From Pseudomonas mandelii (GTDB lineage Bacteria > Pseudomonadota > Gammaproteobacteria > Pseudomonadales > Pseudomonadaceae), in contig NZ_LT629796.1 in NCBI RefSeq assembly GCF_900106065.1, forward strand, positions 6,362,501 to 6,426,500: DNA of 64,000 bases. Direction: 5' to 3'. Shown here piece after piece: positions 1 through 64,000 of this stretch. The translations under genes and the position numbers were made by a program. The notes beneath the pieces were generated by a model. The model ran no database searches. It saw nothing but the letters and a program-made list of their open reading frames with translations, and had not been told where the DNA came from. Within the stretch, counting starts at the first letter, position 1, and every line of letters starts with the position of its first letter.

Positions 1-114
1 GTAGCTCTGCATCTGATCATCGAGAAGTGCATCGAACGTGCGCTCGACCGTTTGCAACCCCAGTACCAGGCCGACCGTCATCACCAGAAACAGCCCAAGA
101 AATAACCGCAGCAT
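1..114 (-). CDS. Sensor histidine kinase, N-terminal fragment
   Basis: Only the first 38 codons are inside the window; the gene runs off the left edge. The visible part starts with a hydrophobic, leucine/valine-rich segment (about residues 2-20), as expected for the first membrane helix of a sensor kinase, followed by a charged stretch that would begin the periplasmic sensor. The ATG follows the TAA of the response regulator directly, with no spacer, so the two are almost certainly co-translated. The kinase assignment rests on this coupling and the membrane helix; no catalytic motif is visible. Confidence 0.6.
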   Translation of the reverse strand, partial: MLRLFLGLFLVMTVGLVLGLQTVERTFDALLDDQMQSY

Positions 115-822
115 TTACAGCTCCCACGCAAACGGATTGAACAGGTAACCCTTGCCCCAGATGGTCTTGATGCACACCGGTTCGCGCGGGTTGTCCTTGA
201 GCTTGCCGCGCAACTTGCTGATGTAGACGTCGACACTGCGGTTGAGGCCGTCAAACGCAATACCGCGCATGCGGTTGAGGATGTCATCGCGGGACAGAAC
301 CTTGCCGGCAGCGCTGGCCAGCAACCACAGCAGTTCGAATTCCATGGTGGTCATTTCGATGACCTCCCCCGCCAACCGCACTTCGCGACAGCTGCGGTCG
401 ATGCTCAGGTTGCCGAATTCCAGGGCGCTGCACACGCCGCTGTCCGGCGCCTGACGCCGTTGCAACGCACGCAGGCGGGCCAGCAATACAGGCGGTTTGA
501 TTGGTTTGATCACGTAGTCGTCGGCACCGGACTCCAGGCCGAGGATGTGATCGAGGTCATCTTCCTTGGCCGTCAGGATGACGATCGGCGTGTCGGACAC
601 GCTGCGGATCTCGCGGCACACGTGCAGGCCGCTCTGCCCCGGCAGCATCAGGTCGAGCACGACGATTTTCGGTTTGAATTCGAGGAACGCGGCCAACGCG
701 AGGTCGCCGCGGTGAACCTGGCGGACCTCAAAGCCATGTTGGGACAGGAAATGCGCGATCAGCCCGGCGAGCTTCTCGTCGTCTTCCACCAGCAATACTT
801 TGCCAAAACCCAGGTTATCCAT
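115..822 (-). CDS. OmpR/PhoB-family response regulator (RstA-like)
   Basis: A 235-residue DNA-binding response regulator. The receiver domain (about 7-120) has the acidic pair D14/D15 and a phospho-acceptor Asp near residue 57 in VVLDLMLPG. The C-terminal winged helix (about 135-232) ends in IWGKGYLFNPFAWEL, which resembles RstA. It should activate or repress transcription after phosphorylation by the coupled kinase. The reading frame is open to 903, but I chose the ATG at 822 because the receiver fold begins immediately after it; an ATG at 861 is the alternative. The RstA-like subtype is a recollection of the tail motif, not a search result. Confidence 0.8.
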   Translation of the reverse strand: MDNLGFGKVLLVEDDEKLAGLIAHFLSQHGFEVRQVHRGDLALAAFLEFKPKIVVLDLMLPGQSGLHVCREIRSVSDTPIVILTAKEDDLDHILGLESGADDYVIKPIKPPVLLARLRALQRRQAPDSGVCSALEFGNLSIDRSCREVRLAGEVIEMTTMEFELLWLLASAAGKVLSRDDILNRMRGIAFDGLNRSVDVYISKLRGKLKDNPREPVCIKTIWGKGYLFNPFAWEL

Positions 823-902
823 AACGACCGTCTGCCAACCCTTGTTAGAAGTGGGCGGCATTATGGCGCCAATCGGTGACGGGACGGTGATGACGGGCAG
901 CA

Positions 903-927
903 AAAACCGGCCTCGAGGGCCGGTTTT
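903..927 (-). terminator. Rho-independent terminator downstream of miaE
   Basis: A 10-bp perfect stem (AAAACCGGCC and its complement) around a 5-base loop, with a T-run on the minus strand. It lies about 70 bases past the miaE stop and before the response regulator start, so it should separate the two transcription units. Confidence 0.75.
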
Positions 928-998
928 CAGTGATCTTTCATACTCTTAAGAGTTTTTAACAATTCAGTCGCAAAAGATTGCAACGCGCGGAGGGCGAA

Positions 999-1616
999 TC
1001 ACGCCGATGCCGGGACACCGCTGTGAAAACGGAACTCCACGTCCGGCGACTCGATCAGTTCCTGCTCGGCGGCACGGACCCGGTCAATGACTTGCGCAAC
1101 ATCCTTGGCATCACCGTACTGGTAAGCGAGTTTCAGGTAACCCTGGAAATGCCGCGCTTCGCTCTTCAGCAAGCCGAAATAGAACTTGCCCAGTTCTTCG
1201 TCCAGATGCGGTACCAGCGCCTCGAAACGCTCGCAGCTGCGGGCTTCGATAAATGCGCCGACCACCAGCGTGTCCACCAGCTTGACCGGCTCGTGGCTGC
1301 GCACCACTTTGCGCAGGCCCGAGGCATAACGCCCGGCGGACAGCTGACGCAGCTCGATCTTGCGCTTTTTCATCAGGCGCATGACCTGCTCGTGATGCAC
1401 CAGCTCTTCCCGGGCCAGGCGCGACATCAGGTTGATCAGGTCGACATGGGAGTGATACTTGGCGATCAGGCTCAACGCCGTGCTGGCCGCCTTGAACTCA
1501 CAGTTCTTGTGGTCGATCAGCAAGGTGTCCTGATCGGCAAGCGCGGCCTGGACCCAGCCATCGGGGGTTCGGCAGCCGAGGAACTCGTGAATTTCGGGAA
1601 GGATCATGGGGCTCAC
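999..1616 (-). CDS. miaE: tRNA-(ms2io6A) hydroxylase MiaE
   Basis: A 205-residue cytoplasmic non-haem di-iron monooxygenase that hydroxylates the isopentenyl group of ms2i6A at position 37 of tRNAs. Visible ligand motifs are EELVHHEQV (an E-x3-H type helix) and SEARHFQGY (ExxH), with the family stretch IDHKNCEFKAASTA near the N terminus. Length fits the family. The frame opens with a GTG at 1616; an ATG at 1607 (protein starting MILPEIHEF) is equally plausible and neither has a strong ribosome site. It stands alone, with its own terminator downstream. Confidence 0.92.
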   Translation of the reverse strand: MSPMILPEIHEFLGCRTPDGWVQAALADQDTLLIDHKNCEFKAASTALSLIAKYHSHVDLINLMSRLAREELVHHEQVMRLMKKRKIELRQLSAGRYASGLRKVVRSHEPVKLVDTLVVGAFIEARSCERFEALVPHLDEELGKFYFGLLKSEARHFQGYLKLAYQYGDAKDVAQVIDRVRAAEQELIESPDVEFRFHSGVPASA

Positions 1617-1768
1617 GGAATAAAAGGTCTGAATCGAAGGGCGCCGATTATACCGGCCTGCCGCCAGACCACCAGTCGCCGCCGTTGATATGCATCAAGT
1701 ACCGGGTTGGCGGCGACCAACTATAGTTGTCCAACGCAGTATTTTTTACCTTCCTGGAGATCCCGATC

Positions 1769-2632
1769 ATGCAAGCCATTCGCAGCATCCTGGTGGTCAT
1801 CGAACCCGAACACTCGGAAAGCCTGGCGCTCAAACGGGCCAAACTGATTGCAGGCGTGACCCAGGCGCATCTGCATCTGCTGGTGTGCGATCGCAAGCAT
1901 GACCACAGCGGCATGTTGGGCGTGCTCAAGGCGGCACTGTTGCAGGACGGCTACAGCGTCACCACCGAGCAGGCCTGGAATGAGAGCCTGCATGAAACCA
2001 TCGTCGATGTGCAGCAGGCGGAAGGCTGCGGGCTGGTGATCAAACAGCATTACCCCGACAGCCCGTTGAAAAAAGCCCTGCTGACCCCGGCGGACTGGAA
2101 ACTGCTGCGTTATTGCCCGACGCCGGTGCTGCTGGTGAAAACCTCTAAACCGTGGACCGGCGGGGTCATTCTCGCGGCCATTGACGTCGGCAATGCCGAT
2201 GGCGAACACCGCACGTTGCACGCCACCATCGTCGATCACGGTTACGACATCGCCAGCCTGGCCAAGGCCAAACTGCACGTGGTCAGTGCCCATCCGTCAC
2301 CGATGCTGTCGGCGGCGGACCCTACGCTGCAGCTCAGCGAAACCATCGAGGAGCGCTATCGCGAGCAGTGCAAGGCCTTTCAGGCCGAGTTCGATATCGA
2401 TGATGATCACCTGCACATCGAGGAAGGTCCGGCGGATGTATTGATTCCGTTCATGGTGCACAAGCTGCAGGCGGCGGTGACGGTGATTGGCACTGTTGCG
2501 CGGTCCGGGTTGTCCGGAGCGTTGATCGGGAATACGGCGGAAGTGGTGCTGGATGCGGTGGAGAGCGATGTGCTGGTGCTGAAGCCGGATACGATCATGG
2601 ATCATCTGGAGGAGATTGTGACGCAGCATTGA
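1769..2632 (+). CDS. Universal stress protein, tandem UspA domains (UspE-like)
   Basis: A 287-residue protein with two Usp domains (about 1-145 and 155-285). The second ends with a nucleotide-binding type loop, GTVARSGLSGALIGNTAE, typical of ATP-binding Usp proteins; the first lacks a clear copy. Double-domain proteins of this length are UspE-like, and in pseudomonads such genes are often induced by oxygen limitation or stationary phase (family knowledge). I chose the ATG at 1769 because GGAG precedes it at good spacing; the frame is open from a TTG at 1727. Confidence 0.85.
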   Translation: MQAIRSILVVIEPEHSESLALKRAKLIAGVTQAHLHLLVCDRKHDHSGMLGVLKAALLQDGYSVTTEQAWNESLHETIVDVQQAEGCGLVIKQHYPDSPLKKALLTPADWKLLRYCPTPVLLVKTSKPWTGGVILAAIDVGNADGEHRTLHATIVDHGYDIASLAKAKLHVVSAHPSPMLSAADPTLQLSETIEERYREQCKAFQAEFDIDDDHLHIEEGPADVLIPFMVHKLQAAVTVIGTVARSGLSGALIGNTAEVVLDAVESDVLVLKPDTIMDHLEEIVTQH

Positions 2633-2656
2633 GATTTGCGGCGTCGGGTAGTACGC

Positions 2657-2749
2657 CTTCGCGGGCAAGCCTCGCTCCTACAGGGTTTGTGTTGATCACA
2701 CCCGTTGTGTACGACACACCCCCTGTAGGAGCGAGGCTTGCCCGCGAAG
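2657..2749. repeat. REP pair (BIME), family A
   Basis: Two inverted copies of a REP core containing GCGGGCAAGCCTCGCTCC, separated by a short spacer, between the stress protein gene and the convergent DUF1289 gene. The same core recurs at 23301, 29636, 38057 and 51342. Confidence 0.9.
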
Positions 2750-2759
2750 CACTTAATGT

Positions 2760-3230
2760 TCAGCCGCCAAAAGCGTCTTTCAGAAACCCCGGCGCAATGT
2801 AGCGCTGATAATGCGCCTCAGAGAGCAAAAAGAATTCCCGATCAATGGCGTCACGCAATTCCGGCAGGTTCCAGTCGCGAAACTCCGGCATCAGCACCAT
2901 CCCGTAGGCTTCCAGGTTATTGATGACCCGCGCACCACGGGCGATCAGCTGATAAGCCCAGCAATACTCGGATTGATGCGGCACAAAGCGGATCTTGCGC
3001 TGCTCCAGTTGCAAGCGCAGGCGCTGCGGGTCGAAAATTTCCAGCTTGCTGGCCATCACCTGGGACAACAACTGCTCAAGACGCAGCCACACCGCGCGCT
3101 TTTCCTCCTCGTTGTAACCATTCCAGTTGATCACTTCATGGTGGAAACGCTTGCAGCCACGGCACACCAGATCACCGTAAACAGTGGAACAGAGGCCGAC
3201 GCAGGGGGTCTTGATGGTCTGATTGGGCAT
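2760..3230 (-). CDS. DUF1289 domain protein
   Basis: A 156-residue protein with the DUF1289 signature at the N terminus: TPCVGLCSTVYGDLVCRGC, followed by an R-x-x-x-E-x-x-x-W pattern and an aromatic WNGYNEEEK segment. The conserved cysteines at about residues 9, 13, 22 and 25 suggest metal or Fe-S binding. The C-terminal 90 residues are an extension that I recognise only as common in Pseudomonas homologues. Biochemical role unknown. No clear Shine-Dalgarno precedes the ATG, so the start is less certain than the family. Confidence 0.8.
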   Translation of the reverse strand: MPNQTIKTPCVGLCSTVYGDLVCRGCKRFHHEVINWNGYNEEEKRAVWLRLEQLLSQVMASKLEIFDPQRLRLQLEQRKIRFVPHQSEYCWAYQLIARGARVINNLEAYGMVLMPEFRDWNLPELRDAIDREFFLLSEAHYQRYIAPGFLKDAFGG

Positions 3231-3317
3231 AGGTCAGGAGGACACGGGAAAGCAGAACAGGCCGGCATGTTAGCCCTTTGTCTAACATTGATCACCCCTC
3301 AATCTTGAGGGGCCAAC

Positions 3318-3346
3318 TTACCTTTAATTTTTTTTTGCCGTAGAAT
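3318..3346 (+). promoter_or_regulatory. Candidate sigma70 promoter of acnB
   Basis: TTACCT (3 of 6 consensus matches) and TAGAAT (5 of 6) are separated by 17 bases, the spacer being T-rich. Transcription from here would start near 3353 and give a leader of about 285 bases before the acnB GTG. Prediction only. Confidence 0.35.
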
Positions 3347-3377
3347 CAGCCAGCCTTTTAAGGCGCCAATGTCCGTT

Positions 3378-3518
3378 AGAAGCTGTTTTCAAAGCGTCAC
3401 GAGCACAGTCGTTCCTTCAGAGCGGAGTTGGCGAAGGGTTTTTCCAGCGGGGAAAAGCTCTACGCCAACCCTCATCAGCTCCCCGTTCTGCAGGCGTAAA
3501 ACTTTGAAAGCAGCTTCT
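3378..3518 (+). ncRNA. Putative structured acnB leader RNA
   Basis: This segment of the 408-base gap before acnB folds on paper into nested stems. An outer 17-bp helix pairs 3378-3394 with 3502-3518 (one G-U). A second 8-bp stem pairs 3418-3425 with 3483-3490 (one G-U). A third 7-bp stem pairs 3427-3433 with 3463-3469, and an apical hairpin pairs 3440-3445 with 3451-3456. It ends about 120 bases before the acnB start. A 72-codon open frame on the minus strand (3389-3607) covers the same bases, so a small protein or decayed element remains possible. I do not recognise it as a known riboswitch. Confidence 0.45.
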
Positions 3519-3638
3519 GTAAGGAATTGTCGGTAATTCTGGCTAAGTGGCCCACAACGCCACGCAGCGCATGAGTACGGCAATTTCGGGATGAGCGTCC
3601 CGGACACCCATTTGGGACCACTGATGAGGGTAATAACT

Positions 3639-6248
3639 GTGCTTGAAGCCTACCGCAAACATATCGAAGAGCGTGCAGCACTGGGTATCGTTCCCCAGCC
3701 GCTAAACGCCGAACAAACTGCAGGCCTGGTCGAGCTGCTGAAGAATCCCCCGGCTGGCGAAGAAGCTTTCCTCGTTGACCTGATCACCAATCGCATTCCG
3801 CCAGGCGTGGACGAAGCAGCCTATGTAAAGGCCGGTTTCCTGTCTGCCCTCGCCAAAGGCGAAGCAACCTCCCCTCTGATCGACAAGAAACGCGCTGTTG
3901 AACTGCTCGGCACCATGCAGGGCGGCTACAACATCGTGACTCTGGTCAATCTGCTGGACGACGCCGAACTGGCGCCAGTCGCTGCCAAAGAACTCAAGCA
4001 CACCCTGCTGATGTTCGACGCGTTCCACGACGTCGCTGAAAAAGCCAAGAACGGCAACGTACACGCTAAAGGCGTGCTGCAATCCTGGGCTGACGGCGAG
4101 TGGTTCAAGAACCGCCCTGTGCTGGCCGACAAGATCAGCCTGCGCGTGTTCAAGGTCACCGGCGAAACCAACACCGACGACCTGTCCCCTGCTCCGGACG
4201 CCTGGTCCCGCCCGGACATCCCGCTGCACGCCCTCGCCATGCTGAAAATGGCCCGTGAAGGCATCGTGCCTGACGCCCAGGGCGTCACCGGTCCGATGAA
4301 GCAGATCGAAGAAATGCGCGGTCAAGGCTTCCCGATCGCCTACGTCGGTGACGTGGTCGGTACCGGTTCTTCGCGTAAGTCCGCCACCAACTCGGTGCTG
4401 TGGTTCTTCGGTGACGACGTACCTTTCGTGCCGAACAAGCGTGCCGGCGGTTTCTGCTTCGGCAGCAAAATCGCTCCGATCTTCTACAACACCATGGAAG
4501 ATGCCGGCGCACTGCCAATCGAATTCGACGTGACCAACATGCACATGGGCGACGTGATCGACCTGTACCCGCATGCTGGCAAAGTCTGCAAACACGGCAC
4601 TGACGAAGTCCTGACCACCTTCGAAATGAAGACCCCGGTACTGTTGGACGAAGTTCGTGCTGGCGGCCGTATTCCGCTGATCATCGGTCGCGGCCTGACC
4701 GACAAGGCACGTGCCGAACTGGGCCTGGGCCCTACCGACCTGTTCAAACTGCCTGAAGCGCCTGTCGACACCGGCAAAGGCTTCACCCTGGCACAGAAAA
4801 TGGTCGGCAAGGCGTGCGGTCTGCCAGAAGGCAAAGGCGTTCGTCCTGGCACCTACTGCGAACCGAAGATGACCACCGTCGGCTCTCAGGACACCACCGG
4901 TCCTATGACCCGTGACGAACTGAAAGACCTGGCGTGCCTGGGCTTCTCGACCGATCTGGTGATGCAGTCCTTCTGCCACACCGCGGCCTATCCAAAGCCG
5001 ATCGACGTGACCACCCACCACACCCTGCCAGACTTCATCATGACCCGCGGCGGCGTTTCCCTGCGTCCGGGCGACGGCATCATCCACAGCTGGCTGAACC
5101 GCATGCTGCTGCCGGACACCGTCGGTACCGGTGGTGACTCGCACACCCGCTTCCCGATGGGCATTTCGTTCCCGGCCGGTTCTGGCCTGGTAGCGTTCGC
5201 CGCCGCCACTGGCGTCATGCCGCTGGACATGCCGGAATCGATCCTGGTGCGCTTCAAAGGCAAAATGCAACCGGGCGTCACCCTGCGTGACCTGGTTCAC
5301 GCCATTCCTTACTTCGCGATTCAGGCTGGCCTGTTGACCGTTGAGAAGAAAGGCAAAAAGAACGCCTTCTCCGGTCGCATCCTGGAAATCGAAGGCCTGG
5401 ACAACCTGAGCATCGAACAAGCTTTCGAGCTGTCCGACGCCTCGGCTGAACGTTCGGCTGCCGGTTGCACCATCAAGCTGTCGAAAGAATCCATCACCGA
5501 GTACCTGAACTCCAACATCACCCTGCTGCGCTGGATGATCGGTGAAGGCTACGGCGATGCGCGTACCCTGGAACGTCGTGCTCAAGCGATGGAAGCCTGG
5601 GTTGCCAACCCTGAGCTGATGGTTGCCGATGCTGACGCCGAATACGCTGAAATCATCGAAATCGACCTGGCCGACATCAAAGAGCCTGTGCTCTGCGCGC
5701 CAAACGATCCGGACGACGCCCGTCTGCTGTCCAGCGTTGCTGGCGAGAAGATCGACGAAGTGTTCATCGGTTCGTGCATGACCAACATCGGTCACTTCCG
5801 CGCTGCCGGTAAACTGCTGGATCAGGTCAAAGGTCAGCTTCCAACCCGTCTGTGGCTGTCGCCGCCGACCAAGATGGACGCTCACCAGCTGACCGAAGAA
5901 GGCTACTACGGCATCTACGGCAAGGCCGGCGCTCGCATGGAAATGCCAGGCTGCTCGCTGTGCATGGGTAACCAGGCACGTGTAGAGCCGAACTCCACCG
6001 TGGTGTCGACATCGACCCGTAACTTCCCGAACCGTCTGGGTGACGGCGCGAACGTCTACCTGGCCTCGGCGGAGCTGGCGTCCGTTGCTTCCATCCTGGG
6101 TCGCCTGCCGACCGTCGAGGAGTACATGGAATACGCTGGCAAGATCGACAGCATGGCGGCCGACGTTTACCGCTACCTGTCCTTCGACCAGATCGCCGAG
6201 TTCCGTGAAGCTGCTGCGAACGCCAACATCCCGGTCGTTCAAGCCTAA
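3639..6248 (+). CDS. acnB: Bifunctional aconitate hydratase 2 / 2-methylisocitrate dehydratase AcnB
   Basis: An 869-residue TCA-cycle enzyme that interconverts citrate and isocitrate through cis-aconitate; AcnB-type enzymes also act in the 2-methylcitrate cycle. The order is typical of AcnB: an N-terminal HEAT-like domain, a swivel domain ([20 protein letters not shown]), then the catalytic domains. Fe-S ligands are visible in FIGSCMTN and [10 protein letters not shown] chose the GTG at 3639, giving [16 protein letters not shown] as in AcnB proteins, because GAGGG lies 8 bases upstream; the open frame starts at 3591 but that extension is not family sequence. A long structured leader precedes it. 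Confidence 0.97.
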
Positions 6249-6262
6249 CGCTGCAACGCAAT

Positions 6263-6301
6263 AAAAAACGCCGCCCATCGTGAGATGAGCGGCGTTTTTT
6301 T
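6263..6301 (+). terminator. acnB terminator, probably bidirectional
   Basis: A GC-rich hairpin (AACGCCGC... with a GTGA loop) is flanked by an A-run and a T-run, between the convergent acnB and SulP genes. It can serve both strands. A near-identical copy lies at 8117-8155. Confidence 0.9.
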
Positions 6302-6328
6302 ATGCCCGCAAGCCCGCTACCACAGGGG

Positions 6329-7990
6329 TTATGTGGATGGCTTGAGGGCTTGTTGCACCGCGCCGTCGACGCTCAGGCCACTCAGAATCACCTGCTCCAT
6401 TTCCTGCGTCGGTAACCGTGCAAGCACCGCTTTGGCTTCGTGCTTGAGCCGCGCCAGGATCAACAGCATGTCCAGCGCCCGCACCTGCATAAAGAACGCT
6501 TCCAGCGCTTCGATACTGGTGCCGTCCAGATCGGGGGATTCTTCCAGGCTGAGAATGATCGTATGCACCGGCGGCTCCGCGTGCCGGGCCAGGTGCAGCG
6601 CGCCACTCAGAATGCGCTCCACGTTCGCGAAAAACAGCGCCTCGCTGGGCCTCACGATCAGCACGCCGGGGATTGCCCGGGCATCGGGATGGCGCTGCAG
6701 GTCGACATAATCATGGCCGTTACCCATTTGCCCCAGCACTTGAATATCCGCCGAAGACATCTGCTTGAGCATCAGCACCACGCTGATCACCACCGCCACC
6801 AGCAAGCCGTCCAGCACGCCAAGCACCAACACGGCGGCCACCGCGCAGATCACCAGCAAGCGGTCGCGACGCCAGATGAAATACCGACCCAATGGCTGCA
6901 GGCTCAAGCCGCGCGCCAGTGCATGAATGACGATGGCCGCCAGCACCGGTTCGGGCGTCAAGGCAATCCAGGGCAACACGGTCAAGACAATCAGCAACAC
7001 CACCCCCGCCGCAACCACACCGGCCAGGCGTGAACCGGCACCGGCCGCCTCATTGGCCGACGTCGCGGAGTAACCGGCGCCGCTCGGCATGCCGTGGAAC
7101 AGGCCTGACAGCAGATTGGCCGCCCCGAGGGCCAGCAGATCGCGGTTCGAGGAAACCCGGTCGCCATGCTTGAGTGCAAACGAGGTAATCGATCCATAGG
7201 ATTCGGCATACAGAATCATCACCATGGCAAACGCCAATTCCCCCAGGTGCAGCCAGTCGGCAAACGGCAGCACCGGCAGCCGGGGCACTTCAAGGCTCAG
7301 GTCGATCACACCGATCAGTTTCACTCCGTAGGCCGGCAGGTTCAGCCATTGGCCGGCGGCAATGCCGAGCGCCACCACCAGCAAGCCTCCCGGTAATCGC
7401 CGAAAACGTGCGCACACCCACAACACCAGCAGCGCCACCGCGGCGACCAGCAAGCCAACCCGATTCCACTGCGCCCACTGCTCCAGCAGTTGCGGCAGGA
7501 AACGGATCAGGTTGCCGTTGCTCAAGTGCACGTCAACGATGCTCGCCAGTTGCTTGAGGATGATGGTCACGGCCAGGCCCAATGCAAAGCCGCGCAGTAC
7601 CGGTTTGGCGATAAATGACGTCACGCGGCCAAGCTTGAACAGTCCGGCCAACAGGAAGAAACCACCCGTCACCAGCACCAGGCCGATCGCCAGCGTCATG
7701 CGCAGCCCCGAATCACCGTTGGCCAGCGTGGCGGTGGCGGCGGCCAGCACCGCTGCCGAAGATGAAGTCGCGGATACAATGGCAAAACGGCTGGTGCCGA
7801 ACAGTCCGTAGCACAGCAACCCGGCAAACAGCGCAATCACCCCGGCCTGGGGCGGCAACGCCGCAATGCTGGAATAGGCAACGGCCTCGGGCAACAACAA
7901 ACCGGCAATCGACACACCGGCCATAACGTCGAGCCAACGGTTGGGCGTATCGGCACGGGGTTGCACCGATGCGCCGGGGGCACCTGCCAT
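6329..7990 (-). CDS. SulP/SLC26-family inorganic anion transporter
   Basis: A 553-residue inner-membrane protein. The first 400 residues hold about ten to twelve hydrophobic helices and begin with the SulP-typical DVMAGVSIAGLLLPEAVAYSSI-like region (near residues 21-42). The C-terminal 120 residues look like a STAS regulatory domain (LSLEESPDLDGTSIEALEAF). The family moves sulfate, bicarbonate or related anions; the substrate cannot be read from sequence. The ATG at 7990 has GGAG upstream. It is a single gene convergent with acnB and not linked to sulfur genes, so I do not assign sulfate specifically. Confidence 0.88.
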   Translation of the reverse strand: MAGAPGASVQPRADTPNRWLDVMAGVSIAGLLLPEAVAYSSIAALPPQAGVIALFAGLLCYGLFGTSRFAIVSATSSSAAVLAAATATLANGDSGLRMTLAIGLVLVTGGFFLLAGLFKLGRVTSFIAKPVLRGFALGLAVTIILKQLASIVDVHLSNGNLIRFLPQLLEQWAQWNRVGLLVAAVALLVLWVCARFRRLPGGLLVVALGIAAGQWLNLPAYGVKLIGVIDLSLEVPRLPVLPFADWLHLGELAFAMVMILYAESYGSITSFALKHGDRVSSNRDLLALGAANLLSGLFHGMPSGAGYSATSANEAAGAGSRLAGVVAAGVVLLIVLTVLPWIALTPEPVLAAIVIHALARGLSLQPLGRYFIWRRDRLLVICAVAAVLVLGVLDGLLVAVVISVVLMLKQMSSADIQVLGQMGNGHDYVDLQRHPDARAIPGVLIVRPSEALFFANVERILSGALHLARHAEPPVHTIILSLEESPDLDGTSIEALEAFFMQVRALDMLLILARLKHEAKAVLARLPTQEMEQVILSGLSVDGAVQQALKPST

Positions 7991-8116
7991 AAAGCGTCTC
8001 CAGAGAAAGGGTCAATCTGCGGCAAACGGTCTACGACGCGCTGATGCAGCCGCAAGCTTAGCCGCTAATCCTGGGGGACGGGTGCGCTGGATCAGGGGTG
8101 TGCGTTCTTCTACGCA

Positions 8117-8155
8117 ATAAAAAACGCCGCCCATCGAAAGATGAGCAGCGTTTAT
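8117..8155 (-). terminator. Terminator of the serine-type permease gene, duplicate of the acnB terminator
   Basis: Read on the minus strand this is a GC-rich hairpin with a TTTC loop followed by a run of six T, 50 bases after the permease stop. About 45 of 50 bases match the acnB terminator region. Confidence 0.85.
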
Positions 8156-8204
8156 TTATGCCTGATCGTTCCCCCGCCCCGCGTGGGAATGATCAAAGCA
8201 GTGC

Positions 8205-9485
8205 TCAGGCCGTCAGCGAATAGATCAACGCCGAAATCGCCACCAGCCCCACCGCCGTCACGAAGACGTTGGACGCCTGACCTCGGAAGCGCGCCATCGC
8301 CGGCACTTTGCGGATCGCGTACATCGGCATCAGGAACAGGATCGCGGCGATGATCGGGCCACCGAGGGTTTCGATCATGCCGAGGATGCTCGGGTTCAGG
8401 GTCGCGACAATCCAGCACACCACCAGCATGAACGCGGCGGTCATGCGGTCCAGGGTCTTGGGCGCCGGGCGTTTGCCGCTTTTTACGATCAAGCCTTTGA
8501 GGCCTTCGCTGGCGCCGATGTAGTGGCCCAGGAATGACTTGGAAATGGCCACGAACGCAATCAACGGCGCCGCAAAGGCAATGGTCGGGTTGCTGAAGTG
8601 GTTGGCCAGGTACGACAGGATCGACAGGTTCTGCGCCTTGGCTTCCGCCAGTTGCCCCGGCGACAGGGTCAGCACGCAGCTGAAGACGAAGAACAGCACC
8701 ATCGCCACCATCAAGAGGTGGGCGCGGGAGAGGATCTGCGAGCTGCGCTCTTCAGCGTGTTCGCCGTAACGACGCTTCTGGTCCACCGCGAACGCCGAAA
8801 TGATCGGCGAGTGGTTGAACGAGAACACCATGACCGGAATGGCCAGCCACAGCGTGTGCAGCAGCGCCGACGGTTCAGGCAGGGTCGACGCCGTGGCCAG
8901 GATGCCACCGTTCCAGTGCGGAATCAGGAACACCGCGAGAAACAGCAGCGCCACGATGAACGGGTACACCATCAGGCTCATGGCCTTGACGATCGCCTGC
9001 TCGCCACAACGCACCACCGCCAGCAGGCCGAGGATCAGCACCAGCGACAGCACGGCGCGCGGGGGCGGCATGATGTGCAGTTGATGTTCAAGGAAACTGC
9101 CTACGGTGTTGGTCAGGGCCACGCTGTAGATCAGCAGGATCGGGAAGATCGCGAAGAAGTACAGCAAGGTGATCAACGCACCGGCCTTGATGCCGAAGTG
9201 TTCTTCCACCACTTCGGTGATGTCCGCGCCTTCGCGGCCGGACAACACGAAGCGGGTCAGGCCACGGTGCGCATAAAAGGTCATCGGGAATGCCAGCACC
9301 GCCAGGATCAGCAACGGCCAGAAACCTCCCAGGCCTGCGTTGATCGGCAAAAACAGGGTACCGGCTCCGATGGCCGTGCCAAACAGGCCGAGCATCCAGA
9401 TGGTGTCATGGCGATTCCAGCTAGTGAGAGTCGCTGGTGTCGCCGCTACATAGCGTTCGTCGACGCTATTGGCCTGATCATTCAT
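8205..9485 (-). CDS. Serine/threonine-type amino acid permease (HAAAP family, SdaC-like)
   Basis: A 426-residue polytopic membrane protein with about eleven helices. The first is preceded by WNRHDTIWMLGLFGTAIGAG, the family entry motif, and a later conserved loop reads PVMVFSFNHSPIISAF. This is the SdaC/TdcC/HAAAP group, proton-coupled importers of serine or threonine; the exact substrate is inferred. I start at the ATG at 9485 (MNDQANSVDER), with GGAG about 12 bases upstream, rather than the in-frame start at 9512. No serine dehydratase gene is adjacent. Confidence 0.85.
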   Translation of the reverse strand: MNDQANSVDERYVAATPATLTSWNRHDTIWMLGLFGTAIGAGTLFLPINAGLGGFWPLLILAVLAFPMTFYAHRGLTRFVLSGREGADITEVVEEHFGIKAGALITLLYFFAIFPILLIYSVALTNTVGSFLEHQLHIMPPPRAVLSLVLILGLLAVVRCGEQAIVKAMSLMVYPFIVALLFLAVFLIPHWNGGILATASTLPEPSALLHTLWLAIPVMVFSFNHSPIISAFAVDQKRRYGEHAEERSSQILSRAHLLMVAMVLFFVFSCVLTLSPGQLAEAKAQNLSILSYLANHFSNPTIAFAAPLIAFVAISKSFLGHYIGASEGLKGLIVKSGKRPAPKTLDRMTAAFMLVVCWIVATLNPSILGMIETLGGPIIAAILFLMPMYAIRKVPAMARFRGQASNVFVTAVGLVAISALIYSLTA

Positions 9486-9807
9486 CCGGTGGGATCTCCG
9501 CATTCCGGTCATTTGCTACCCGGTCAGGACGAGTCGGAAAAATCCGACGGGCAGCGCCCTGGCCGAAACAGGGGCGCGATTGTCCGGGATTAATGAACAG
9601 AAGCAAAGACTTAGCTGAGGAGTGGTTGTGCGGATCAGATCCAGACCCTGTGGGCGCGTGCCTTTGTGGCGCTCTCCTACACTTGCTCCCGTGGCGCTCT
9701 TGCATCAAATTAAATAGATGTCTTGATAAATCTATTCGGTGAAGGATTAGCGTCATGTATTTTCGAATCACCTGCTGACCGGCAGCCCTCTTTTACGGAG
9801 ACCTCCC
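9486..9807. other. Intergenic region between permease and tautomerase genes
   Basis: About 320 bases between divergent genes. It holds a small perfect hairpin at 9533-9548 (GTCGGA-AAAA-TCCGAC) and an A+T-rich stretch near 9700-9760 that probably carries the tautomerase promoter. I see no gene or known element. Confidence 0.5.
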
Positions 9808-10191
9808 ATGCCACTCGTTCGCGTCGATATCAAAAAGAACCAGGACCCGACCTTCGCCAAGCGCATCGGCAAGCTGATCTACGCTGCCATGCATGCCACC
9901 ATTGGCGTCCCCGAGAACGATAACTTCCAGATCCTCGCCGAACACGACGAGAACCACTTCATCTTTGACCCCGTTTACATGGGCATCAATCGTACGGACA
10001 ACCTGGTGATCATCCAGATCACCTTGCGGGAAGGCCGCACCCTCGAGCAGAAAAAACTGCTCTACAAGACCATCGCCGAAAGCCTCAACGCTGAACTGGG
10101 TGTTCGCCTGGAAGATGTCTTCATCAATCTGGTGGAAGGCAAACCCGAGAACTGGTCTTTCGGCAATGGCATCGCTCAATACGCCAACTGA
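9808..10191 (+). CDS. Tautomerase-family protein
   Basis: A 127-residue protein starting M-P-L-V-R-V-D-I. After removal of Met the N-terminal proline would be the catalytic base of the tautomerase superfamily. Length and the motif QITLREGRTLEQKKLLYKTI suggest the longer 'tautomerase_2' type (MSAD/cis-CaaD-like, about 130 residues) rather than 4-oxalocrotonate tautomerase. The second half carries DVFINLVEGKPENWSFGNG. The substrate is unknown. GGAG precedes the ATG. Its neighbour, a TetR regulator in the same direction, may control it, but the 168-base gap leaves this open. Confidence 0.85.
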   Translation: MPLVRVDIKKNQDPTFAKRIGKLIYAAMHATIGVPENDNFQILAEHDENHFIFDPVYMGINRTDNLVIIQITLREGRTLEQKKLLYKTIAESLNAELGVRLEDVFINLVEGKPENWSFGNGIAQYAN

Positions 10192-10359
10192 TTGCCGCCA
10201 CGCCTGGCGTTTTACAAGGTCTCGGAGGACATCCCGCAATCGGGAAAGAAAAACCCTTCGACCGGGCCGACTGTTGCCGCGAAAGTCATTCACTGACACG
10301 CGCTCGACAGTTCCTTATGATGCCAGTCATCTAAACACCTTCCCTACCTGTGAGCCGCC

Positions 10360-10956
10360 ATGCCTCGAGTCTCTCGCAAACAAGCCGAACTCAACCGCGA
10401 GATCATCGTCGAAGCCGCCACGCGACTGTTTCGCGAGCGCGGCCTGCACGGGATCAGCGTCGTTGATGTAATGGGCGCGGCCGGCTTGACCCATGGCGGG
10501 TTCTACGGTCATTTCGACTCTAAGGAAGCGCTGGCGAAAGAGGCCTGCACCCGGGCGTTCACCCAGTCGATGGAACGCTGGAAGCAGAAAATCGACGCCA
10601 ACGATAACCGCGTCTCGGCCCGCACGAGCATCATCGCGCCCTACCTGTCAGCGGCCAACCGCGATAACCCGGGCGAAAGCTGCCCGGTCACGGCGTTTGC
10701 CGGCGACATGTGCCATGAAACCGCCGAAAGCGGTTTGCACCAGACCTATACCCAGGGGCTGGAAGCGTTGTTGCAGATGCTCACCCCTTTGATGGGTTCG
10801 GATCAGCCCCAAGCCAATCGCCAGCAAGCCTTGGTGGATTATTCCTTGATGGTCGGCGCGCTGACCCTGGCTCGCGCCACGCGGGGGAATGAACTGTCTG
10901 ATGAGATTCTCGACGCCGCCCGCCATTTTCTGACCTCCCAAGGTGAATCAGTCTGA
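10360..10956 (+). CDS. TetR/AcrR-family transcriptional regulator
   Basis: A 198-residue regulator. The N-terminal HTH (about 10-55) reads IIVEAATRLFRERGLHGISV then VMGAAGLTHGGFYGHFDSKEAL, the classic TetR signature. The C-terminal ligand domain contains CPVTAFAGDMCHE and LVDYSLMVGALTLAR, the arrangement seen in the subgroup related to AcrR/NemR-type electrophile sensors, with two cysteines near residues 107 and 117. It could control either flanking gene. The ligand is not predictable here. Confidence 0.85.
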   Translation: MPRVSRKQAELNREIIVEAATRLFRERGLHGISVVDVMGAAGLTHGGFYGHFDSKEALAKEACTRAFTQSMERWKQKIDANDNRVSARTSIIAPYLSAANRDNPGESCPVTAFAGDMCHETAESGLHQTYTQGLEALLQMLTPLMGSDQPQANRQQALVDYSLMVGALTLARATRGNELSDEILDAARHFLTSQGESV

Positions 10957-11057
10957 TCAACGGCGTGTGCAATCCCCGGTCGTTGCTAAACTCCTCTGGA
11001 ATCAGCAATCTGAAGCAACATTCGAGATCCGACATTCAATCCCCACAGGAGCTCAGC

Positions 11058-12023
11058 ATGCCTGCAACCGTTCTGGTACTGGTTGAAACCATCAACGATT
11101 ACTTGCCGATTCTCGAACATCAGGGCTTTCACCTGATTCTGGCCCCGACGCCGGCCGAGCGCGCCGCCGCCATCTCACGGCATGGCCCGCAGATTGATGC
11201 GGTACTGACTCGCGGTCCATTGGGCTTGTACGCCGATGAAATTGCCGCCCTGCCCAACCTCAAAATCATCTGCGTGATCGGTGCCGGTTACGAGCACGTC
11301 GACCTGCAAGCCGCCGCCAACCGGGACATCACCGTCACCAATGGCGCCGGCGTCAACGCCTCTTCAGTGGCCGACCATGCCATGGCGATGTTGCTGGCGC
11401 TGGTTCGCGACATTCCCCGTTGCGACGCAGCGGTACGCCGCGGCGAGTGGCCGAAAATCATGCGCCCCTCCCTGGCCGGCAAGCGCCTGGGGATCCTCGG
11501 CCTCGGCGCGGTCGGCATGGCCATCGCCAAACGCGCCGCCGCCGGCTTCGACATGACCGTGAGTTACCACAACCGCCAGCATCGCAGCGACGTCCCCTAT
11601 ACTTTCTGCTCGACACCGACCGAACTGGCTCGTGCCTCGGACTTTTTGATCGTTGCCACCCCTGGCGGCCTGGGCACCAAACACCTGATCAATAAACACG
11701 TCCTTGATGCCTTGGGCCCCAAAGGGTTCGTCGTGAACATCGCCCGAGCCTCGGTGATCGCCACGGCAGACCTGGTCACTGCGCTTGAGCAACGACGCAT
11801 TGCCGGTGCCGCCCTGGATGTGTTCGATGCCGAGCCTCACGTGCCGGAGGCACTCAAGGCGCTGACCAACGTGATCCTGACGCCGCATGTCGCTGGGTTG
11901 TCTCCGGAGGCAACGCAAGGCACCGTGGAGTTGGTGGGTCGTAACCTGGTGGCATTCTTCTCCGGCAGTCCCGTGTTGACGCCCATTGCCCTGCCGGCCT
12001 CACTGAGCAAGGTTGCGCCTTGA
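11058..12023 (+). CDS. D-isomer-specific 2-hydroxyacid dehydrogenase
   Basis: A 321-residue NAD(P)-dependent enzyme, likely a glyoxylate/hydroxypyruvate-type reductase. The Rossmann motif is GILGLGAVGMAIAKRA (about 148-163), with the catalytic Arg in NIARASVIA, an acidic residue in DAEPHVP and His in LTPHVAGLSPEA, the usual R-E-H set. AGGAG lies before the ATG at 11058; the frame is open from 10965 but the extra residues are not family-like. It is 101 bases downstream of the TetR gene in the same direction, so co-transcription is possible. Confidence 0.88.
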   Translation: MPATVLVLVETINDYLPILEHQGFHLILAPTPAERAAAISRHGPQIDAVLTRGPLGLYADEIAALPNLKIICVIGAGYEHVDLQAAANRDITVTNGAGVNASSVADHAMAMLLALVRDIPRCDAAVRRGEWPKIMRPSLAGKRLGILGLGAVGMAIAKRAAAGFDMTVSYHNRQHRSDVPYTFCSTPTELARASDFLIVATPGGLGTKHLINKHVLDALGPKGFVVNIARASVIATADLVTALEQRRIAGAALDVFDAEPHVPEALKALTNVILTPHVAGLSPEATQGTVELVGRNLVAFFSGSPVLTPIALPASLSKVAP

Positions 12024-12167
12024 GGGTCATTCAAACAGGTGTATCAAAAGCAATGATTGCCCGGCAACACGCTCACCTATAAGGGCCGTTCGTGGTTGTG
12101 GGTGCCGGGTGCGCGCATTAGATTAGCCAATAATCGCAGGCCTCCAGAATAAGCAGAAGGGATAAGC

Positions 12168-13235
12168 ATGGCGCTTACTGACCAGTCCACCCGTATCCGC
12201 ACCGGCGAAGAACTCGATGCCAGCCTGATCGATCCGTACCTCAAGGCCCACATTCCGGGCTTGAGTGGCTTGCCTCAGATCAGCCAGTTTCCAGGCGGTG
12301 CGTCGAACCTGACCTACCTGCTGGAATACCCGGAGCAGGAGTTCGTCCTGCGTCGGCCGCCGTTTGGCCACAAAGCCAAGTCCGCACACGACATGGGCCG
12401 CGAATTTCGCATTCTCAATCAACTGCGCGACGGTTTTCCGTATTGCCCCAAGGCCTATGTGCACTGCACCGACGAATCGGTGATCGGCGCCGAGTTCTAC
12501 GTGATGGAACGGGTCAACGGGATCATCCTGCGCTCGGAACTGCCACCGGAACTGGGCCTGGATTCGGCGAAAACCGAAGCCTTGTGCAAAAGCTTCATCG
12601 ACAAGTTCGTTGAACTGCATCGTGTCGACTACAAGGCCTTTGGCCTGGGCGACCTGGGCAAGCCCGAAGGTTATGTGGCACGGCAGATCAAGGGCTGGAG
12701 CGATCGCTACGAAAAAGCCCTGACGCCGGACGCGCCAAAGTGGGAGGCGGTCAAGGCCTGGCTCAACGACAAGATGCCGGCCGACCACCCGACCTCCAGC
12801 ATCGTCCACAACGACTACCGCTTCGACAACGTGATCCTCGACCCGAACAACCCGATGCAAATCATCGGCGTGCTCGACTGGGAACTCACCACCCTCGGCG
12901 ACCCGCTGATGGACCTCGGCAACACCCTCGCCTACTGGATCGAAGCCACAGACCCGGCGCCGGTGCAACTGATGCGTCGCCAGCCGAGCCACGCCCCGGG
13001 CATGCTGACCCGTCGCGAATTCGTCGATTACTACGCCCAGCGCTCTGGCATCCAGATCGACAATTTCGACTTCTATTACACCTACGGCCTGTTCCGCCTG
13101 GCCGGCATCGTGCAGCAGATCTACTACCGCTTCTTCCACGGTCAGACCCAGGACAAACGCTTCGCGCAGTTCATTCACATGAACAAACTGCTGGAGCAGA
13201 TGAGCCTGCAAGTCATCCAGAAATCTACGCTCTGA
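12168..13235 (+). CDS. Phosphotransferase family protein (APH-like, ACAD10-type)
   Basis: A 355-residue protein of the aminoglycoside phosphotransferase fold. The catalytic loop HNDYRFDNVILD and the metal motif VLDWELTTLGDPLMDLG are intact, and the nucleotide loop is FPGGASNLTYLLEYPEQEFVLRR-like. The subgroup is found with acyl-CoA dehydrogenases and SDR enzymes and is thought to phosphorylate hydroxylated acyl substrates, as described for mammalian ACAD10/11 (family knowledge). AGAAGGGA precedes the ATG. The SDR gene follows 45 bases later, suggesting an operon for a hydroxyacyl or lipid-related pathway. Confidence 0.88.
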   Translation: MALTDQSTRIRTGEELDASLIDPYLKAHIPGLSGLPQISQFPGGASNLTYLLEYPEQEFVLRRPPFGHKAKSAHDMGREFRILNQLRDGFPYCPKAYVHCTDESVIGAEFYVMERVNGIILRSELPPELGLDSAKTEALCKSFIDKFVELHRVDYKAFGLGDLGKPEGYVARQIKGWSDRYEKALTPDAPKWEAVKAWLNDKMPADHPTSSIVHNDYRFDNVILDPNNPMQIIGVLDWELTTLGDPLMDLGNTLAYWIEATDPAPVQLMRRQPSHAPGMLTRREFVDYYAQRSGIQIDNFDFYYTYGLFRLAGIVQQIYYRFFHGQTQDKRFAQFIHMNKLLEQMSLQVIQKSTL

Positions 13236-13280
13236 TCGCGGCTTTAACTACATTCCGGGCCCTAATAACAAGGAAACCTC

Positions 13281-14048
13281 ATGTCCAAGACTCACTTGTT
13301 CGACCTCGACGGCAAAATCGCCTTCGTCTCCGGCGCCAGCCGCGGTATCGGTGAGGCCATCGCCAAACTGTTGGCCCAGCAAGGCGCCCACGTCATCGTC
13401 TCGAGCCGCAAGCTCGACGGCTGCCAGCATGTGGCCGACGCCATCATCGCCGCCGGCGGCAAAGCCACCGCCGTCGCGTGCCACATTGGTGAAATGGAAC
13501 AGATCAGCCAGGTCTTCGCCGGCATCAAGGAACAGTTCGGGCGCCTGGACATCCTGGTCAACAACGCCGCGACCAACCCACAGTTCTGCAACGTACTGGA
13601 CACCGACCTAGGCGCTTTCCAGAAGACCGTCGACGTCAACATCCGTGGCTACTTCTTCATGTCGGTCGAAGCCGGCAAACTGATGCGCGAAAACGGCGGC
13701 GGCAGCATCATCAACGTCGCGTCGATCAATGGCATCTCTCCGGGCATCTTCCAGGGCATCTACTCGGTGACCAAGGCCGCCGTGATCAACATGACCAAGG
13801 TGTTCGCCAAGGAATGCGCGCAGTTCGGCATCCGCTGCAACGCCCTGCTGCCGGGCCTGACCGACACCAAGTTTGCGTCGGCATTGGTGAAGAACGACGC
13901 GATCCTGAAGACCGCGTTGCAGCAGATCCCGCTCAAGCGCGTAGCGGATCCGAGCGAGATGGCCGGCGCGGTTCTGTACCTCGCCAGCGATGCGTCGAGC
14001 TACACGACCGGGGTTTCGTTGAATGTGGATGGCGGATTCTTGTCCTGA
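13281..14048 (+). CDS. SDR-family oxidoreductase
   Basis: A 255-residue classical short-chain dehydrogenase. The cofactor glycine motif is GASRGIGEA (about 18-26), NNAA follows, the catalytic Ser sits in NVASINGIS and the Tyr/Lys pair in YSVTKAA; the C terminus is YTTGVSLNVDGGFLS. It probably oxidises a hydroxyl to a keto group with NAD(P). The gene follows the phosphotransferase gene by 45 bases with AAGGA upstream and precedes a clear terminator, so it closes that operon. Substrate not assignable. Confidence 0.9.
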   Translation: MSKTHLFDLDGKIAFVSGASRGIGEAIAKLLAQQGAHVIVSSRKLDGCQHVADAIIAAGGKATAVACHIGEMEQISQVFAGIKEQFGRLDILVNNAATNPQFCNVLDTDLGAFQKTVDVNIRGYFFMSVEAGKLMRENGGGSIINVASINGISPGIFQGIYSVTKAAVINMTKVFAKECAQFGIRCNALLPGLTDTKFASALVKNDAILKTALQQIPLKRVADPSEMAGAVLYLASDASSYTTGVSLNVDGGFLS

Positions 14049-14067
14049 TTCACTGCCCAGGATGAAC

Positions 14068-14093
14068 AAAAGGCAGCCTCAGGGCTGCCTTTT
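14068..14093 (+). terminator. Terminator between the convergent SDR and TerC-type genes
   Basis: Hairpin of 10 bp (AAAGGCAGCC with its complement) with a short TCA-type loop and terminal T-run; symmetrical, so likely bidirectional. Confidence 0.85.
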
Positions 14094-14110
14094 GCCGAGC
14101 GGACTCCGGC

Positions 14111-15658
14111 TTACTTTTTACGCAATCGCACCCTCGTCACTCGTCGTTCTTCGACCTCCACAACGGTCATGCTCCACTCCTGCCAATCGAGCTTGTCGCC
14201 AATGACCGGCAGACGATCCAGCAAGCTCATGACCAACCCTGCGAGCGTCTGATAGTCATCAGTCGCTTTAGCCTGGAAGCCAATGTGCTCGCGAATCTGG
14301 CTGAGATTCAGCGCACCACTGACGAGGAAGCCTCCCTCCTCGACAACGATGTTCGGGCCTTCAATTTCACTGGCATCCGGCAACTCACCCGCGATGGATT
14401 CGAGAATGTCGGTCATGGTCAAAATACCCATGAAGTCACCGAATTCGTTCACCACGAACGCGATGTGAGTCGACTCTTTGCGCATCTGTTCCAGTGCGTT
14501 GAGAATCGAGAAGTTGTCCAGCAAGTTGATGGCCTGGCGGGCAATGGTTTCCAGGTTGGGCTGGTGCCCGGCCAACAGCTCTTTGAGCAGCTCCTTCTTG
14601 TGGACGAACCCCAAAGGCTCATCAACGCGCCCACTGCGGATCAACGGCAATCGGGAGTACGGCGAGTGCATCAGCTGGGTGCGGATTTTTTCTGCAGAAT
14701 CGGCCAGGTCAATGTGGTCGATTTCCGCACGCGGAGTCATGACGCCGCGTATCGGGCGTTCCGCCAACTGCAGCACGCCACTGATCATGACGCGCTCCCG
14801 TCGATGGAAAACCTGCTCGGCCTCTGCACCTGACAGCATGTCAGCGATTTCCTCGCCGACTTCATCGGCCCCCAGCTTGTGGCCACCCAGCAAACGCAAA
14901 ACGGCATGCGCAGTACGCTCACGCATAGGGCGATGACCTTGCACACTCTTCTTGCGGCGTGAGCGAGCCACCTGATTGAACAACTCGATCAGGATCGAGA
15001 AGCCGATCGCTGCGTAGAGATAGCCTTTCGGAATGTGGAAGCCAAGGCCCTCAGCGGTGAGGCTGAAGCCGATCATCATCAAGAAACCCAGGCAGAGCAT
15101 GATGACGGTGGGGTGCCCGTTGACGAAATTGGTCAATGGCTTGCTTGCGATGATCATCAAGCCAATGGAGAAAATCACAGCGATCATCATGACCGACAAG
15201 TGCTCCACCATGCCCACGGCAGTGATCACAGCGTCCAGCGAGAAGACGGCATCCAGCACCACAATTTGCGCAACGATAGGCCAGAACATCGCATAGGCCG
15301 CATTGCCTGTGCGTTGTGTCACATGCCCTTCAAGTCGCTCATGTAATTCCATGGTTGCCTTGAACAACAAGAACACACCACCGAACAGCATGATCAAATC
15401 CCGGCCCGAGAACGTCTTGTCGAAGACCTCGAACAAAGGTTCGGTCAGGGTGACCATCCAGGAGATGCTCGCGAGCAAGCCAAGACGCATCAGCAATGCA
15501 AGGGACAGCCCGATGACACGCGCGCGATCTCGCTGCTCTGGCGGTAGCTTGTCAGCCAGGATGGCAATGAACACAAGGTTGTCGATGCCGAGCACCAGCT
15601 CCAGCACGATCAGGGTCAGCAGGCCAAGCCAGGCCGTGGGATCAGCAATCCATTCCAT
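14111..15658 (-). CDS. TerC-family membrane protein with CBS pair and CorC/HlyC domain
   Basis: A 515-residue fusion. Residues 1-235 are a TerC domain with seven to eight helices and two acidic metal-type motifs, [13 protein letters not shown] and [16 protein letters not shown] cytosolic CBS pair (about 305-420) begins near [14 protein letters not shown], and the last 80 residues are a CorC_HlyC (transporter-associated) domain. E. coli YegH and YoaE share this layout. TerC proteins are linked to Mn2+ export or co-metalation of exoenzymes (family knowledge), so metal handling is inferred. No clear ribosome site precedes the ATG. I found no yybP-ykoY riboswitch upstream. Confidence 0.88.
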
Positions 15659-16183
15659 AGGAATTATTCAGTCTCTCGTAGAGTGGGGGCGAATGAGTGA
15701 ATGGCAGAAACACACGAACGCCTGCTCGACGGAGCGGATGCGATGTTCAGGGCACAAGGCGCAAGAAAGAAAGGTTTCACCGAGCGCAGGCAAGGAAGTG
15801 AACCCTTCGAGATGGCACGGTCAGTCCTGGAGAAGGACATCACTGAGCAACCTGCCGCCGGGATTTCGAGGTTAAGCGATATTAGAAAGCGAGACCTGCG
15901 CCGAATAGCGGAGGCCAAATGGATACAGGGTGTGGATTGAAAAAAGCGACTGGGAGGCTCCAGGAGGGTGTTCATATAGACCTGAAAGAAATGAGGGATG
16001 AAATCCTACAATGTTTCGGAGCACCTCATACGAGACGAGTTATTTCAGAATCTGACAGAGCGGTAAAAGAGACCAGCAAGAGCGGTCCACCGAATACTCC
16101 ACCAATGACTCGCCCCCTCACCTTCCAGCACCGCTTACTGAGCGCATAGCGTTGTTGTCATTTCGCTGACCCCACACACATAA
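15659..16183. other. Non-coding gap with possible gene remnant
   Basis: About 525 bases with no convincing gene. On the minus strand around 15880-15960 one frame reads like the tail of an outer-membrane or porin-like protein (HTLYPFGLRYSAQVSLS, then a stop), but the similarity is only by eye and no longer coding frame supports it. The right part (15970-16180) becomes A+T-richer. Several short open frames exist in conflicting frames, none with a ribosome site. Confidence 0.3.
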
Positions 16184-16226
16184 CGAATTATTATTCCATC
16201 AATTGCATTTTAGGAATTTATATTCC
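16184..16226 (+). promoter_or_regulatory. Predicted IolR operator before the lone MocA-type oxidoreductase
   Basis: Pattern CGAA-N6-TTCC, then 15 bases, then a perfect GGAA-N6-TTCC, in A+T-rich DNA ending 45 bases before the ATG at 16271. The spacing is the same as at 53464-53506 between iolC and iolR. GGAA-N6-TTCC repeats are, as I recall, the IolR motif described in Sinorhizobium meliloti. Confidence 0.6.
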
Positions 16227-16270
16227 ATAAATAGCGTCCCAACAACAAAAATCCCAAAAGGCCCCCAGCT

Positions 16271-17386
16271 ATGCGCGAACTCGGTATCGGACTCATCGGC
16301 ACAGGTTTCATGGGTCGCGCCCACGCCCTGGCCTTTCGCAATGTCAGCGCGGTGTTCGAACTCCCGCTGAAGCTCAGGCTGGCGGCCCTCGCCGACGTCG
16401 ATCCACATCGTGCACGGCACTGTGCCGACGCCTGGAGTTTCGAAACCGCTCACACCGACTGGCAACAGCTGATCGATGATCCCAAGGTCAATCTGGTCGC
16501 CATCACTACGCCCAATCACCTCCACTACCCCATGGCCATGGCCGCCCTCGCGGCGGGTAAAGCGGTGTATTGCGAGAAGCCTCTGGCGGTGAATCTGCAG
16601 CAAGCCAACGCGATGCGTCAGGCCGCCAACGCAGCGGGCATCGTGACGCGGGTGGGTTACAACTATCAGCACAATCCGATGATCGGGCTGGCCAGGGAAC
16701 TGATCGACAGCGGCAAACTGGGGCAGCTCATCAGTTTTCAGGGCGAATTCAGCGAAGACTTCATGGCCGATCCAGCTTCGCCGTGGTCGTGGCGCTGCGA
16801 TGCCGATCACGCGGGCGGCGCGCTGGCGGATCTGGGCAGTCATTTACTGGCGATGGCGCGCTATCTGATGGGCGATATCGAATCGGTGTGCGCCGACGCT
16901 CAAACCGTGCACCGGCAGCGTCCTGCGACGTCAGGCAGCCAGGAGCAACGGCCCATTGCAGTCGACGATCAGGTCCACGCGCTGCTGCGGTTTGCCAACG
17001 GCGCACGCGGTACGTTCAGCAGCAGTTGGCTCAAGCATGGCTACAAGAACCACCTGAGCTTCGAGATCAGCGGCACTGAAGGCACGCTGGCGTTCGACCA
17101 GGAGCGCTTGAACGAGCTGCGGCTGTATCGCGCCGGCCAGGACGGTTTCCAGCGCTTGCTCGCCGGACCGAACCTGCCGGGTTACGCGGCGTTCAGCCCG
17201 GCGGCGGGTCATCAGCTGGGATACAACGAACTCAAGACGCTAGAGGTACATGACCTGGTGATGGCCCTGGCTGGCCTTTCCCAGGGCGGGACTGACTTTG
17301 AGCAAGCATGGGAAGTTGAACGTCTGGCGACGGCGATCCGGTTGGCGGCAAGCGAGTCACGCTGGGTCAGGATCGAGGATGTCTGA
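16271..17386 (+). CDS. Gfo/Idh/MocA-family oxidoreductase, predicted inositol-regulon member
   Basis: A 371-residue NAD(P)-dependent dehydrogenase. The Rossmann motif GIGLIGTGFMGRAHA is at the N terminus, the catalytic EKPLAVN near residue 100, and the C-terminal substrate domain carries DLGSHLLAMARYLMG. The family includes inositol 2-dehydrogenase and enzymes for scyllo-inositol or related cyclitols and sugars. It stands alone between TerC-type and lipoprotein genes, but the upstream operator matches those of the iol cluster 37 kb away, so oxidation of an inositol isomer or derivative is my inference. A GC hairpin follows at 17406. Confidence 0.87.
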   Translation: MRELGIGLIGTGFMGRAHALAFRNVSAVFELPLKLRLAALADVDPHRARHCADAWSFETAHTDWQQLIDDPKVNLVAITTPNHLHYPMAMAALAAGKAVYCEKPLAVNLQQANAMRQAANAAGIVTRVGYNYQHNPMIGLARELIDSGKLGQLISFQGEFSEDFMADPASPWSWRCDADHAGGALADLGSHLLAMARYLMGDIESVCADAQTVHRQRPATSGSQEQRPIAVDDQVHALLRFANGARGTFSSSWLKHGYKNHLSFEISGTEGTLAFDQERLNELRLYRAGQDGFQRLLAGPNLPGYAAFSPAAGHQLGYNELKTLEVHDLVMALAGLSQGGTDFEQAWEVERLATAIRLAASESRWVRIEDV

Positions 17387-17405
17387 GGTTCAGGCCCCCA
17401 GGTGT

Positions 17406-17425
17406 CGGCACCCGTGAGGGTGCCG
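17406..17425 (+). terminator. Hairpin after the MocA-type gene
   Basis: Perfect 8-bp stem CGGCACCC with a GTGA loop, 20 bases past the stop. No good T-run follows, so termination is probable rather than certain. Confidence 0.5.
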
Positions 17426-17476
17426 GATCATTGCGCATTCAACACATGAAGAAAGCAACGAAGCAGTCACTCAGAC

Positions 17477-17698
17477 CTACTGAGTGACACAACGGGTCAC
17501 TTTCGTTTGTCGGGTCACTTCCTCGGTCACTCTTGCATCGCCCATCACATCCGTTTGTTCAGTGGTTTCGCAGGTGCGCTGCGGAACAGGCGGTGGTGCG
17601 GCGGGCGGTGGAGGTGGCGGACTGGCGCAACCGCTGAGCATCGCTACGCAAAAGGCGAGCGACAGGGGCGAAAAAGCACGTTTCCCAAGACTGTTCAT
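17477..17698 (-). CDS. Small proline-rich lipoprotein, function unknown
   Basis: A 73-residue protein with a lipoprotein signal: positively charged start, hydrophobic core SLAFCVAML and lipobox LSGC, giving a mature N terminus at Cys24. A run of six prolines and a PAAPPPVP linker follow, then a polar tail with three cysteines/threonine-rich motifs (RTCETTEQTDV, EEVTRQTKVTRC). GGGAC before the ATG is an acceptable ribosome site. Likely anchored in the outer membrane. I recognise no domain. Confidence 0.7.
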   Translation of the reverse strand: MNSLGKRAFSPLSLAFCVAMLSGCASPPPPPPAAPPPVPQRTCETTEQTDVMGDARVTEEVTRQTKVTRCVTQ

Positions 17699-17865
17699 AG
17701 GCTGTCCCGCGATAAGTCATCGACACTTTCCGCGACCCGACACCCCTACCGCGTAGCCGCGGATTGGTCACAGAAAATAATACCCTCGCATTTCTTATAG
17801 CCTAGCCCGCCGCCAATGCCAGTCAATAAGGCACTTAACTCGTTTTCAACACTGAAAAACGACAG

Positions 17866-18120
17866 CTACGAAACCGAGTCCTGCCTCTGATGCAAATTGT
17901 TGCTTTCGAGCTCGTAACGCAGCTCCTCAATCAACGAAGCGACCGCTTCCGGCGTTCTGAGGTGAGCGACACTCAGCCCACTGACCACCAGATCCACCTG
18001 CCCCGACGCGGGGTGATACAGCTTCACCGTCACCGAGTTGTCCCCCGACACGCTGCAATCGCAAGCCAGCGGGGAAAAGTGCTGTTCCAGTTGCGCACGC
18101 AATTGCGCCAGATAAATCAT
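17866..18120 (-). CDS. DUF1652 family protein
   Basis: An 84-residue protein matching the short DUF1652 family of pseudomonads: a leading helix, a strand pair with CDCSVSGDNSVTVKLYHPASG, DLVVSGLSVAHLRT, then the helix ASLIEELRYELE. Function unknown. GGGTGA lies upstream of the ATG. It stands between the lipoprotein and the PAS-LuxR gene, all on the minus strand, but the gaps (167 and 195 bases) argue for separate transcription. Confidence 0.75.
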   Translation of the reverse strand: MIYLAQLRAQLEQHFSPLACDCSVSGDNSVTVKLYHPASGQVDLVVSGLSVAHLRTPEAVASLIEELRYELESNNLHQRQDSVS

Positions 18121-18315
18121 TGCGATTCACCCATGGGCCGGCTGACCCCGTCGACTGAAAACTGGTTGAATTGGCCGAGCATACGACTGTTCCTTAAGCT
18201 GTTTCGTAGAGGACGCGATACCGACCAAAGGCCCGTTTCGCACCCTGACAGGTTAGGAACTGATGCACCCCGCCAGAACCTCCATTTGCACTGCCTCGTC
18301 TAGTGCATTTGCACC

Positions 18316-19812
18316 TTAACGCTGGCCTTTGGGCCGCCACTCACTGGAGAACAAACCTCGCTCCCGCGCCCACACAATTGCTTCGCTGCGACTGTGCACA
18401 TCCAGCTTGGAATACACCGTCGACACGTGGTTGCGCACAGTGTTGGGCGCCAGTTTCAGGCGTGCCGCGATTTCCTTGTCCGCCAGGCCTTCGCAGATCA
18501 GGCCGAGCACATCGCGCTCGCGGGCGGTCAGGTCGGTGAAGGACACACTGGGTAACTGCGGCGAGTTAATGTTCTTCACGTTGGCGAGTTTTTCGATCAA
18601 CGTACGGGTGAACCAGGAAGCGTCTTTCATCACTTCTTCGATCGCCGCCACCAGTTCCAGCTCGGTACGTTTGCGTTCAGTGATGTTCATCAACACCAGC
18701 AGGTAGCACGGGTTGTCCTGAATGTTCACGGTGTCGGCCGACACCGTGCAGTCAATCACGCTCGAGTCTTTCCTGCGGATTCTGACATCGACCCGATCCA
18801 GGCTTCCCGCCTTCTCCAGCGCCGCGAACAGCCGTGTTCGCGCGCCCTTGTCATCGATAAAGTCGAGTTCGGCAACGGTTTTTCCGAGCACTTCTTCACT
18901 GGGGTACGCGAGGGTATCCAGGAAGGCTTCGTTGACGTCGATCACCACCTGATCCTGTGCACCACAGACCAGCGTCGGCACCGGCGTCAGGCGAAACGCC
19001 TTGGCGAACCGCTCCTCGCTCTGGCGCAGGGCAACCTCGGCCTTGTGCCGCGGCTCCATGTCGACGAAGGAAAACAGCATGCAGTCTTCCTCGTTGAACT
19101 CCAGCGGCTGACCGGCGACGATCACCTGCTTGCTGCCGCCTTCAGGCAGTTTCAGCTCAGCCTGCATCTGCGGGATCGTGGCGTGCTCGCGCAGACGCTC
19201 GATGGCCAGGTCCCTGTTTTCGGCGCCGTCCAGAATGTCCAGCTCATAGGTCGAAGTCCCGATCACCTGATCGCGGGCATAGCCAGTCATTTCCAGGAAG
19301 CCCGAATTGACTTTGATGTAACGCAAATCGCTGAGACGACAGATCACCGCCGGTGCCGGGTTCGCATTGAACGTCTTTTCGAAACGCTGCTCGGCACTCG
19401 CCCATTCCGTGACATCGTCCATGATCAACACCAGCGACTCCGCCTCGCCGGCGCTGTCGGCGAGGACCATGCTGCGCACGTTATGAACCCACATGCGTTC
19501 CTCATCGTCGACCGGCGTCACCTCGACCAGCACATCGGCGAAGGTCTCGCCCTTGGCGACGCGGCTGATCGGGTAGTTCTCTGGCGGCACCGGGTGATTA
19601 TTGCGATAGCGCAAGGCGAAGCGCTTGGCGTATTCCTTGGCATTGGCGCCCAACTCGCCGACCTGACTGACGCCATGCATGGCCAGCGCGGCTTCATTGG
19701 CCCACACAATGGTCTGGTCGAGTTCCAGCAAAATCACCCCATCGGACAAACCGGCGATGATTTGCTGCAACTGACGGCGATTGGCTTCGGTGGTCAGGAC
19801 GTCCTGGCTCAT
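18316..19812 (-). CDS. Multi-PAS LuxR-family transcriptional regulator
   Basis: A 498-residue soluble sensor-regulator. Three PAS/PAC modules (about 12-135, 140-265, 275-390) are visible, including LSDGVILLELDQTIVWANEAAL, FNANPAPAVICRLSDLRYI-like and FRLTPVPTLVCGAQDQVVIDV-like cores. A short helical linker (ELELVAAIEEVMKDASW) leads to a C-terminal LuxR/GerE HTH (about 425-490) with LTARERDVLGLICEGLADKE and NTVRNHVSTVYSKL. No transmembrane segment or kinase domain is present, so sensing is cytoplasmic. GGAG precedes the ATG. Target genes unknown; the FAD-protein gene upstream is the nearest candidate. Confidence 0.87.
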   Translation of the reverse strand: MSQDVLTTEANRRQLQQIIAGLSDGVILLELDQTIVWANEAALAMHGVSQVGELGANAKEYAKRFALRYRNNHPVPPENYPISRVAKGETFADVLVEVTPVDDEERMWVHNVRSMVLADSAGEAESLVLIMDDVTEWASAEQRFEKTFNANPAPAVICRLSDLRYIKVNSGFLEMTGYARDQVIGTSTYELDILDGAENRDLAIERLREHATIPQMQAELKLPEGGSKQVIVAGQPLEFNEEDCMLFSFVDMEPRHKAEVALRQSEERFAKAFRLTPVPTLVCGAQDQVVIDVNEAFLDTLAYPSEEVLGKTVAELDFIDDKGARTRLFAALEKAGSLDRVDVRIRRKDSSVIDCTVSADTVNIQDNPCYLLVLMNITERKRTELELVAAIEEVMKDASWFTRTLIEKLANVKNINSPQLPSVSFTDLTARERDVLGLICEGLADKEIAARLKLAPNTVRNHVSTVYSKLDVHSRSEAIVWARERGLFSSEWRPKGQR

Positions 19813-19938
19813 TGGATCTCCACGGGTGCAGCGGCGCAGTGATGCGCCGCTCTGTGAAGTTTACGACCGCAGCAGAATGGGATAGTGCAAAGCACCTGAA
19901 GTTGCACTGACTGTGCAGCCTCACAGGCTCGATAGCCG

Positions 19939-21372
19939 CTACAGCGGCCGGGCAAGGCGTTCGGCGAGGGCTTTGGCCTGACTGGCGACGTCGGTGACGG
20001 CCGTGCTTTCCCACCACATGCCGCGCAACGGCGGGCCCATGGCGAACAGCCGTTGGGCGACCTGTCCGTCAGCGTCCAGCACCGCGCCATCAACCGCCGC
20101 CGCAATCCCCAACGCCAACGGCCCCGGACGAATCAGCCCGCGCGCCAGCAGTTGCTGCGGCAGCGGTCGGGCCACCCGGCGCCAGTCGTATTCGATGCCG
20201 CTGGAATTGATCAACGCTGCGCCGCTGACCACCGTTGTTTCAACCTCGCCACGACGGCGGATGCGGATGCTCACTTGCCCCTCGACCGTCGATTCCAGCC
20301 CTTTGAACGACGCCGCCTGGATCCGTAACCGCCCTTCCTCGTGCAGCCGCGCCACCAACTCGGCACTCAACGGTGGCGAGCGGTGGTGATGGCTTTCCCA
20401 CCAGGGCCGCACATGCCGCACAAACTGCCGGCGCTGCACGTCCGTCGCCTGACTCCACAACCGGCCGATATGCGCCCGCACGGTATCGAGCGGCGCCTGC
20501 CAGTCGATGCCCTGAGCGATAGCGTCCCGGCAATGCCGGCGCAGTTCGCGCACCAGCTGTCGAGGCGTGCGAATGCGCTGATCATCGGCGAGAAAATCCA
20601 CCCAGGCCGGCGGTTGCCGGCGCACGTGCGGCAGCAAGCCGTGGCGAGAAAACACTTCGATCGGCCCGCGATGCCCGGCCTGCTCCAGCGACACCACGGC
20701 GTCGACCATAGTCAGGCCCGAACCGATGATCAACACCGTCGACTGCGGGTCCAGCCGGCGCATGGCCGCGACATCCCACGGATCCAGCGCCGCCGCGTTC
20801 AAACCGCTGGATTCGGTCTGCGGTGTGCGCGCAGCGGGAAACATCCCCGTGGCCAGCACCGCGTAAGCGCCTTGCAAACGCTGCCCGTTACTCAAGGTCA
20901 GCAACACCGAGTCGTCCCGGGTTTGCAGATCAACCACCTCGGCCCGCACATGCTCGACCGTCGAACCGTTCGCCACCCCCACCGCTTGCGCTTCCGCCAG
21001 GCGCTGCTGCACATACACGCCGAACAGGCCCCGGGGCGGGAACAACTCGCTGACTGGCACATGTTGCTCATCGGACTCCGGCCAGCCACCGGCCGCGATG
21101 TGTTCGGTAAGCCATTGGGTCAGGTCGTCAGCGTTGTCCGGGTCAACGCTCATGCGCGCAGCGTTGCCGTTGAGCGTATGGCCCAGCTCGACCGCGCTGT
21201 ACGCCTCGCCCCGCCCGAGTTCCGCGCGCGGCTCGATCACCAGCACCGAACGCTTGCCAGGCAATCGCAACAGCTGCGCCGCCAGCATCGCGCCGCTGAG
21301 GCCGCCGCCGACGATCAGGATGTCCGCGTGGCGGATGGCGTCGGTCGCCTGTGCGCGCTGGGTTTGAGTCAT
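19939..21372 (-). CDS. FAD/NAD(P)-binding protein (YdhS/HpxO-like NAD_binding_9 type)
   Basis: A 477-residue flavoprotein. The N-terminal dinucleotide motif is ILIVGGGLSGAMLAAQLLR, and a second motif VLIIGSGLTMVDAVVSLEQ lies near residue 210. The intervening GHTLNGNAARMSVDP and the C-terminal LFAMGPPLRGMWWESTAV are typical of the 'FAD-NAD(P)-binding' family (PF13454) whose substrates are mostly unknown. I chose the ATG at 21372; an in-frame start at 21390 adds six residues. Directly downstream of a LivF fragment, on the same strand. Confidence 0.8.
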   Translation of the reverse strand: MTQTQRAQATDAIRHADILIVGGGLSGAMLAAQLLRLPGKRSVLVIEPRAELGRGEAYSAVELGHTLNGNAARMSVDPDNADDLTQWLTEHIAAGGWPESDEQHVPVSELFPPRGLFGVYVQQRLAEAQAVGVANGSTVEHVRAEVVDLQTRDDSVLLTLSNGQRLQGAYAVLATGMFPAARTPQTESSGLNAAALDPWDVAAMRRLDPQSTVLIIGSGLTMVDAVVSLEQAGHRGPIEVFSRHGLLPHVRRQPPAWVDFLADDQRIRTPRQLVRELRRHCRDAIAQGIDWQAPLDTVRAHIGRLWSQATDVQRRQFVRHVRPWWESHHHRSPPLSAELVARLHEEGRLRIQAASFKGLESTVEGQVSIRIRRRGEVETTVVSGAALINSSGIEYDWRRVARPLPQQLLARGLIRPGPLALGIAAAVDGAVLDADGQVAQRLFAMGPPLRGMWWESTAVTDVASQAKALAERLARPL

Positions 21373-21393
21373 GGCGTTCTCACTGATCAATGT

Positions 21394-21690
21394 TTACCTG
21401 AATAGAAACCGGGCAGGTCGCCCCGCGCCAGCAACGACTCGGCCGGTATCGAGGACGTAAGCCGTCGATGCGTAGTCGAGTGCCACGTTAATGTTTTGCT
21501 CGGCAATCAGAAAGCTCACCTGCTCGGCACGATTGAGTTGCGCGACGATCTCAACAATCTCCGGGTCGATAATAGGCGCCAAATCCATGGAGGGTTCATC
21601 AAGCAGTACCAAAGTAGGACGTGTCATCAGCGCTCGGCCGATGGCGACCAGGTAGCTCATCGTTTCCGCTGAGCGATAGTCCGCAGTCAA
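21394..21690 (-). pseudogene. Remnant of a LivF-type ABC ATPase
   Basis: A 98-codon frame whose middle closely follows the second half of LivF, the ATPase of branched-chain amino acid importers: VAIGRALMTRP, LLDEPSMDLAPI (Walker B; LivF normally has SMGLAP), AEQNINVALDYASTAYVLDTGRVV. Walker A, the Q-loop and the signature LSGGEQQ are absent. The first ten residues and the tail RPARFLFR look unrelated. No other liv gene is nearby. I read it as a decayed fragment. Confidence 0.8.
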
Positions 21691-22250
21691 ATCACCACAT
21701 TGCGCACAAACCGCGTCGCCACAACCCCATCATTGCGGTAGGCGTGCGGCTGGTTGCTGGGGAACATGTAGAACTCGCCGGCGGCGATCTCATGCGGCGT
21801 GTCGCCCAGCATCAAGGTCAGGCAGCCTTCAAATACAAAGATCTGCTCACTCCAGCCCTCGGCATCCGGTTGCGAGGGGTAGATTTCTCCTGGTTGCAGG
21901 CACCACTCCCATTGCTCCACTTCGCGGGTAGCGGTGGCTTTGGACAGCAGAACGGCTTTGCTCCCGGGGATCGTACCGGCCCAGGCCACTTCGTTGATAC
22001 GGCTCGGATCTCGGGCATCCGGCGCCTGGATCAAATCACTGAACGCCACGTCCAGCGCTTCGGCCACGCGATCAAGGGTGGTCAGGCTGACGTTTTTCTC
22101 GCCAGCCTCGATCGCCACCAGCATGCGACGGCTAACTCCGGACTTTTCGGCCAGCGCGGTCTGGCTCATATCGGCGGCATGGCGCAGGCGTCGGACGTTC
22201 TGGCTGACGTGCTGGAGGACCGAAGCCCGAGGGGTAGAATCTTTGTGCAC
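21687..22250 (-). CDS. XRE-family regulator with C-terminal cupin
   Basis: A 187-residue regulator: HTH_3 domain (about 14-68) with LRHAADMSQTALAEKSGVSR and RRMLVAIEAGEKNVS, followed by a cupin_2 domain (about 105-185) with EGCLTLMLGDTPHEIAAGEF and SNQPHAYRNDG. Such proteins usually repress a neighbouring transport or amino acid gene and sense a small ligand in the cupin. I propose a GTG start at 22250 (a GTG at 22262 is the alternative) because the frame upstream enters the divergent EamA gene. A palindrome at 22271-22292 lies between the two starts. The stop overlaps the LivF remnant. Confidence 0.78.
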   Translation of the reverse strand: MHKDSTPRASVLQHVSQNVRRLRHAADMSQTALAEKSGVSRRMLVAIEAGEKNVSLTTLDRVAEALDVAFSDLIQAPDARDPSRINEVAWAGTIPGSKAVLLSKATATREVEQWEWCLQPGEIYPSQPDAEGWSEQIFVFEGCLTLMLGDTPHEIAAGEFYMFPSNQPHAYRNDGVVATRFVRNVVI

Positions 22251-22270
22251 TATATTGCTCACTCGGTGGG

Positions 22271-22292
22271 GTTGGGCAGTATACTGCGCAAC
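22271..22292. promoter_or_regulatory. Palindromic operator between XRE-cupin and EamA genes
   Basis: Dyad GTTG-G-GCAGTA / TACTGC-G-CAAC: 10 of 11 positions per arm pair, centred at 22281/22282 in the 70-90 base divergent gap. Position and symmetry suit autoregulation by the XRE-cupin protein and control of the exporter. A second hairpin (CGACGCA-TTG-TGCGTCG) follows at 22297-22313. Confidence 0.5.
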
Positions 22293-22334
22293 ATTCGACG
22301 CATTGTGCGTCGCCCTCAGGTAGCGCGCAAGGTC

Positions 22335-23270
22335 ATGACGTCTGTGAACCCCTCTCACACTTCTCCCCGTTTCTCTCGGTTCAGCAAGGCCGAGTGCGTG
22401 CTGGTGCTGATCACCATGGTATGGGGCGGGACATTCCTGCTGGTGCAGCATGCAATGACCGTCAGCGGGCCGATGTTTTTCGTCGGCCTGCGCTTTGCCG
22501 CGGCGGCAATCATTGTTGCGTTGTTCTCATGGCGTCACCTGCGGGACCTGACCCTGTTCGAACTCAAGGCCGGTGCCTTTATTGGCGTGGCGATCATGCT
22601 CGGTTACGGCTTGCAGACCGTGGGTTTGCAAAGTATTCCCAGCAGTCAGTCGGCGTTTATTACCGCGCTGTACGTGCCCTTCGTGCCGTTGCTGCAATGG
22701 CTGGTGCTGGGGCGGCGTCCGGGGCTGATGCCGAGCATCGGGATCATGCTGGCGTTTACCGGGTTGATGTTGCTGTCCGGGCCTGCGGGCGCTTCCTTTA
22801 ATTTCAGCCCCGGTGAAATCGCCACGCTCATCAGCGCGGTCGCGATTGCGGCAGAGATCATTCTGATCAGCACCTATGCCGGTCAGGTCGATGTGCGCCG
22901 GGTGACGGTGGTGCAACTGGCGACCACGTCGGTGCTGGCGTTCCTGATGGTGGTGCCGACCCAGGAAGTGATTCCGGATTTCTCGTGGTTGTTGCTGTGC
23001 AGTGCACTGGGCCTGGGCGCCGCGAGCGCGGCAATCCAGGTGGCGATGAACTGGGCGCAGAAGAGCGTATCGCCGACTCGGGCGACGTTGATCTATGCGG
23101 GCGAGCCGGTGTGGGCCGGGATTGTCGGGCGGATCGCCGGGGAGCGGTTGCCGGCGATTGCTCTGGTGGGTGCGGGGTTAATTGTGGCGGCGGTGATAGT
23201 GAGTGAGTTGAAGACCAAGGGTAAGGCAGCTGCGACCGAAGAAGAGTTGGAACGGGAAATCCAAGGTTAA
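22335..23270 (+). CDS. EamA/DMT-family transporter
   Basis: A 311-residue inner-membrane protein with ten predicted helices as two EamA repeats (about 20-145 and 160-290). The first begins ECVLVLITMVWGGTFLLVQHA and the second ends with the usual GEPVWAGIVGRIAGERL / LVGAGLIVAAVIVSEL. DMT proteins export amino acids or other metabolites (family knowledge). The start is the ATG at 22335, with a GTG at 22344 as alternative. It is divergent from the XRE-cupin gene, which probably regulates it. Confidence 0.87.
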   Translation: MTSVNPSHTSPRFSRFSKAECVLVLITMVWGGTFLLVQHAMTVSGPMFFVGLRFAAAAIIVALFSWRHLRDLTLFELKAGAFIGVAIMLGYGLQTVGLQSIPSSQSAFITALYVPFVPLLQWLVLGRRPGLMPSIGIMLAFTGLMLLSGPAGASFNFSPGEIATLISAVAIAAEIILISTYAGQVDVRRVTVVQLATTSVLAFLMVVPTQEVIPDFSWLLLCSALGLGAASAAIQVAMNWAQKSVSPTRATLIYAGEPVWAGIVGRIAGERLPAIALVGAGLIVAAVIVSELKTKGKAAATEEELEREIQG

Positions 23271-23300
23271 GCTTTAAGATTTTCAGTGCCTGGCGGATTG

Positions 23301-23395
23301 CCTTCGCGGGCAAGCCTCGCTCCTACGGGTTTTGTGTCGATACCCGAACTTGCGAACGACACAAAACCCGTAGGAGCGAGGCTTGCCCGCGAAGG
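23301..23395. repeat. REP pair (BIME), family A
   Basis: Inverted REP copies with nearly complete symmetry, including the flanking ACGGGTTTTGTGTCG and its complement, between the EamA gene and the mrp operon. It can form a long hairpin that may end the EamA transcript. Confidence 0.9.
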
Positions 23396-23481
23396 GGCCG
23401 GACCTGCTAAAACAGTCCTTCGAAACACTGTAAACCCGGCTTTTCCCGTCTACCTTGAAGGATTCTGCGACAGCTTGGCGT

Positions 23482-23513
23482 TTGGTGATCCGAGAGCTGG
23501 CACGTATGATGCT
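23482..23513 (+). promoter_or_regulatory. Candidate mrp promoter with overlapping sigma70 and sigma54-like elements
   Basis: TTGGTG and TATGAT are separated by 17 bases (sigma70-like). Overlapping it, TGGCACG-TATG-ATGCT at 23498-23513 has the GG-N10-GC geometry of a -24/-12 sigma54 promoter with one mismatch (ATGCT for TTGCT). It lies 28 bases before the mrpA ATG. Only one need be real. Confidence 0.35.
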
Positions 23514-23540
23514 TCACAAACTTCCGCAGATTAGAAGCCT

Positions 23541-26459
23541 ATGTCCCTGATAGTTCTACTGCTTCTGCCTTTTATCGGCAGCTGTCTGGCGGCTTTGCTG
23601 CCACACAACGCGCGCAATACCGAATCTTTACTGGCTGGCCTGGTGGCTTTGATTGGCACCGTCCAGGTTGCCCTCTTGTACCCGCAAATCGCCGATGGCG
23701 GCGTCATTCGTGAAGAATTTTTCTGGCTGCCCAGCCTGGGCCTGAACTTCGTCCTGCGCATGGACGGCTTCGCCTGGCTGTTCTCGATGCTGGTGCTGGG
23801 CATCGGCACGCTGGTTTCTTTATACGCCCGCTATTACATGTCGCCGGACGATCCGGTGCCGCGTTTCTTTGCGTTTTTCCTGGCGTTCATGGGTGCGATG
23901 CTCGGATTGGTGATCTCCGGCAACCTTATCCAGATCGTGTTTTTCTGGGAGCTGACCAGCCTCTTTTCATTCCTGTTGATCGGCTATTGGCACCACCGCG
24001 CCGATGCGCGACGCGGCGCCTATATGGCGCTGATGGTCACCGGCGCGGGCGGTTTGTGTTTGCTGGCGGGGGTGATGCTGCTCGGCCATGTGGTCGGCAG
24101 CTATGACCTGGACAAGGTCCTGGCCGCCGGCGACCTGATTCGCGCGCATCACCTCTACCCTATCCTGCTGCCCCTGATCCTGATCGGCGCCCTGAGCAAA
24201 AGTGCGCAATTCCCCTTCCACTTCTGGCTGCCCCACGCGATGGCAGCGCCGACACCGGTTTCGGCTTATCTGCACTCGGCGACCATGGTCAAGGCCGGAG
24301 TGTTTCTGCTCGCGCGGCTCTGGCCGTCGTTGTCCGGCAGTGAAGAATGGTTCTACATCGTCAGCGGCGCCGGGGCTTGCACCCTGTTGCTTGGCGCGTA
24401 CTGCGCGATGTTCCAGAACGACCTCAAGGGTTTGCTGGCCTACTCGACCATCAGCCACCTCGGTCTCATCACCTTGTTGTTGGGACTTAACAGTCCGCTG
24501 GCCGCCGTGGCCGCCGTGTTTCACATCCTCAACCACGCCACGTTCAAGGCCTCGCTGTTCATGGCCGCCGGGATCATCGACCATGAAAGCGGCACCCGTG
24601 ACATCCGCAAGCTCAGCGGCCTGATCAAGCTGATCCCGTTCACCGCCACCCTGGCCATGGTCGCCAGTGCCTCGATGGCCGGTGTGCCGCTGCTCAACGG
24701 CTTCCTGTCCAAAGAGATGTTCTTCGCCGAAACCGTGTTCATCAACGCCACGGCCTGGGTCGAGATGACCTTGCCAATCGTGGCGACCATCGCCGGTACT
24801 TTCAGCGTCGCCTATTCGCTGCGCTTCACCGTTGATGTGTTCTTCGGCCCGACCGCCACCGACCTGCCCCACACCCCGCACGAACCGCCACGCTGGATGC
24901 GCGCGCCGGTGGAGTTGCTGGTGTTCGCCTGTCTGGTCGTGGGGATTTTCCCGGCGCAAGTGGTCGGCCCGTTGCTGTCCGCTGCGGCCCTGCCGGTGGT
25001 GGGCGGCACCTTGCCGGAGTACAGCCTGGCGATCTGGCACGGCTGGAACGCGCCGATGATCATGAGCCTGATCGCCATGTCCTGCGGCATCGTGCTTTAC
25101 CTGCTGCTGCGCAATCTGCTCAAGCGCGGGCGTTTCAAATACCCGCCGATCATTGGGCGTTTCAACGGCAAGCGCCTGTTCGAACGCAGCCTGGTGGTCA
25201 TGATGCGCCTCGCCCGTCGGCTGGAGCGGCGAATCAACACCAAGCGCCTGCAAACCCAATTGTTCCTAGTGGTCCTCGCGGCGGTGTTCGCCGGATTGAT
25301 TCCGATGCTGCACAGCAGCCTGAGCTGGGGTGACCGGCCGAAGATTCCGGGCTCGATCGTGTTCGTGACCTTGTGGCTGCTGGCGATTGCCTGTGCCCTC
25401 GGCGCGGCTTGGCAGGCCAAGTATCACCGGCTCGCCGCCCTGACCATGGTCAGCGTCTGCGGCCTGATGACCTGTGTCACCTTTGTCTGGTTCTCGGCGC
25501 CGGACCTGGCATTGACGCAACTGGTCGTGGAAGTGGTGACTACGGTGCTGATCCTCCTCGGTCTGCGCTGGTTGCCACGGCGGATCGAAGAGGTGGCGCC
25601 CCTGCCGAGCACCCTGCGCAAAGCGCGCATCCGCCGGATCCGCGACTTGCTGCTGTCGAGTGTCGTCGGTGGCGGCATGGCGTTGCTGGCCTATGCGATG
25701 CTGACGCGCCAGACGCCCAACCACATTTCCTCGTTCTACCTCAGTCGCGCTCTACCCGAAGGCGGCGGCAGCAACGTGGTCAACGTGATGCTGGTAGACT
25801 TCCGTGGTTTCGATACCCTCGGTGAAATAACTGTGCTGGCCGCCGTGGCCCTGACCGTCTTCGCCCTGCTGCGCCGCTTCCGCCCGCCGAAAGAAAGCCT
25901 GCAATTGCCGGCTCAGCAACGCCTGCTGGCACCCGACGTCGTCACCGACCTGGTCAACCCGCGCCATGCCAGCGACACCGCGCTCGGTTTCATGATGGTC
26001 CCGGCGGTGCTGGTGCGCCTGCTGTTGCCGATTGCGGTGGTGGTGTCCTTCTACCTGTTCATGCGCGGGCACAATCAACCGGGTGGCGGTTTTGTCGCCG
26101 GGCTGGTGATGTCGGTCGCCTTCATCCTGCAATACATGGTTGCCGGCACCCAGTGGGTCGAGGCACAAATGAGCCTGCGACCGTTGCGCTGGATGGGCAC
26201 CGGCCTGTTGTTCGCCACGATCACCGGGCTCGGCGCGATGGCAGTCGGGTATCCGTTCCTGACCACCCACACCTGGCATTTTGAACTGCCGGTGCTGGGC
26301 GACATTCACATCGCCAGTGCGCTGTTCTTCGACATCGGCGTGTACGCGGTGGTGGTCGGTTCGACGCTGTTGATCCTCACCGCCATCGCTCACCAATCGG
26401 TCCGGGGTCACAAGACCGCTGCCCTGCCCAGATCCGTCGCCACCAAAGGAGCCGTCTGA
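23541..26459 (+). CDS. mrpA: Mrp Na+(K+)/H+ antiporter, fused subunits A and B
   Basis: A 972-residue integral membrane subunit. The first ~500 residues resemble NuoL/MrpA proton channels (PFHFWLPHAMAAPTPVSAYLHSATMVKAGVFLLARL, split around residues 226-260). The middle holds the MrpA C-terminal part, and the last ~150 residues are an MrpB domain (RGHNQPGGGFVAGLVMS). Fusion of A and B is typical of group 2 Mrp (sha/pha) operons in proteobacteria. The complex expels Na+ or K+ in exchange for protons and supports pH and salt tolerance. The stop overlaps the mrpC start (TGATG). Confidence 0.95.
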   Translation: MSLIVLLLLPFIGSCLAALLPHNARNTESLLAGLVALIGTVQVALLYPQIADGGVIREEFFWLPSLGLNFVLRMDGFAWLFSMLVLGIGTLVSLYARYYMSPDDPVPRFFAFFLAFMGAMLGLVISGNLIQIVFFWELTSLFSFLLIGYWHHRADARRGAYMALMVTGAGGLCLLAGVMLLGHVVGSYDLDKVLAAGDLIRAHHLYPILLPLILIGALSKSAQFPFHFWLPHAMAAPTPVSAYLHSATMVKAGVFLLARLWPSLSGSEEWFYIVSGAGACTLLLGAYCAMFQNDLKGLLAYSTISHLGLITLLLGLNSPLAAVAAVFHILNHATFKASLFMAAGIIDHESGTRDIRKLSGLIKLIPFTATLAMVASASMAGVPLLNGFLSKEMFFAETVFINATAWVEMTLPIVATIAGTFSVAYSLRFTVDVFFGPTATDLPHTPHEPPRWMRAPVELLVFACLVVGIFPAQVVGPLLSAAALPVVGGTLPEYSLAIWHGWNAPMIMSLIAMSCGIVLYLLLRNLLKRGRFKYPPIIGRFNGKRLFERSLVVMMRLARRLERRINTKRLQTQLFLVVLAAVFAGLIPMLHSSLSWGDRPKIPGSIVFVTLWLLAIACALGAAWQAKYHRLAALTMVSVCGLMTCVTFVWFSAPDLALTQLVVEVVTTVLILLGLRWLPRRIEEVAPLPSTLRKARIRRIRDLLLSSVVGGGMALLAYAMLTRQTPNHISSFYLSRALPEGGGSNVVNVMLVDFRGFDTLGEITVLAAVALTVFALLRRFRPPKESLQLPAQQRLLAPDVVTDLVNPRHASDTALGFMMVPAVLVRLLLPIAVVVSFYLFMRGHNQPGGGFVAGLVMSVAFILQYMVAGTQWVEAQMSLRPLRWMGTGLLFATITGLGAMAVGYPFLTTHTWHFELPVLGDIHIASALFFDIGVYAVVVGSTLLILTAIAHQSVRGHKTAALPRSVATKGAV

Positions 26460-26803
26460 TGGAAGAAGTCATCGCAATCGCCATCGGCGTGCTCGCCGCG
26501 TCCGGCGTCTGGCTGATCCTGCGGCCACGGACGTTTCAGGTGGTGATGGGCCTGTGCCTGCTGTCCTACGGCGTCAACCTGTTCATCTTCAGCATGGGCA
26601 GCTTGTTCATCGGCAAGGAGCCGATCATCAAGGACGGCGTGCCGCAGGACCTGTTGCACTACACCGACCCACTGCCGCAAGCGCTGGTGCTGACCGCGAT
26701 CGTGATCAGCTTCGCCATGACCGCGCTGTTTCTGGTGGTGTTGCTGGCCTCGCGCGGCTTGACCGGGACCGACCACGTCGATGGCCGGGAGCCTAAAGAA
26801 TGA
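26459..26803 (+). CDS. mrpC: Mrp antiporter subunit C
   Basis: A 114-residue NuoK-like membrane subunit with three helices; the conserved stretch VVMGLCLLSYGVNLFIFS and the motif DPLPQALVLTAIVISFAMTA (a conserved P-Q-A-L-V-L-T-A-I-V-I) are both present. It is part of the multi-subunit cation/proton antiporter and overlaps both neighbours by a few bases, so translation is coupled. Confidence 0.95.
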   Translation: MEEVIAIAIGVLAASGVWLILRPRTFQVVMGLCLLSYGVNLFIFSMGSLFIGKEPIIKDGVPQDLLHYTDPLPQALVLTAIVISFAMTALFLVVLLASRGLTGTDHVDGREPKE

Positions 26804-28485
26804 ATGCGATGACGCACCTGATCGCGGCACCGATTCTGCTGCCGCTGCTGACCGCCGCCCTCATGCTGATGCTCGGCGAGAAACACCGCCCGTTGAAAGC
26901 CAAGATCAACCTGTTCTCCAGCCTGCTGGGCCTGGGGATTTCCGTACTGTTGCTGCAGTGGACGCAAGCCACTGGCGTGCCCGATTCGATCGGCGTCTAC
27001 CTGCCGGGTAACTGGCAAGTGCCATTCGGAATCGTGCTGGTGGTCGATCGCCTGTCGGCGTTGATGCTGGTGCTGACCGGGATCATCGGCGTCAGTGCCT
27101 TGCTGTTCGCCATGGCCCGTTGGGACGGCGCCGGTTCGAGTTTCCACGCACTGTTCCAGATTCAGATGATGGGCCTTTACGGCGCGTTCCTGACGGCGGA
27201 TCTGTTCAACCTGTTCGTGTTTTTCGAAGTGCTGCTGGCGGCCTCCTACGGCCTGATGCTCCACGGTTCGGGCCGGGCGCGGGTGTCCTCGGGCTTGCAT
27301 TACATCTCGATCAACCTGCTGGCGTCGTCGCTGTTCCTGATTGGCGCGGCGCTGATTTATGGCGTCACCGGCACGCTGAACATGGCCGACCTGGCGCTGA
27401 AAATCCCGCTGGTGCCGGAAGCCGATCGCGGCCTGCTGCACGCCGGCGCGGGGATTCTCGCGGTGGCGTTCCTGGCCAAGGCAGGGATGTGGCCGCTGAA
27501 CTTCTGGCTGGTGCCGGCCTATTCCGCCGCCAGCGCACCGGTGGCGGCGATGTTCGCGATCATGACCAAGGTCGGCGTCTACACCTTGCTGCGCTTGTGG
27601 ACCTTGTTGTTCTCCGGCCAGGCCGGGGCGTCGGCGTACTTTGGTGGCGACTGGCTGATTTACGGCGGCATGGCGACCATCGTCTGCGCCGGCGTGGCTA
27701 TCCTCGCCGCGCAACGACTGGAACGCATGGCCAGCCTGAGCATTCTGGTGTCGGCGGGGATTCTGCTGTCGGCCATCGGCTTTGCCCAGCCGAACCTGAT
27801 CGGCGCGGCGCTGTTCTATCTGGTCAGCTCGACCCTGGCGTTGAGCGCGTTGTTCCTGTTGGCCGAGCTGATCGAGCGCTCCCGTTCGGCCAATGAAATG
27901 CCGCTGTTCGACGACGGCGACCTGCTTCCACGGCCGATGGAATCCCTGCAACCGCCCAAAGGCATCAACCTCGATGACGAACAGAAAGCCGTGGTCGGCC
28001 AGGTGATTCCCTGGACCATGGCCTTCCTTGGCTTGAGCTTTATTGCCTGCTCGCTGCTGATTATCGGCATGCCGCCGTTGTCCGGGTTTATCGGCAAACT
28101 CAGCCTGTTGAGTGCCCTGCTCAACCCATTGGGGTTGGGCAATAGCACCGATGTGCCGATATCGAACGCGGCGTGGGGCTTGCTGGCGTTGCTGATCCTG
28201 TCCGGGCTGGCGTCGTTGATTGCCTTCTCGCGGTTGGGCATCCAGCGTTTCTGGACACCCGAAGAACGGCCATCACCGTTGCTGCGACGCTTCGAGTGCG
28301 TGCCGATCATCGTCCTGCTGGGGCTGAGTGTTGCGCTGACCTTCAAGGCCGAACCGCTGATGCGCTACACCCAGGCGGCCGCTGATGCCTTGAACAATCC
28401 GCAGCAATACGTGATGGCGGTACTGGGCACGCGTGTGGTGCCGAGCCCGGAAGCCAGGGCGGCGATGCTGGAGGTGCAGCCATGA
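26800..28485 (+). CDS. mrpD: Mrp antiporter subunit D
   Basis: A 561-residue NuoN/M-like proton-channel subunit with about fourteen helices. Key features are FNLFVFFEVLLAASYGLML with the conserved channel Glu in helix 5, and a second helix with KAGMWPLNFWLVPAYSAAS (Lys). Residues 370-400 form a hydrophilic insertion with PLFDDGDLLPRP. It overlaps mrpC and mrpE by four bases each. Confidence 0.95.
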   Translation: MNAMTHLIAAPILLPLLTAALMLMLGEKHRPLKAKINLFSSLLGLGISVLLLQWTQATGVPDSIGVYLPGNWQVPFGIVLVVDRLSALMLVLTGIIGVSALLFAMARWDGAGSSFHALFQIQMMGLYGAFLTADLFNLFVFFEVLLAASYGLMLHGSGRARVSSGLHYISINLLASSLFLIGAALIYGVTGTLNMADLALKIPLVPEADRGLLHAGAGILAVAFLAKAGMWPLNFWLVPAYSAASAPVAAMFAIMTKVGVYTLLRLWTLLFSGQAGASAYFGGDWLIYGGMATIVCAGVAILAAQRLERMASLSILVSAGILLSAIGFAQPNLIGAALFYLVSSTLALSALFLLAELIERSRSANEMPLFDDGDLLPRPMESLQPPKGINLDDEQKAVVGQVIPWTMAFLGLSFIACSLLIIGMPPLSGFIGKLSLLSALLNPLGLGNSTDVPISNAAWGLLALLILSGLASLIAFSRLGIQRFWTPEERPSPLLRRFECVPIIVLLGLSVALTFKAEPLMRYTQAAADALNNPQQYVMAVLGTRVVPSPEARAAMLEVQP

Positions 28486-28970
28486 AGCGTCTGTTTCCGG
28501 CACCGTGGTTGTCCCTGGCATTGTGGCTGTTGTGGCTGGTGCTGAACCTGTCGATAAGCCCCGGCAACCTGTTGCTCGGCGCGGTGCTGGGGTTCAGCGC
28601 GCCGCTGATGATGCGCAAGCTGCGGCCGCTGCCGATCCGCATTCGTCGACCGGGGGTGATCCTGCGTTTGTTCTTCCTGGTCGGTCGTGACGTGCTGGTG
28701 TCCAACCTCGTCGTGGCCTGGGGCGTGCTCAATGCCGGTCGCCGTCCACCGCGCTCGCGCTTCATCAAGGTCCCGCTGGACTTGCGCGATGCCAACGGCC
28801 TCGCGGCACTGTCGATGATCTGCACGGTGGTCCCCGGGACGGTCTGGTCGGAACTGGCGCTGGACCGCAGCATTCTGTTGCTGCACGTGTTCGATCTGGA
28901 GGATGAAACGCTGTTTATCGAACACTTCAAGGCGACCTACGAGCGCCCCTTGATGGAGATCTTCGAATGA
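28482..28970 (+). CDS. mrpE: Mrp antiporter subunit E
   Basis: A 162-residue subunit with two to three N-terminal helices (LSLALWLLWLVLNLSISPGN) and a cytoplasmic domain ending in LLHVFDLEDETLFIEHFKATYERPLMEIFE-like sequence, as in MrpE. The motif ANGLAALSMICTVVPGT is the family hallmark (canonically ..LA..I.LTPGT). Length fits. It starts in the last codons of mrpD. Confidence 0.93.
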   Translation: MKRLFPAPWLSLALWLLWLVLNLSISPGNLLLGAVLGFSAPLMMRKLRPLPIRIRRPGVILRLFFLVGRDVLVSNLVVAWGVLNAGRRPPRSRFIKVPLDLRDANGLAALSMICTVVPGTVWSELALDRSILLLHVFDLEDETLFIEHFKATYERPLMEIFE

Positions 28971-29245
28971 GCGAATTGCTGTCGAACGCGATCCTGCTGA
29001 GCCTGTTCATCTTTTCGCTGGCGATGATCCTGACCCTGATTCGCCTGTTCAAAGGCCCGTCGGCCCAGGACCGCGTTCTGGCACTGGACTACCTGTACAT
29101 CATCGCGATGCTGATGATGCTGGCGCTTGGCATTCGGTATGCCAGTGACACTTACTTCGAGGCGGCGCTGCTGATCGCCCTGTTCGGCTTCGTCGGCTCG
29201 TTTGCCCTGGCCAAATTCCTGCTGCGTGGCGAGGTGATCGAATGA
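28967..29245 (+). CDS. mrpF: Mrp antiporter subunit F
   Basis: A 92-residue subunit with three helices. RLFKGPSAQDRVLALD is the family motif (R-x-x-x-G-P-s-x-x-D-R-V-x-A-x-D). It overlaps mrpE and mrpG by four bases each. Confidence 0.94.
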   Translation: MSELLSNAILLSLFIFSLAMILTLIRLFKGPSAQDRVLALDYLYIIAMLMMLALGIRYASDTYFEAALLIALFGFVGSFALAKFLLRGEVIE

Positions 29246-29604
29246 ACGCGGAACTGTCTCTGTGGGTTGAAATACCCGTGGCGATCCTGCTGGTGCTCGG
29301 CAGTCTGTTTGCGCTGATCGGCGCCATTGGCCTGGTGCGGATGAAGGATTACTTCCAGCGTATGCACCCGCCGGCACTCGCCTCGACCCTGGGGGCGTGG
29401 TGTGTGGCGCTGGCCTCGATCATATATTTTTCGGCGCTAAAGTCCGGGCCGGTGCTGCATGCCTGGCTGATTCCGATCCTGTTGTCGATTACGGTGCCGG
29501 TGACCACATTGCTGCTGGCGCGGGCGGCGCTGTTTCGCAAGCGCATGGCGGGGGATGATGTGCCGGCTGAGGTGAGTAGTCGGCGCACAGAAAGCGGGAG
29601 TTAG
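29242..29604 (+). CDS. mrpG: Mrp antiporter subunit G
   Basis: A 120-residue last subunit with three helices. LFALIGAIGLVRMKDYFQRMH followed by a PA..STLG segment is the MrpG signature (G-x-x-R-x-x-D-x-x-x-R-x-H). It closes the operon; a BIME follows 31 bases after the stop. Confidence 0.94.
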   Translation: MNAELSLWVEIPVAILLVLGSLFALIGAIGLVRMKDYFQRMHPPALASTLGAWCVALASIIYFSALKSGPVLHAWLIPILLSITVPVTTLLLARAALFRKRMAGDDVPAEVSSRRTESGS

Positions 29605-29635
29605 TTCGGAAGATTTGTGTTGGATGTCAGGGCCT

Positions 29636-29727
29636 CTTCGCGGGCAAGCCTCGCTCCTACAGGATCGTGGGAAATCACCAACGTGTGATCGACACAAAAC
29701 CTGTAGGAGCGAGGCTTGCCCGCGAAG
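29636..29727. repeat. REP pair (BIME), family A
   Basis: Inverted copies of the family A core between mrpG and the convergent DUF3995-like gene. Confidence 0.9.
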
Positions 29728-29731
29728 CTTT

Positions 29732-30169
29732 TCAGATCCAGGCAACAGCCAACAACCCGGCCCCCAACACCACACACAGCGGCGAATAAGCCCAGGTGTC
29801 GAGTCGGGCAAACTTCGAATCCTTGACCTGCTTGAAAAACCCGATCAGATTCGAATCGCCGATCGCCCTGGCAAACATCAGCATCGCAATGGCGCTGATT
29901 ACCCATTGCAGCGACCAGTGATGCACCGTCGGCAAATACAGGCCGACCCGCAGGCATACCAGCATCGCGATCAACAGCAATCCCACCGCGACCAGCAACG
30001 TGGCAAACCCCGACGGCTTGAAGGCCGGCCTGGATTCCCCTCCCCCCTCTGGCGATATTCGCGGGACCGCCGCCTCGCTACCTAACTTGCCGCCTGCCGC
30101 CCAGTACAGGTGGATCAGGCTGATCAACAGGAAGATGGCAGCCATCCATTGCGCGATCAATAGGCTCAT
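29732..30169 (-). CDS. DUF3995-like small membrane protein
   Basis: A 145-residue protein with four predicted helices: MSLLIAQWMAAIFLLISLIH at the N terminus with a conserved HLYWAAGG after it, then a polar loop and three more segments ending LCVVLGAGLLAVAWI. The HxxWA motif and four-helix layout suggest DUF3995. Function unknown. The ATG at 30169 places the first helix at the N terminus; the longer frame to 30301 is not family-like. Confidence 0.7.
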   Translation of the reverse strand: MSLLIAQWMAAIFLLISLIHLYWAAGGKLGSEAAVPRISPEGGGESRPAFKPSGFATLLVAVGLLLIAMLVCLRVGLYLPTVHHWSLQWVISAIAMLMFARAIGDSNLIGFFKQVKDSKFARLDTWAYSPLCVVLGAGLLAVAWI

Positions 30170-30264
30170 GTTCAGACATCCAGCGTGAAATGTCGCAGCA
30201 GGATGAACTTCATTGAACGATTTTGTAAGGGTATTCGTCATCGACGATGATAAAGTGCCGCTCC

Positions 30265-30651
30265 ATGAAACTCGCCCGAACTGATCGCACATTGATGGCA
30301 TGGATGCTTTATTGCTGCGTCCTGTTCAATGTGTTCGCCTGCAGTATCGGTCACGGGCAAATGGTCGGGATGCAGCTCAACGGCATCGGCGGCCCGTTCT
30401 GTTCGGTTGATCCGGCGACCCAGGCGCCAGTTTCCTCGAACTCCTCGGACGACAACCTGCCGACCCTGTCCAAAGCCTTTGGTTGCCCGCTGTGTTCCAC
30501 CGGCGGCATGGGCCCGGCGCTCAACTCCAGCCTGACCCTGGCGATACTCCCGGAGCAGCACAGCCCGCCTCTGGCTGTCATCGCCAACACTGACCTCCCC
30601 GCCCGTTTCACCTGGCCCTCGGCCAATCCTCGCGCTCCGCCTGTCGCCTGA
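30265..30651 (+). CDS. DUF2946 family protein
   Basis: A 128-residue secreted or membrane-anchored protein: N-terminal hydrophobic segment AWMLYCCVLFNVFACSIGHGQM, followed by a CPLCSTGG motif and a proline-rich tail. DUF2946 proteins commonly sit just before TonB receptors for copper or siderophores (family knowledge), as here, 89 bases upstream of the receptor. The Cys/His pattern could bind metal. An ATG at 30247 would add six residues. Confidence 0.7.
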   Translation: MKLARTDRTLMAWMLYCCVLFNVFACSIGHGQMVGMQLNGIGGPFCSVDPATQAPVSSNSSDDNLPTLSKAFGCPLCSTGGMGPALNSSLTLAILPEQHSPPLAVIANTDLPARFTWPSANPRAPPVA

Positions 30652-30740
30652 ATTTCTTCGCCTTTCCCGATCAGCCCACTGCGCCAACGCGTGGCGTTCG
30701 CCCGTGCGCTGTTTCTTAGCCAGGAATTCAGGATTCATCG

Positions 30741-32888
30741 ATGAAACATGCTGCTTTGTTAGTAAGCCCTTTGCTGGCCAGCCTGTGCGGCTGCCTGTCT
30801 GTTAACGCATGGGCGCAATCCACCGTCGACCTCGCACCGATTACCATTGATGGCGAAGCGACGACCGAGCCAGGGCTGAGCCTCGATCAGTCCAGCGGCA
30901 TGGCCTCGCGTCTGGGCCTGAGCGTGCGGGAAACCCCGGCATCAGTCGCCATCGCCAACCGCCACGACATCGAGCGCCACGGCGCGCAAAACTTCCAGGA
31001 CGCCGCCAACACCTTGCCGGGTGTCAACGCCAGCGCACCGCCGGGTTTCGGCGGGTTCGTTTCCTACCGCGGTTTCACCAGCGGTCAGATCACACAGATG
31101 TTCAACGGCATCAACGTCTCTGGCGGCCTCGCCCGGCCAGTGGATGCATGGATATACGATCGGGTCGAACTGGTGGGTGGCCCCTCGTCGCTGATCAATG
31201 GCGCCGGCTCCGTGGGTGGCTCATTGAACTACGTGACCAAACTTGCGACCCGCGAAGAGCAAGCGGTCGAAGGTCGTGTCAGTTACGGGACTTATGACAC
31301 GACCGAGACCGCGTTCGGACTTAACCACGCACTCAGCGAGGCCGGGGATGATGTGCAGCACTACGCGCGCCTCGACGTCAGCCACAACACCGGCAATGGC
31401 TACATCGACCGCCAGGAGCGCGATGCCTGGAGTGTCGCGTTTTCGCTGCTCAGCGACCTGACGCCCAACCTGTCCCACACCCTCGCGCTGGAATATCAGG
31501 ACGAACACGAAGACAGTCCTTACTGGGGCACACCTGTGCTCAATCCCAAGGCGGGCGAGCTGAAAATCGACAAACACAATCGTTTCAACAATTACAACGT
31601 TGAAGACGGGCGTTACGAGCAGCGCACGATCTGGGCTCGCTCGATCATCGACTACCGGATCACCGACAGCACCACCCTGCGCAACACGCTTTACCACCTC
31701 GACAGCCAGCGCGATTACCGCAACCTGGAAACCTATCAGTACAACGCCGACAACAGCGCGGTGAATCGCTCCACGGCGTATCAGGTCCGGCATCAGGGCG
31801 AACAGAACGGCAACCAGTTCGAACTGCGCCACGACAACACGCTATTGGGCCTGGAGACCACCTGGTCTGGCGGTTTCGAGTACAAGGTCAACCAGACCAC
31901 CAACTCGCCGTTGAACGTCAAAGGCGCAAGCACCGTTGACCCGAATAACTTCCAGCCGGGACACTTCTACGACATTCCCGGCACCCGACCGGGATTTGTC
32001 AGCGACAAGACCAACGAGGTCACCACCAAAGCCCTGTTCGCCGAAAACCGCCTGGCGCTGACCGACAAACTGGCGCTGCTGACCGGCCTGCGTTACGACG
32101 ATATCGACCTGGACGTGACCAATCACCGGCAAGTGACCGCCAGCAATCCCCGCCATTTGAAACGTAGTTGGGAGCCGGTGACGGGAAGGCTCGGCCTGAC
32201 CTACCAGTTCATTCCCTCCGCCAACGTCTACGTGCAATACAGCACCGCTGCCGAACAACCCAACGGCACGCAGGATTTCGACGTGTCCACCGGCAAGCAA
32301 TGGGAAGTCGGCAGCAAGTTCGATTATCTGGACGGGCGCGGTTCGGCAACGGTGGCGGCGTACACGATTGAGCGCAAGGATTTCGCAGTGACCGATCCGC
32401 TGGACCCGACCCTCAGCATTCCAGTGGGCCAGCAGACGTCGAAGGGGATTGAATTGGCCAGTTCGTTGCAAATCACCGACAAGCTGTTTGCCGAGGGCAA
32501 CTTCGCGTGGGTTGACGCACAGTACGACGCGTTCACTGAGAAAAATGCGGCGGGCGTGGTGGTATCACGCAAGGGCAACACGCCGACCAATGTGCCGGAC
32601 CGGGTCGGCAATGTGTGGCTGACCTATGACTTCGCACCGCAGTGGCAAGGGGGTGTCGATGCGCGCTATGTGGCCTCAGTGTTTGCCGACAGCGCCAACA
32701 CCATGACGGTGCCGTCGTACACGCTCTACGGCACGTTTCTCCGTTACGAGGTCGACCGCCACACCACCGTCACCGGCCGAGTGCGAAATCTGACCAATGA
32801 GGTGTATGCCGAGTTTGCGCATGTGTCGCCGGCGTATTACCTCGGAACACCGCGAACGTTTGAGCTTGCGGTGCAAACGCGTTTTTAA
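30741..32888 (+). CDS. TonB-dependent siderophore/metal receptor
   Basis: A 715-residue outer-membrane receptor. A signal peptide ends at VNAWA-QS (about residue 28). The plug domain contains RETPASVAIANRHDIERHGAQ and VELVGGPSSLINGAGSVGGSLNYVTK, and the beta barrel ends in Phe (AVQTRF). The plug resembles the TIGR01783 siderophore group (FhuE-like). No FpvA-type N-terminal signalling domain is present. Paired with a DUF2946 gene, so copper or another metal chelate is possible; the ligand cannot be read here. Confidence 0.88.
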   Translation: MKHAALLVSPLLASLCGCLSVNAWAQSTVDLAPITIDGEATTEPGLSLDQSSGMASRLGLSVRETPASVAIANRHDIERHGAQNFQDAANTLPGVNASAPPGFGGFVSYRGFTSGQITQMFNGINVSGGLARPVDAWIYDRVELVGGPSSLINGAGSVGGSLNYVTKLATREEQAVEGRVSYGTYDTTETAFGLNHALSEAGDDVQHYARLDVSHNTGNGYIDRQERDAWSVAFSLLSDLTPNLSHTLALEYQDEHEDSPYWGTPVLNPKAGELKIDKHNRFNNYNVEDGRYEQRTIWARSIIDYRITDSTTLRNTLYHLDSQRDYRNLETYQYNADNSAVNRSTAYQVRHQGEQNGNQFELRHDNTLLGLETTWSGGFEYKVNQTTNSPLNVKGASTVDPNNFQPGHFYDIPGTRPGFVSDKTNEVTTKALFAENRLALTDKLALLTGLRYDDIDLDVTNHRQVTASNPRHLKRSWEPVTGRLGLTYQFIPSANVYVQYSTAAEQPNGTQDFDVSTGKQWEVGSKFDYLDGRGSATVAAYTIERKDFAVTDPLDPTLSIPVGQQTSKGIELASSLQITDKLFAEGNFAWVDAQYDAFTEKNAAGVVVSRKGNTPTNVPDRVGNVWLTYDFAPQWQGGVDARYVASVFADSANTMTVPSYTLYGTFLRYEVDRHTTVTGRVRNLTNEVYAEFAHVSPAYYLGTPRTFELAVQTRF

Positions 32889-32901
32889 CCCTGCACATCT
32901 C

Positions 32902-32933
32902 TTGTGGCGAGGGAGCTTGCTCCCTCGCCACAA
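32902..32933. repeat. REP palindrome, family B, single copy
   Basis: A perfect 32-base dyad built on GGCGAGGGAGCTTGCTCCC, between the convergent receptor and OpuAC-type genes. It probably acts as a bidirectional terminator. The family recurs at 36183 and 39934. Confidence 0.85.
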
Positions 32934-32936
32934 TAG

Positions 32937-33953
32937 TCACTGGAGACTGGCGGAGACTTTATCCGCCACATCCTTCGGCACCCACGTCTGCCATACTTCT
33001 GGGTGCGCCTTCATGAACGCCTCCGCCGCTTGCCGTGGCGGGGTATGTTTTTCGCTCATTTGGGCCAGTGCCTTGTTCAAGGGGTCGATCGGAAAATCGA
33101 CCTTGCTGAAGAAATCGGCAATCTGCGGATACTGCTTTTGAAAAGGTGTGGACACGCCAATCGACAGCTTCGAGGCCAGCGAGCGAGTCGGTTTCGGATT
33201 AGGGTTATCAGCGTCCGTCAGGGTTTTCCAGGCTTCGGCATCAAAGGGCGGTTCCTCCAGCTGAATCAGCTTGAAGCGCCCAAGCAACGGCGTCGGTGAC
33301 CAGTAATAAAACAGCACAGGCTTGCCACGACGGATCGACGAACTGATCTCTGCATCCAGCGCTGCACCGGAACCGCTGCGGAAATTCACATAGCTGTCGT
33401 TCAGGCCATAAGCCGTGAGTTTCTGTTTGTTCACCACTTCCGATGTCCAGCCAATCGGACTGTTGAGGAAGCGTCCCTTGCCCGGGCTTTCCGGATCGCT
33501 GAACACATCCTTGTACTTGGGCAGGTCGCTGACACTGCGCAGATCTGGCGCCAATGGCTTGATGCCCTTGGCCGGGTCGCCCTTGATCACGTATTCCGGC
33601 ACCCACCAGCCTTCAGTGGCACCCTTGACCGTGTCGCCCAGGCTCACGACCTTGCCCTCGGCTTCAGCCTTGACCCAGACCGGGCTGCGACCGGCCCACT
33701 CCTCGCCAATGACCTGAATGTCATTGTTGGCCAAGGCGGTTTCCAGGGTGATGGTGGTCCCGGGCAAGGTGTCGGTCGGCAGGCCGTAGCCCTTCTCGAC
33801 GATGATCCGCAGGATGTCGGTGATCAGGCTGCCACTTTCCCAGTTCAGGTCGGCAAAATGGATCGGCGCCTGGGCAGCGGATACCGGAATGGGTGAACTC
33901 AATACACCCAATGCGGCCAGTGCACCAACCAACAACCGTCGAAATCCTTTCAT
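32937..33953 (-). CDS. Glycine betaine/proline-type ABC transporter substrate-binding protein
   Basis: A 338-residue periplasmic protein of the OpuAC/ProX family. A signal peptide (LLVGALAALGVLSSPIPVSAAQ) precedes IHFADLNWESGSLITDILRII-like sequence, the fold's start. Conserved aromatic residues such as GWWVPEYVIKG and YYWSPTPLL may form the quaternary-amine cage. It binds an osmolyte such as betaine or choline (inference). GAGGTG precedes the ATG at 33953. No permease or ATPase is adjacent, so it is an orphan binding protein. Confidence 0.85.
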   Translation of the reverse strand: MKGFRRLLVGALAALGVLSSPIPVSAAQAPIHFADLNWESGSLITDILRIIVEKGYGLPTDTLPGTTITLETALANNDIQVIGEEWAGRSPVWVKAEAEGKVVSLGDTVKGATEGWWVPEYVIKGDPAKGIKPLAPDLRSVSDLPKYKDVFSDPESPGKGRFLNSPIGWTSEVVNKQKLTAYGLNDSYVNFRSGSGAALDAEISSSIRRGKPVLFYYWSPTPLLGRFKLIQLEEPPFDAEAWKTLTDADNPNPKPTRSLASKLSIGVSTPFQKQYPQIADFFSKVDFPIDPLNKALAQMSEKHTPPRQAAEAFMKAHPEVWQTWVPKDVADKVSASLQ

Positions 33954-34071
33954 GCTTTTGCACCTCGTGCTGTTCACAGCAAATAGCAGGATGGCCTGAC
34001 AGAAGACCGCAAGCCTCTGAATACTCAGTCAACTGACTGTAGTAGAGGTTCCTGCTTTCGAGAGGGGCGAT

Positions 34072-34275
34072 TCAATTTTCGGAAGTTTCCTGCAAGCGTG
34101 CCAGCTCTCTTCTGACCATGCTGGCGTAAGCCGCCGGGCGCAGCGTGTAAATCTGTGACGCCACCCACGTCAGCCAGCCTCCCTGCAGAACAGCCTTGTG
34201 CTCGAACAGCCGTCGGGCTTCGAGGTGCGCACTGGCCTGGTTCTGTTCGTGGAAGTCGGCGCGGGTCAGGGTCAT
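34072..34275 (-). CDS. Small unknown protein coupled to the upstream gene
   Basis: A 67-residue protein, rich in Arg/Glu/Ala, with a central GGWLTWVASQIYTLRPAAYASMV segment. Its ATG shares one base with the TAA of the upstream gene (TAATG), a strong sign of translational coupling. I recognise no domain. The length and predicted helical content suggest a small partner of the 149-residue protein. Confidence 0.65.
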   Translation of the reverse strand: MTLTRADFHEQNQASAHLEARRLFEHKAVLQGGWLTWVASQIYTLRPAAYASMVRRELARLQETSEN

Positions 34276-34724
34276 TACTCGCTGGCCTTGAACGTGATCA
34301 GTTCGCCTTTGCGCCACTTGGCGGCTTTGGCGGTCACGGCTTTCAGGGTTTTGGTCAGGCCTTCCTGCAACTGCTGGTGCGCGGCGAAGACCATCACCAC
34401 GCTATGACCTTCCTTGAACACAATCGCATGACCCTCTGCGGTGGTGACAAAGGCGTAATCGCCCAGCCCGTAAACCGTCAGTTTGATTTCACGGAACTTG
34501 ATGTCGAGCTTGCCGCCTTCACGACTGGGCAGAACCGAAGCGCTGAAATGATCGCCGACCTTGAGCTTCAGCCCTGGCTTGTCGTCGACCACCAGCGCCT
34601 CTTCGGTGTCGATCTCGGCAATGTAAATGCCTTCAGCGTTCTGTTCGGTGATGTAAACGAAACGTGACTGAAACTGTTTAACCAGCTTTGCGCGCAAATC
34701 ACCCAGCACGAACAAAGCATGCAT
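34275..34724 (-). CDS. Conserved-looking protein of unknown function
   Basis: A 149-residue soluble protein with alternating strands: FVYITEQNAEGIYIAEIDTE, KLKVGDHFSASVL and KLTVYGLGDYAFVTTAEGHA, then a basic C-terminal helix TKTLKAVTAKAAKWRKGE. No signal peptide or membrane segment. I recognise no family. I prefer the ATG at 34724 over the TTG at 34745. It is the first gene of a two-gene unit with the overlapping 67-residue protein. Confidence 0.65.
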   Translation of the reverse strand: MHALFVLGDLRAKLVKQFQSRFVYITEQNAEGIYIAEIDTEEALVVDDKPGLKLKVGDHFSASVLPSREGGKLDIKFREIKLTVYGLGDYAFVTTAEGHAIVFKEGHSVVMVFAAHQQLQEGLTKTLKAVTAKAAKWRKGELITFKASE

Positions 34725-35155
34725 ATCGAGATTACTTACTGCCAAGGAAACATCCCCACATCTGAAAATGATGCCGCACGCAGAAAAAGCGCACAGCAGA
34801 AAAAAGCGGCCATGCCGAAGTGTTGCCGTAAGACCCGGGTTGAAATCCTGAGCCGAGCAGAGCGCTCATGCCTCGCGAGGTCAGTGAGATTACTGGAATA
34901 TCACTCGCGCCGTCCTCTGTGAAAGTCGTCAGATGTTGAAGGAAAAAGCCCTTCTCACAGCCAGAGGAAACCGGATTACCAACTTTAGGGAAAAAACTCT
35001 TTAAAAAAAGCACTTTTCCGACATATCGCAAATAAAAAATTGCTTTAGATGAACACTGTTCGCTAACCAGTGCGGGTGATTCTAGAGCAGCGATGCTCAC
35101 CGAGACTACCCAAAACGATGTACACACGTCGGTAAAACAATGAAAAGGACTTCAC
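34725..35155. other. Intergenic region with no recognised gene
   Basis: About 430 bases between divergent units. It is A+T-richer than its neighbours around 34990-35045. Open frames on both strands conflict and lack ribosome sites. It presumably holds the promoters of both neighbours; I see no clear hairpin or known RNA. Confidence 0.4.
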
Positions 35156-35404
35156 ATGTGCACCATGACTCACTTCGCTTCCCCCCAGACAACGCGCGCA
35201 AACAATTACGCCCCGTTGCACCCGGCGGTGTTCCAGCCGCATGAATTGCAGCCTGAAAGCCTGCTGCTGCCACGCTTTCAGGTGGTGCTGGCCGGTAATG
35301 CCTTCTTCCATATCAAGGAAATTTCTACGGGTCGTGTAAGAGGTTTCCGTGGCTGCCATAACGAAGCCTGCGCACTTGCCCGCTCACTTGAGTCTCGCAT
35401 CTGA
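35156..35404 (+). CDS. Small protein of unknown function
   Basis: An 82-residue frame beginning ATG-TGC-ACC-ATG with AAAAGGA upstream at good spacing. The second half, LPRFQVVLAGNAFFHIKEISTGRVRGFRGCHNEACALARSLE, looks like a compact alpha/beta fold, with strands ending in the conserved-looking RGFRGCHNEA. No signal peptide. I do not recognise the family. A frame on the opposite strand overlaps but has no ribosome site. Confidence 0.6.
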   Translation: MCTMTHFASPQTTRANNYAPLHPAVFQPHELQPESLLLPRFQVVLAGNAFFHIKEISTGRVRGFRGCHNEACALARSLESRI

Positions 35405-35563
35405 CGCGTTCGCCTGCCTTCATGCCTATAGACGTTTCGTCATGCCGGCGACTTAACTCAGCCGCCGGCAGGCAACTACTGCCATACTGCCCGACCAATG
35501 AAATTCGTCCCCAGGACGGACGGCATTCAACACAACAATATATTTCCAAGGGAAGGCAGCTAC

Positions 35564-35794
35564 GTGACGGAATTTGATATCGGTGAATTTTTTATCCGGG
35601 GCGAAGCCAGAGAGGTCGAAGGCGAATTCCAGGCAGTCATTGTCATGCGTGCCAAACCACCGTTGACCACGGTGACGTATCACCAAGTCGAGAAGGATCG
35701 CTGGTTCAAGACCTCGGACGTCGCTGCCATAGCCGCCAAAGAAGCTGCCCAGGCTCTGAAAACGGCTGTCGATGAAGGTGCATTGAAAGCCTGA
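35564..35794 (+). CDS. Small protein of unknown function
   Basis: A 76-residue protein if started at the GTG at 35564, which has a strong GGGAAGG ribosome site 11 bases upstream; the frame is open from an ATG at 35498 but that part lacks a site. Sequence: FDIGEFFIRGEAREVEGEF, VIVMRAKPPLTTVTYHQVE, then an Ala-rich helix AAIAAKEAAQALKTAVDEG. Likely cytoplasmic. No recognised domain. Confidence 0.6.
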   Translation: MTEFDIGEFFIRGEAREVEGEFQAVIVMRAKPPLTTVTYHQVEKDRWFKTSDVAAIAAKEAAQALKTAVDEGALKA

Positions 35795-35915
35795 TCGTCG
35801 GATTTGCCGTCTATGCTCTCTCCTGCTTCCCCACATCGCAATCGAACTCCTGAAGCGCGGCCCGCTCAGATGCCATGAAGCCGCACCTCAGATCGCGACC
35901 CGCAAGGAGATGAAG

Positions 35916-36155
35916 ATGGATTCACCTATACACGACTTGAAAGGTTTGTTCGACCAGCTCGGTCTGGACTCCAGTCAGAAAGCCATCGATGAATTCATCG
36001 CCAGCCATTCACCTTTGGCCGACGACAAGAAACTCATCGATGCGGAGTTCTGGACGCCGCAACAAGCCGGCTTCCTCAAAGAACGATTGCGTGAAGACGC
36101 CGATTGGGCGCGGGTGGTCGACGACCTGAACCTGCGCATGCATCAGATTCACTAG
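35916..36155 (+). CDS. DUF2789 family protein
   Basis: A 79-residue protein that fits DUF2789: DSPIHDLKGLFDQLGL, FIASHSPLADDKKLIDA, FWTPQQAGFLKERLREDADW. The role of this short all-helical family is unknown. I start at the second ATG (35916), which sits 6 bases after AAGGAG; the ATG at 35910 touches the ribosome site. Confidence 0.8.
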   Translation: MDSPIHDLKGLFDQLGLDSSQKAIDEFIASHSPLADDKKLIDAEFWTPQQAGFLKERLREDADWARVVDDLNLRMHQIH

Positions 36156-36182
36156 CCCGCCTGTCTTCCGTCAGCGATAAAC

Positions 36183-36275
36183 CTGTGGCGAGGGAGCTTG
36201 CTCCCGTTGGACTGCGCAGCAGGCCCATCTTGGGGCCGCTATGCAGCCCAGCGGGAGCAAGCTCCCTCGCCACAG
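36183..36275. repeat. REP pair (BIME), family B
   Basis: Two inverted GGCGAGGGAGCTTGCTCCC-type units around a central segment with GGCCCATCTTGGGGCC, between the DUF2789 and chemoreceptor genes. The central spacer resembles that of the 39934 copy. Confidence 0.9.
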
Positions 36276-36315
36276 TTGAGTTTCAGGCTTGCTCACCGGT
36301 TATCATGTTGAGCAT

Positions 36316-37920
36316 CTAGCGAGGACTCTGCGGTTTGTACCCCAACCGCAACCCACCCCAATGCCGCCCCTTGAGCATGATCGGCACCGAAAGGTCGTGC
36401 ATCAGTTCGCCTGTGTCGCGGGTGTAAGTCTGCAACAACACCGGCTGTTGATGGCTGCCACAGCGGATGCCGGTGCGGTCGGCAAATTTGCGCTTGGTGC
36501 GGTTTTGGACCGTATCGACCTGCGCATCGCCGGTCAGCGGTTGGCTGAAGATTTTGTTATGGGTGGGCACGTAACCCTGCTGCGTACAGGCGATGGCAAA
36601 CACCAGGCCTTCATGGCGCGGCAGCAACGGTTCCTGGATGGCGGGCAAGACCTGATCGGTGTAACGATCAAAACGCGTCTGAAACTTGGCCGGACTGGTG
36701 TTGGGGATCGCCTGGTAATTGCGATCAAACAGATCATCGAGGCTGACACGGCCCTGATCAATATCCGCTTCGAAGCGCGCGGCAATCTGGCTGGCGCCTT
36801 CGCGGGCCAGGTCATAGATGCGTTGGTGGTAGTCATCCAGCCCGACTTCGGCCAGACGCTCGCTGATGGTTTCGGCCTGGCCTTCCATTTGCACCGCAGC
36901 CTGGGCCAGGCGCTGGGTCTGTTGGTCGCTGATCGCCAGGTCGCTGCGCATCTGTTCAATGGCATGGAACAGGCTGTCGAGTTGTTCGCGGTTGGTGTCC
37001 GCCCCCTTGGCGATTTCCCCGACCTGATGCTCGACGCCGGCAGCCAGGCGCGCGATGTTTTCCAGGTGCTGGCCGGTGTGCTCGACCTGCTTGACGCCGA
37101 TGTCGAGGTCGCTTGACAGTTGGCGGATCTGCTCCACCACCTGCGCCGTGCGTTGCTGGATATCGGCGACCATCTCCCCGACTTCGCCAGTCGCCGTCGC
37201 CGTGCGCGCCGCCAGGCCGCGAACCTCATCCGCCACCACCGCGAACCCGCGACCATGTTCCCCGGCCCGAGCCGCTTCAATCGCGGCGTTCAAGGCCAGC
37301 AGGTTGGTCTGACTGGCGATGGACTGAATCACCAGGGTGACCCGTTGAATATCGTCGCTGCGCAGGCTCAGGGCTTCGATCAGCTCACGGCTGTTATTGG
37401 CGCGCTGACTGAGCTGATGCATGCGGCTGATGGACTCGATCAGTTCCGTGCGCCCTGCTGCGCTGCTCTGATGAGCTTCGCTGGCGGCACTGAGGGCTTC
37501 GCGGCTGAGTTTCGACGTAGCTTGTTCGGTCCCGATCATCACTTCGGCGTTGCTGACGATTTGCGCCGCCGCGTCGAGTTGCGATTGCAGTTTGTCCGCC
37601 AGTTGCTTGACCGAAAAGGCCACGCCCGCGGCCGACAAAGCGTTATGACTGGTGGTGTAGGAAAGATCGCGAGTCAACTCGGCGATGGCGCTGGCGCCGT
37701 CGGAGGGCGCTGCTTCGGGCGTGGCGCGCGAGCGCAGGCGAGGCAGCCAGATCACCAGCACCGCCAGTGGCAGGCAAAGGTAAAGCGACCAGCCACCCAA
37801 CGCCATGCCGCACAGCAAGAGCATCAGGGCGATGCTTTGCAGCGTTGGCGTCAGCCAAAGGTTTTTCGGCAAAAACACTGGTGCAGGCACTGCCGCAACC
37901 AGAGATCCGTCTCTCGTCAT
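36316..37920 (-). CDS. Methyl-accepting chemotaxis protein with C-terminal sensor-like extension
   Basis: A 534-residue receptor. Two adjacent helices near residues 27-62 leave almost no periplasmic loop, so there is no external ligand domain. The signalling hairpin contains [20 protein letters not shown] and [15 protein letters not shown]. After it, about 170 residues (roughly 365-534) form an extra domain with [39 protein letters not shown] and [20 protein letters not shown], which looks like a Cache/PAS-type sensor. Ligand sensing may therefore be cytoplasmic and C-terminal. The start is the ATG at 37920; a GTG lies three codons upstream. Confidence 0.87.
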
Positions 37921-38056
37921 CTTCGTCACCCCAAGGCTCTTCTAATTGTTGTGCATGCATTAAACGCCACCACAAGGCCATTATCTATGGTCCATTAGTA
38001 GTGGGCGTTGCAGCAGCTCAATAGAAGTGCCTGAGGTTTTCGCAGACGGCAAAAAG

Positions 38057-38122
38057 CATCGCGGGCAAGCCTCGCTCCTGCAGGTTCATCGTGAACCGTG
38101 GGAGCGGGCTTGCCCGCGATGC
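38057..38122. repeat. REP pair, family A variant
   Basis: Inverted units GCATCGCGGGCAAGCC and GGCTTGCCCGCGATGC with a short spacer, between the chemoreceptor upstream region and the DksA-like gene. Confidence 0.85.
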
Positions 38123-38136
38123 GGGGCGCTACGAAA

Positions 38137-38541
38137 TCAGGCCTGACGCTGGTGCTTGTCGATCTGTTCGTGACGCTCTTGAGCTTCGATGCAGTATTTG
38201 GTGGTCGGGCTGATCAGCAGGCGTTTCAGGCCGATGGCCTCGCCGCTGTCGTCGCACCAGCCGAAGCTGTCTTCTTTGATGCGTTCCAGAGCCTGTTCCA
38301 ACTGAGGCAGCATGCGCTGGTCGCGATCGATCGCGTTCACCAGCCAGGTGCGCTCTTCTTCGACAGAAGCAGCGTCGGCCGGATCGGCTGGAGTGTCCAG
38401 GCTCTCGATGGCGATGCGGTTCTGTTCGATGCGCTCATGGGTTTCGACTTTCATGTTCTGCAACAGCTCATAGAAAAAAGCATGTTGCTCGGCATTCATG
38501 TAGTCATCCGCCGGCATGGCCAGCAACTTGTCCTTTGTCAT
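38137..38541 (-). CDS. DksA-family protein with degenerate zinc finger (DksA2-like)
   Basis: A 134-residue RNA polymerase secondary-channel binding protein. The coiled coil covers about residues 25-95 with a tip segment DTPADPADAASVEEE. The finger aligns with DksA but keeps two of four cysteines: CDDS replaces CxxC, and CIEA replaces the second pair (FGWCDDSGEAIG... TKYCIEAQ). P. aeruginosa DksA2 shows the same loss and works without zinc (family knowledge). Zinc-independent stringent-response activity is inferred. The start is the ATG at 38541; the longer frame is not family-like. Confidence 0.82.
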   Translation of the reverse strand: MTKDKLLAMPADDYMNAEQHAFFYELLQNMKVETHERIEQNRIAIESLDTPADPADAASVEEERTWLVNAIDRDQRMLPQLEQALERIKEDSFGWCDDSGEAIGLKRLLISPTTKYCIEAQERHEQIDKHQRQA

Positions 38542-38868
38542 TGATATCTCTATAAAAAAACGTGCATTAAGGCGAATTAGGGAGCGTTCCGGTGGACCAG
38601 GTCTGGCCATCGGAAAGGCGCCGTTTATTCCAAGCGCCACCCGGCACTCAATTTACGAGGGCCGGCAGTCTAAGGCCGACTTGAGGCCTCAGCAACTGAA
38701 AAGACAGCGAATTTGTCCGACAAAGCCCGGAAAGTGCTCTATGGCAGCCTCTGCGGTGGTTATCGGAGTGCGTTTATAGCAAGAAATTCAATCGAGCGGC
38801 TGTATAGAGAAGACAAATGGTTGCGCCACGCGGGTCAGGCGTGGCGCATTGGCTGTCGGTTCTACGAC
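38542..38868. other. Intergenic region between DksA-like and inositol permease genes
   Basis: About 325 bases. The right end has a perfect 9-bp hairpin at 38823-38847, listed separately. The rest has no gene; the promoter of the DksA-like gene must lie here. Confidence 0.4.
38823..38847 (-). terminator. Hairpin ending the inositol ABC transporter operon
   Basis: Stem GCGCCACGC with its complement around a 7-base loop, 22 bases after the permease stop on the minus strand. No strong T-run follows. Confidence 0.55.
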
Positions 38869-39891
38869 TCAGCGCTTGAGTTTACGCTTGTTGCGGTATT
38901 GGTCGATCACCACCGCCACCACAATAATCAGTCCCTTGATGATGTCCTGAATATACGCATCAACACCGACAAAGGTAAACCCACTGGCCATCACTCCGAG
39001 AATCAAGGCACCGATCACGGTGCCGGTAATGCGCCCGACGCCACCGGCCAGGCTGGTGCCGCCGATGACCGCCGCGGCAATCGCGTCCAGCTCATAAGAC
39101 ATGCCCATCCCCGCCTGCCCGGTCGCGGCACGCGCCGAGGCCACGACGCCCGCCAGGCCGGCCAGCAACCCGGCGATACTGTAGACGATCACCAGATGAC
39201 GCTTGACGTTGATCCCCGAGGTGCGCGCCGCCTGCATGTTGCCGCCGATGGCGTAGGTGTACTTGCCGTACTTGGTGTAGCGCAGGGCGATGTGAAAGAT
39301 CACCGCGACCACCAGGAAAATGATCACCGGCATGGCGCCATGACCGATGGCCGTGTAGGAATCCGAGAGCATGCTCACCGGCTGGCCTTCGGTGTAATAA
39401 CGCGCCAGGCCACGCGCCGAGACCATCATGCCGAGGGTGGCAATGAACGGCGGAATCCCGGTGATGGCAATGATGCTGCCGTTGATCGCGCCCGCCAGCA
39501 GCCCGACGCCGAGCCCGGCGATCACTGGAATCCACACGGGCAAGTCGGTCAGCGACGGAAACACCGCCCGGGCGAAATCCGAGGTCTGGGCCAGACTCGC
39601 AGCGATCATCGCTGACAGCGCCAGCACCGAACCGGAGGACAGGTCGATCCCGGTGGTGATGATCACCTGGGTCACGCCAATCGCCAGCAGGCCGATGATC
39701 GACACTTGCAGGATCATCAGCACCAGGCGCTGGGAGTTCATCAGGAAGCTCTGGTCGCGCACGATCCAACCAAAGACTTCGAAGACCAGGCCGATGCCAA
39801 TCAGCACCAGGAAGATACTCAACTCGGTCGGAAAGCGCCGACGACTCTTGACCGGTGCCGTTGCTGGCTTGTTTTCCAGTATCGCGTTCAT
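38869..39891 (-). CDS. Sugar/inositol ABC transporter permease (RbsC family)
   Basis: A 340-residue inner-membrane permease with eight to ten helices. VTQVIITTGIDLSSGSVLAL, GTVIGALILGVMASGF and SARAATGQAGMGMSYELDAIAAAVIGGTSL (split here) are RbsC/AraH-family signatures. It forms the channel of the importer with the upstream ATPase and binding protein. Its place next to the iol genes and behind an IolR-type operator points to myo-inositol uptake. A BIME and tandem repeat separate it from the ATPase gene. ATG at 39897 is an alternative start. Confidence 0.9.
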   Translation of the reverse strand: MNAILENKPATAPVKSRRRFPTELSIFLVLIGIGLVFEVFGWIVRDQSFLMNSQRLVLMILQVSIIGLLAIGVTQVIITTGIDLSSGSVLALSAMIAASLAQTSDFARAVFPSLTDLPVWIPVIAGLGVGLLAGAINGSIIAITGIPPFIATLGMMVSARGLARYYTEGQPVSMLSDSYTAIGHGAMPVIIFLVVAVIFHIALRYTKYGKYTYAIGGNMQAARTSGINVKRHLVIVYSIAGLLAGLAGVVASARAATGQAGMGMSYELDAIAAAVIGGTSLAGGVGRITGTVIGALILGVMASGFTFVGVDAYIQDIIKGLIIVVAVVIDQYRNKRKLKR

Positions 39892-39933
39892 AACCATTCA
39901 CCCTTCTAATGAATTCCGGCATCGACTACATAC

Positions 39934-40047
39934 CTGTGGCGAGGGAGCTTGCTCCCGCTCGAGTGCGCAGCGCTCGCCAGTTCTACGGTATGTTCGAGAC
40001 ATTGGGGCCGCTTCGCAGCCCAGCGGGAGCAAGCTCCCTCGCCACAG
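39934..40047. repeat. REP pair (BIME), family B
   Basis: Inverted family B units around a spacer with ACATTGGGGCCGCTTCGCAGCC, placed between the ATPase and permease genes inside the ABC operon. Confidence 0.9.
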
Positions 40048-40056
40048 AATCCCGGT

Positions 40057-40137
40057 TCACCCCTGGACTCTGCTCACCCCTGGACTCTGCTCACCCCTGG
40101 ACTCTGCTCACCCTTGGACTCTGTTTGCCCTTGACTC
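40057..40137. repeat. 17-base tandem repeat at the 3' end of the ABC ATPase gene
   Basis: Units of TCACCCCTGGACTCTGC at 40057, 40074 and 40091 are identical. The fourth at 40108 has two changes, and a degenerate fifth at 40125 overlaps the ATPase stop codon (40136-40138). Confidence 0.9.
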
Positions 40138-41701
40138 AATGGCGTACGGACATGCCCGAGGCCAGTTGCATGACTCGTTCCTGGGTCGCTTCGCTGCGGT
40201 CGAGGGTGCCCATCAGGTCGCCCTCGTGCATGACCATCACCCGGTCGCTCATGCCGAGCACTTCCGGCAGCTCCGAGGAAATCATGATCACCGCCATGCC
40301 TTCGCTGGCGAGGTAGGAGATCAGCCGGTAGATCTCGGCCTTGGCGCCGACATCGATGCCACGAGTCGGTTCGTCGAGGATCAGGATGCGTGGATTGGTC
40401 ATCAGCCAGCGCGCCAGCAAGGCTTTCTGTTGGTTGCCGCCGGACAAGGTGTCGATGCACTGCTCAAGCGACGGGGTTTTCACCCGCAGCTTCTTGCACA
40501 TGTCTTCGCACAAGACCCGCAGGGCTTTCTGCTGGATGAACCCGTGGCCGGCGTAATGCGGCAGCACCGCCATTTCCATGTTCTCCAGCACCGACAGGCA
40601 CGGGAACAGGCCGCTGAGCTTGCGATCCTCGGTCAGCAAGGCGAAGCCCTTCTCGATCGCCATGTGCGGATCGCTGATGCGCACCACTTCGCCATCGAGA
40701 CGAATCTCGCCACCGTCGCTCGGAGTGATGCCAAAAATCGCTTCGGCAACGTTGGTGCGGCCTGAGCCCATCAGCCCGGCGATGCCGAGGATCTCGCCCG
40801 CATGCAGGTCGAAGGACACCCCTTTGAAAATGCCGTCGAGCTTGAGGTCGCGCACCGACAGCAGCAGATCGCCAATCGGTTTTTCGCGCACAGGGAACAG
40901 CTGACTCAGCTCGCGGCCGACCATCATCGAAATCAGGCTGTCGCCGTCCATGCTGTCAGCCCGTTGCAAGCCAATGTAGGCGCCGTCGCGGAACACCGCT
41001 ACTTCATCGGCGATCTCGAACACTTCGTTCATTTTGTGGGTGATGTAGATGATGCCTTTGCCCTGGCTCTTGAGGTCGGCAATGATCGAGAACAGGTGCG
41101 CGACTTCCTTGTCGGTGATGGCCGAGGTCGGTTCGTCCATGATCAGGATGTCGGAGTCGTAGGACACCGCCTTGGCGATCTCGACCATCTGCCGCTCGGC
41201 GATGCTCAGGTTGCCGACCTGCTCCTCCGGGTCGAGGTTGATCCGCAGGCGTTCGAGCAGTTTCGCAGTGCAGCGGTGCATTTCGCGGTGGTCGATCATG
41301 TGCAGGCTGTTGAGCTGCTCGCGGCCGATCCAGATGTTCTCGGCGATGCTCATGTGCGGCATCAGGTTGAGTTCCTGGTGGATCATTGCGATCCCGGCCT
41401 GCAGCGCGGCCAGCGGCGTATCGAACACCACCGGCTGGCCGCGAAGGCGCAACTCGCCGGCGTCTGGCTGGTAGATGCCGGCGATGATTTTCATCAGGGT
41501 GGATTTGCCCGCACCGTTCTCGCCCATCAGCGCCAGGACGGAGCCGGGGCGCACACGCAGTTGCACATCCGACAACGCCACCACACCGGGAAAACCCTTG
41601 CTGACGTTGATGATCTCCAGCAGGTACGGCTCATCGACAGGTGTTGCGGTTGGCTGGATACCCACCAACGGGGTGCTCGAAGCAGTCGCTGAAGCGAACA
41701 T
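40136..41701 (-). CDS. Sugar/inositol ABC transporter ATP-binding protein (RbsA/MglA family)
   Basis: A 521-residue ATPase with two nucleotide-binding halves. First half: Walker [10 protein letters not shown], signature [14 protein letters not shown], Walker [10 protein letters not shown]. Second half: a degenerate Walker A (GLMGSGRTN), signature [15 protein letters not shown], Walker [10 protein letters not shown]. This is the usual CUT2 carbohydrate importer pattern. I start at the ATG at 41701, nine bases after GGAG. The stop codon lies in a degenerate copy of a 17-base repeat. Confidence 0.92.
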
Positions 41702-41771
41702 GATCAGGTACTCCATCAGCAAGGTCGCGGTGGCAACCTTGCGTGCTTATTGTTGTTATGGGGCGGACGGG

Positions 41772-42698
41772 CTATTTGAACGTGTCGACGTTTTGCGGCG
41801 TGATCAAACGGTATGGCACCCACACGGCCTGTTCAACCGGCTCGTTTTTGGCCATTTTCACTGCCGTGTCGATGGAGCCGTCGGCCTGACCTTTCGCATC
41901 CTGGAACACCGAGACCGCCAGACTGCCTTTCTTGATTGCGTTCAAGCCGTCCGGCGTACCGTCGACACCCGCGATCAGCACACTGCCCTTGTCGACGCCG
42001 GCCTGTTGCAGGGCCATCGCGGCACCAATGGCCATTTCGTCGTTGTTGGCCACCACTGCATCGAACTTGCGGCCCTGGGTCAGCCAGTCGTTGACCAGGG
42101 TCATGCCTTTATCCCGCAGCCAGGTGCCGGTCTGTTCTTGCTCGATCTTGATGTTCGGGTATTTGGCCAGCACCTCTTTCACGCCCTTGGTGCGGTTGGT
42201 GGTGGAGTTGTTCGCGAGGTCGCCCAGCAAAATCACGATGTCGCCCTTGCCGCCCATTTTGTCGGCCAGGTATTGCATCTGCATTTCACCGGCTTCCAGG
42301 TCGTTGGAGGCCACCGTGACCACGCCTTTGGGCAGTTTCAGGTCATCGGGACGACGGTTGACGTAGACCAGCGGGATGCCGGCCTTGACGGCGGCTTCGG
42401 TGATTTTTTTGGTGGCGGCGGTGTCCACCGGGTTGACCACGATGGCATCGACTTTCTGGCTGATGAAGCTTTCGACCTGGCTCAACTGCTTGACCACGTC
42501 GCTGCGCGCATCTTCGAATTGCAGCTGCACGCCGTCGGGGTAGGACTTGGCTTTCTTGTCCATGGATTCGCGCAGGTAGGTCAGCCAGGTGTCATCGAAC
42601 TGGGACATGCTGACGCCGATCTTCATGTCGGCGAGTGCAGCGCCACTGGCGAACATCAGGGACAAGGCCAGTGAGGCAAAACGGATCTTGGTCTTCAT
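41772..42698 (-). CDS. Sugar/inositol ABC transporter substrate-binding protein
   Basis: A 308-residue periplasmic binding protein of the RbsB/peripla_BP_4 family. A signal peptide (LALSLMFASGAALA) precedes DMKIGVSMSQFDDTWLTYLR. Later motifs VDAIVVNPVDTAATKKI and VLIAGVDGTPDGLNAIKKG are typical. First gene of the importer operon, preceded by an IolR-like operator at 42821-42862. Myo-inositol binding is inferred from neighbourhood. Confidence 0.9.
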   Translation of the reverse strand: MKTKIRFASLALSLMFASGAALADMKIGVSMSQFDDTWLTYLRESMDKKAKSYPDGVQLQFEDARSDVVKQLSQVESFISQKVDAIVVNPVDTAATKKITEAAVKAGIPLVYVNRRPDDLKLPKGVVTVASNDLEAGEMQMQYLADKMGGKGDIVILLGDLANNSTTNRTKGVKEVLAKYPNIKIEQEQTGTWLRDKGMTLVNDWLTQGRKFDAVVANNDEMAIGAAMALQQAGVDKGSVLIAGVDGTPDGLNAIKKGSLAVSVFQDAKGQADGSIDTAVKMAKNEPVEQAVWVPYRLITPQNVDTFK

Positions 42699-42820
42699 GA
42701 AAAGTCTTTCTCCACATTCTTGTTGGTTTTATGGATGAGGCGTGACGATTTTCAGTAAGCAGGCAAGCGGGAAAAGCTGTGAAAACGAGCGAGAGGCAGT
42801 TCGCTGGAAATGACTTTATT

Positions 42821-42862
42821 GGAATATTATTTCTATATCAACTCATTTTAGAATTTTATTCT
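42821..42862 (-). promoter_or_regulatory. Predicted IolR operator before the inositol ABC genes
   Basis: GGAA-N6-TTCT, then 15 bases, then AGAA-N5-TTCT, in A+T-rich DNA about 120 bases before the binding-protein ATG. It is a weaker version of the sites at 16184 and 53464 with the same 15-base gap. Confidence 0.5.
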
Positions 42863-43908
42863 GATTTTGTTCCATGGCTCTCAAACGGGCTCAATTCCAC
42901 GACCTGACGCCGTTCGAAACTCAAGCGCGCAGCGTCTAGAACGCGGGTGGTCGCCAGTGCATCACGGGCTTCGACAGGCAGTGGGCCACCGCTCTGTAAC
43001 GCGGTTTGTAGCTGCAAATAGAACTGATTCCAGCATCCGCGTTCCGACGGCACCCGCTCACGCACTTCGCCCTGTTCAAACCAGCCCCAGCGGCGATGCT
43101 CTTCCCCGCCCCAGCGCTCACCCTCGGATTTCGGCGATAGCCCGGCGAGCGCTGAAGCTTCCTGCCCGTCCAGACCATCGACGCTGTAACAACCTTGAGT
43201 GCCGGTCACGCGAAAACGCGGGCCAGGGGTGTTTTGCAGGCAACTGCCGCCCAGGTGCGAGATCACTCCGTTAGCGTGGGTCAGGGATACAAAGAAGCCA
43301 TTGTCGAAGGCCTGGTCTTTTTCCAGGTAATCCAGTTCGGCGTACACCCGGTTCACCGGGCCGAACAGCAGTAACGCCTGATCCACCAGGTGGCTGCCCA
43401 AATCGCGCAGGAAGCCGCCGCCACTGCTGTTGTTCACCGATTGCGGCGAGTAACGCTCGATCCGCGACTCGAAACGGGTGACACGGCCCAGAGCGCCGGA
43501 CTCGATGAGTTTGCGCACGGTGAGGAAGTCCGAGTCCCAGCGACGGTTCTGGTAGACGCTGAGCCGCACGCCCTGGCGCTCGGCCATGGTGATCAGGGTT
43601 TGCGCTTGCTGCGCATCGGCGGCAAACGGCTTGTCGCTAACCACCGCCACGCCGTGTTCGATGCCGTCGAGCACCAGCGCCGGTCGGCCCTTGAGCGGCG
43701 TCGATACCACCAGCACATCGATCCCGGCTTCGACCAATTGGCCGATGCTGTCGAAGGCCGGTACACCGGGGTATTCGGCCGCCAGCAATTGTCGGCGTTC
43801 CGGGGAACGGGTGACCACGCCCACGAACGTAACCGCCGGCAGGCTGCTGATCAGCGGAGCATGGAAAAACCGGCCGCCATGGCCGTAACCGACAAGTCCG
43901 ATGCGCAT
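42856..43908 (-). CDS. Gfo/Idh/MocA-family oxidoreductase (last gene of the iol unit)
   Basis: A 350-residue NAD(P) oxidoreductase: GLVGYGHGGRFFHAPLI at the N terminus (a GxGxxG variant), SDKPFAADA in place of the usual EKP, and SSGGGFLRDLGSHLVDQALL in the C-terminal domain. This is the YdgJ/YvaA-like branch with an extended glycine motif, some members of which act on scyllo-inositol or related cyclitols. TAAGGAG precedes the ATG. It follows iolG after a BIME-containing gap and its end overlaps the operator of the ABC genes. Confidence 0.85.
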   Translation of the reverse strand: MRIGLVGYGHGGRFFHAPLISSLPAVTFVGVVTRSPERRQLLAAEYPGVPAFDSIGQLVEAGIDVLVVSTPLKGRPALVLDGIEHGVAVVSDKPFAADAQQAQTLITMAERQGVRLSVYQNRRWDSDFLTVRKLIESGALGRVTRFESRIERYSPQSVNNSSGGGFLRDLGSHLVDQALLLFGPVNRVYAELDYLEKDQAFDNGFFVSLTHANGVISHLGGSCLQNTPGPRFRVTGTQGCYSVDGLDGQEASALAGLSPKSEGERWGGEEHRRWGWFEQGEVRERVPSERGCWNQFYLQLQTALQSGGPLPVEARDALATTRVLDAARLSFERRQVVELSPFESHGTKSE

Positions 43909-43947
43909 GAAAATGTTCTCCTTATAAATAGCTGCCGGATATACACG

Positions 43948-44046
43948 CCCCCTGTGGGAGCTAGCCTGCTCGCGATAGCGGAGTGTCAGCCGACATTAAT
44001 GTTGAATGTGCTGGCGCTATCGCGAGCAGGCTCGCTCCCACAGGGG
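43948..44046. repeat. REP pair (BIME), family C
   Basis: Inverted units with CTGTGGGAGC and CCTGCTCGCGAT around a spacer with GACATTAATGTTGAATGTGC, in the gap between iolG and the second oxidoreductase. The same family is at 47075. Confidence 0.9.
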
Positions 44047-44053
44047 ACGGTGC

Positions 44054-47028
<2,975 letters not shown>

Positions 47029-47074
47029 GCGGCACCTTCCTTTGAAGCTGAATCCGGTGTGTGCTGTGAAATGC

Positions 47075-47176
47075 GATCACTGTGGGAGCGAGCCTGCTCG
47101 CGATGGCGGTGTTTCAGGCGACATTAATTTTGCATGTGCCGCCGTCATCGCGAGCAGGCTCGCTCCCACAGTTGAT
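47075..47176. repeat. REP pair (BIME), family C
   Basis: Inverted family C units flanked by GATCACTGTGGG and CCCACAGTTGATC, in the iolI-iolD gap. Confidence 0.9.
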
Positions 47177-47198
47177 CTCCATCAATTCGAATACGGTG

Positions 47199-48020
47199 TC
47201 AGGCCTGGGATTTGTTCAGGTGATTCATGCTTGCTCCAATGGCCTGCTCGATGTTGGCCAGGCCGTGGACGCTGTCGGCAAACGGCTCGAATGACAGGTA
47301 GCCGCTGTAACCGCCGCTGAGCAAGGTGTCGATCTGTGCGGCATTGCCAAGAATGTCGCCCTCGCCCACCAGCACGCGATGGCCGTCGCGGATCGTCGCC
47401 AACGGCGCCTCGGCATCCTCGACACCGGAGATATGCACCAGCCCGGTCAGCTCGGGGAAAAACTCCTGCTCACACGCCAGGTGATGGTGAAAGGTGTCGT
47501 GGACGAGCCGGAACACATCCAGCCCACCGACAACCTTGATCGCTTCCACCGCCGTGCGTTTACGCCGCAGCGAGCATTCTTCGAAACCCAACGGCTCGAT
47601 GAAACCGAGAATGCCGTGATCGCGCAGGATCGGCGCCAGTTCACTCAAGGCGGTGCGCAACCCTGAAGCGCGCTCGGCTTCGCTTCGAGTATCCGCGCGA
47701 TCATTCAGCGGGCACATGACCACCCCCTGCGCGCCGCAATCACGAGCATAAGCCGCCAGTTTCAAGGCCAGCGTCCGGTGCTCGTCATTCCACACATCAA
47801 ACGGGTACAGCGCGTTGATCGACAGCACGCTGATGCCTTGGGCCGCGCACAACTCGCGGACGCGCTCGGGCGCGGTGCCGTCTTCTATCTCGACACCCTT
47901 GAGGTCATTGCGAATCTCGATGGCGTCAGCCTTTAGGGCTACCGCCAGGTCGATGAACGCGGGCAGGGACAAACGTGGGGCGACCATACGGTTCAGGGCG
48001 AAACGCAGGGGTTTGCTCAT
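47199..48020 (-). CDS. iolI: TIM-barrel inosose isomerase IolI
   Basis: A 273-residue xylose-isomerase-like barrel. Metal ligands of the fold are visible: Glu in GFIEPLGFEE, Asp/His in LVHDTFHHHLA, and Glu in SGYLSFEPFAD. IolI proteins interconvert 2-keto-myo-inositol and 1-keto-D-chiro-inositol. Within the cluster it lies 25 bases after iolA, so it is co-transcribed. A sugar-phosphate isomerase of the same fold is the alternative. ATG at 48020; the frame is open to 48038. Confidence 0.85.
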   Translation of the reverse strand: MSKPLRFALNRMVAPRLSLPAFIDLAVALKADAIEIRNDLKGVEIEDGTAPERVRELCAAQGISVLSINALYPFDVWNDEHRTLALKLAAYARDCGAQGVVMCPLNDRADTRSEAERASGLRTALSELAPILRDHGILGFIEPLGFEECSLRRKRTAVEAIKVVGGLDVFRLVHDTFHHHLACEQEFFPELTGLVHISGVEDAEAPLATIRDGHRVLVGEGDILGNAAQIDTLLSGGYSGYLSFEPFADSVHGLANIEQAIGASMNHLNKSQA

Positions 48021-48045
48021 TATTGTTGTTCTCCGCACAGGTGAA

Positions 48046-49548
48046 TCACTTGGCTGTCGGCATGCTGAATTCAGGGCCCTTGGCGATGCTGTCGGGCCAG
48101 CGTTGCATCACGCTTTTGTAGCGGCTGTAGAAACGGATGCCTTCTTCGCCATAGGCGTGATGGTCGCCGAACAGCGAGCGCTTCCAGCCGCCAAACGAGT
48201 GCCAGGCCATGGGCACCGGAATCGGTACGTTGATGCCGACCATGCCGACCTTGATAGTGCGTGCAAACGCCCGGGCGATGCCGCCGTCGCTGGTGAAACA
48301 TGACACGCCGTTGCCGAATTCGTGGGCGTTGATCAACGCCACGGCACTGGCGAAATCCGGGGCGCGGACGATGCCCAGCACCGGGCCGAAGATCTCTTGC
48401 TGGTAAATGCTCATCTCGGTAGTGACGTGATCGAACAACGTCGCGCCGACGAAGAAGCCGTTCTCCGCCCCCGGCACCTTGAACCCACGACCATCGACAA
48501 TCAGCTGCGCGCCTTGCGCCACGCCCTGGTCGATAAAGCCTTCGACCTTGGCCTTGTGTTCGGCCGTCACCAACGGCCCCATGTCGCTGTCACCCTGCAT
48601 GCCGTTGCCGACCTTGAGTTGATCGATGCGCGGCAGCAGTTTGGCAATCAGTTGGTCTGCAACATCGCCCACCGCCACAGCAATCGAGATCGCCATGCAG
48701 CGCTCGCCGGCCGAGCCGTAAGCCGCGCCGATCAAGGCGTCTGCGGCCTGATCCAGATCCGCGTCGGGCATGACGATCATATGATTTTTCGCCCCGCCCA
48801 GCGCCTGCACCCGCTTGCCGCGCGTGGTGGCTTGCTGGTGGATGTACTCGGCAATCGGCGTCGAGCCGACAAAGGAAATCGCCTCGATGTCCGGGTGTTG
48901 CAGCAGCGCATCGACCGCTGTCTTGTCGCCCTGAACCACGTTGAACACGCCGTCCGGCAAACCGGCTTCGGTCAGCAAACGGGCCATCAGCAAACTGGCG
49001 GACGGGTCGCGTTCGGAGGGTTTGAGAATGAAGCAGTTACCGGTAACCAGCGCCAGCGGGATCATCCACAGTGGCACCATCACCGGGAAGTTGAACGGCG
49101 TGACACCGGCGCATACGCCCAGCGGCTGGCGCAGGTTCCAGTTGTCGATGCCGCCGCCGATGTTGTCACTGAATTCGGTTTTCAGCAGGCTCGGCGCGCC
49201 ACAGGCGTATTCGACGATCTCGATGCCACGGGTGACTTCGCCCTTGGCGTCGGAGAACACCTTGCCGTGTTCGCGGCTGATGATTTCGGCCAGTTCGTCG
49301 TGATGACGGTCGAGCAATTCCTTGAACTTGAACATCACCCGCGAACGGCGCAAGGACGATTGCTCGGACCAGGCCGGGAATGCTTTCAGGGCCGAGGCAA
49401 CGGCGGCGTCCACGGTCTTTGCGCTGGCCAGCCCGACACGCGCTTGCACCTCGCCAGTCGCCGGGTTGAAGACATTGCTGAACCGCTCGCTACCGCTGTC
49501 TTGCACGTGACCGTCGAGGTAATGGCCGATGACCGGGGCGTCGCTCAT
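48046..49548 (-). CDS. iolA: Methylmalonate-semialdehyde dehydrogenase IolA/MmsA
   Basis: A 500-residue CoA-acylating aldehyde dehydrogenase producing acetyl-CoA or propionyl-CoA from malonate or methylmalonate semialdehyde, the last step of inositol breakdown. The signature [20 protein letters not shown] includes the nucleophile Cys; [15 protein letters not shown] is the NAD loop. MmsA copies also serve valine catabolism, but the position here marks it as the inositol copy. GGAG upstream of the ATG; 44 bases after iolB. Confidence 0.94.
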
Positions 49549-49592
49549 TGTTCTTGTTCTCCGTTCGAATAGTGGAATTCAGGCTTTTTAGA

Positions 49593-50402
49593 TCAGAGAT
49601 CAAGCAGCCAACTGTGCTGCGGATCGTTGTGGAACTGCCAGACCCGTTTCGGGCCGGCCATCACGTTCAGGTAATACGACTCGTAGCCGTAGGGCACGCT
49701 GACCGGGTGATAGCCCTTGGGCACGACCACGAGGTCGCTGTTTTCCACGGCCATGGCTTGATCGATGCTGCGGTCGTCGGTGTAGACGCGCTGGAACACG
49801 AAACCCTGGGGCGGGTTGATCTGGTGGTAATAGGTTTCTTCGAGAAAGCTCTGGTGCGGCAAATCGTCGGTGTCGTGCTTGTGCGGCGGGTAGCTCGACG
49901 AGTGTCCCGACGGCGTGCGCACTTCCACCACCAGCAGCGAATGGGCGGGCTCGGTGTCCGGCAGAATGTCGCAGACGTAACGGGTGTTGGCGCCCTTGCC
50001 GCGCACGCTGCGCTTCATGGTGTCGGGTTTGATCAGCCGTGGACCGAGGCCCTTTTCGGCTGACCCCGGTGCGGCGCAGACGGCGATCTGCACATCGCTG
50101 AGCGCAACCACTTGCGCCTGACTGCCGGGCGGCAAGTACGCGGCGAAGGGTGATTTGTCTTCGAACACCGACTGGCGATCGCCGAGGTTGTCCCATTCGA
50201 AGGCGCCCTGCCCCGGCGCTTCGCCCTTGATGCTGACCCGGCCGCTGAGCAGCACCAGGCACAGCTCTTTATCACCCGCCGCCACCGGCAAGGTTTCGCC
50301 CAGGCTTAGGCGGTAGGCAGCGAAGCCGACGTATTCCAGCTCACCTTTGCCCAACTCGACCATGGTCCGGCCACGGGCATTGCTTTTGACCAGCAGGCTC
50401 AT
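49593..50402 (-). CDS. iolB: 5-deoxy-glucuronate isomerase IolB
   Basis: A 269-residue bicupin that converts 5-deoxy-glucuronate to 5-keto-2-deoxygluconate. Metal-binding motifs of the second cupin include SYPPHKHDTDDLP, EETYYHQINPPQGF and VVVPKGYHPVSVPYGYE, the last being the IolB hallmark. The start codon overlaps the iolE stop by four bases. Confidence 0.95.
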   Translation of the reverse strand: MSLLVKSNARGRTMVELGKGELEYVGFAAYRLSLGETLPVAAGDKELCLVLLSGRVSIKGEAPGQGAFEWDNLGDRQSVFEDKSPFAAYLPPGSQAQVVALSDVQIAVCAAPGSAEKGLGPRLIKPDTMKRSVRGKGANTRYVCDILPDTEPAHSLLVVEVRTPSGHSSSYPPHKHDTDDLPHQSFLEETYYHQINPPQGFVFQRVYTDDRSIDQAMAVENSDLVVVPKGYHPVSVPYGYESYYLNVMAGPKRVWQFHNDPQHSWLLDL

Positions 50403-51292
50403 AGCGCAACCCTCTCGTCGAGCAACGCTCGCAAGGTGTCGTAGCCTTTTTTCGCGTAGACGTAACTCGGCGCCACGGCCGGGTCTTGCTCAGCCTCGAC
50501 CACCAGCCAGCCGTGGTAATCGTTGGCCAGCAACACATCGAGCAGCGCGGCGAAGTCGATGTCGCCATCGCCGGGCACGGTGAAGGTGCCGTTGATGATG
50601 CAGTCCGGAAAGCTCCACAAGTTGTTGCGCGCCAGTTGCACCACCGGTTTGCGCACGTCCTTGAAATGCACGTGGCAGATGCGTTCGATGTGTTTGCGCA
50701 AGACGTGCAACGGCTCGCCGCCGCCCATGTAGCAATGGCCCGAATCGAACAGCAGACCGACTTCGCTGCCGGTCAACGCCATCAACTTGTCGATGTCGGC
50801 CGGGGATTCGACGTAAGCGCCCATGTGGTGGTGATAGGCCAGGCGCACGCCTTGAGACAGGGTGAAACGTGCCAGTTCGGTGAGCTTGTCGGCGTATTCC
50901 TGCCAGGCCTGTTCGGTGTGGAAACGCGGGCGTTCAACCAAGGGGATGCGCTGGCCCTGAATCGAGTCCGCCACTTCGCCGTAAACCAGCACCTTGGCGC
51001 CGTTCTTCGCCAGCAGCTCGACGTGGCTGCCGATGGCGTCGATTTCTTCGGCCACGGAACGGCGCGCCAGACGGCTGGAATACCAACCGGACACCAGCGC
51101 CAGCTCGTAAGGCCGCAGCACGTCACCGACGCCTTCGGCATTCTTGGGGAATTTTCCGTTGAGTTCAAAACCTTCGTAACCGATCTCCTTGCCTTCGCTC
51201 AACGCGGTGCTCAACGGCGTCTCGCCACCGAGGGACGGCAAGTCGTCGTTGCTCCAGGAGATCGGGTTGATGCCAATTCGGATAGCGGGCAT
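50399..51292 (-). CDS. iolE: Myo-inosose-2 dehydratase IolE
   Basis: A 297-residue TIM barrel of the xylose isomerase-like fold that dehydrates scyllo-inosose to the cyclohexanedione. The start IRIGINPISWSNDDLPSLGG is the IolE hallmark; HHHMGAYVESPADIDKLM and LLFDSGHCYMGGG provide metal ligands. AAAGGTG lies before the ATG at 51292. The frame runs further upstream into REP sequence and is not coding there. Confidence 0.95.
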   Translation of the reverse strand: MPAIRIGINPISWSNDDLPSLGGETPLSTALSEGKEIGYEGFELNGKFPKNAEGVGDVLRPYELALVSGWYSSRLARRSVAEEIDAIGSHVELLAKNGAKVLVYGEVADSIQGQRIPLVERPRFHTEQAWQEYADKLTELARFTLSQGVRLAYHHHMGAYVESPADIDKLMALTGSEVGLLFDSGHCYMGGGEPLHVLRKHIERICHVHFKDVRKPVVQLARNNLWSFPDCIINGTFTVPGDGDIDFAALLDVLLANDYHGWLVVEAEQDPAVAPSYVYAKKGYDTLRALLDERVAL

Positions 51293-51341
51293 GGCTGCAC
51301 CTTTTTGTTGTTTTCTAAATTTCCGTTGAGTCTGAGGCCGA

Positions 51342-51409
51342 CTTCGCGGGCAAGCCTCGCTCCTACAGATCAACGCGGCTTCCCGTAGGAGCGAGGCTTG
51401 CCCGCGAAG
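51342..51409. repeat. REP pair (BIME), family A
   Basis: Inverted family A units with a 20-base spacer in the iolC-iolE gap. Confidence 0.9.
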
Positions 51410-51429
51410 AACGATAACGCGGTGTCACG

Positions 51430-53367
51430 TCAGGCGCGGGCCGTGCGCCAGGCGTCGATGAGTTCGACGAAGGTGCCCTGCACCTGAGCAATCAGCGCCT
51501 CATCATCGATTTCACCGGCCAGCCACGCGCGGCTCGGTTCCTGGAAGATCGTCCTCCCGACCGCGAACCCGCGACAGGTCTGGCTCTGGCTCGCTTGCTG
51601 AAACCCTTCGGCCAGTGCCGCCGCCGGCGCATTCAGCCCCAGCAACACCACGCCCCGGCAATACGGATCTCGCTCCTGAATCAACTCATCAAGCTGCTTC
51701 CACTCCTCGGCACTCTGCGCTTCGATCTTCCACCACGCCGGGTAAATCCCCAGGTTGTAGAGGCGTTTCAGCGCGCGATACAGCACGTCCGGATGGGTCG
51801 ACGGATGATCCTTGGGCGGGATGATTTCCAGCAGCAGTTCATGACCGCTGACCTGGGACGCCTGATACAACCCCTTGATCTGCGCTTCCTGTTCCAGGCG
51901 CAACAACGGCTCATCATCAGGATGAAATTGCACCAGGCACTTGATGATCTGCTCTTGCGGCCAGGCAATCAGGTTGCTGCCGATCGAGCGCCCATGTTCG
52001 AAGGCCAACGGCCGCGAGCCCTGCACTTCCACCGGCCGCGCCACCCACCAGCCTCGACCGGTGGCGGCGTTCAGCGAGTCCTGGCCGAAACGCTGATCGG
52101 CCAGCAAGCCGACATCCGCCTCGATCCCTTGCTCGCGCAAATCCGTTTCGACCCGCTCCACGGCTTTGATAAAGAGTTGCTTGAGTTCGCAGATGGCGTT
52201 GAGGTCGCGACCGCCCTTGTGCGCCAGCTCCACCAGTTGCCCACGGTGATCAAAGGCAAAAATGAACAGCTGCTTCCACTGTTTGCGCGGCACGCTGACC
52301 TGATGCAGACGCTGCAGCACTTCGTCCTGATCCGGCCGGGTGATCGGCACCGGGCTGTTGAACAGGTAATCGAGTTCGGCACGGGTCGGCATCGCCGGGG
52401 CGCAGGCATGGCGCGACACCACCAGACCGCCGCAAGCATTGGCCAACTGGCAGCAGCGTTCGTCGCTGGCATCCTCCAGCCAACCGCTGAGGAAACCCGA
52501 CATGAATGCATCGCCGGCCCCCAACACGTTGAGCACTTCCACCCGAACGCCGGGGTAAATCGCCCCGTCTTCAAGCCGCACCGGAATCACCCCGTGAATC
52601 ACCGTGCAACCCTGCGGCCCGAGCTTGACCACCAGCGTCGCGTCGCTCAAACGCCGAACATTGCGCAACGCCGTGAGCAAATCCTCGGAACCGCCCGCAA
52701 TCAAAAACTCTTCTTCAGTGCCGACAATCAGGTCAAAACGCGGCAGGATTTTCTGCACATGCTGGCTGACGTTCTGATCGGCAACAAACCGGGTTTCCCC
52801 GTCTGCCTTACCCGCCAGCCCCCACAGCACCGGGCGATAATCGATATCGAGCACCCGTTTGACGTTGTGCTTCTCGGCGTAATCCAGCGCCTGGATGCTC
52901 GCCTTATAGACGCCGTCGGTGGAGAAATGGGTGCCGGTGATCAGCAGGGCTTTGCTGGAGGCAATAAAGGCTTCGCTGATGTCCTCGGCCCGCAGCGCCA
53001 TGTCGGCGCAGTTTTCGCGGTAGAAGACTAAAGGAAAGGTTTCGCGGTCCTTGAGACCGAGCAGGACCATGGCGGTCAGGCGTTCCGGATCGACCTTGAC
53101 GCCGCTGACGTCACAGCCTTCACGCGCCAGGGATTCCAGGAGGAACCGCCCCATGTGGTCGTCCCCTACCCGGCTCAACATCGCCGATTTCAGGCCCAGT
53201 CGAGCGGTGCCGAACGCGATGTTGGCGGACGATCCCCCAAGGTATTTGGCGAAGCTTGAAACATCTTCCAGCCGCGCCCCGACTTGCTGCGCATAGAGGT
53301 CGACGCCAAGGCGCCCCAGGCAAATCAGATCCAATTGACGCCCACTGGCAAAACGAGTCTGGCCCAT
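51430..53367 (-). CDS. iolC: Bifunctional 5-dehydro-2-deoxygluconokinase / DUF2090 aldolase (IolC-IolJ fusion)
   Basis: A 645-residue fusion. Residues 1-320 are a PfkB-family kinase: LDLICLGRLGVDLYAQQVG at the start and VLGAGDAFMSGFLSGWL with the catalytic Asp, phosphorylating 5-keto-2-deoxygluconate. Residues 340-640 are a DUF2090 domain (FIFAFDHRGQLVELA, LADQRFGQDSLNAATG, LLEIIPPKDHPST), believed to be the aldolase splitting the phosphate into DHAP and malonate semialdehyde. AGGAG before the ATG at 53367. It is the first gene of the iol unit, behind an IolR operator. Confidence 0.93.
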   Translation of the reverse strand: MGQTRFASGRQLDLICLGRLGVDLYAQQVGARLEDVSSFAKYLGGSSANIAFGTARLGLKSAMLSRVGDDHMGRFLLESLAREGCDVSGVKVDPERLTAMVLLGLKDRETFPLVFYRENCADMALRAEDISEAFIASSKALLITGTHFSTDGVYKASIQALDYAEKHNVKRVLDIDYRPVLWGLAGKADGETRFVADQNVSQHVQKILPRFDLIVGTEEEFLIAGGSEDLLTALRNVRRLSDATLVVKLGPQGCTVIHGVIPVRLEDGAIYPGVRVEVLNVLGAGDAFMSGFLSGWLEDASDERCCQLANACGGLVVSRHACAPAMPTRAELDYLFNSPVPITRPDQDEVLQRLHQVSVPRKQWKQLFIFAFDHRGQLVELAHKGGRDLNAICELKQLFIKAVERVETDLREQGIEADVGLLADQRFGQDSLNAATGRGWWVARPVEVQGSRPLAFEHGRSIGSNLIAWPQEQIIKCLVQFHPDDEPLLRLEQEAQIKGLYQASQVSGHELLLEIIPPKDHPSTHPDVLYRALKRLYNLGIYPAWWKIEAQSAEEWKQLDELIQERDPYCRGVVLLGLNAPAAALAEGFQQASQSQTCRGFAVGRTIFQEPSRAWLAGEIDDEALIAQVQGTFVELIDAWRTARA

Positions 53368-53678
53368 GCTGGCTCCTGTTATTTTTATCAGCCTGCGTTC
53401 GGGGCGATGGAGGCGCCGAACGCTCTTGGTGGGATGCAGACTAAAACGACCGGGACCGAACAATCAATAATTATTCCAAATAATTTTTACGTGGAATATT
53501 TTTTCCAATAAACTTTTACAAAAGCATTCCAGACACAGTGCATCGTTTCAGCAAACCGCACGCCGGCCGCAAGCTCAAGATTTTATTCCGGCCTACCCTG
53601 TAGACTGCGCACAGCCAACCTATTGTCAGGGGCCGACACACCAGTCAGCCCTATAAGAACAAGCCAGAAGGATTCCCT
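53368..53678. other. iolC-iolR divergent promoter region
   Basis: About 310 bases. It holds the operator at 53464-53506 and an A+T-rich tract to about 53530. The rest, up to the iolR start, has no gene. Promoters of both directions must lie here. Confidence 0.6.
53464..53506 (-). promoter_or_regulatory. Predicted IolR operator between iolC and iolR
   Basis: TCAA-N6-TTCC, 15 bases, then a perfect GGAA-N6-TTCC. A base-by-base copy of the layout at 16184-16226. It lies about 100 bases upstream of iolC and 170 upstream of iolR, suited to repression of iolC and autoregulation. Confidence 0.65.
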
Positions 53679-54599
53679 ATGTCCCGCACCGATCAGCCGG
53701 CTACGACCGAGAGCACGCCCGACAGCGATCTCGCCAGCCCCCCGATCAATGCCGAGCGTCTGTTGCAGCTGATCACCAACGAATACGAAAGCCTGCCGCG
53801 CCAGCTCAAACGCATCGCCAGCTACATGAGCCAGCAAAGCGACCGGATCATGGTCGACCGCATCAGCGACATCGCCCGCGAGTGCGAAGTGCACCCGTCG
53901 GCCATCGTGCGGTTCTCCCAGCGCTTCGGGTTCAGCGGTTTCAGCGAAATGCAGGCCCTGTTCCGCGAGGCGTACACGCACAAGACCACGCCGGTGCAGA
54001 ACTACCAGCAGCGCATTCGCAGCATGATCGCCAACAAATCGCAGAAAGCCAGCGGCGGCGACCTCGCACGCGAGTGCATCGACGCGACCCTGTCGGGCAT
54101 CGAACGGCTGGGGCTGGAACTCGATGACCAGGCCTTCGACAAAGCCGTGGACCTGGTGGTCAACGCCGACAACATCTACGTGGTCGGCGTGCGCCGCTCG
54201 TTCGCGGTGGCCGATTACCTGGTTTACAACCTGCAACACACCAACAAGCGCATCCACCTGGTCTCCGGCCTTGGCGGCAGCTACCGCGAGCAGATGCGCA
54301 GCGTGCGCGCCAATGACCTGGTCATCGCCATCAGCTTCACGCCCTACGGCAAGGAAACCCAGCACTGCCTGCGCATCGCCCAGCACAACCAGGCGAAAAC
54401 CCTGATCATCACCGACAGCAACCTCTCGCCCCTGGCCAAACGCGCCAACACCGTGCTGCTGGTCAACGAAGGCAGCTCGTTCGCCTTCCGCTCGTTGAGC
54501 GCGACGTTGTGCCTGTGCCAGGCGCTGTTCATCGCCGTGGCCTATCGACTGGAATTGAAGGTCGACGAGATACACGAGCAAGTCGGTTTCGAAGATTAA
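53679..54599 (+). CDS. iolR: RpiR-family regulator IolR
   Basis: A 306-residue repressor: HTH_6 domain (about 25-100) with RISDIARECEVHPSAIVRFS and RFGFSGFSEMQALF, then a SIS sugar-phosphate binding domain (about 145-270) with NIYVVGVRRSFAVADYLVY and DLVIAISFTPYGKETQ. RpiR-type IolR proteins bind an inositol pathway intermediate, usually a phosphorylated one, and release GGAA-N6-TTCC sites (family knowledge from Sinorhizobium). AAGGA precedes the ATG. Divergent from iolC. Confidence 0.92.
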   Translation: MSRTDQPATTESTPDSDLASPPINAERLLQLITNEYESLPRQLKRIASYMSQQSDRIMVDRISDIARECEVHPSAIVRFSQRFGFSGFSEMQALFREAYTHKTTPVQNYQQRIRSMIANKSQKASGGDLARECIDATLSGIERLGLELDDQAFDKAVDLVVNADNIYVVGVRRSFAVADYLVYNLQHTNKRIHLVSGLGGSYREQMRSVRANDLVIAISFTPYGKETQHCLRIAQHNQAKTLIITDSNLSPLAKRANTVLLVNEGSSFAFRSLSATLCLCQALFIAVAYRLELKVDEIHEQVGFED

Positions 54600-54674
54600 C
54601 CAAGGCCGTTTGCAGGTCGCCGAACCTCAGCTAAGGTAGTCCATCCCGACATGGACACCTGAAGGAGCGGCTCA

Positions 54675-55286
54675 ATGAAACTGATCGGCATGCTGGATTC
54701 GCCCTACGTGCGGCGCGTGGCCATTTCTGCCAGACACCTGGGCATCGACCTGGAGCACGAGTCGGTTTCGGTGTTCCGCCACTTCGAGCACTTCCAGCAG
54801 ATCAACCCCGTGGTCAAGGCGCCGACCCTGGTGCTGGACGACGGCGAAGTGTTGATCGACTCGACCCTGATCATTGACTACCTCGAAGCCCTCGCCGGCC
54901 CTGGCAAAAGCCTGATGCCCGGCGACCTCACGCAACGACTGCGCGCATGGCGCCTGATCGGGCTCGGGTTGGCGGCGTGCGAAAAGTCCGTGCAGCTTTA
55001 CTACGAACGCAACCTGCGCCCCGCCGAAATTCAATACCAGCCTTGGGTCGAGCGCGTCGAAGGGCAACTCGCCGCAGCCTATTCAGCGCTTGAACGCGAG
55101 CTGGAAAAACAGCCACTGGCAAACGGCGCCTTGATCGAACAAGACGGCATCACCCTCGCCGTCGCCTGGAGCTTCACCAACCTGGTGACACCGGACCAAG
55201 TCGACGCCTCACGCTTCCCGCGCATCGCCGAATTCACCGCGCAGGCGGAAAAGCTTGAGGCCTTCATCAGTACCCCGATAACCTGA
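54675..55286 (+). CDS. Glutathione S-transferase family protein
   Basis: A 203-residue GST-like protein. The thioredoxin-fold N terminus reads LIGMLDSPYVRRVAISARHLG with a Ser before the first helix, VKAPTLVLDDGEVLIDSTLIIDYLE is the glutathione-binding segment, and the all-helical C-terminal domain ends AEKLEAFISTPIT. AAGGAG precedes the ATG. Its last 57 bases and the following 58 are repeated at 58786-58900. Substrate unknown. Confidence 0.87.
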   Translation: MKLIGMLDSPYVRRVAISARHLGIDLEHESVSVFRHFEHFQQINPVVKAPTLVLDDGEVLIDSTLIIDYLEALAGPGKSLMPGDLTQRLRAWRLIGLGLAACEKSVQLYYERNLRPAEIQYQPWVERVEGQLAAAYSALERELEKQPLANGALIEQDGITLAVAWSFTNLVTPDQVDASRFPRIAEFTAQAEKLEAFISTPIT

Positions 55287-55344
55287 CCGGCCCCCTCGAA
55301 CGGACCCGAGCATGACCGTCGCCGAACAATCTGCCCCGGCGCTG
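55230..55344 (+). repeat. 115-base direct repeat, left copy
   Basis: Covers the last 57 bases of the GST gene and the first codons of a truncated alkC copy (ATG at 55312, M-T-V-A-E-Q-S-A-P-A). About 90 percent identical by eye to 58786-58900. Confidence 0.9.
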
Positions 55345-55357
55345 CACGACGGGTCCG

Positions 55358-56449
55358 CTAGGCACTTTCTGCGACTGGCGACGAGTACGCGGGATAATCG
55401 ATGTAGCCATGCGCTCCCCCGCCGTAGTAAGCCTCCCTTCCCGCTTCGGCCAGTGGCCAGCCATGGCGCAAGCGATTGACCAGATCGGGGTTGGCTATAA
55501 ACGGCCGGCCAAACACCACCAGGTCGCTTAATCCTTCTTCGATGGCCTGCTGTGCGGTTTCAAGGGTGAACCCGCCCGACACCATCAAGGTGCCGTCGTA
55601 AGCGGCGCGGAAGTCTTTTTGAAAGTACGGCGTGCCAAGATGGCTCGCATGCAAGTAGGCAATCTGGCGTTGCGACAATGCTCCGGCCAGAGCGAGCCAA
55701 GTGGCCTCTTCGCCATCGAACGGGTGCAGGTCCGCCAAGTGGGCAAAAGGCGACACGCGCACACCCACCTTCGCACTGCCGATCTGCGCACTCACCGCAT
55801 CGACCGTCTCAAGCAGCAATCGCAGGCGATTCGCAATCGGCGCACCACCGAAACGGTCTTCACGTGTGTTGAAGCCGCCGTTGATGAACTGTTCAAACAG
55901 ATAGCCGTTGCCGGCGTGAATTTCGACGCCGTCAAAACCTGCCGACATGGCATTGGCCGAGGCCAGGCGAAAGTCTGCAATGACCTGCCGAATCCCCTCG
56001 GCATCCAACGCCACGGGCGCACTCACCGCAACTTGCGCAGGCTTGCCGTCGCTGTCGTAAGCATGCACCAACGTTTGACTGGCGGGCATGGCCACAGGCG
56101 CGACAGGCAAGCGTCCGTCCAACAGCGAAGAGTGCGAGACGCGCCCCACATGCCAGAGCTGAAGGAACATGCGTCCCCCGGCTTGATGAACCGCATCAGT
56201 CACGCGCTTCCAGCCTTCAATTTGCGCTGCGCTGTGGATCCCCGGGGTATACAGGTAGCCACGTCCCTGCGGAGAAACCTGCGCGCTTTCACTGATGATA
56301 AGGCCGGCTCCGGCGCGCTGGGCGTAGTAGGTCGCCATGTCTTCAGACGGCACGGTGCCCTCGACGCGAGCGCGGGTCATCGGCGCCATGACGAGGCGAT
56401 TGGGCAGCACCTGATCCGCGAGGTCATAAGAGTCGAAAAGTGATGACAT
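55358..56449 (-). CDS. Old Yellow Enzyme-family alkene reductase (NemA-like)
   Basis: A 363-residue FMN ene-reductase that reduces activated C=C bonds or nitro groups with NAD(P)H. FMN contacts appear in LPNRLVMAPMTRARV; FLQLWHVGRVSH provides a Trp/His region, DGVEIHAGNGYLFEQFI the catalytic loop, and DLVVFGRPFIANPDL the phosphate site. GGAGG precedes the ATG. It follows the luciferase-like gene by 21 bases; with the LysR gene upstream it forms the inserted redox cassette. Confidence 0.93.
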   Translation of the reverse strand: MSSLFDSYDLADQVLPNRLVMAPMTRARVEGTVPSEDMATYYAQRAGAGLIISESAQVSPQGRGYLYTPGIHSAAQIEGWKRVTDAVHQAGGRMFLQLWHVGRVSHSSLLDGRLPVAPVAMPASQTLVHAYDSDGKPAQVAVSAPVALDAEGIRQVIADFRLASANAMSAGFDGVEIHAGNGYLFEQFINGGFNTREDRFGGAPIANRLRLLLETVDAVSAQIGSAKVGVRVSPFAHLADLHPFDGEEATWLALAGALSQRQIAYLHASHLGTPYFQKDFRAAYDGTLMVSGGFTLETAQQAIEEGLSDLVVFGRPFIANPDLVNRLRHGWPLAEAGREAYYGGGAHGYIDYPAYSSPVAESA

Positions 56450-56470
56450 GAGTGATTCCTCCGCGTGATC

Positions 56471-57526
56471 TCAGGCATGTGACGGGAAGTACGGCAGAAC
56501 GTACTCGCCGAGTTCGTCGAGGATTTCGCCATAGGGTTGACGGCTGACCTTGGGGTTGAGCGCGATATGCGAAACACCGGCAGATTGCGCGTGCTCCAGG
56601 TAATTGCGCAGGCCGTTGCGCCCTGCCCGGAAGCCACCCTGGATGCGCTGGAATGGCTGATCCGGGTTGTCGCTGAGGTCGAAATAGCCGCCCAGGCCCA
56701 ATGGTTTGAAAGCGTTGCGGTTCTCCGCCTCCTGCACGGCGGCGTGCCAGCTCTCGCCCAACGCTGCCAACCGCTCCGGGCTTTGGACGCCAGCAAGATA
56801 GCCATCAAGGTGCTGAGCCAACCATTCAACGCTCTGTTGCGCCTGGCCGACAGCAATTGACGGGACGCGGCCATACGGCGCTTTCGGCACCAGGTCCAGG
56901 TTTCCGTGTGAGCCACCGAATCGCTCGGAGCGGAAACGCGGAAAGCTCTGCTCGATCAGGGTTCGAAACACCGAAAAGGCATCACGGTAACGATCGCCAC
57001 GGGATTCATAATCGATGCCCAGCATCGGGTAATCACTGTATCGATCACCCGAGGACAGCCCCAACACCAGTCGACCTTCACTGAGTTGATCGAGGGATGT
57101 CGCTTGCTTGGCCAGATACATCGGATCACGGGTCGGCAGCACAATACCCGTGGTGCCCAGGACAATGCTGCGGGTGGCGGCGGCCAGGTAACCGATGTAG
57201 ACCAGCGGCTCAAAGATCTGCGCCACATCACCATAATCCGGGTCGTAGAAAGGTATGTCGCGCATCCATAAGGCACCAAAGCCAAGCGCTTCGGCGCGTT
57301 GCGCCATCTCCACGTGATCACGCATGGTCGGCGCCGGTCTGCCCGGGTGGGTTTCGAGGGGCAAAATCAGGCCAATCGTGAGCGCCTGCGGTTTAAACAA
57401 GCGTTGAAACCCCGGATGGCGCTCAAGCGAAGGATGGGCGGTCGGTAAAGTCGCAGGTTGAGCTGGCGGCGAGAAGTGTGTGGCAGTAGTCATGATGGCA
57501 GTCCCGTGAGTGACGATGACTGACAT
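56471..57526 (-). CDS. LLM-class flavin oxidoreductase
   Basis: A 351-residue luciferase-like monooxygenase (TIGR03571-like, as I recall that family). Motifs: LTIGLILPLETHPG, AEALGFGALWMRDIPFYDP, LGTTGIVLPTRDPMYLAKQA and RLVLGLSSGDRYSDYPMLG. It uses reduced flavin and O2, perhaps on a sulfonate or aromatic substrate. Two starts are possible: ATG at 57526 with GAGG upstream, or ATG at 57493. It is co-directional with the OYE gene, so a joint flavin-dependent pathway is likely. Confidence 0.87.
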   Translation of the reverse strand: MSVIVTHGTAIMTTATHFSPPAQPATLPTAHPSLERHPGFQRLFKPQALTIGLILPLETHPGRPAPTMRDHVEMAQRAEALGFGALWMRDIPFYDPDYGDVAQIFEPLVYIGYLAAATRSIVLGTTGIVLPTRDPMYLAKQATSLDQLSEGRLVLGLSSGDRYSDYPMLGIDYESRGDRYRDAFSVFRTLIEQSFPRFRSERFGGSHGNLDLVPKAPYGRVPSIAVGQAQQSVEWLAQHLDGYLAGVQSPERLAALGESWHAAVQEAENRNAFKPLGLGGYFDLSDNPDQPFQRIQGGFRAGRNGLRNYLEHAQSAGVSHIALNPKVSRQPYGEILDELGEYVLPYFPSHA

Positions 57527-57598
57527 ATTTATTGATTCCTCAGGTTGGATAAACAGCAGTTCGCGCCCCTTACACGGTCCGCTGAGTCCCCAATATCG

Positions 57599-58510
57599 CT
57601 ATCTTTCCCACGGCACGCCTGTTTCCCAACGCTCGATCAACAGGTCAATAAACCTGCGAACGCGGGGGGACAGGTGACGCTTGCTGGTGTAGACGACTCT
57701 GATGGGATCAGGAGGTGCGCGATAGGGTTTCAACACTTCCACTAACGTGCCATCGCGCAGGTCGTTACCCGTAATGTAGGTCGGCAGATGAATCAGGCCG
57801 ATGCCTGCCAGCGCCGCTTCTCGCGTGGCTTCTGAACTGTCGATGTTCAGTCGCCCCGGCTGTTCGTAGAGATGAAGGCCGGCAGGTGTCTGGTAACGCC
57901 AGACGGTCGGCCGCTCGCCACTGAACAACGCGATGGTGTCATGCCCGACAAGGTCAGCGGGCGTTTGCGGCACGCCGCGTTGGGCCAGATAAGCAGGCGA
58001 TGCACACGTCGCGAATTGCTGCCACGCCACGGTACGGGTAAATAATTGGGAGTCATCTTTGGGCATGCCAATTCGTATGGCGATGTCGATGCCCTCCTCG
58101 ATCAGATCAACAAAGCGATCGGTAAACCAGACATCCGCCCGCAGTTCAGGCCACTGCTTCAGATAAGCATCCAGAATCGGCAGAATGTGGCGCTGACCAA
58201 AGGACAGCGGTGCCGTGAGCTTAAAGGTCCCGGTGGGCCGCCCACGACGCAAGGCCATGGTCGCGTCCACTTCATCCAGGTCTTCGAGAATCTGACGCCA
58301 GCGCTCATAGGCGACCTGCCCCTCGTCCGTCAGGCTCAGTTTGCGCGTCGTGCGATTGAGAAGCCGTGCGCCCATCCGGCTTTCCAGGCGAACTATACTT
58401 TTCCCCACCGCCGACCGGGTCAGGCCAAGAGAAGCCGCCGCAGCGGTAAAGCTTCCAGCCTTTACGGCGCAGACAAATGCAGCGATGTCACCCAATCGGT
58501 TGGCTTCCAT
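57599..58510 (-). CDS. LysR-family transcriptional regulator
   Basis: A 303-residue regulator. The HTH (about 1-60) reads DIAAFVCAVKAGSFTAAAAS and LGLTRSAVGKSIVRLESRMG, the C-terminal effector domain has ELRADVWFTDRFVDLIEEG and GIDIAIRIG. It heads the cassette LysR - LLM - OYE on the minus strand and likely controls it. The ATG at 58510 matches the family N terminus; the open frame extends to 58579. Confidence 0.9.
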   Translation of the reverse strand: MEANRLGDIAAFVCAVKAGSFTAAAASLGLTRSAVGKSIVRLESRMGARLLNRTTRKLSLTDEGQVAYERWRQILEDLDEVDATMALRRGRPTGTFKLTAPLSFGQRHILPILDAYLKQWPELRADVWFTDRFVDLIEEGIDIAIRIGMPKDDSQLFTRTVAWQQFATCASPAYLAQRGVPQTPADLVGHDTIALFSGERPTVWRYQTPAGLHLYEQPGRLNIDSSEATREAALAGIGLIHLPTYITGNDLRDGTLVEVLKPYRAPPDPIRVVYTSKRHLSPRVRRFIDLLIERWETGVPWER

Positions 58511-58867
58511 GGGTCGCTTTACTCCAGGACATGCATAGAGTGTATGTGGAGCGTGAGGCCCATAAAATTTCCTGTTCATTTATCAATAGAACCGGATCAT
58601 GATCCTCAAGCGCGCAGGCTCGCAACCCTCGATAAACGGCCCGGAAGCGTACTTCACAGGCACCGTCCGTATGGACCCACTCAACTCCCCTCCTGAACCG
58701 GCCCGAGCGTCCATCGTCAGCGTCAGCGTCAGCGAACGTCGATCCCCCGGGGAATGATTTGACCCGTGAGCCCGCCACTATCACGGAATTCGCCGCGCAG
58801 ACAGAAAAGCTTGAGGCTTTCATCAGTACCCCGATAACCTGACCGGCCCCCTCGAACGGACCCGACC
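58511..58867. other. Cassette boundary region
   Basis: About 355 bases between the LysR gene and alkC. It carries the LysR promoter, a short three-unit repeat of GTCAGC at 58716-58733, and the right direct repeat copy, including a truncated GST end. Confidence 0.6.
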
Positions 58868-58900
58868 ATGACCGCCGCCGAACAACCAGCCCCGGCCCTG
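58786..58900 (+). repeat. 115-base direct repeat, right copy
   Basis: Begins with the last 18 codons of a GST gene (F-A-A-Q-T-E-K-L-E-A-F-I-S) without the rest, and ends inside the start of intact alkC. Partner of 55230-55344. Confidence 0.9.
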
Positions 58901-59971
58901 AAGGAAATCTTCAACGCCGAACGCCTCAAACACATCGCAACCGAAATGACGGCGGTCTACCCGGCCTTCAACGCCAAAGCCTTCCTGGAAATGGCCAACG
59001 ACGGCCTCGCCGACCTGTCGATCATGCAACGCATGGCCCGCGTCAGCGAATGCCTGCACGCCGTACTCCCGCTGGATTACGACGAATCCCTCGAAGTGCT
59101 ACGCGCCCTCGCCCCCCGCCTCAACAGCGGCTTCGTCAGCATCTCGCTGCCGCACTACGTGGCGATGTATGGCACGCATGACTTCGAGCAATCGATGGAC
59201 GCGCTCAAATACTTCACCGCGTTTGGCTCTGCAGAATTTGCGATCCGGTATTTTCTGCGCAGCGATCTGCAACGGTCGTTGGCGCTGATGCAGGCATGGT
59301 CTCGGGATGAGAACGAGCATGTGCGGCGCCTGGCCAGCGAAGGCAGTCGACCGCGTTTGCCGTGGTCGTTTCGGTTGGAGCAGATACAGAGCGATCCGAC
59401 ATTGGCGGCTGCGATTCTCGACAACCTCAAGGCGGATGACAGCCTTTACGTGCGCAAGTCGGTGGCCAATCACCTGAATGACATCACCAAGGACCATCCG
59501 GAGTGGGTGTTGGACTTGATTGAGGGGTGGTCGCTGGAGAACAAGCACACGGCGTGGATTGCCAAGCATGCGCTGCGCAGCTTGATCAAGCAGGGAAACC
59601 AGCGGGCGCTGGCGATTATTGGGGCCAGCGGTAAGGCAGAGGTTGAGATTGTTGGGGTGAAGGTGGAGCCGGCGGTGATTCGGTTGGGGGAGAAGATTAC
59701 GTTGTCGTTTGCGGTGAAATCCACGGTGGCGGAGAGTCAGCGGTTGGTGATTGATTATGCGATTGACTACGTTAAAGCCAATGGCAGCACTTCGGCGAAG
59801 GTGTTCAAGCTGAAGGCGTTGACGCTGCTTGGCAAGGCGACTGAACGAGTCAGTCGCGGTCAACAGATCAAGGAACTGACTACTCGGAAGCACTATGTGG
59901 GGAAACATGCGGTGCACATCATGGTGAACGGCGAACGCCTAGCCACCACCGCCTTCGAAATCCTAGCCTAA
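58868..59971 (+). CDS. alkC: DNA alkylation repair protein AlkC-like
   Basis: A 367-residue DNA glycosylase made of HEAT-like helical repeats (about 1-250; for example DDSLYVRKSVANHLNDITKD and HTAWIAKHALRSLIKQGNQR) plus a C-terminal beta domain (about 260-367; VKVEPAVIRLGEKITLSFAV), the Ig-like domain seen in some AlkC proteins. It removes N3-methyladenine-type lesions without base flipping (family knowledge). The ATG at 58868 lies in the right direct repeat. A truncated copy of its start lies at 55312. It would have been next to the GST gene before the cassette arrived. Confidence 0.85.
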   Translation: MTAAEQPAPALKEIFNAERLKHIATEMTAVYPAFNAKAFLEMANDGLADLSIMQRMARVSECLHAVLPLDYDESLEVLRALAPRLNSGFVSISLPHYVAMYGTHDFEQSMDALKYFTAFGSAEFAIRYFLRSDLQRSLALMQAWSRDENEHVRRLASEGSRPRLPWSFRLEQIQSDPTLAAAILDNLKADDSLYVRKSVANHLNDITKDHPEWVLDLIEGWSLENKHTAWIAKHALRSLIKQGNQRALAIIGASGKAEVEIVGVKVEPAVIRLGEKITLSFAVKSTVAESQRLVIDYAIDYVKANGSTSAKVFKLKALTLLGKATERVSRGQQIKELTTRKHYVGKHAVHIMVNGERLATTAFEILA

Positions 59972-59978
59972 CTTTTTT

Positions 59979-60040
59979 GTAGCAGCTGCCGAGCAGCGCG
60001 AGGCTGCGTTCGGCTGCGAAGCAGTCGTGAAATCAGGCAA
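59979..60040. repeat. REP-like sequence, family D
   Basis: GTAGCAGCTGCCGAGCAGCG... GGCTGCGTTCGGCTGCGAAG: an imperfect inverted repeat of a type common between Pseudomonas genes, eight bases after the alkC stop. Confidence 0.6.
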
Positions 60041-60064
60041 CGGGTTCTTTCAGGCAAACCGCGT

Positions 60065-60253
60065 TTACTGGCTTGCAAAGACCACGTCCTCAAACGCAGC
60101 CTCGCCCTGCTCGTCAGCCGCTACACATGCAGGCTCTGATTGCATGTTAAGTAAATCCACCCCGCTGTCTCCAAACCCATCTTGCCAGCACATCAAAAAT
60201 GGCAGCATCGCCGGATGGTCGCGCCTTATTTTGTCTTTTTCGTGGGCGTACAT
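60065..60253 (-). CDS. Possible small protein, doubtful
   Basis: A 62-codon frame (ATG at 60253) overlapping the 3' end of the next gene by 28 bases in another frame. Its composition (acidic tail EQGEAAFEDVVFASQ) looks moderately protein-like but no ribosome site is present. It may be coding by chance. Confidence 0.25.
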   Translation of the reverse strand: MYAHEKDKIRRDHPAMLPFLMCWQDGFGDSGVDLLNMQSEPACVAADEQGEAAFEDVVFASQ

Positions 60254-60402
60254 CTGGTGTGAACAGCGAGCTGCCCCTGCCCGACTTCTTCCTTGAGCTG
60301 TTCAGCTGCGTACTGACATGCCTCCAGATTCTCGTACTCAGCATGATCAATCGATGCAACGGGCGACGCGCCGCTAAGAACGACCCAGAGAATGTACTTC
60401 AT
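60226..60402 (-). CDS. Small unknown protein with N-terminal hydrophobic segment
   Basis: A 58-residue protein with a very good ribosome site (CGGAGG, five bases before ATG). The N terminus KYILWVVLSGASPVASIDHA may be a signal or membrane anchor; EYENLEACQYAAEQLKEEV is an amphipathic helix and the tail HTRCTPTKKTK is basic, with two cysteines. Similar short proteins are frequent in Pseudomonas accessory DNA (recollection). Function unknown. Confidence 0.6.
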   Translation of the reverse strand: MKYILWVVLSGASPVASIDHAEYENLEACQYAAEQLKEEVGQGQLAVHTRCTPTKKTK

Positions 60403-60753
60403 GATGCCTCCGATGCTATTAGAAGTGAGGGAGTCTACCTGTGGATTGATGGCCATGGCATAGGGGGCATTAGCTAGGCAAAGTGGTGTCTGGAGTCACG
60501 AAGCAAACAAAAGAGGACGGTGGGATTTTTTCATCCCATTTTTGAAATACTTCCGACACCGTCACGAAGAATCACCCAAAATTTCAGATCACCAAAGTCC
60601 ACCAATGAACCTAAGCGAATCGATTGACGAAAGCTACTTTACAATTCCACTGGACAGTACACAGGCAGGAGCATTAATTTTGACTACGTGCTCCTAACGC
60701 TTTGTCTATTTATCGACTAGCTTTAGGATGTTCAATATCGTAAGGAGAAGTAT
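60403..60753. other. A+T-rich intergenic region
   Basis: About 350 bases. It holds a repeat copy at 60506-60545 and a 30-codon frame (60605-60697, MNLSESIDESYFTIPL...) without ribosome site that may be a gene remnant, followed by an AGGAGCA / TGCTCCT inverted pair. No convincing gene. Confidence 0.45.
60506..60545. repeat. Degenerate palindromic element, copy 1
   Basis: AACAAAAGAGGACGG, a GGGAT / ATCCC hairpin with T-rich loop, then CCATTTTTG. It matches 61327-61362 after one three-base gap and resembles the left arm of the perfect palindrome at 63209. Confidence 0.7.
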
Positions 60754-61314
60754 ATGGTACCAATTTATGAACAGGGCTCAGGTAAAGGCATAGGTCACAG
60801 CGTAGAATCTTTTTTAGCAGAATTCCAGAAAATAGCCATTGAGCATATTGAAACAGGCCGAGCAAAGTCTATAGCTTTTGTTTTTTATGACTTCAACAAT
60901 CGTGACTTTAAGAAAATCCTTAAAGATCAAGGTGTATTCGTAGAACTAGATCGCCTCAGCGGAAAAGAGCTTAGCGTTTTTTATATGCATTCAGGAAGTG
61001 ACGCGGTACTGAGGACATTTAACTCTACCCTCCTGACTATGCTAGGCGTCGAAGACCAAGTTAGAACTCCTTGCTTAGTATTTTGCAAAGTAACACCTGA
61101 AGGATTTACTGATGCATCAACTGCCAATCTTAATAGTGCCAACCTCATACATGGATTCCATGAACTTTATGGCGTGATCGAATCCTATATCAAAGGAGAA
61201 AAAATTGACCCCGACTCAAAATACATTAGATGGACGAGAAGCTCATCTAAATTCATAAGCCTAGAAGCGATCAAAGCTCTTATAAGAGAGCTTTTAAGAG
61301 GAGGAATGTTTTAA
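60754..61314 (+). CDS. Unknown protein, possible partner of the HNH-ATPase
   Basis: A 186-residue soluble protein, in clearly A+T-rich codons unlike the core genes. TAAGGAG precedes the ATG. It shows alternating strand/helix pattern: SVESFLAEFQKIAIEHIETG, AKSIAFVFYDFNNRDFKKIL, KELSVFYMHSG, VRTPCLVFCKVTPEGFTDAS, and a C-terminal helical region with LIHGFHELYGVIESYI. I recognise no domain and see no catalytic motif. It is 112 bases upstream of the HNH-ATPase gene in the same direction, and is flanked by two related repeats. Confidence 0.75.
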   Translation: MVPIYEQGSGKGIGHSVESFLAEFQKIAIEHIETGRAKSIAFVFYDFNNRDFKKILKDQGVFVELDRLSGKELSVFYMHSGSDAVLRTFNSTLLTMLGVEDQVRTPCLVFCKVTPEGFTDASTANLNSANLIHGFHELYGVIESYIKGEKIDPDSKYIRWTRSSSKFISLEAIKALIRELLRGGMF

Positions 61315-61326
61315 CTCCTACCTAGA

Positions 61327-61362
61327 AACAAAAGGGGACGGATTTTTTAACCCACTTTTTGT
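61327..61362. repeat. Degenerate palindromic element, copy 2
   Basis: AACAAAAGGGGACGG, GATTTTTT, AACCCACTTTTTG; directly repeats copy 1 on the other side of the 186-residue gene. Confidence 0.7.
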
Positions 61363-61426
61363 ACGCTTAGCAAGAACGACTCCACTCTCTTTTTTTATTA
61401 TTTTATTTTGCAAGGAGTATATACAC

Positions 61427-62716
61427 TTGGGCCAGCCTCAGGAAAAGTCTAGGATAGAATTCAAATCTAAAGTGCGAGCCACTCTATTTAATAGGGCAGG
61501 AGGAAAATGTTCTGTTCCTCGGTGTAAAAATCCCACCGTAGGTCCCTTCGAGGATAATGAGGGGGCAGTTAATTTAGGTGTTGCATGTCACATATATAGC
61601 GCTGCCGAAGATGGGCCCCGAGGCAGAGGGGGTAAGTCGGATGAGTTCATCGGCAGTGACGCCAATGGCCTATGGTGTTGCCCATCTCATGCATCGTTAA
61701 TAGACAAGCAGAAAGGAAAAGATTACCCAGCGAATGTTCTGTTTGCCTGGAAGGCATTAGCTGAGGCTCGAATTCGCAAGCAAATTACAGATGCACCCTC
61801 TCCGCTCGGATGGGTCGATTCAATTGAATTTGTAGAATTTGACGGTATTCGGACACCACCTAAAGTTTCATTATCTAGAAACACACTGTTCTTTGGCCCT
61901 AACTGTAGCGGGAAGACTTCTCTCATGGAGGCAGCGGCATCAGTTAGCGATTCTCGGCATGGTGAGAGATTTAGTGGACGCATCTATCATGGTCGCCCAG
62001 CCAAGTATAAGGCACTAATTAAATACTCGACCGTAGATACTCTTAGCAAGACTATTGAGATCCAGATTTGCGGTGAAAACTTAGTGCGCCAGGAAGGTGC
62101 TACCCCATGTTTGTTACCACCCGGAGATCTCGAGATTATTTTTTGCTCAGAGAGAGAGACACGGTATAAGCCCCATGAGGACCATGTGGATTTCCTGATG
62201 CGATACCTGAACATCGACAAAAGTGCTTTGTTCGCCCTCACAAAAGTAGGTGGCGGAAACTTACTGCCAGGCGAGATTGTATTCACGCAAGCTATTGACA
62301 TTGAGTACGACGATGATGATGAGGAGATTGAAAAGAAGAGATATAAGATCGATGACTCCCCCTTCATGGAACTTAGGTTTAAGCAGGCCCACGGCGAATA
62401 TTGGGTGGGACTGGATAATCTTTCAACTAGTGAGCATGCAAGACTTCTGCTAGATCTGGCCATCACTAAAGCTAAAGAGACCTGCAAGCAAAAACTAACG
62501 TTGCTTCTCATTGACGGTTTGCTTTTTAATCTAGATCAGCGCAACTTCGAGGTCATATTGAATGTTCTGACTGAAAGTGATTTTCAAACCGCGCTAAGCC
62601 TACCACCTTACAGAGAGGCAGACGTCCTTGATCGCGGCGCAGGAGAGGTGAGTTTAAAAAAATTTGCCTATCTAGAGGCTTGGCGATTGGCCATTCTTAA
62701 ACGTTCCGAACCGTAG
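61427..62716 (+). CDS. HNH-nuclease-like domain fused to an ABC-type ATPase
   Basis: A 429-residue protein with a TTG start, chosen because AAGGAG lies 10 bases upstream and no better start exists. Residues 17-115 look like a zinc-linked HNH domain: C28/C33 in CSVPRC, H55 in ACHIYSAA, N80 in DANGLW, C84/C85 and H88 in WCCPSHASLID. Residues 145-390 are an ABC/AAA-type ATPase: Walker A GPNCSGKT (157-164), a signature-like LSTSEHARLL (332-341), Walker B TLLLID (358-363) and D-loop FNLD. Walker B lacks the usual Glu (Gly364 instead). An acidic stretch DDDDEE lies near 295-300. HNH plus ATPase recalls Septu (PtuA/PtuB) but in one chain. Likely nucleic-acid defence; unproven. Confidence 0.8.
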   Translation: MGQPQEKSRIEFKSKVRATLFNRAGGKCSVPRCKNPTVGPFEDNEGAVNLGVACHIYSAAEDGPRGRGGKSDEFIGSDANGLWCCPSHASLIDKQKGKDYPANVLFAWKALAEARIRKQITDAPSPLGWVDSIEFVEFDGIRTPPKVSLSRNTLFFGPNCSGKTSLMEAAASVSDSRHGERFSGRIYHGRPAKYKALIKYSTVDTLSKTIEIQICGENLVRQEGATPCLLPPGDLEIIFCSERETRYKPHEDHVDFLMRYLNIDKSALFALTKVGGGNLLPGEIVFTQAIDIEYDDDDEEIEKKRYKIDDSPFMELRFKQAHGEYWVGLDNLSTSEHARLLLDLAITKAKETCKQKLTLLLIDGLLFNLDQRNFEVILNVLTESDFQTALSLPPYREADVLDRGAGEVSLKKFAYLEAWRLAILKRSEP

Positions 62717-62761
62717 CAGAAGCAAATAATCTTATCGGAGCGTAATCATCTATGATGAACT

Positions 62762-62793
62762 AAAAGGGGCATCAATTAGCCGCCCCCTTTTCT
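62762..62793 (+). terminator. Terminator of the HNH-ATPase gene
   Basis: AAAAGGGGC paired with GCCCCCTTTT, 11-base loop, then TTTTCTCT. It lies 46 bases after the stop. Confidence 0.75.
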
Positions 62794-62850
62794 CTAATAT
62801 TCGACGAGTAATATGGAAGGTTCTGTTAGGGTTTTTATTTTTTCATGTTA

Positions 62851-63036
62851 TTACAGTTTATCGGAAGAATTACTCCACCCGCCATTACATCCACACGTAC
62901 AACGCCCTCCAGGCGGATGATTCCATTTCCCCATAACGTCGCTCCAAGCCGGAGGTGAGTTTCGTTCAATTGAGACTGGGCGGGGGCGATTCGCTTCAAC
63001 AGCACGTTTATAATCTTCCACCTCTTTATTACTCAT
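62851..63036 (-). CDS. Small cysteine-containing unknown protein
   Basis: A 61-residue protein with a strong AAAGGAG ribosome site 8 bases before ATG. The N-terminal half is charged and helical (SNKEVEDYKRAVEANRPRPV); the C-terminal half has GGRCTCGCNGGW, a possible metal site. A+T-rich. Convergent with the HNH-ATPase gene. No recognised family. Confidence 0.6.
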   Translation of the reverse strand: MSNKEVEDYKRAVEANRPRPVSIERNSPPAWSDVMGKWNHPPGGRCTCGCNGGWSNSSDKL

Positions 63037-63464
63037 TTTAAAACTCCTTTCGTTTGTTGGGCCTCTATTATTTCTCTATTACTTAACCTGAGACACTGTC
63101 AGAAATAACAGGCCTTAGAAACACTTTCTAATAAGCAAGCTATTTTTTATTACTTAACTCGAGAAAAGAACAAAAAAAAGGCAAAAAAAATAGGCAAAAA
63201 AGGGGCAAAAAAGGGGACAGATTTATTTTTAGAAAATAAATCTGTCCCCTTTTCTCTTGTCCCCTTTTCTCTTTTTCTCTTTGTCTTGGCCTTGCGAGGC
63301 TGGGTAGATGACTTGGCCGGACGCATACCAAAAAACTGTACTTTGCGTCGTTCGTCTGGGGGCGATTACAGCTTGGCGACGGGCAGCATTCGGCCAAAAG
63401 CAGCCATTCGGCTGGATCTTTCGACCCTTTCCGGTCCCCCGTGTCTGCGAGCTAAAGCCATTTC
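63037..63464. other. Repeat-rich gap
   Basis: About 430 bases. A T-rich promoter-like stretch lies at 63060-63180. The perfect palindrome and tandem repeats are at 63182-63280, then GC-rich sequence (63290-63460) with GGCAGCATTCGGCC. No gene supported on either strand. Confidence 0.5.
63209..63253. repeat. Perfect 21-bp palindrome with 3-base loop
   Basis: Left arm AAAAGGGGACAGATTTATTTT (21 bases; key core GGGGACAGATTTA) and exact complement at 63233-63253, loop TAG. It is followed by a direct duplication of TGTCCCCTTTTCTCT at 63243-63257 and 63258-63272. This GGGGACAGATTTA element type is widespread in diverse bacterial genomes (recollection). Confidence 0.85.
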
Positions 63465-63788
63465 TTAGCGTCCGAGTGAGGGCGGCCCATAGAGCTCGGT
63501 TTCCCAGTCTTCAAGAGGCGGCGTTACTTTGAAAGATGGGTCGCAGTATGACCTTAAGTAATCAGTCGCTCTCCTTTGGGCGTAGGTGAAATTGAGCACG
63601 TTGCCTTCGCTGTCCATCTCTATTACGTTCGCGAATATCGCGAAGACCATCTCAATTGCACTCGGCTCAGATCCATAAATGTCGAGGTACTCTACGTTTT
63701 CAAGCATGTAGTGGCTTCCACTTGCCATGAAGTACGCAAATGTTCGGAGTGCTCCACTGAAATCATTACTTAGCTTCTTCATGTACAT
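63465..63788 (-). CDS. Small protein of unknown function (DUF7677-like?)
   Basis: A 107-residue acidic protein: LSNDFSGALRTFAYFMASGSHY, SAIEMVFAIFANVIEMDSEGNV, YAQRRATDYLRSYCDPSFKV, PPLEDWETELYG. The pattern looks like short conserved Pseudomonas proteins recently listed as DUF7677 (uncertain recollection). Such acidic single-domain proteins in repeat-rich islands often are immunity proteins, but no toxin gene is inside the window. The ATG at 63788 or at 63782 may start it; the ribosome site is weak. Confidence 0.55.
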   Translation of the reverse strand: MYMKKLSNDFSGALRTFAYFMASGSHYMLENVEYLDIYGSEPSAIEMVFAIFANVIEMDSEGNVLNFTYAQRRATDYLRSYCDPSFKVTPPLEDWETELYGPPSLGR

Positions 63789-64000
63789 TTTCTTTTAGTA
63801 AATATTCTGGATTTAACTGCTTCATAATCAAGCATCTGCTTTTTTGCCGTTTTATTGTGGTCGAGACAGGCCCGAACCGATCCAAAGCGGCCCTTCGCGA
63901 AAAGCAGCTAATAGCCATTTCATCGAGATGTGCAGCAAATGCCCAGTAGTAGACAGAGTGCGCTTAGGTGGATTCGTCATTGTTTTTGGAGGTTCTGGCA

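Follow-up and report, generated by a model that had tools for sequence, protein, structure and literature searches.

The window analysed here is a stretch of 64,000 nucleotides from Pseudomonas mandelii (6362501-6426500 in a genome of 7.04 Mb that forms one contig). Toward its end lie two genes on the forward strand: one encodes a 186-residue protein from an ATG (60754-61314), and the other, 112 bases further on, encodes a 429-residue protein from a TTG (61427-62716). A preliminary description of this DNA had proposed this layout, and its coordinates, like its numbering of residues H55 and K163, proved correct. An AAGGAG ribosome-binding site (61412-61417, forward strand) stands 9 nucleotides 5' of the TTG; the reading frame is open from 61298 and contains no ATG 5' of the TTG. 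The longer protein begins with an HNH domain (residues about 9-121, 61451-61789, with the H55 codon at 61589-61591) and continues into an ABC ATPase head of the SMC/Rad50/RecF type without a long coiled coil (residues about 126-424, 61802-62698). All of its motifs are likewise read on the forward strand: Walker A, GPNCSGKTS (residues 157-165, 61895-61921), and the ABC signature, LSTSE (residues 332-336, 62420-62434), both supported by their conservation among 120 homologues, and Walker B, LLLIDG (residues 359-364, 62501-62518), with glycine at the catalytic position.

This 429-residue frame is a genuine conserved gene, with an N-terminal Cap5-type HNH domain and a C-terminal SMC/Rad50/RecF-type ABC head, and its product is a member of a large unnamed family. 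We found 157 homologues, scored among the 8000 best candidates, and the protein is 44-68% identical to the 119 other homologues listed. The predicted structure has a pLDDT of 91.8, and sequence, profiles, and model are concordant in placing both domains in one chain, as had been suggested; both folds were further confirmed by their structural neighbours.

A variable site and an unpaired neighbour

The preliminary description had called this DNA A+T-rich, and it is: the GC content is 0.43 over 60500-62800 versus 0.602 (standard deviation, 0.021) in 2-kb windows of 1-58000. We fetched eight relatives in which the left anchor, which is a gene for DNA-alkylation repair, is 75-78% identical. Five of the eight also have a right anchor, with other genes in the interval, and neither window gene occurs in any of the eight stretches fetched. 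The window locus is a variable site.

Repeats are a feature of this site. REP-like repeats of the form GGGGACRG flank each of the two genes, with one forward-strand copy 5' of the 186-residue gene (60505-60544; repeat families D4 and D6), another between the genes (61326-61361; D4, D5, and D6), and a downstream REP-like palindrome with perfect 21-nucleotide arms (63209-63253; inverted pair I2). A 21-base form of the repeat has 16 genome sites at no more than 3 mismatches, versus none for the reversed control; the short core AAAGRGGACRG shows no enrichment (17 sites versus 12). Because the repeat is absent, at up to 4 substitutions, from the 20 genome loci of the HNH family, we regard it as local to this genome's site and not as a family feature. 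Such repeats may mark how single genes get shuffled. Elsewhere in the genome (L063, 8251-9066), inverted copies flank a 255-residue ORF that, as read from the sequence, resembles a REP-associated Y1 transposase. The window also holds a 148-base palindromic element after the DNA-alkylation gene (59978-60125; 33-nucleotide arms, 91% complementary), further copies of which occur in relatives, G020 and G002 among them. No Rfam match to a structured RNA was obtained in 60000-64000, and shuffled versions of the intergenic strand fold just as well as the strand itself (z, 0.33).

Could the two genes form one system, with the 186-residue protein as an accessory or sensor of the HNH-ABC protein, as the preliminary description supposed? 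They share a strand, lie 112 bases apart, are both A+T-rich, and each occur in a single genome out of 398 of the genus, in both cases the window's own. The shorter gene is itself conserved (220 homologues of 340 candidates scored) and encodes a protein with a thioredoxin-like fold. Nonetheless, its homologues are found at none of the 20 HNH-family genome loci and at none of three viral (L055 to L057) and two plasmid (L070 and L071) loci, among which are the 17 other loci with a full-length HNH-ABC gene, some of the loci in this check being short contigs (L003, 3.6 kb; L015, 4.1 kb; L056, 6.6 kb). Conversely, three other loci of the 186-residue family (L053, L054, and L067) lack an HNH-ABC gene, and in the window the genes are separated by a REP-like repeat and by the second gene's own ribosome-binding site. 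We therefore find a two-gene system very improbable. The two genes are not conserved together in these loci, an outcome that the preliminary description had named as refuting; it counts against the pair and not against the nuclease, and the 186-residue gene looks like a mere neighbour outside the proposed nuclease system.

The family of this neighbour has no name. The protein matches no family in Pfam, PADLOC, or NCBIfam, its best PHROG match is no better than an E value of 0.06, and it has no match in the plasmid and phage collections; a Pfam scan of 58 family members gave one-member matches only (E value of 0.055 or worse). Profile matches in the PDB were mainly to designed proteins and were disregarded. 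Based on its surroundings at L067 (2708-12433), where a 184-residue relative accompanies an Avs2 gene, unnamed genes of 267 and 358 residues, and an integrase-like ORF, the family is a candidate defence-island cargo family. At L053 (1-2512), a member follows an integrase and an 84-residue ORF near an apparent tRNA-dihydrouridine synthase gene.

Genes beyond the window's end raise a further reading. A PAAR-like protein, a 260-residue likely effector, and a tandem pair of related 118-residue genes that may be duplicated immunity genes were read from the sequence 0.7 kb past the window end (L059, 9179-11476), so that PAAR-like genes lie 2.0 kb downstream of the HNH-ABC gene, as might be expected if the latter encoded a type VI secretion nuclease effector. 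However, an ATP-binding head would be odd for a delivered toxin, and inspection by eye revealed neither a PAAR gene beside the relatives nor an adjoining immunity gene; we find this reading hardly credible.

A constrained nuclease and an eroded ATPase

What had been described as an HNH-like cysteine/histidine module is a true HNH domain. H55, N80, C85, and H88 are invariant across the 120 aligned homologues; C28 and C33 are found in 105 and 106 of them, with the remainder being gaps. Across 24 wider sequences, H55 and N80 are universal and H88 is kept in 23. PADLOC profiles of CBASS HNH effectors match residues 7-120 at an E value of 1.1e-19, and profiles and structural neighbours both assign the domain to the Cap5 type. 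At six other loci (L018 to L021, L068, and L069), a similar module leads into another kind of C-terminal part that lacks a Walker A motif, as in the lysogenic-conversion ORF2 of phage P2-EC46. To judge from these sequences, different C-terminal domains seem to have been combined with the HNH module by exchange.

The ABC head presents a different picture. Its nucleotide-binding motifs are well kept (G162 in 120 and K163 in 117 of 120 homologues; S335 in 112 and E336 in 110), and the Walker B acid at 363 is divided between D (58 homologues) and E (62), the window protein having D363. The Walker A (GK 162-163), signature (LSxSE), and Walker B (D363) elements noted previously are thus all present, but the usual catalytic glutamate is replaced by glycine. 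Position 364 is D in 52, G in 33, S in 16, N in 6, E in 4, and other residues in 9 of the 120. In the region expected to hold the switch histidine (391-393, directly after model strand 387-391), only 1 of 120 homologues has a histidine, and columns 395-399 have one in 2 to 7 homologues each. In a wider set of 18 sequences whose ABC head is complete, the window's included, 4 have E364, 4 have a switch histidine, and 3 (L013, L016, and L070) have both. In short, the protein has the Walker A, signature, and Walker B elements of an SMC/Rad50/RecF-class ABC ATPase on an ABC fold, with weak hydrolysis residues.

Because H55, N80, and H88 are kept while E364 and the switch histidine are mostly absent, the nuclease residues appear tightly constrained and the hydrolysis residues do not. 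ATP turnover is thus probably weak in the window protein, and, since erosion has affected the hydrolysis residues and spared the binding motifs, the likelier signal is occupancy by ATP and not its turnover. Even binding may be dispensable in some members, since the Walker A lysine is lost in L006 and L007. We considered reading the loss of the catalytic glutamate as a dead ATPase throughout the family and softened that view: 56 of 120 homologues have an acid at 364 (52 D and 4 E), and the RecF of this same genome has D-D at the end of Walker B. By analogy, an acid at 364 may be sufficient in those members that have one.

The closest structural neighbours of the head are those of RecF, Rad50, and SMC proteins, and a profile comparison aligns the protein with the RecF of this genome over 61 columns at a probability of 87%. 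Together with the DNA-alkylation repair gene upstream, these likenesses suggest a repair enzyme in which a RecF/SMC-like head guides the HNH nuclease to gaps or damage in DNA. Against this, the HNH-ABC gene is sporadic and not core, the genome has a RecF of its own, and the alkylation gene is a site anchor that is present in relatives without the HNH-ABC gene. We consider a repair role quite improbable. Membership of the RecF family itself was rejected (TIGR00611, 30.9 bits against a cutoff of 172, versus 357.7 for the true RecF of this genome), and the relation in fold was retained.

Sporadic relatives in mobile and defence-gene surroundings

The HNH-ABC protein is sporadic and not core. With 4 candidates scored per genome, the full-length protein was found in the window's genome alone among 398 of the genus; 44 of these genomes gave any match, and in the other 43 it was confined to positions 1-131 of 431, that is, to the HNH part. 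In a phylum sample, 9 of 398 genomes match at 1e-10, again at full length only in the window genome and over just the HNH part in the rest. A pattern scan found 20 HNH-family loci on genome contigs and 3 on viral contigs (L055 to L057), one of which shares neighbours with L002. The plasmid collection yielded 123 matching records, none covering 80% of the query (L070 and L071 are the plasmid relatives), and the phage collection yielded 5. The frame is open at 17 loci other than the window (L002 to L007, L009 to L014, L016, L056, L057, L070, and L071), shortened at L008, and interrupted at L015.

The preliminary description had suggested a defence role for the protein. No defence system was recognized beside the window's own copy; its relatives do lie in mobile and defence-gene surroundings. 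At the Caballeronia locus L004 (7622-11278), DzbA (E value, 5e-149) and DzbB (2e-72) are directly upstream, with DzbB ending 39 bases before the HNH-ABC start, and the gene may travel with some Dazbog loci. At L007 (Paraburkholderia), a DUF4297 protein (3e-125) and HerA (5e-273) are upstream. Locus L009 carries a type I restriction R subunit (E value, 0), a ThsA-like SIR2 protein (3e-14), and a weak TIR match; neighbours at L008 and L013 match PDC-S06 and PDC-S28, respectively; L071 has a HEPN-Swt1 protein (PDC-M34B, 2e-8); and L002 has a helicase with generic ZorD/DpdE matches. The PADLOC scan behind these assignments covered 24 proteins from 13 loci, a minority of the neighbours and several of them picked by eye as defence-like. 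Matches at an E value of 1e-20 or better occurred at 6 of the 13 loci (5 without the generic helicase of L002) and at none of the other 7; among 10 ordinary window genes used as a control, none reached that level and 1 reached 2e-10. The association of the relatives with defence genes is good, and it is not a statistic.

Mobile elements are equally part of these surroundings. At L005, an integrase is directly upstream of the HNH-ABC gene, and a TrbL gene is also present. At the viral locus L056, the order is tail fibre, fibre assembly, HNH-ABC, and sheath, the order of a P2-type tail, and we take this position to be the known P2 Z/fun cargo spot because the "Z-region" record of P2-EC46 holds an HNH ORF, a shorter protein with the same module annotated as lysogenic conversion. 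The assignment is further supported by the statement that P2-like phages carry anti-phage systems (PMC13182921).

Does the protein then serve the element rather than the cell, as a nuclease for maintenance or competition (homing or the exclusion of rival elements)? Relatives beside an integrase, on viral contigs, and on plasmids are consistent with this idea. On the other hand, relatives are also chromosomal and adjoin host defence systems, and to our knowledge homing enzymes usually lack an ABC head, which counts against it. The two notions also overlap, given that prophage exclusion systems are both. On balance, we regard a purely element-serving nuclease as unlikely.

A proposed mechanism and its known counterparts

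In total, the presence of both domains in one chain, the conserved HNH and ATP-binding motifs, the sporadic occurrence, and the prophage, plasmid, integrase, and defence neighbourhoods are the grounds for a single-gene reading. We judge it somewhat probable that the 429-residue protein is a single-gene nuclease against mobile elements, most likely phages. We posit that the N-terminal Cap5-type HNH domain would be the effector and that the ABC head, standing in the place of Cap5's SAVED domain, would be the sensor and dimerization switch. Two heads would sandwich ATP head-to-tail and thereby position a pair of HNH domains; the cue that signals infection (falling nucleotide pools, a structure in the phage DNA, or a protein of the phage) would alter this dimer, and the altered dimer would release cleavage of nucleic acid, with ATP occupancy, rather than turnover, gating the nuclease. 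Candidate substrates would be phage DNA, host DNA, or tRNA. Transfer RNA is reportedly the substrate of one Septu system. More tentatively, and only as a possibility, we speculate that the family could represent an unnamed, widespread class of immunity conferred by a single protein, in which a nearly hydrolysis-dead ABC head reads ATP occupancy and infection empties or distorts the ATP-clamped dimer, freeing the Cap5-type HNH domain. If so, this class would be one product of a modular HNH cassette whose C-terminal partners include SAVED, ABC, and other domains. The eroded hydrolysis motifs yield a sharp, testable prediction on nucleotide sensing.

Fused ABC-nuclease defence proteins are already known; it is the pairing of HNH with ABC for which the databases scanned (Pfam, NCBIfam, PADLOC, and PHROGs) have no separate family name. 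Pfam and NCBIfam gave generic ABC/SMC matches below their cutoffs only, PADLOC and PHROGs matched the HNH part, and some homologues are labelled generically as SMC_N or AAA. The PADLOC candidate family PDC-M68A shares the HNH domain (window residues 15-124; E value, 5e-17), with only positions 8-116 of its 253-position profile matched, and PHROGs 21516, 34329, and 29098, of unknown function, likewise match only the HNH part (residues 7-130; 8e-16 to 6e-11). Searches under the name PDC-M68 and under names for HNH fusions with ATPase, ABC, SMC, or AAA found no paper; the pairing may already be listed in the 2020 survey of ABC ATPases by Krishnan et al., which PMC12137116 cites.

Among characterized systems, OLD is likewise a single-polypeptide ABC-nuclease defence, described in PMC13096335 as ABC plus TOPRIM. 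Its nuclease is TOPRIM, as is that of Gabija GajA, whereas the window chain ends with the ABC head and has an N-terminal HNH domain as its sole other domain. A further analogy is that ATP inhibits GajA (PMC10952713). The heads of RecF, Rad50, and SMC proteins share the ABC fold, to which the window protein adds a nuclease domain, and it is not a core gene. Septu, with which the preliminary description had drawn a comparison, pairs a PtuA ABC ATPase with a PtuB HNH protein (also in retron-Eco7); according to PMC13096335, Walker A/B and H-N-H mutants of a Septu system each lose immunity. The functional analogy stands, but the family match does not: Septu has two chains where a single ORF here encodes both domains, the HNH domain of the window protein is a Cap5-type one, its ABC head is matched equally well or better by those of RecF, Rad50, and SMC proteins, and PtuA and PtuB profiles are missing among the 25 of 29 PADLOC matches listed for the window protein. 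Cap5, the HNH-SAVED effector of CBASS, has an HNH domain of the same type, and the difference lies in the C-terminal part, since the top HNH-SAVED profiles of PADLOC match no further than about residue 120 and residues 126-429 fold as an ABC head. If the proposed reading is true, the protein would be the one-gene equivalent of ATPase-HNH systems built from two components, of a size that suits direct biochemistry, and one HNH effector module would have been swapped between sensors of cyclic nucleotides (SAVED) and of ATP (ABC).
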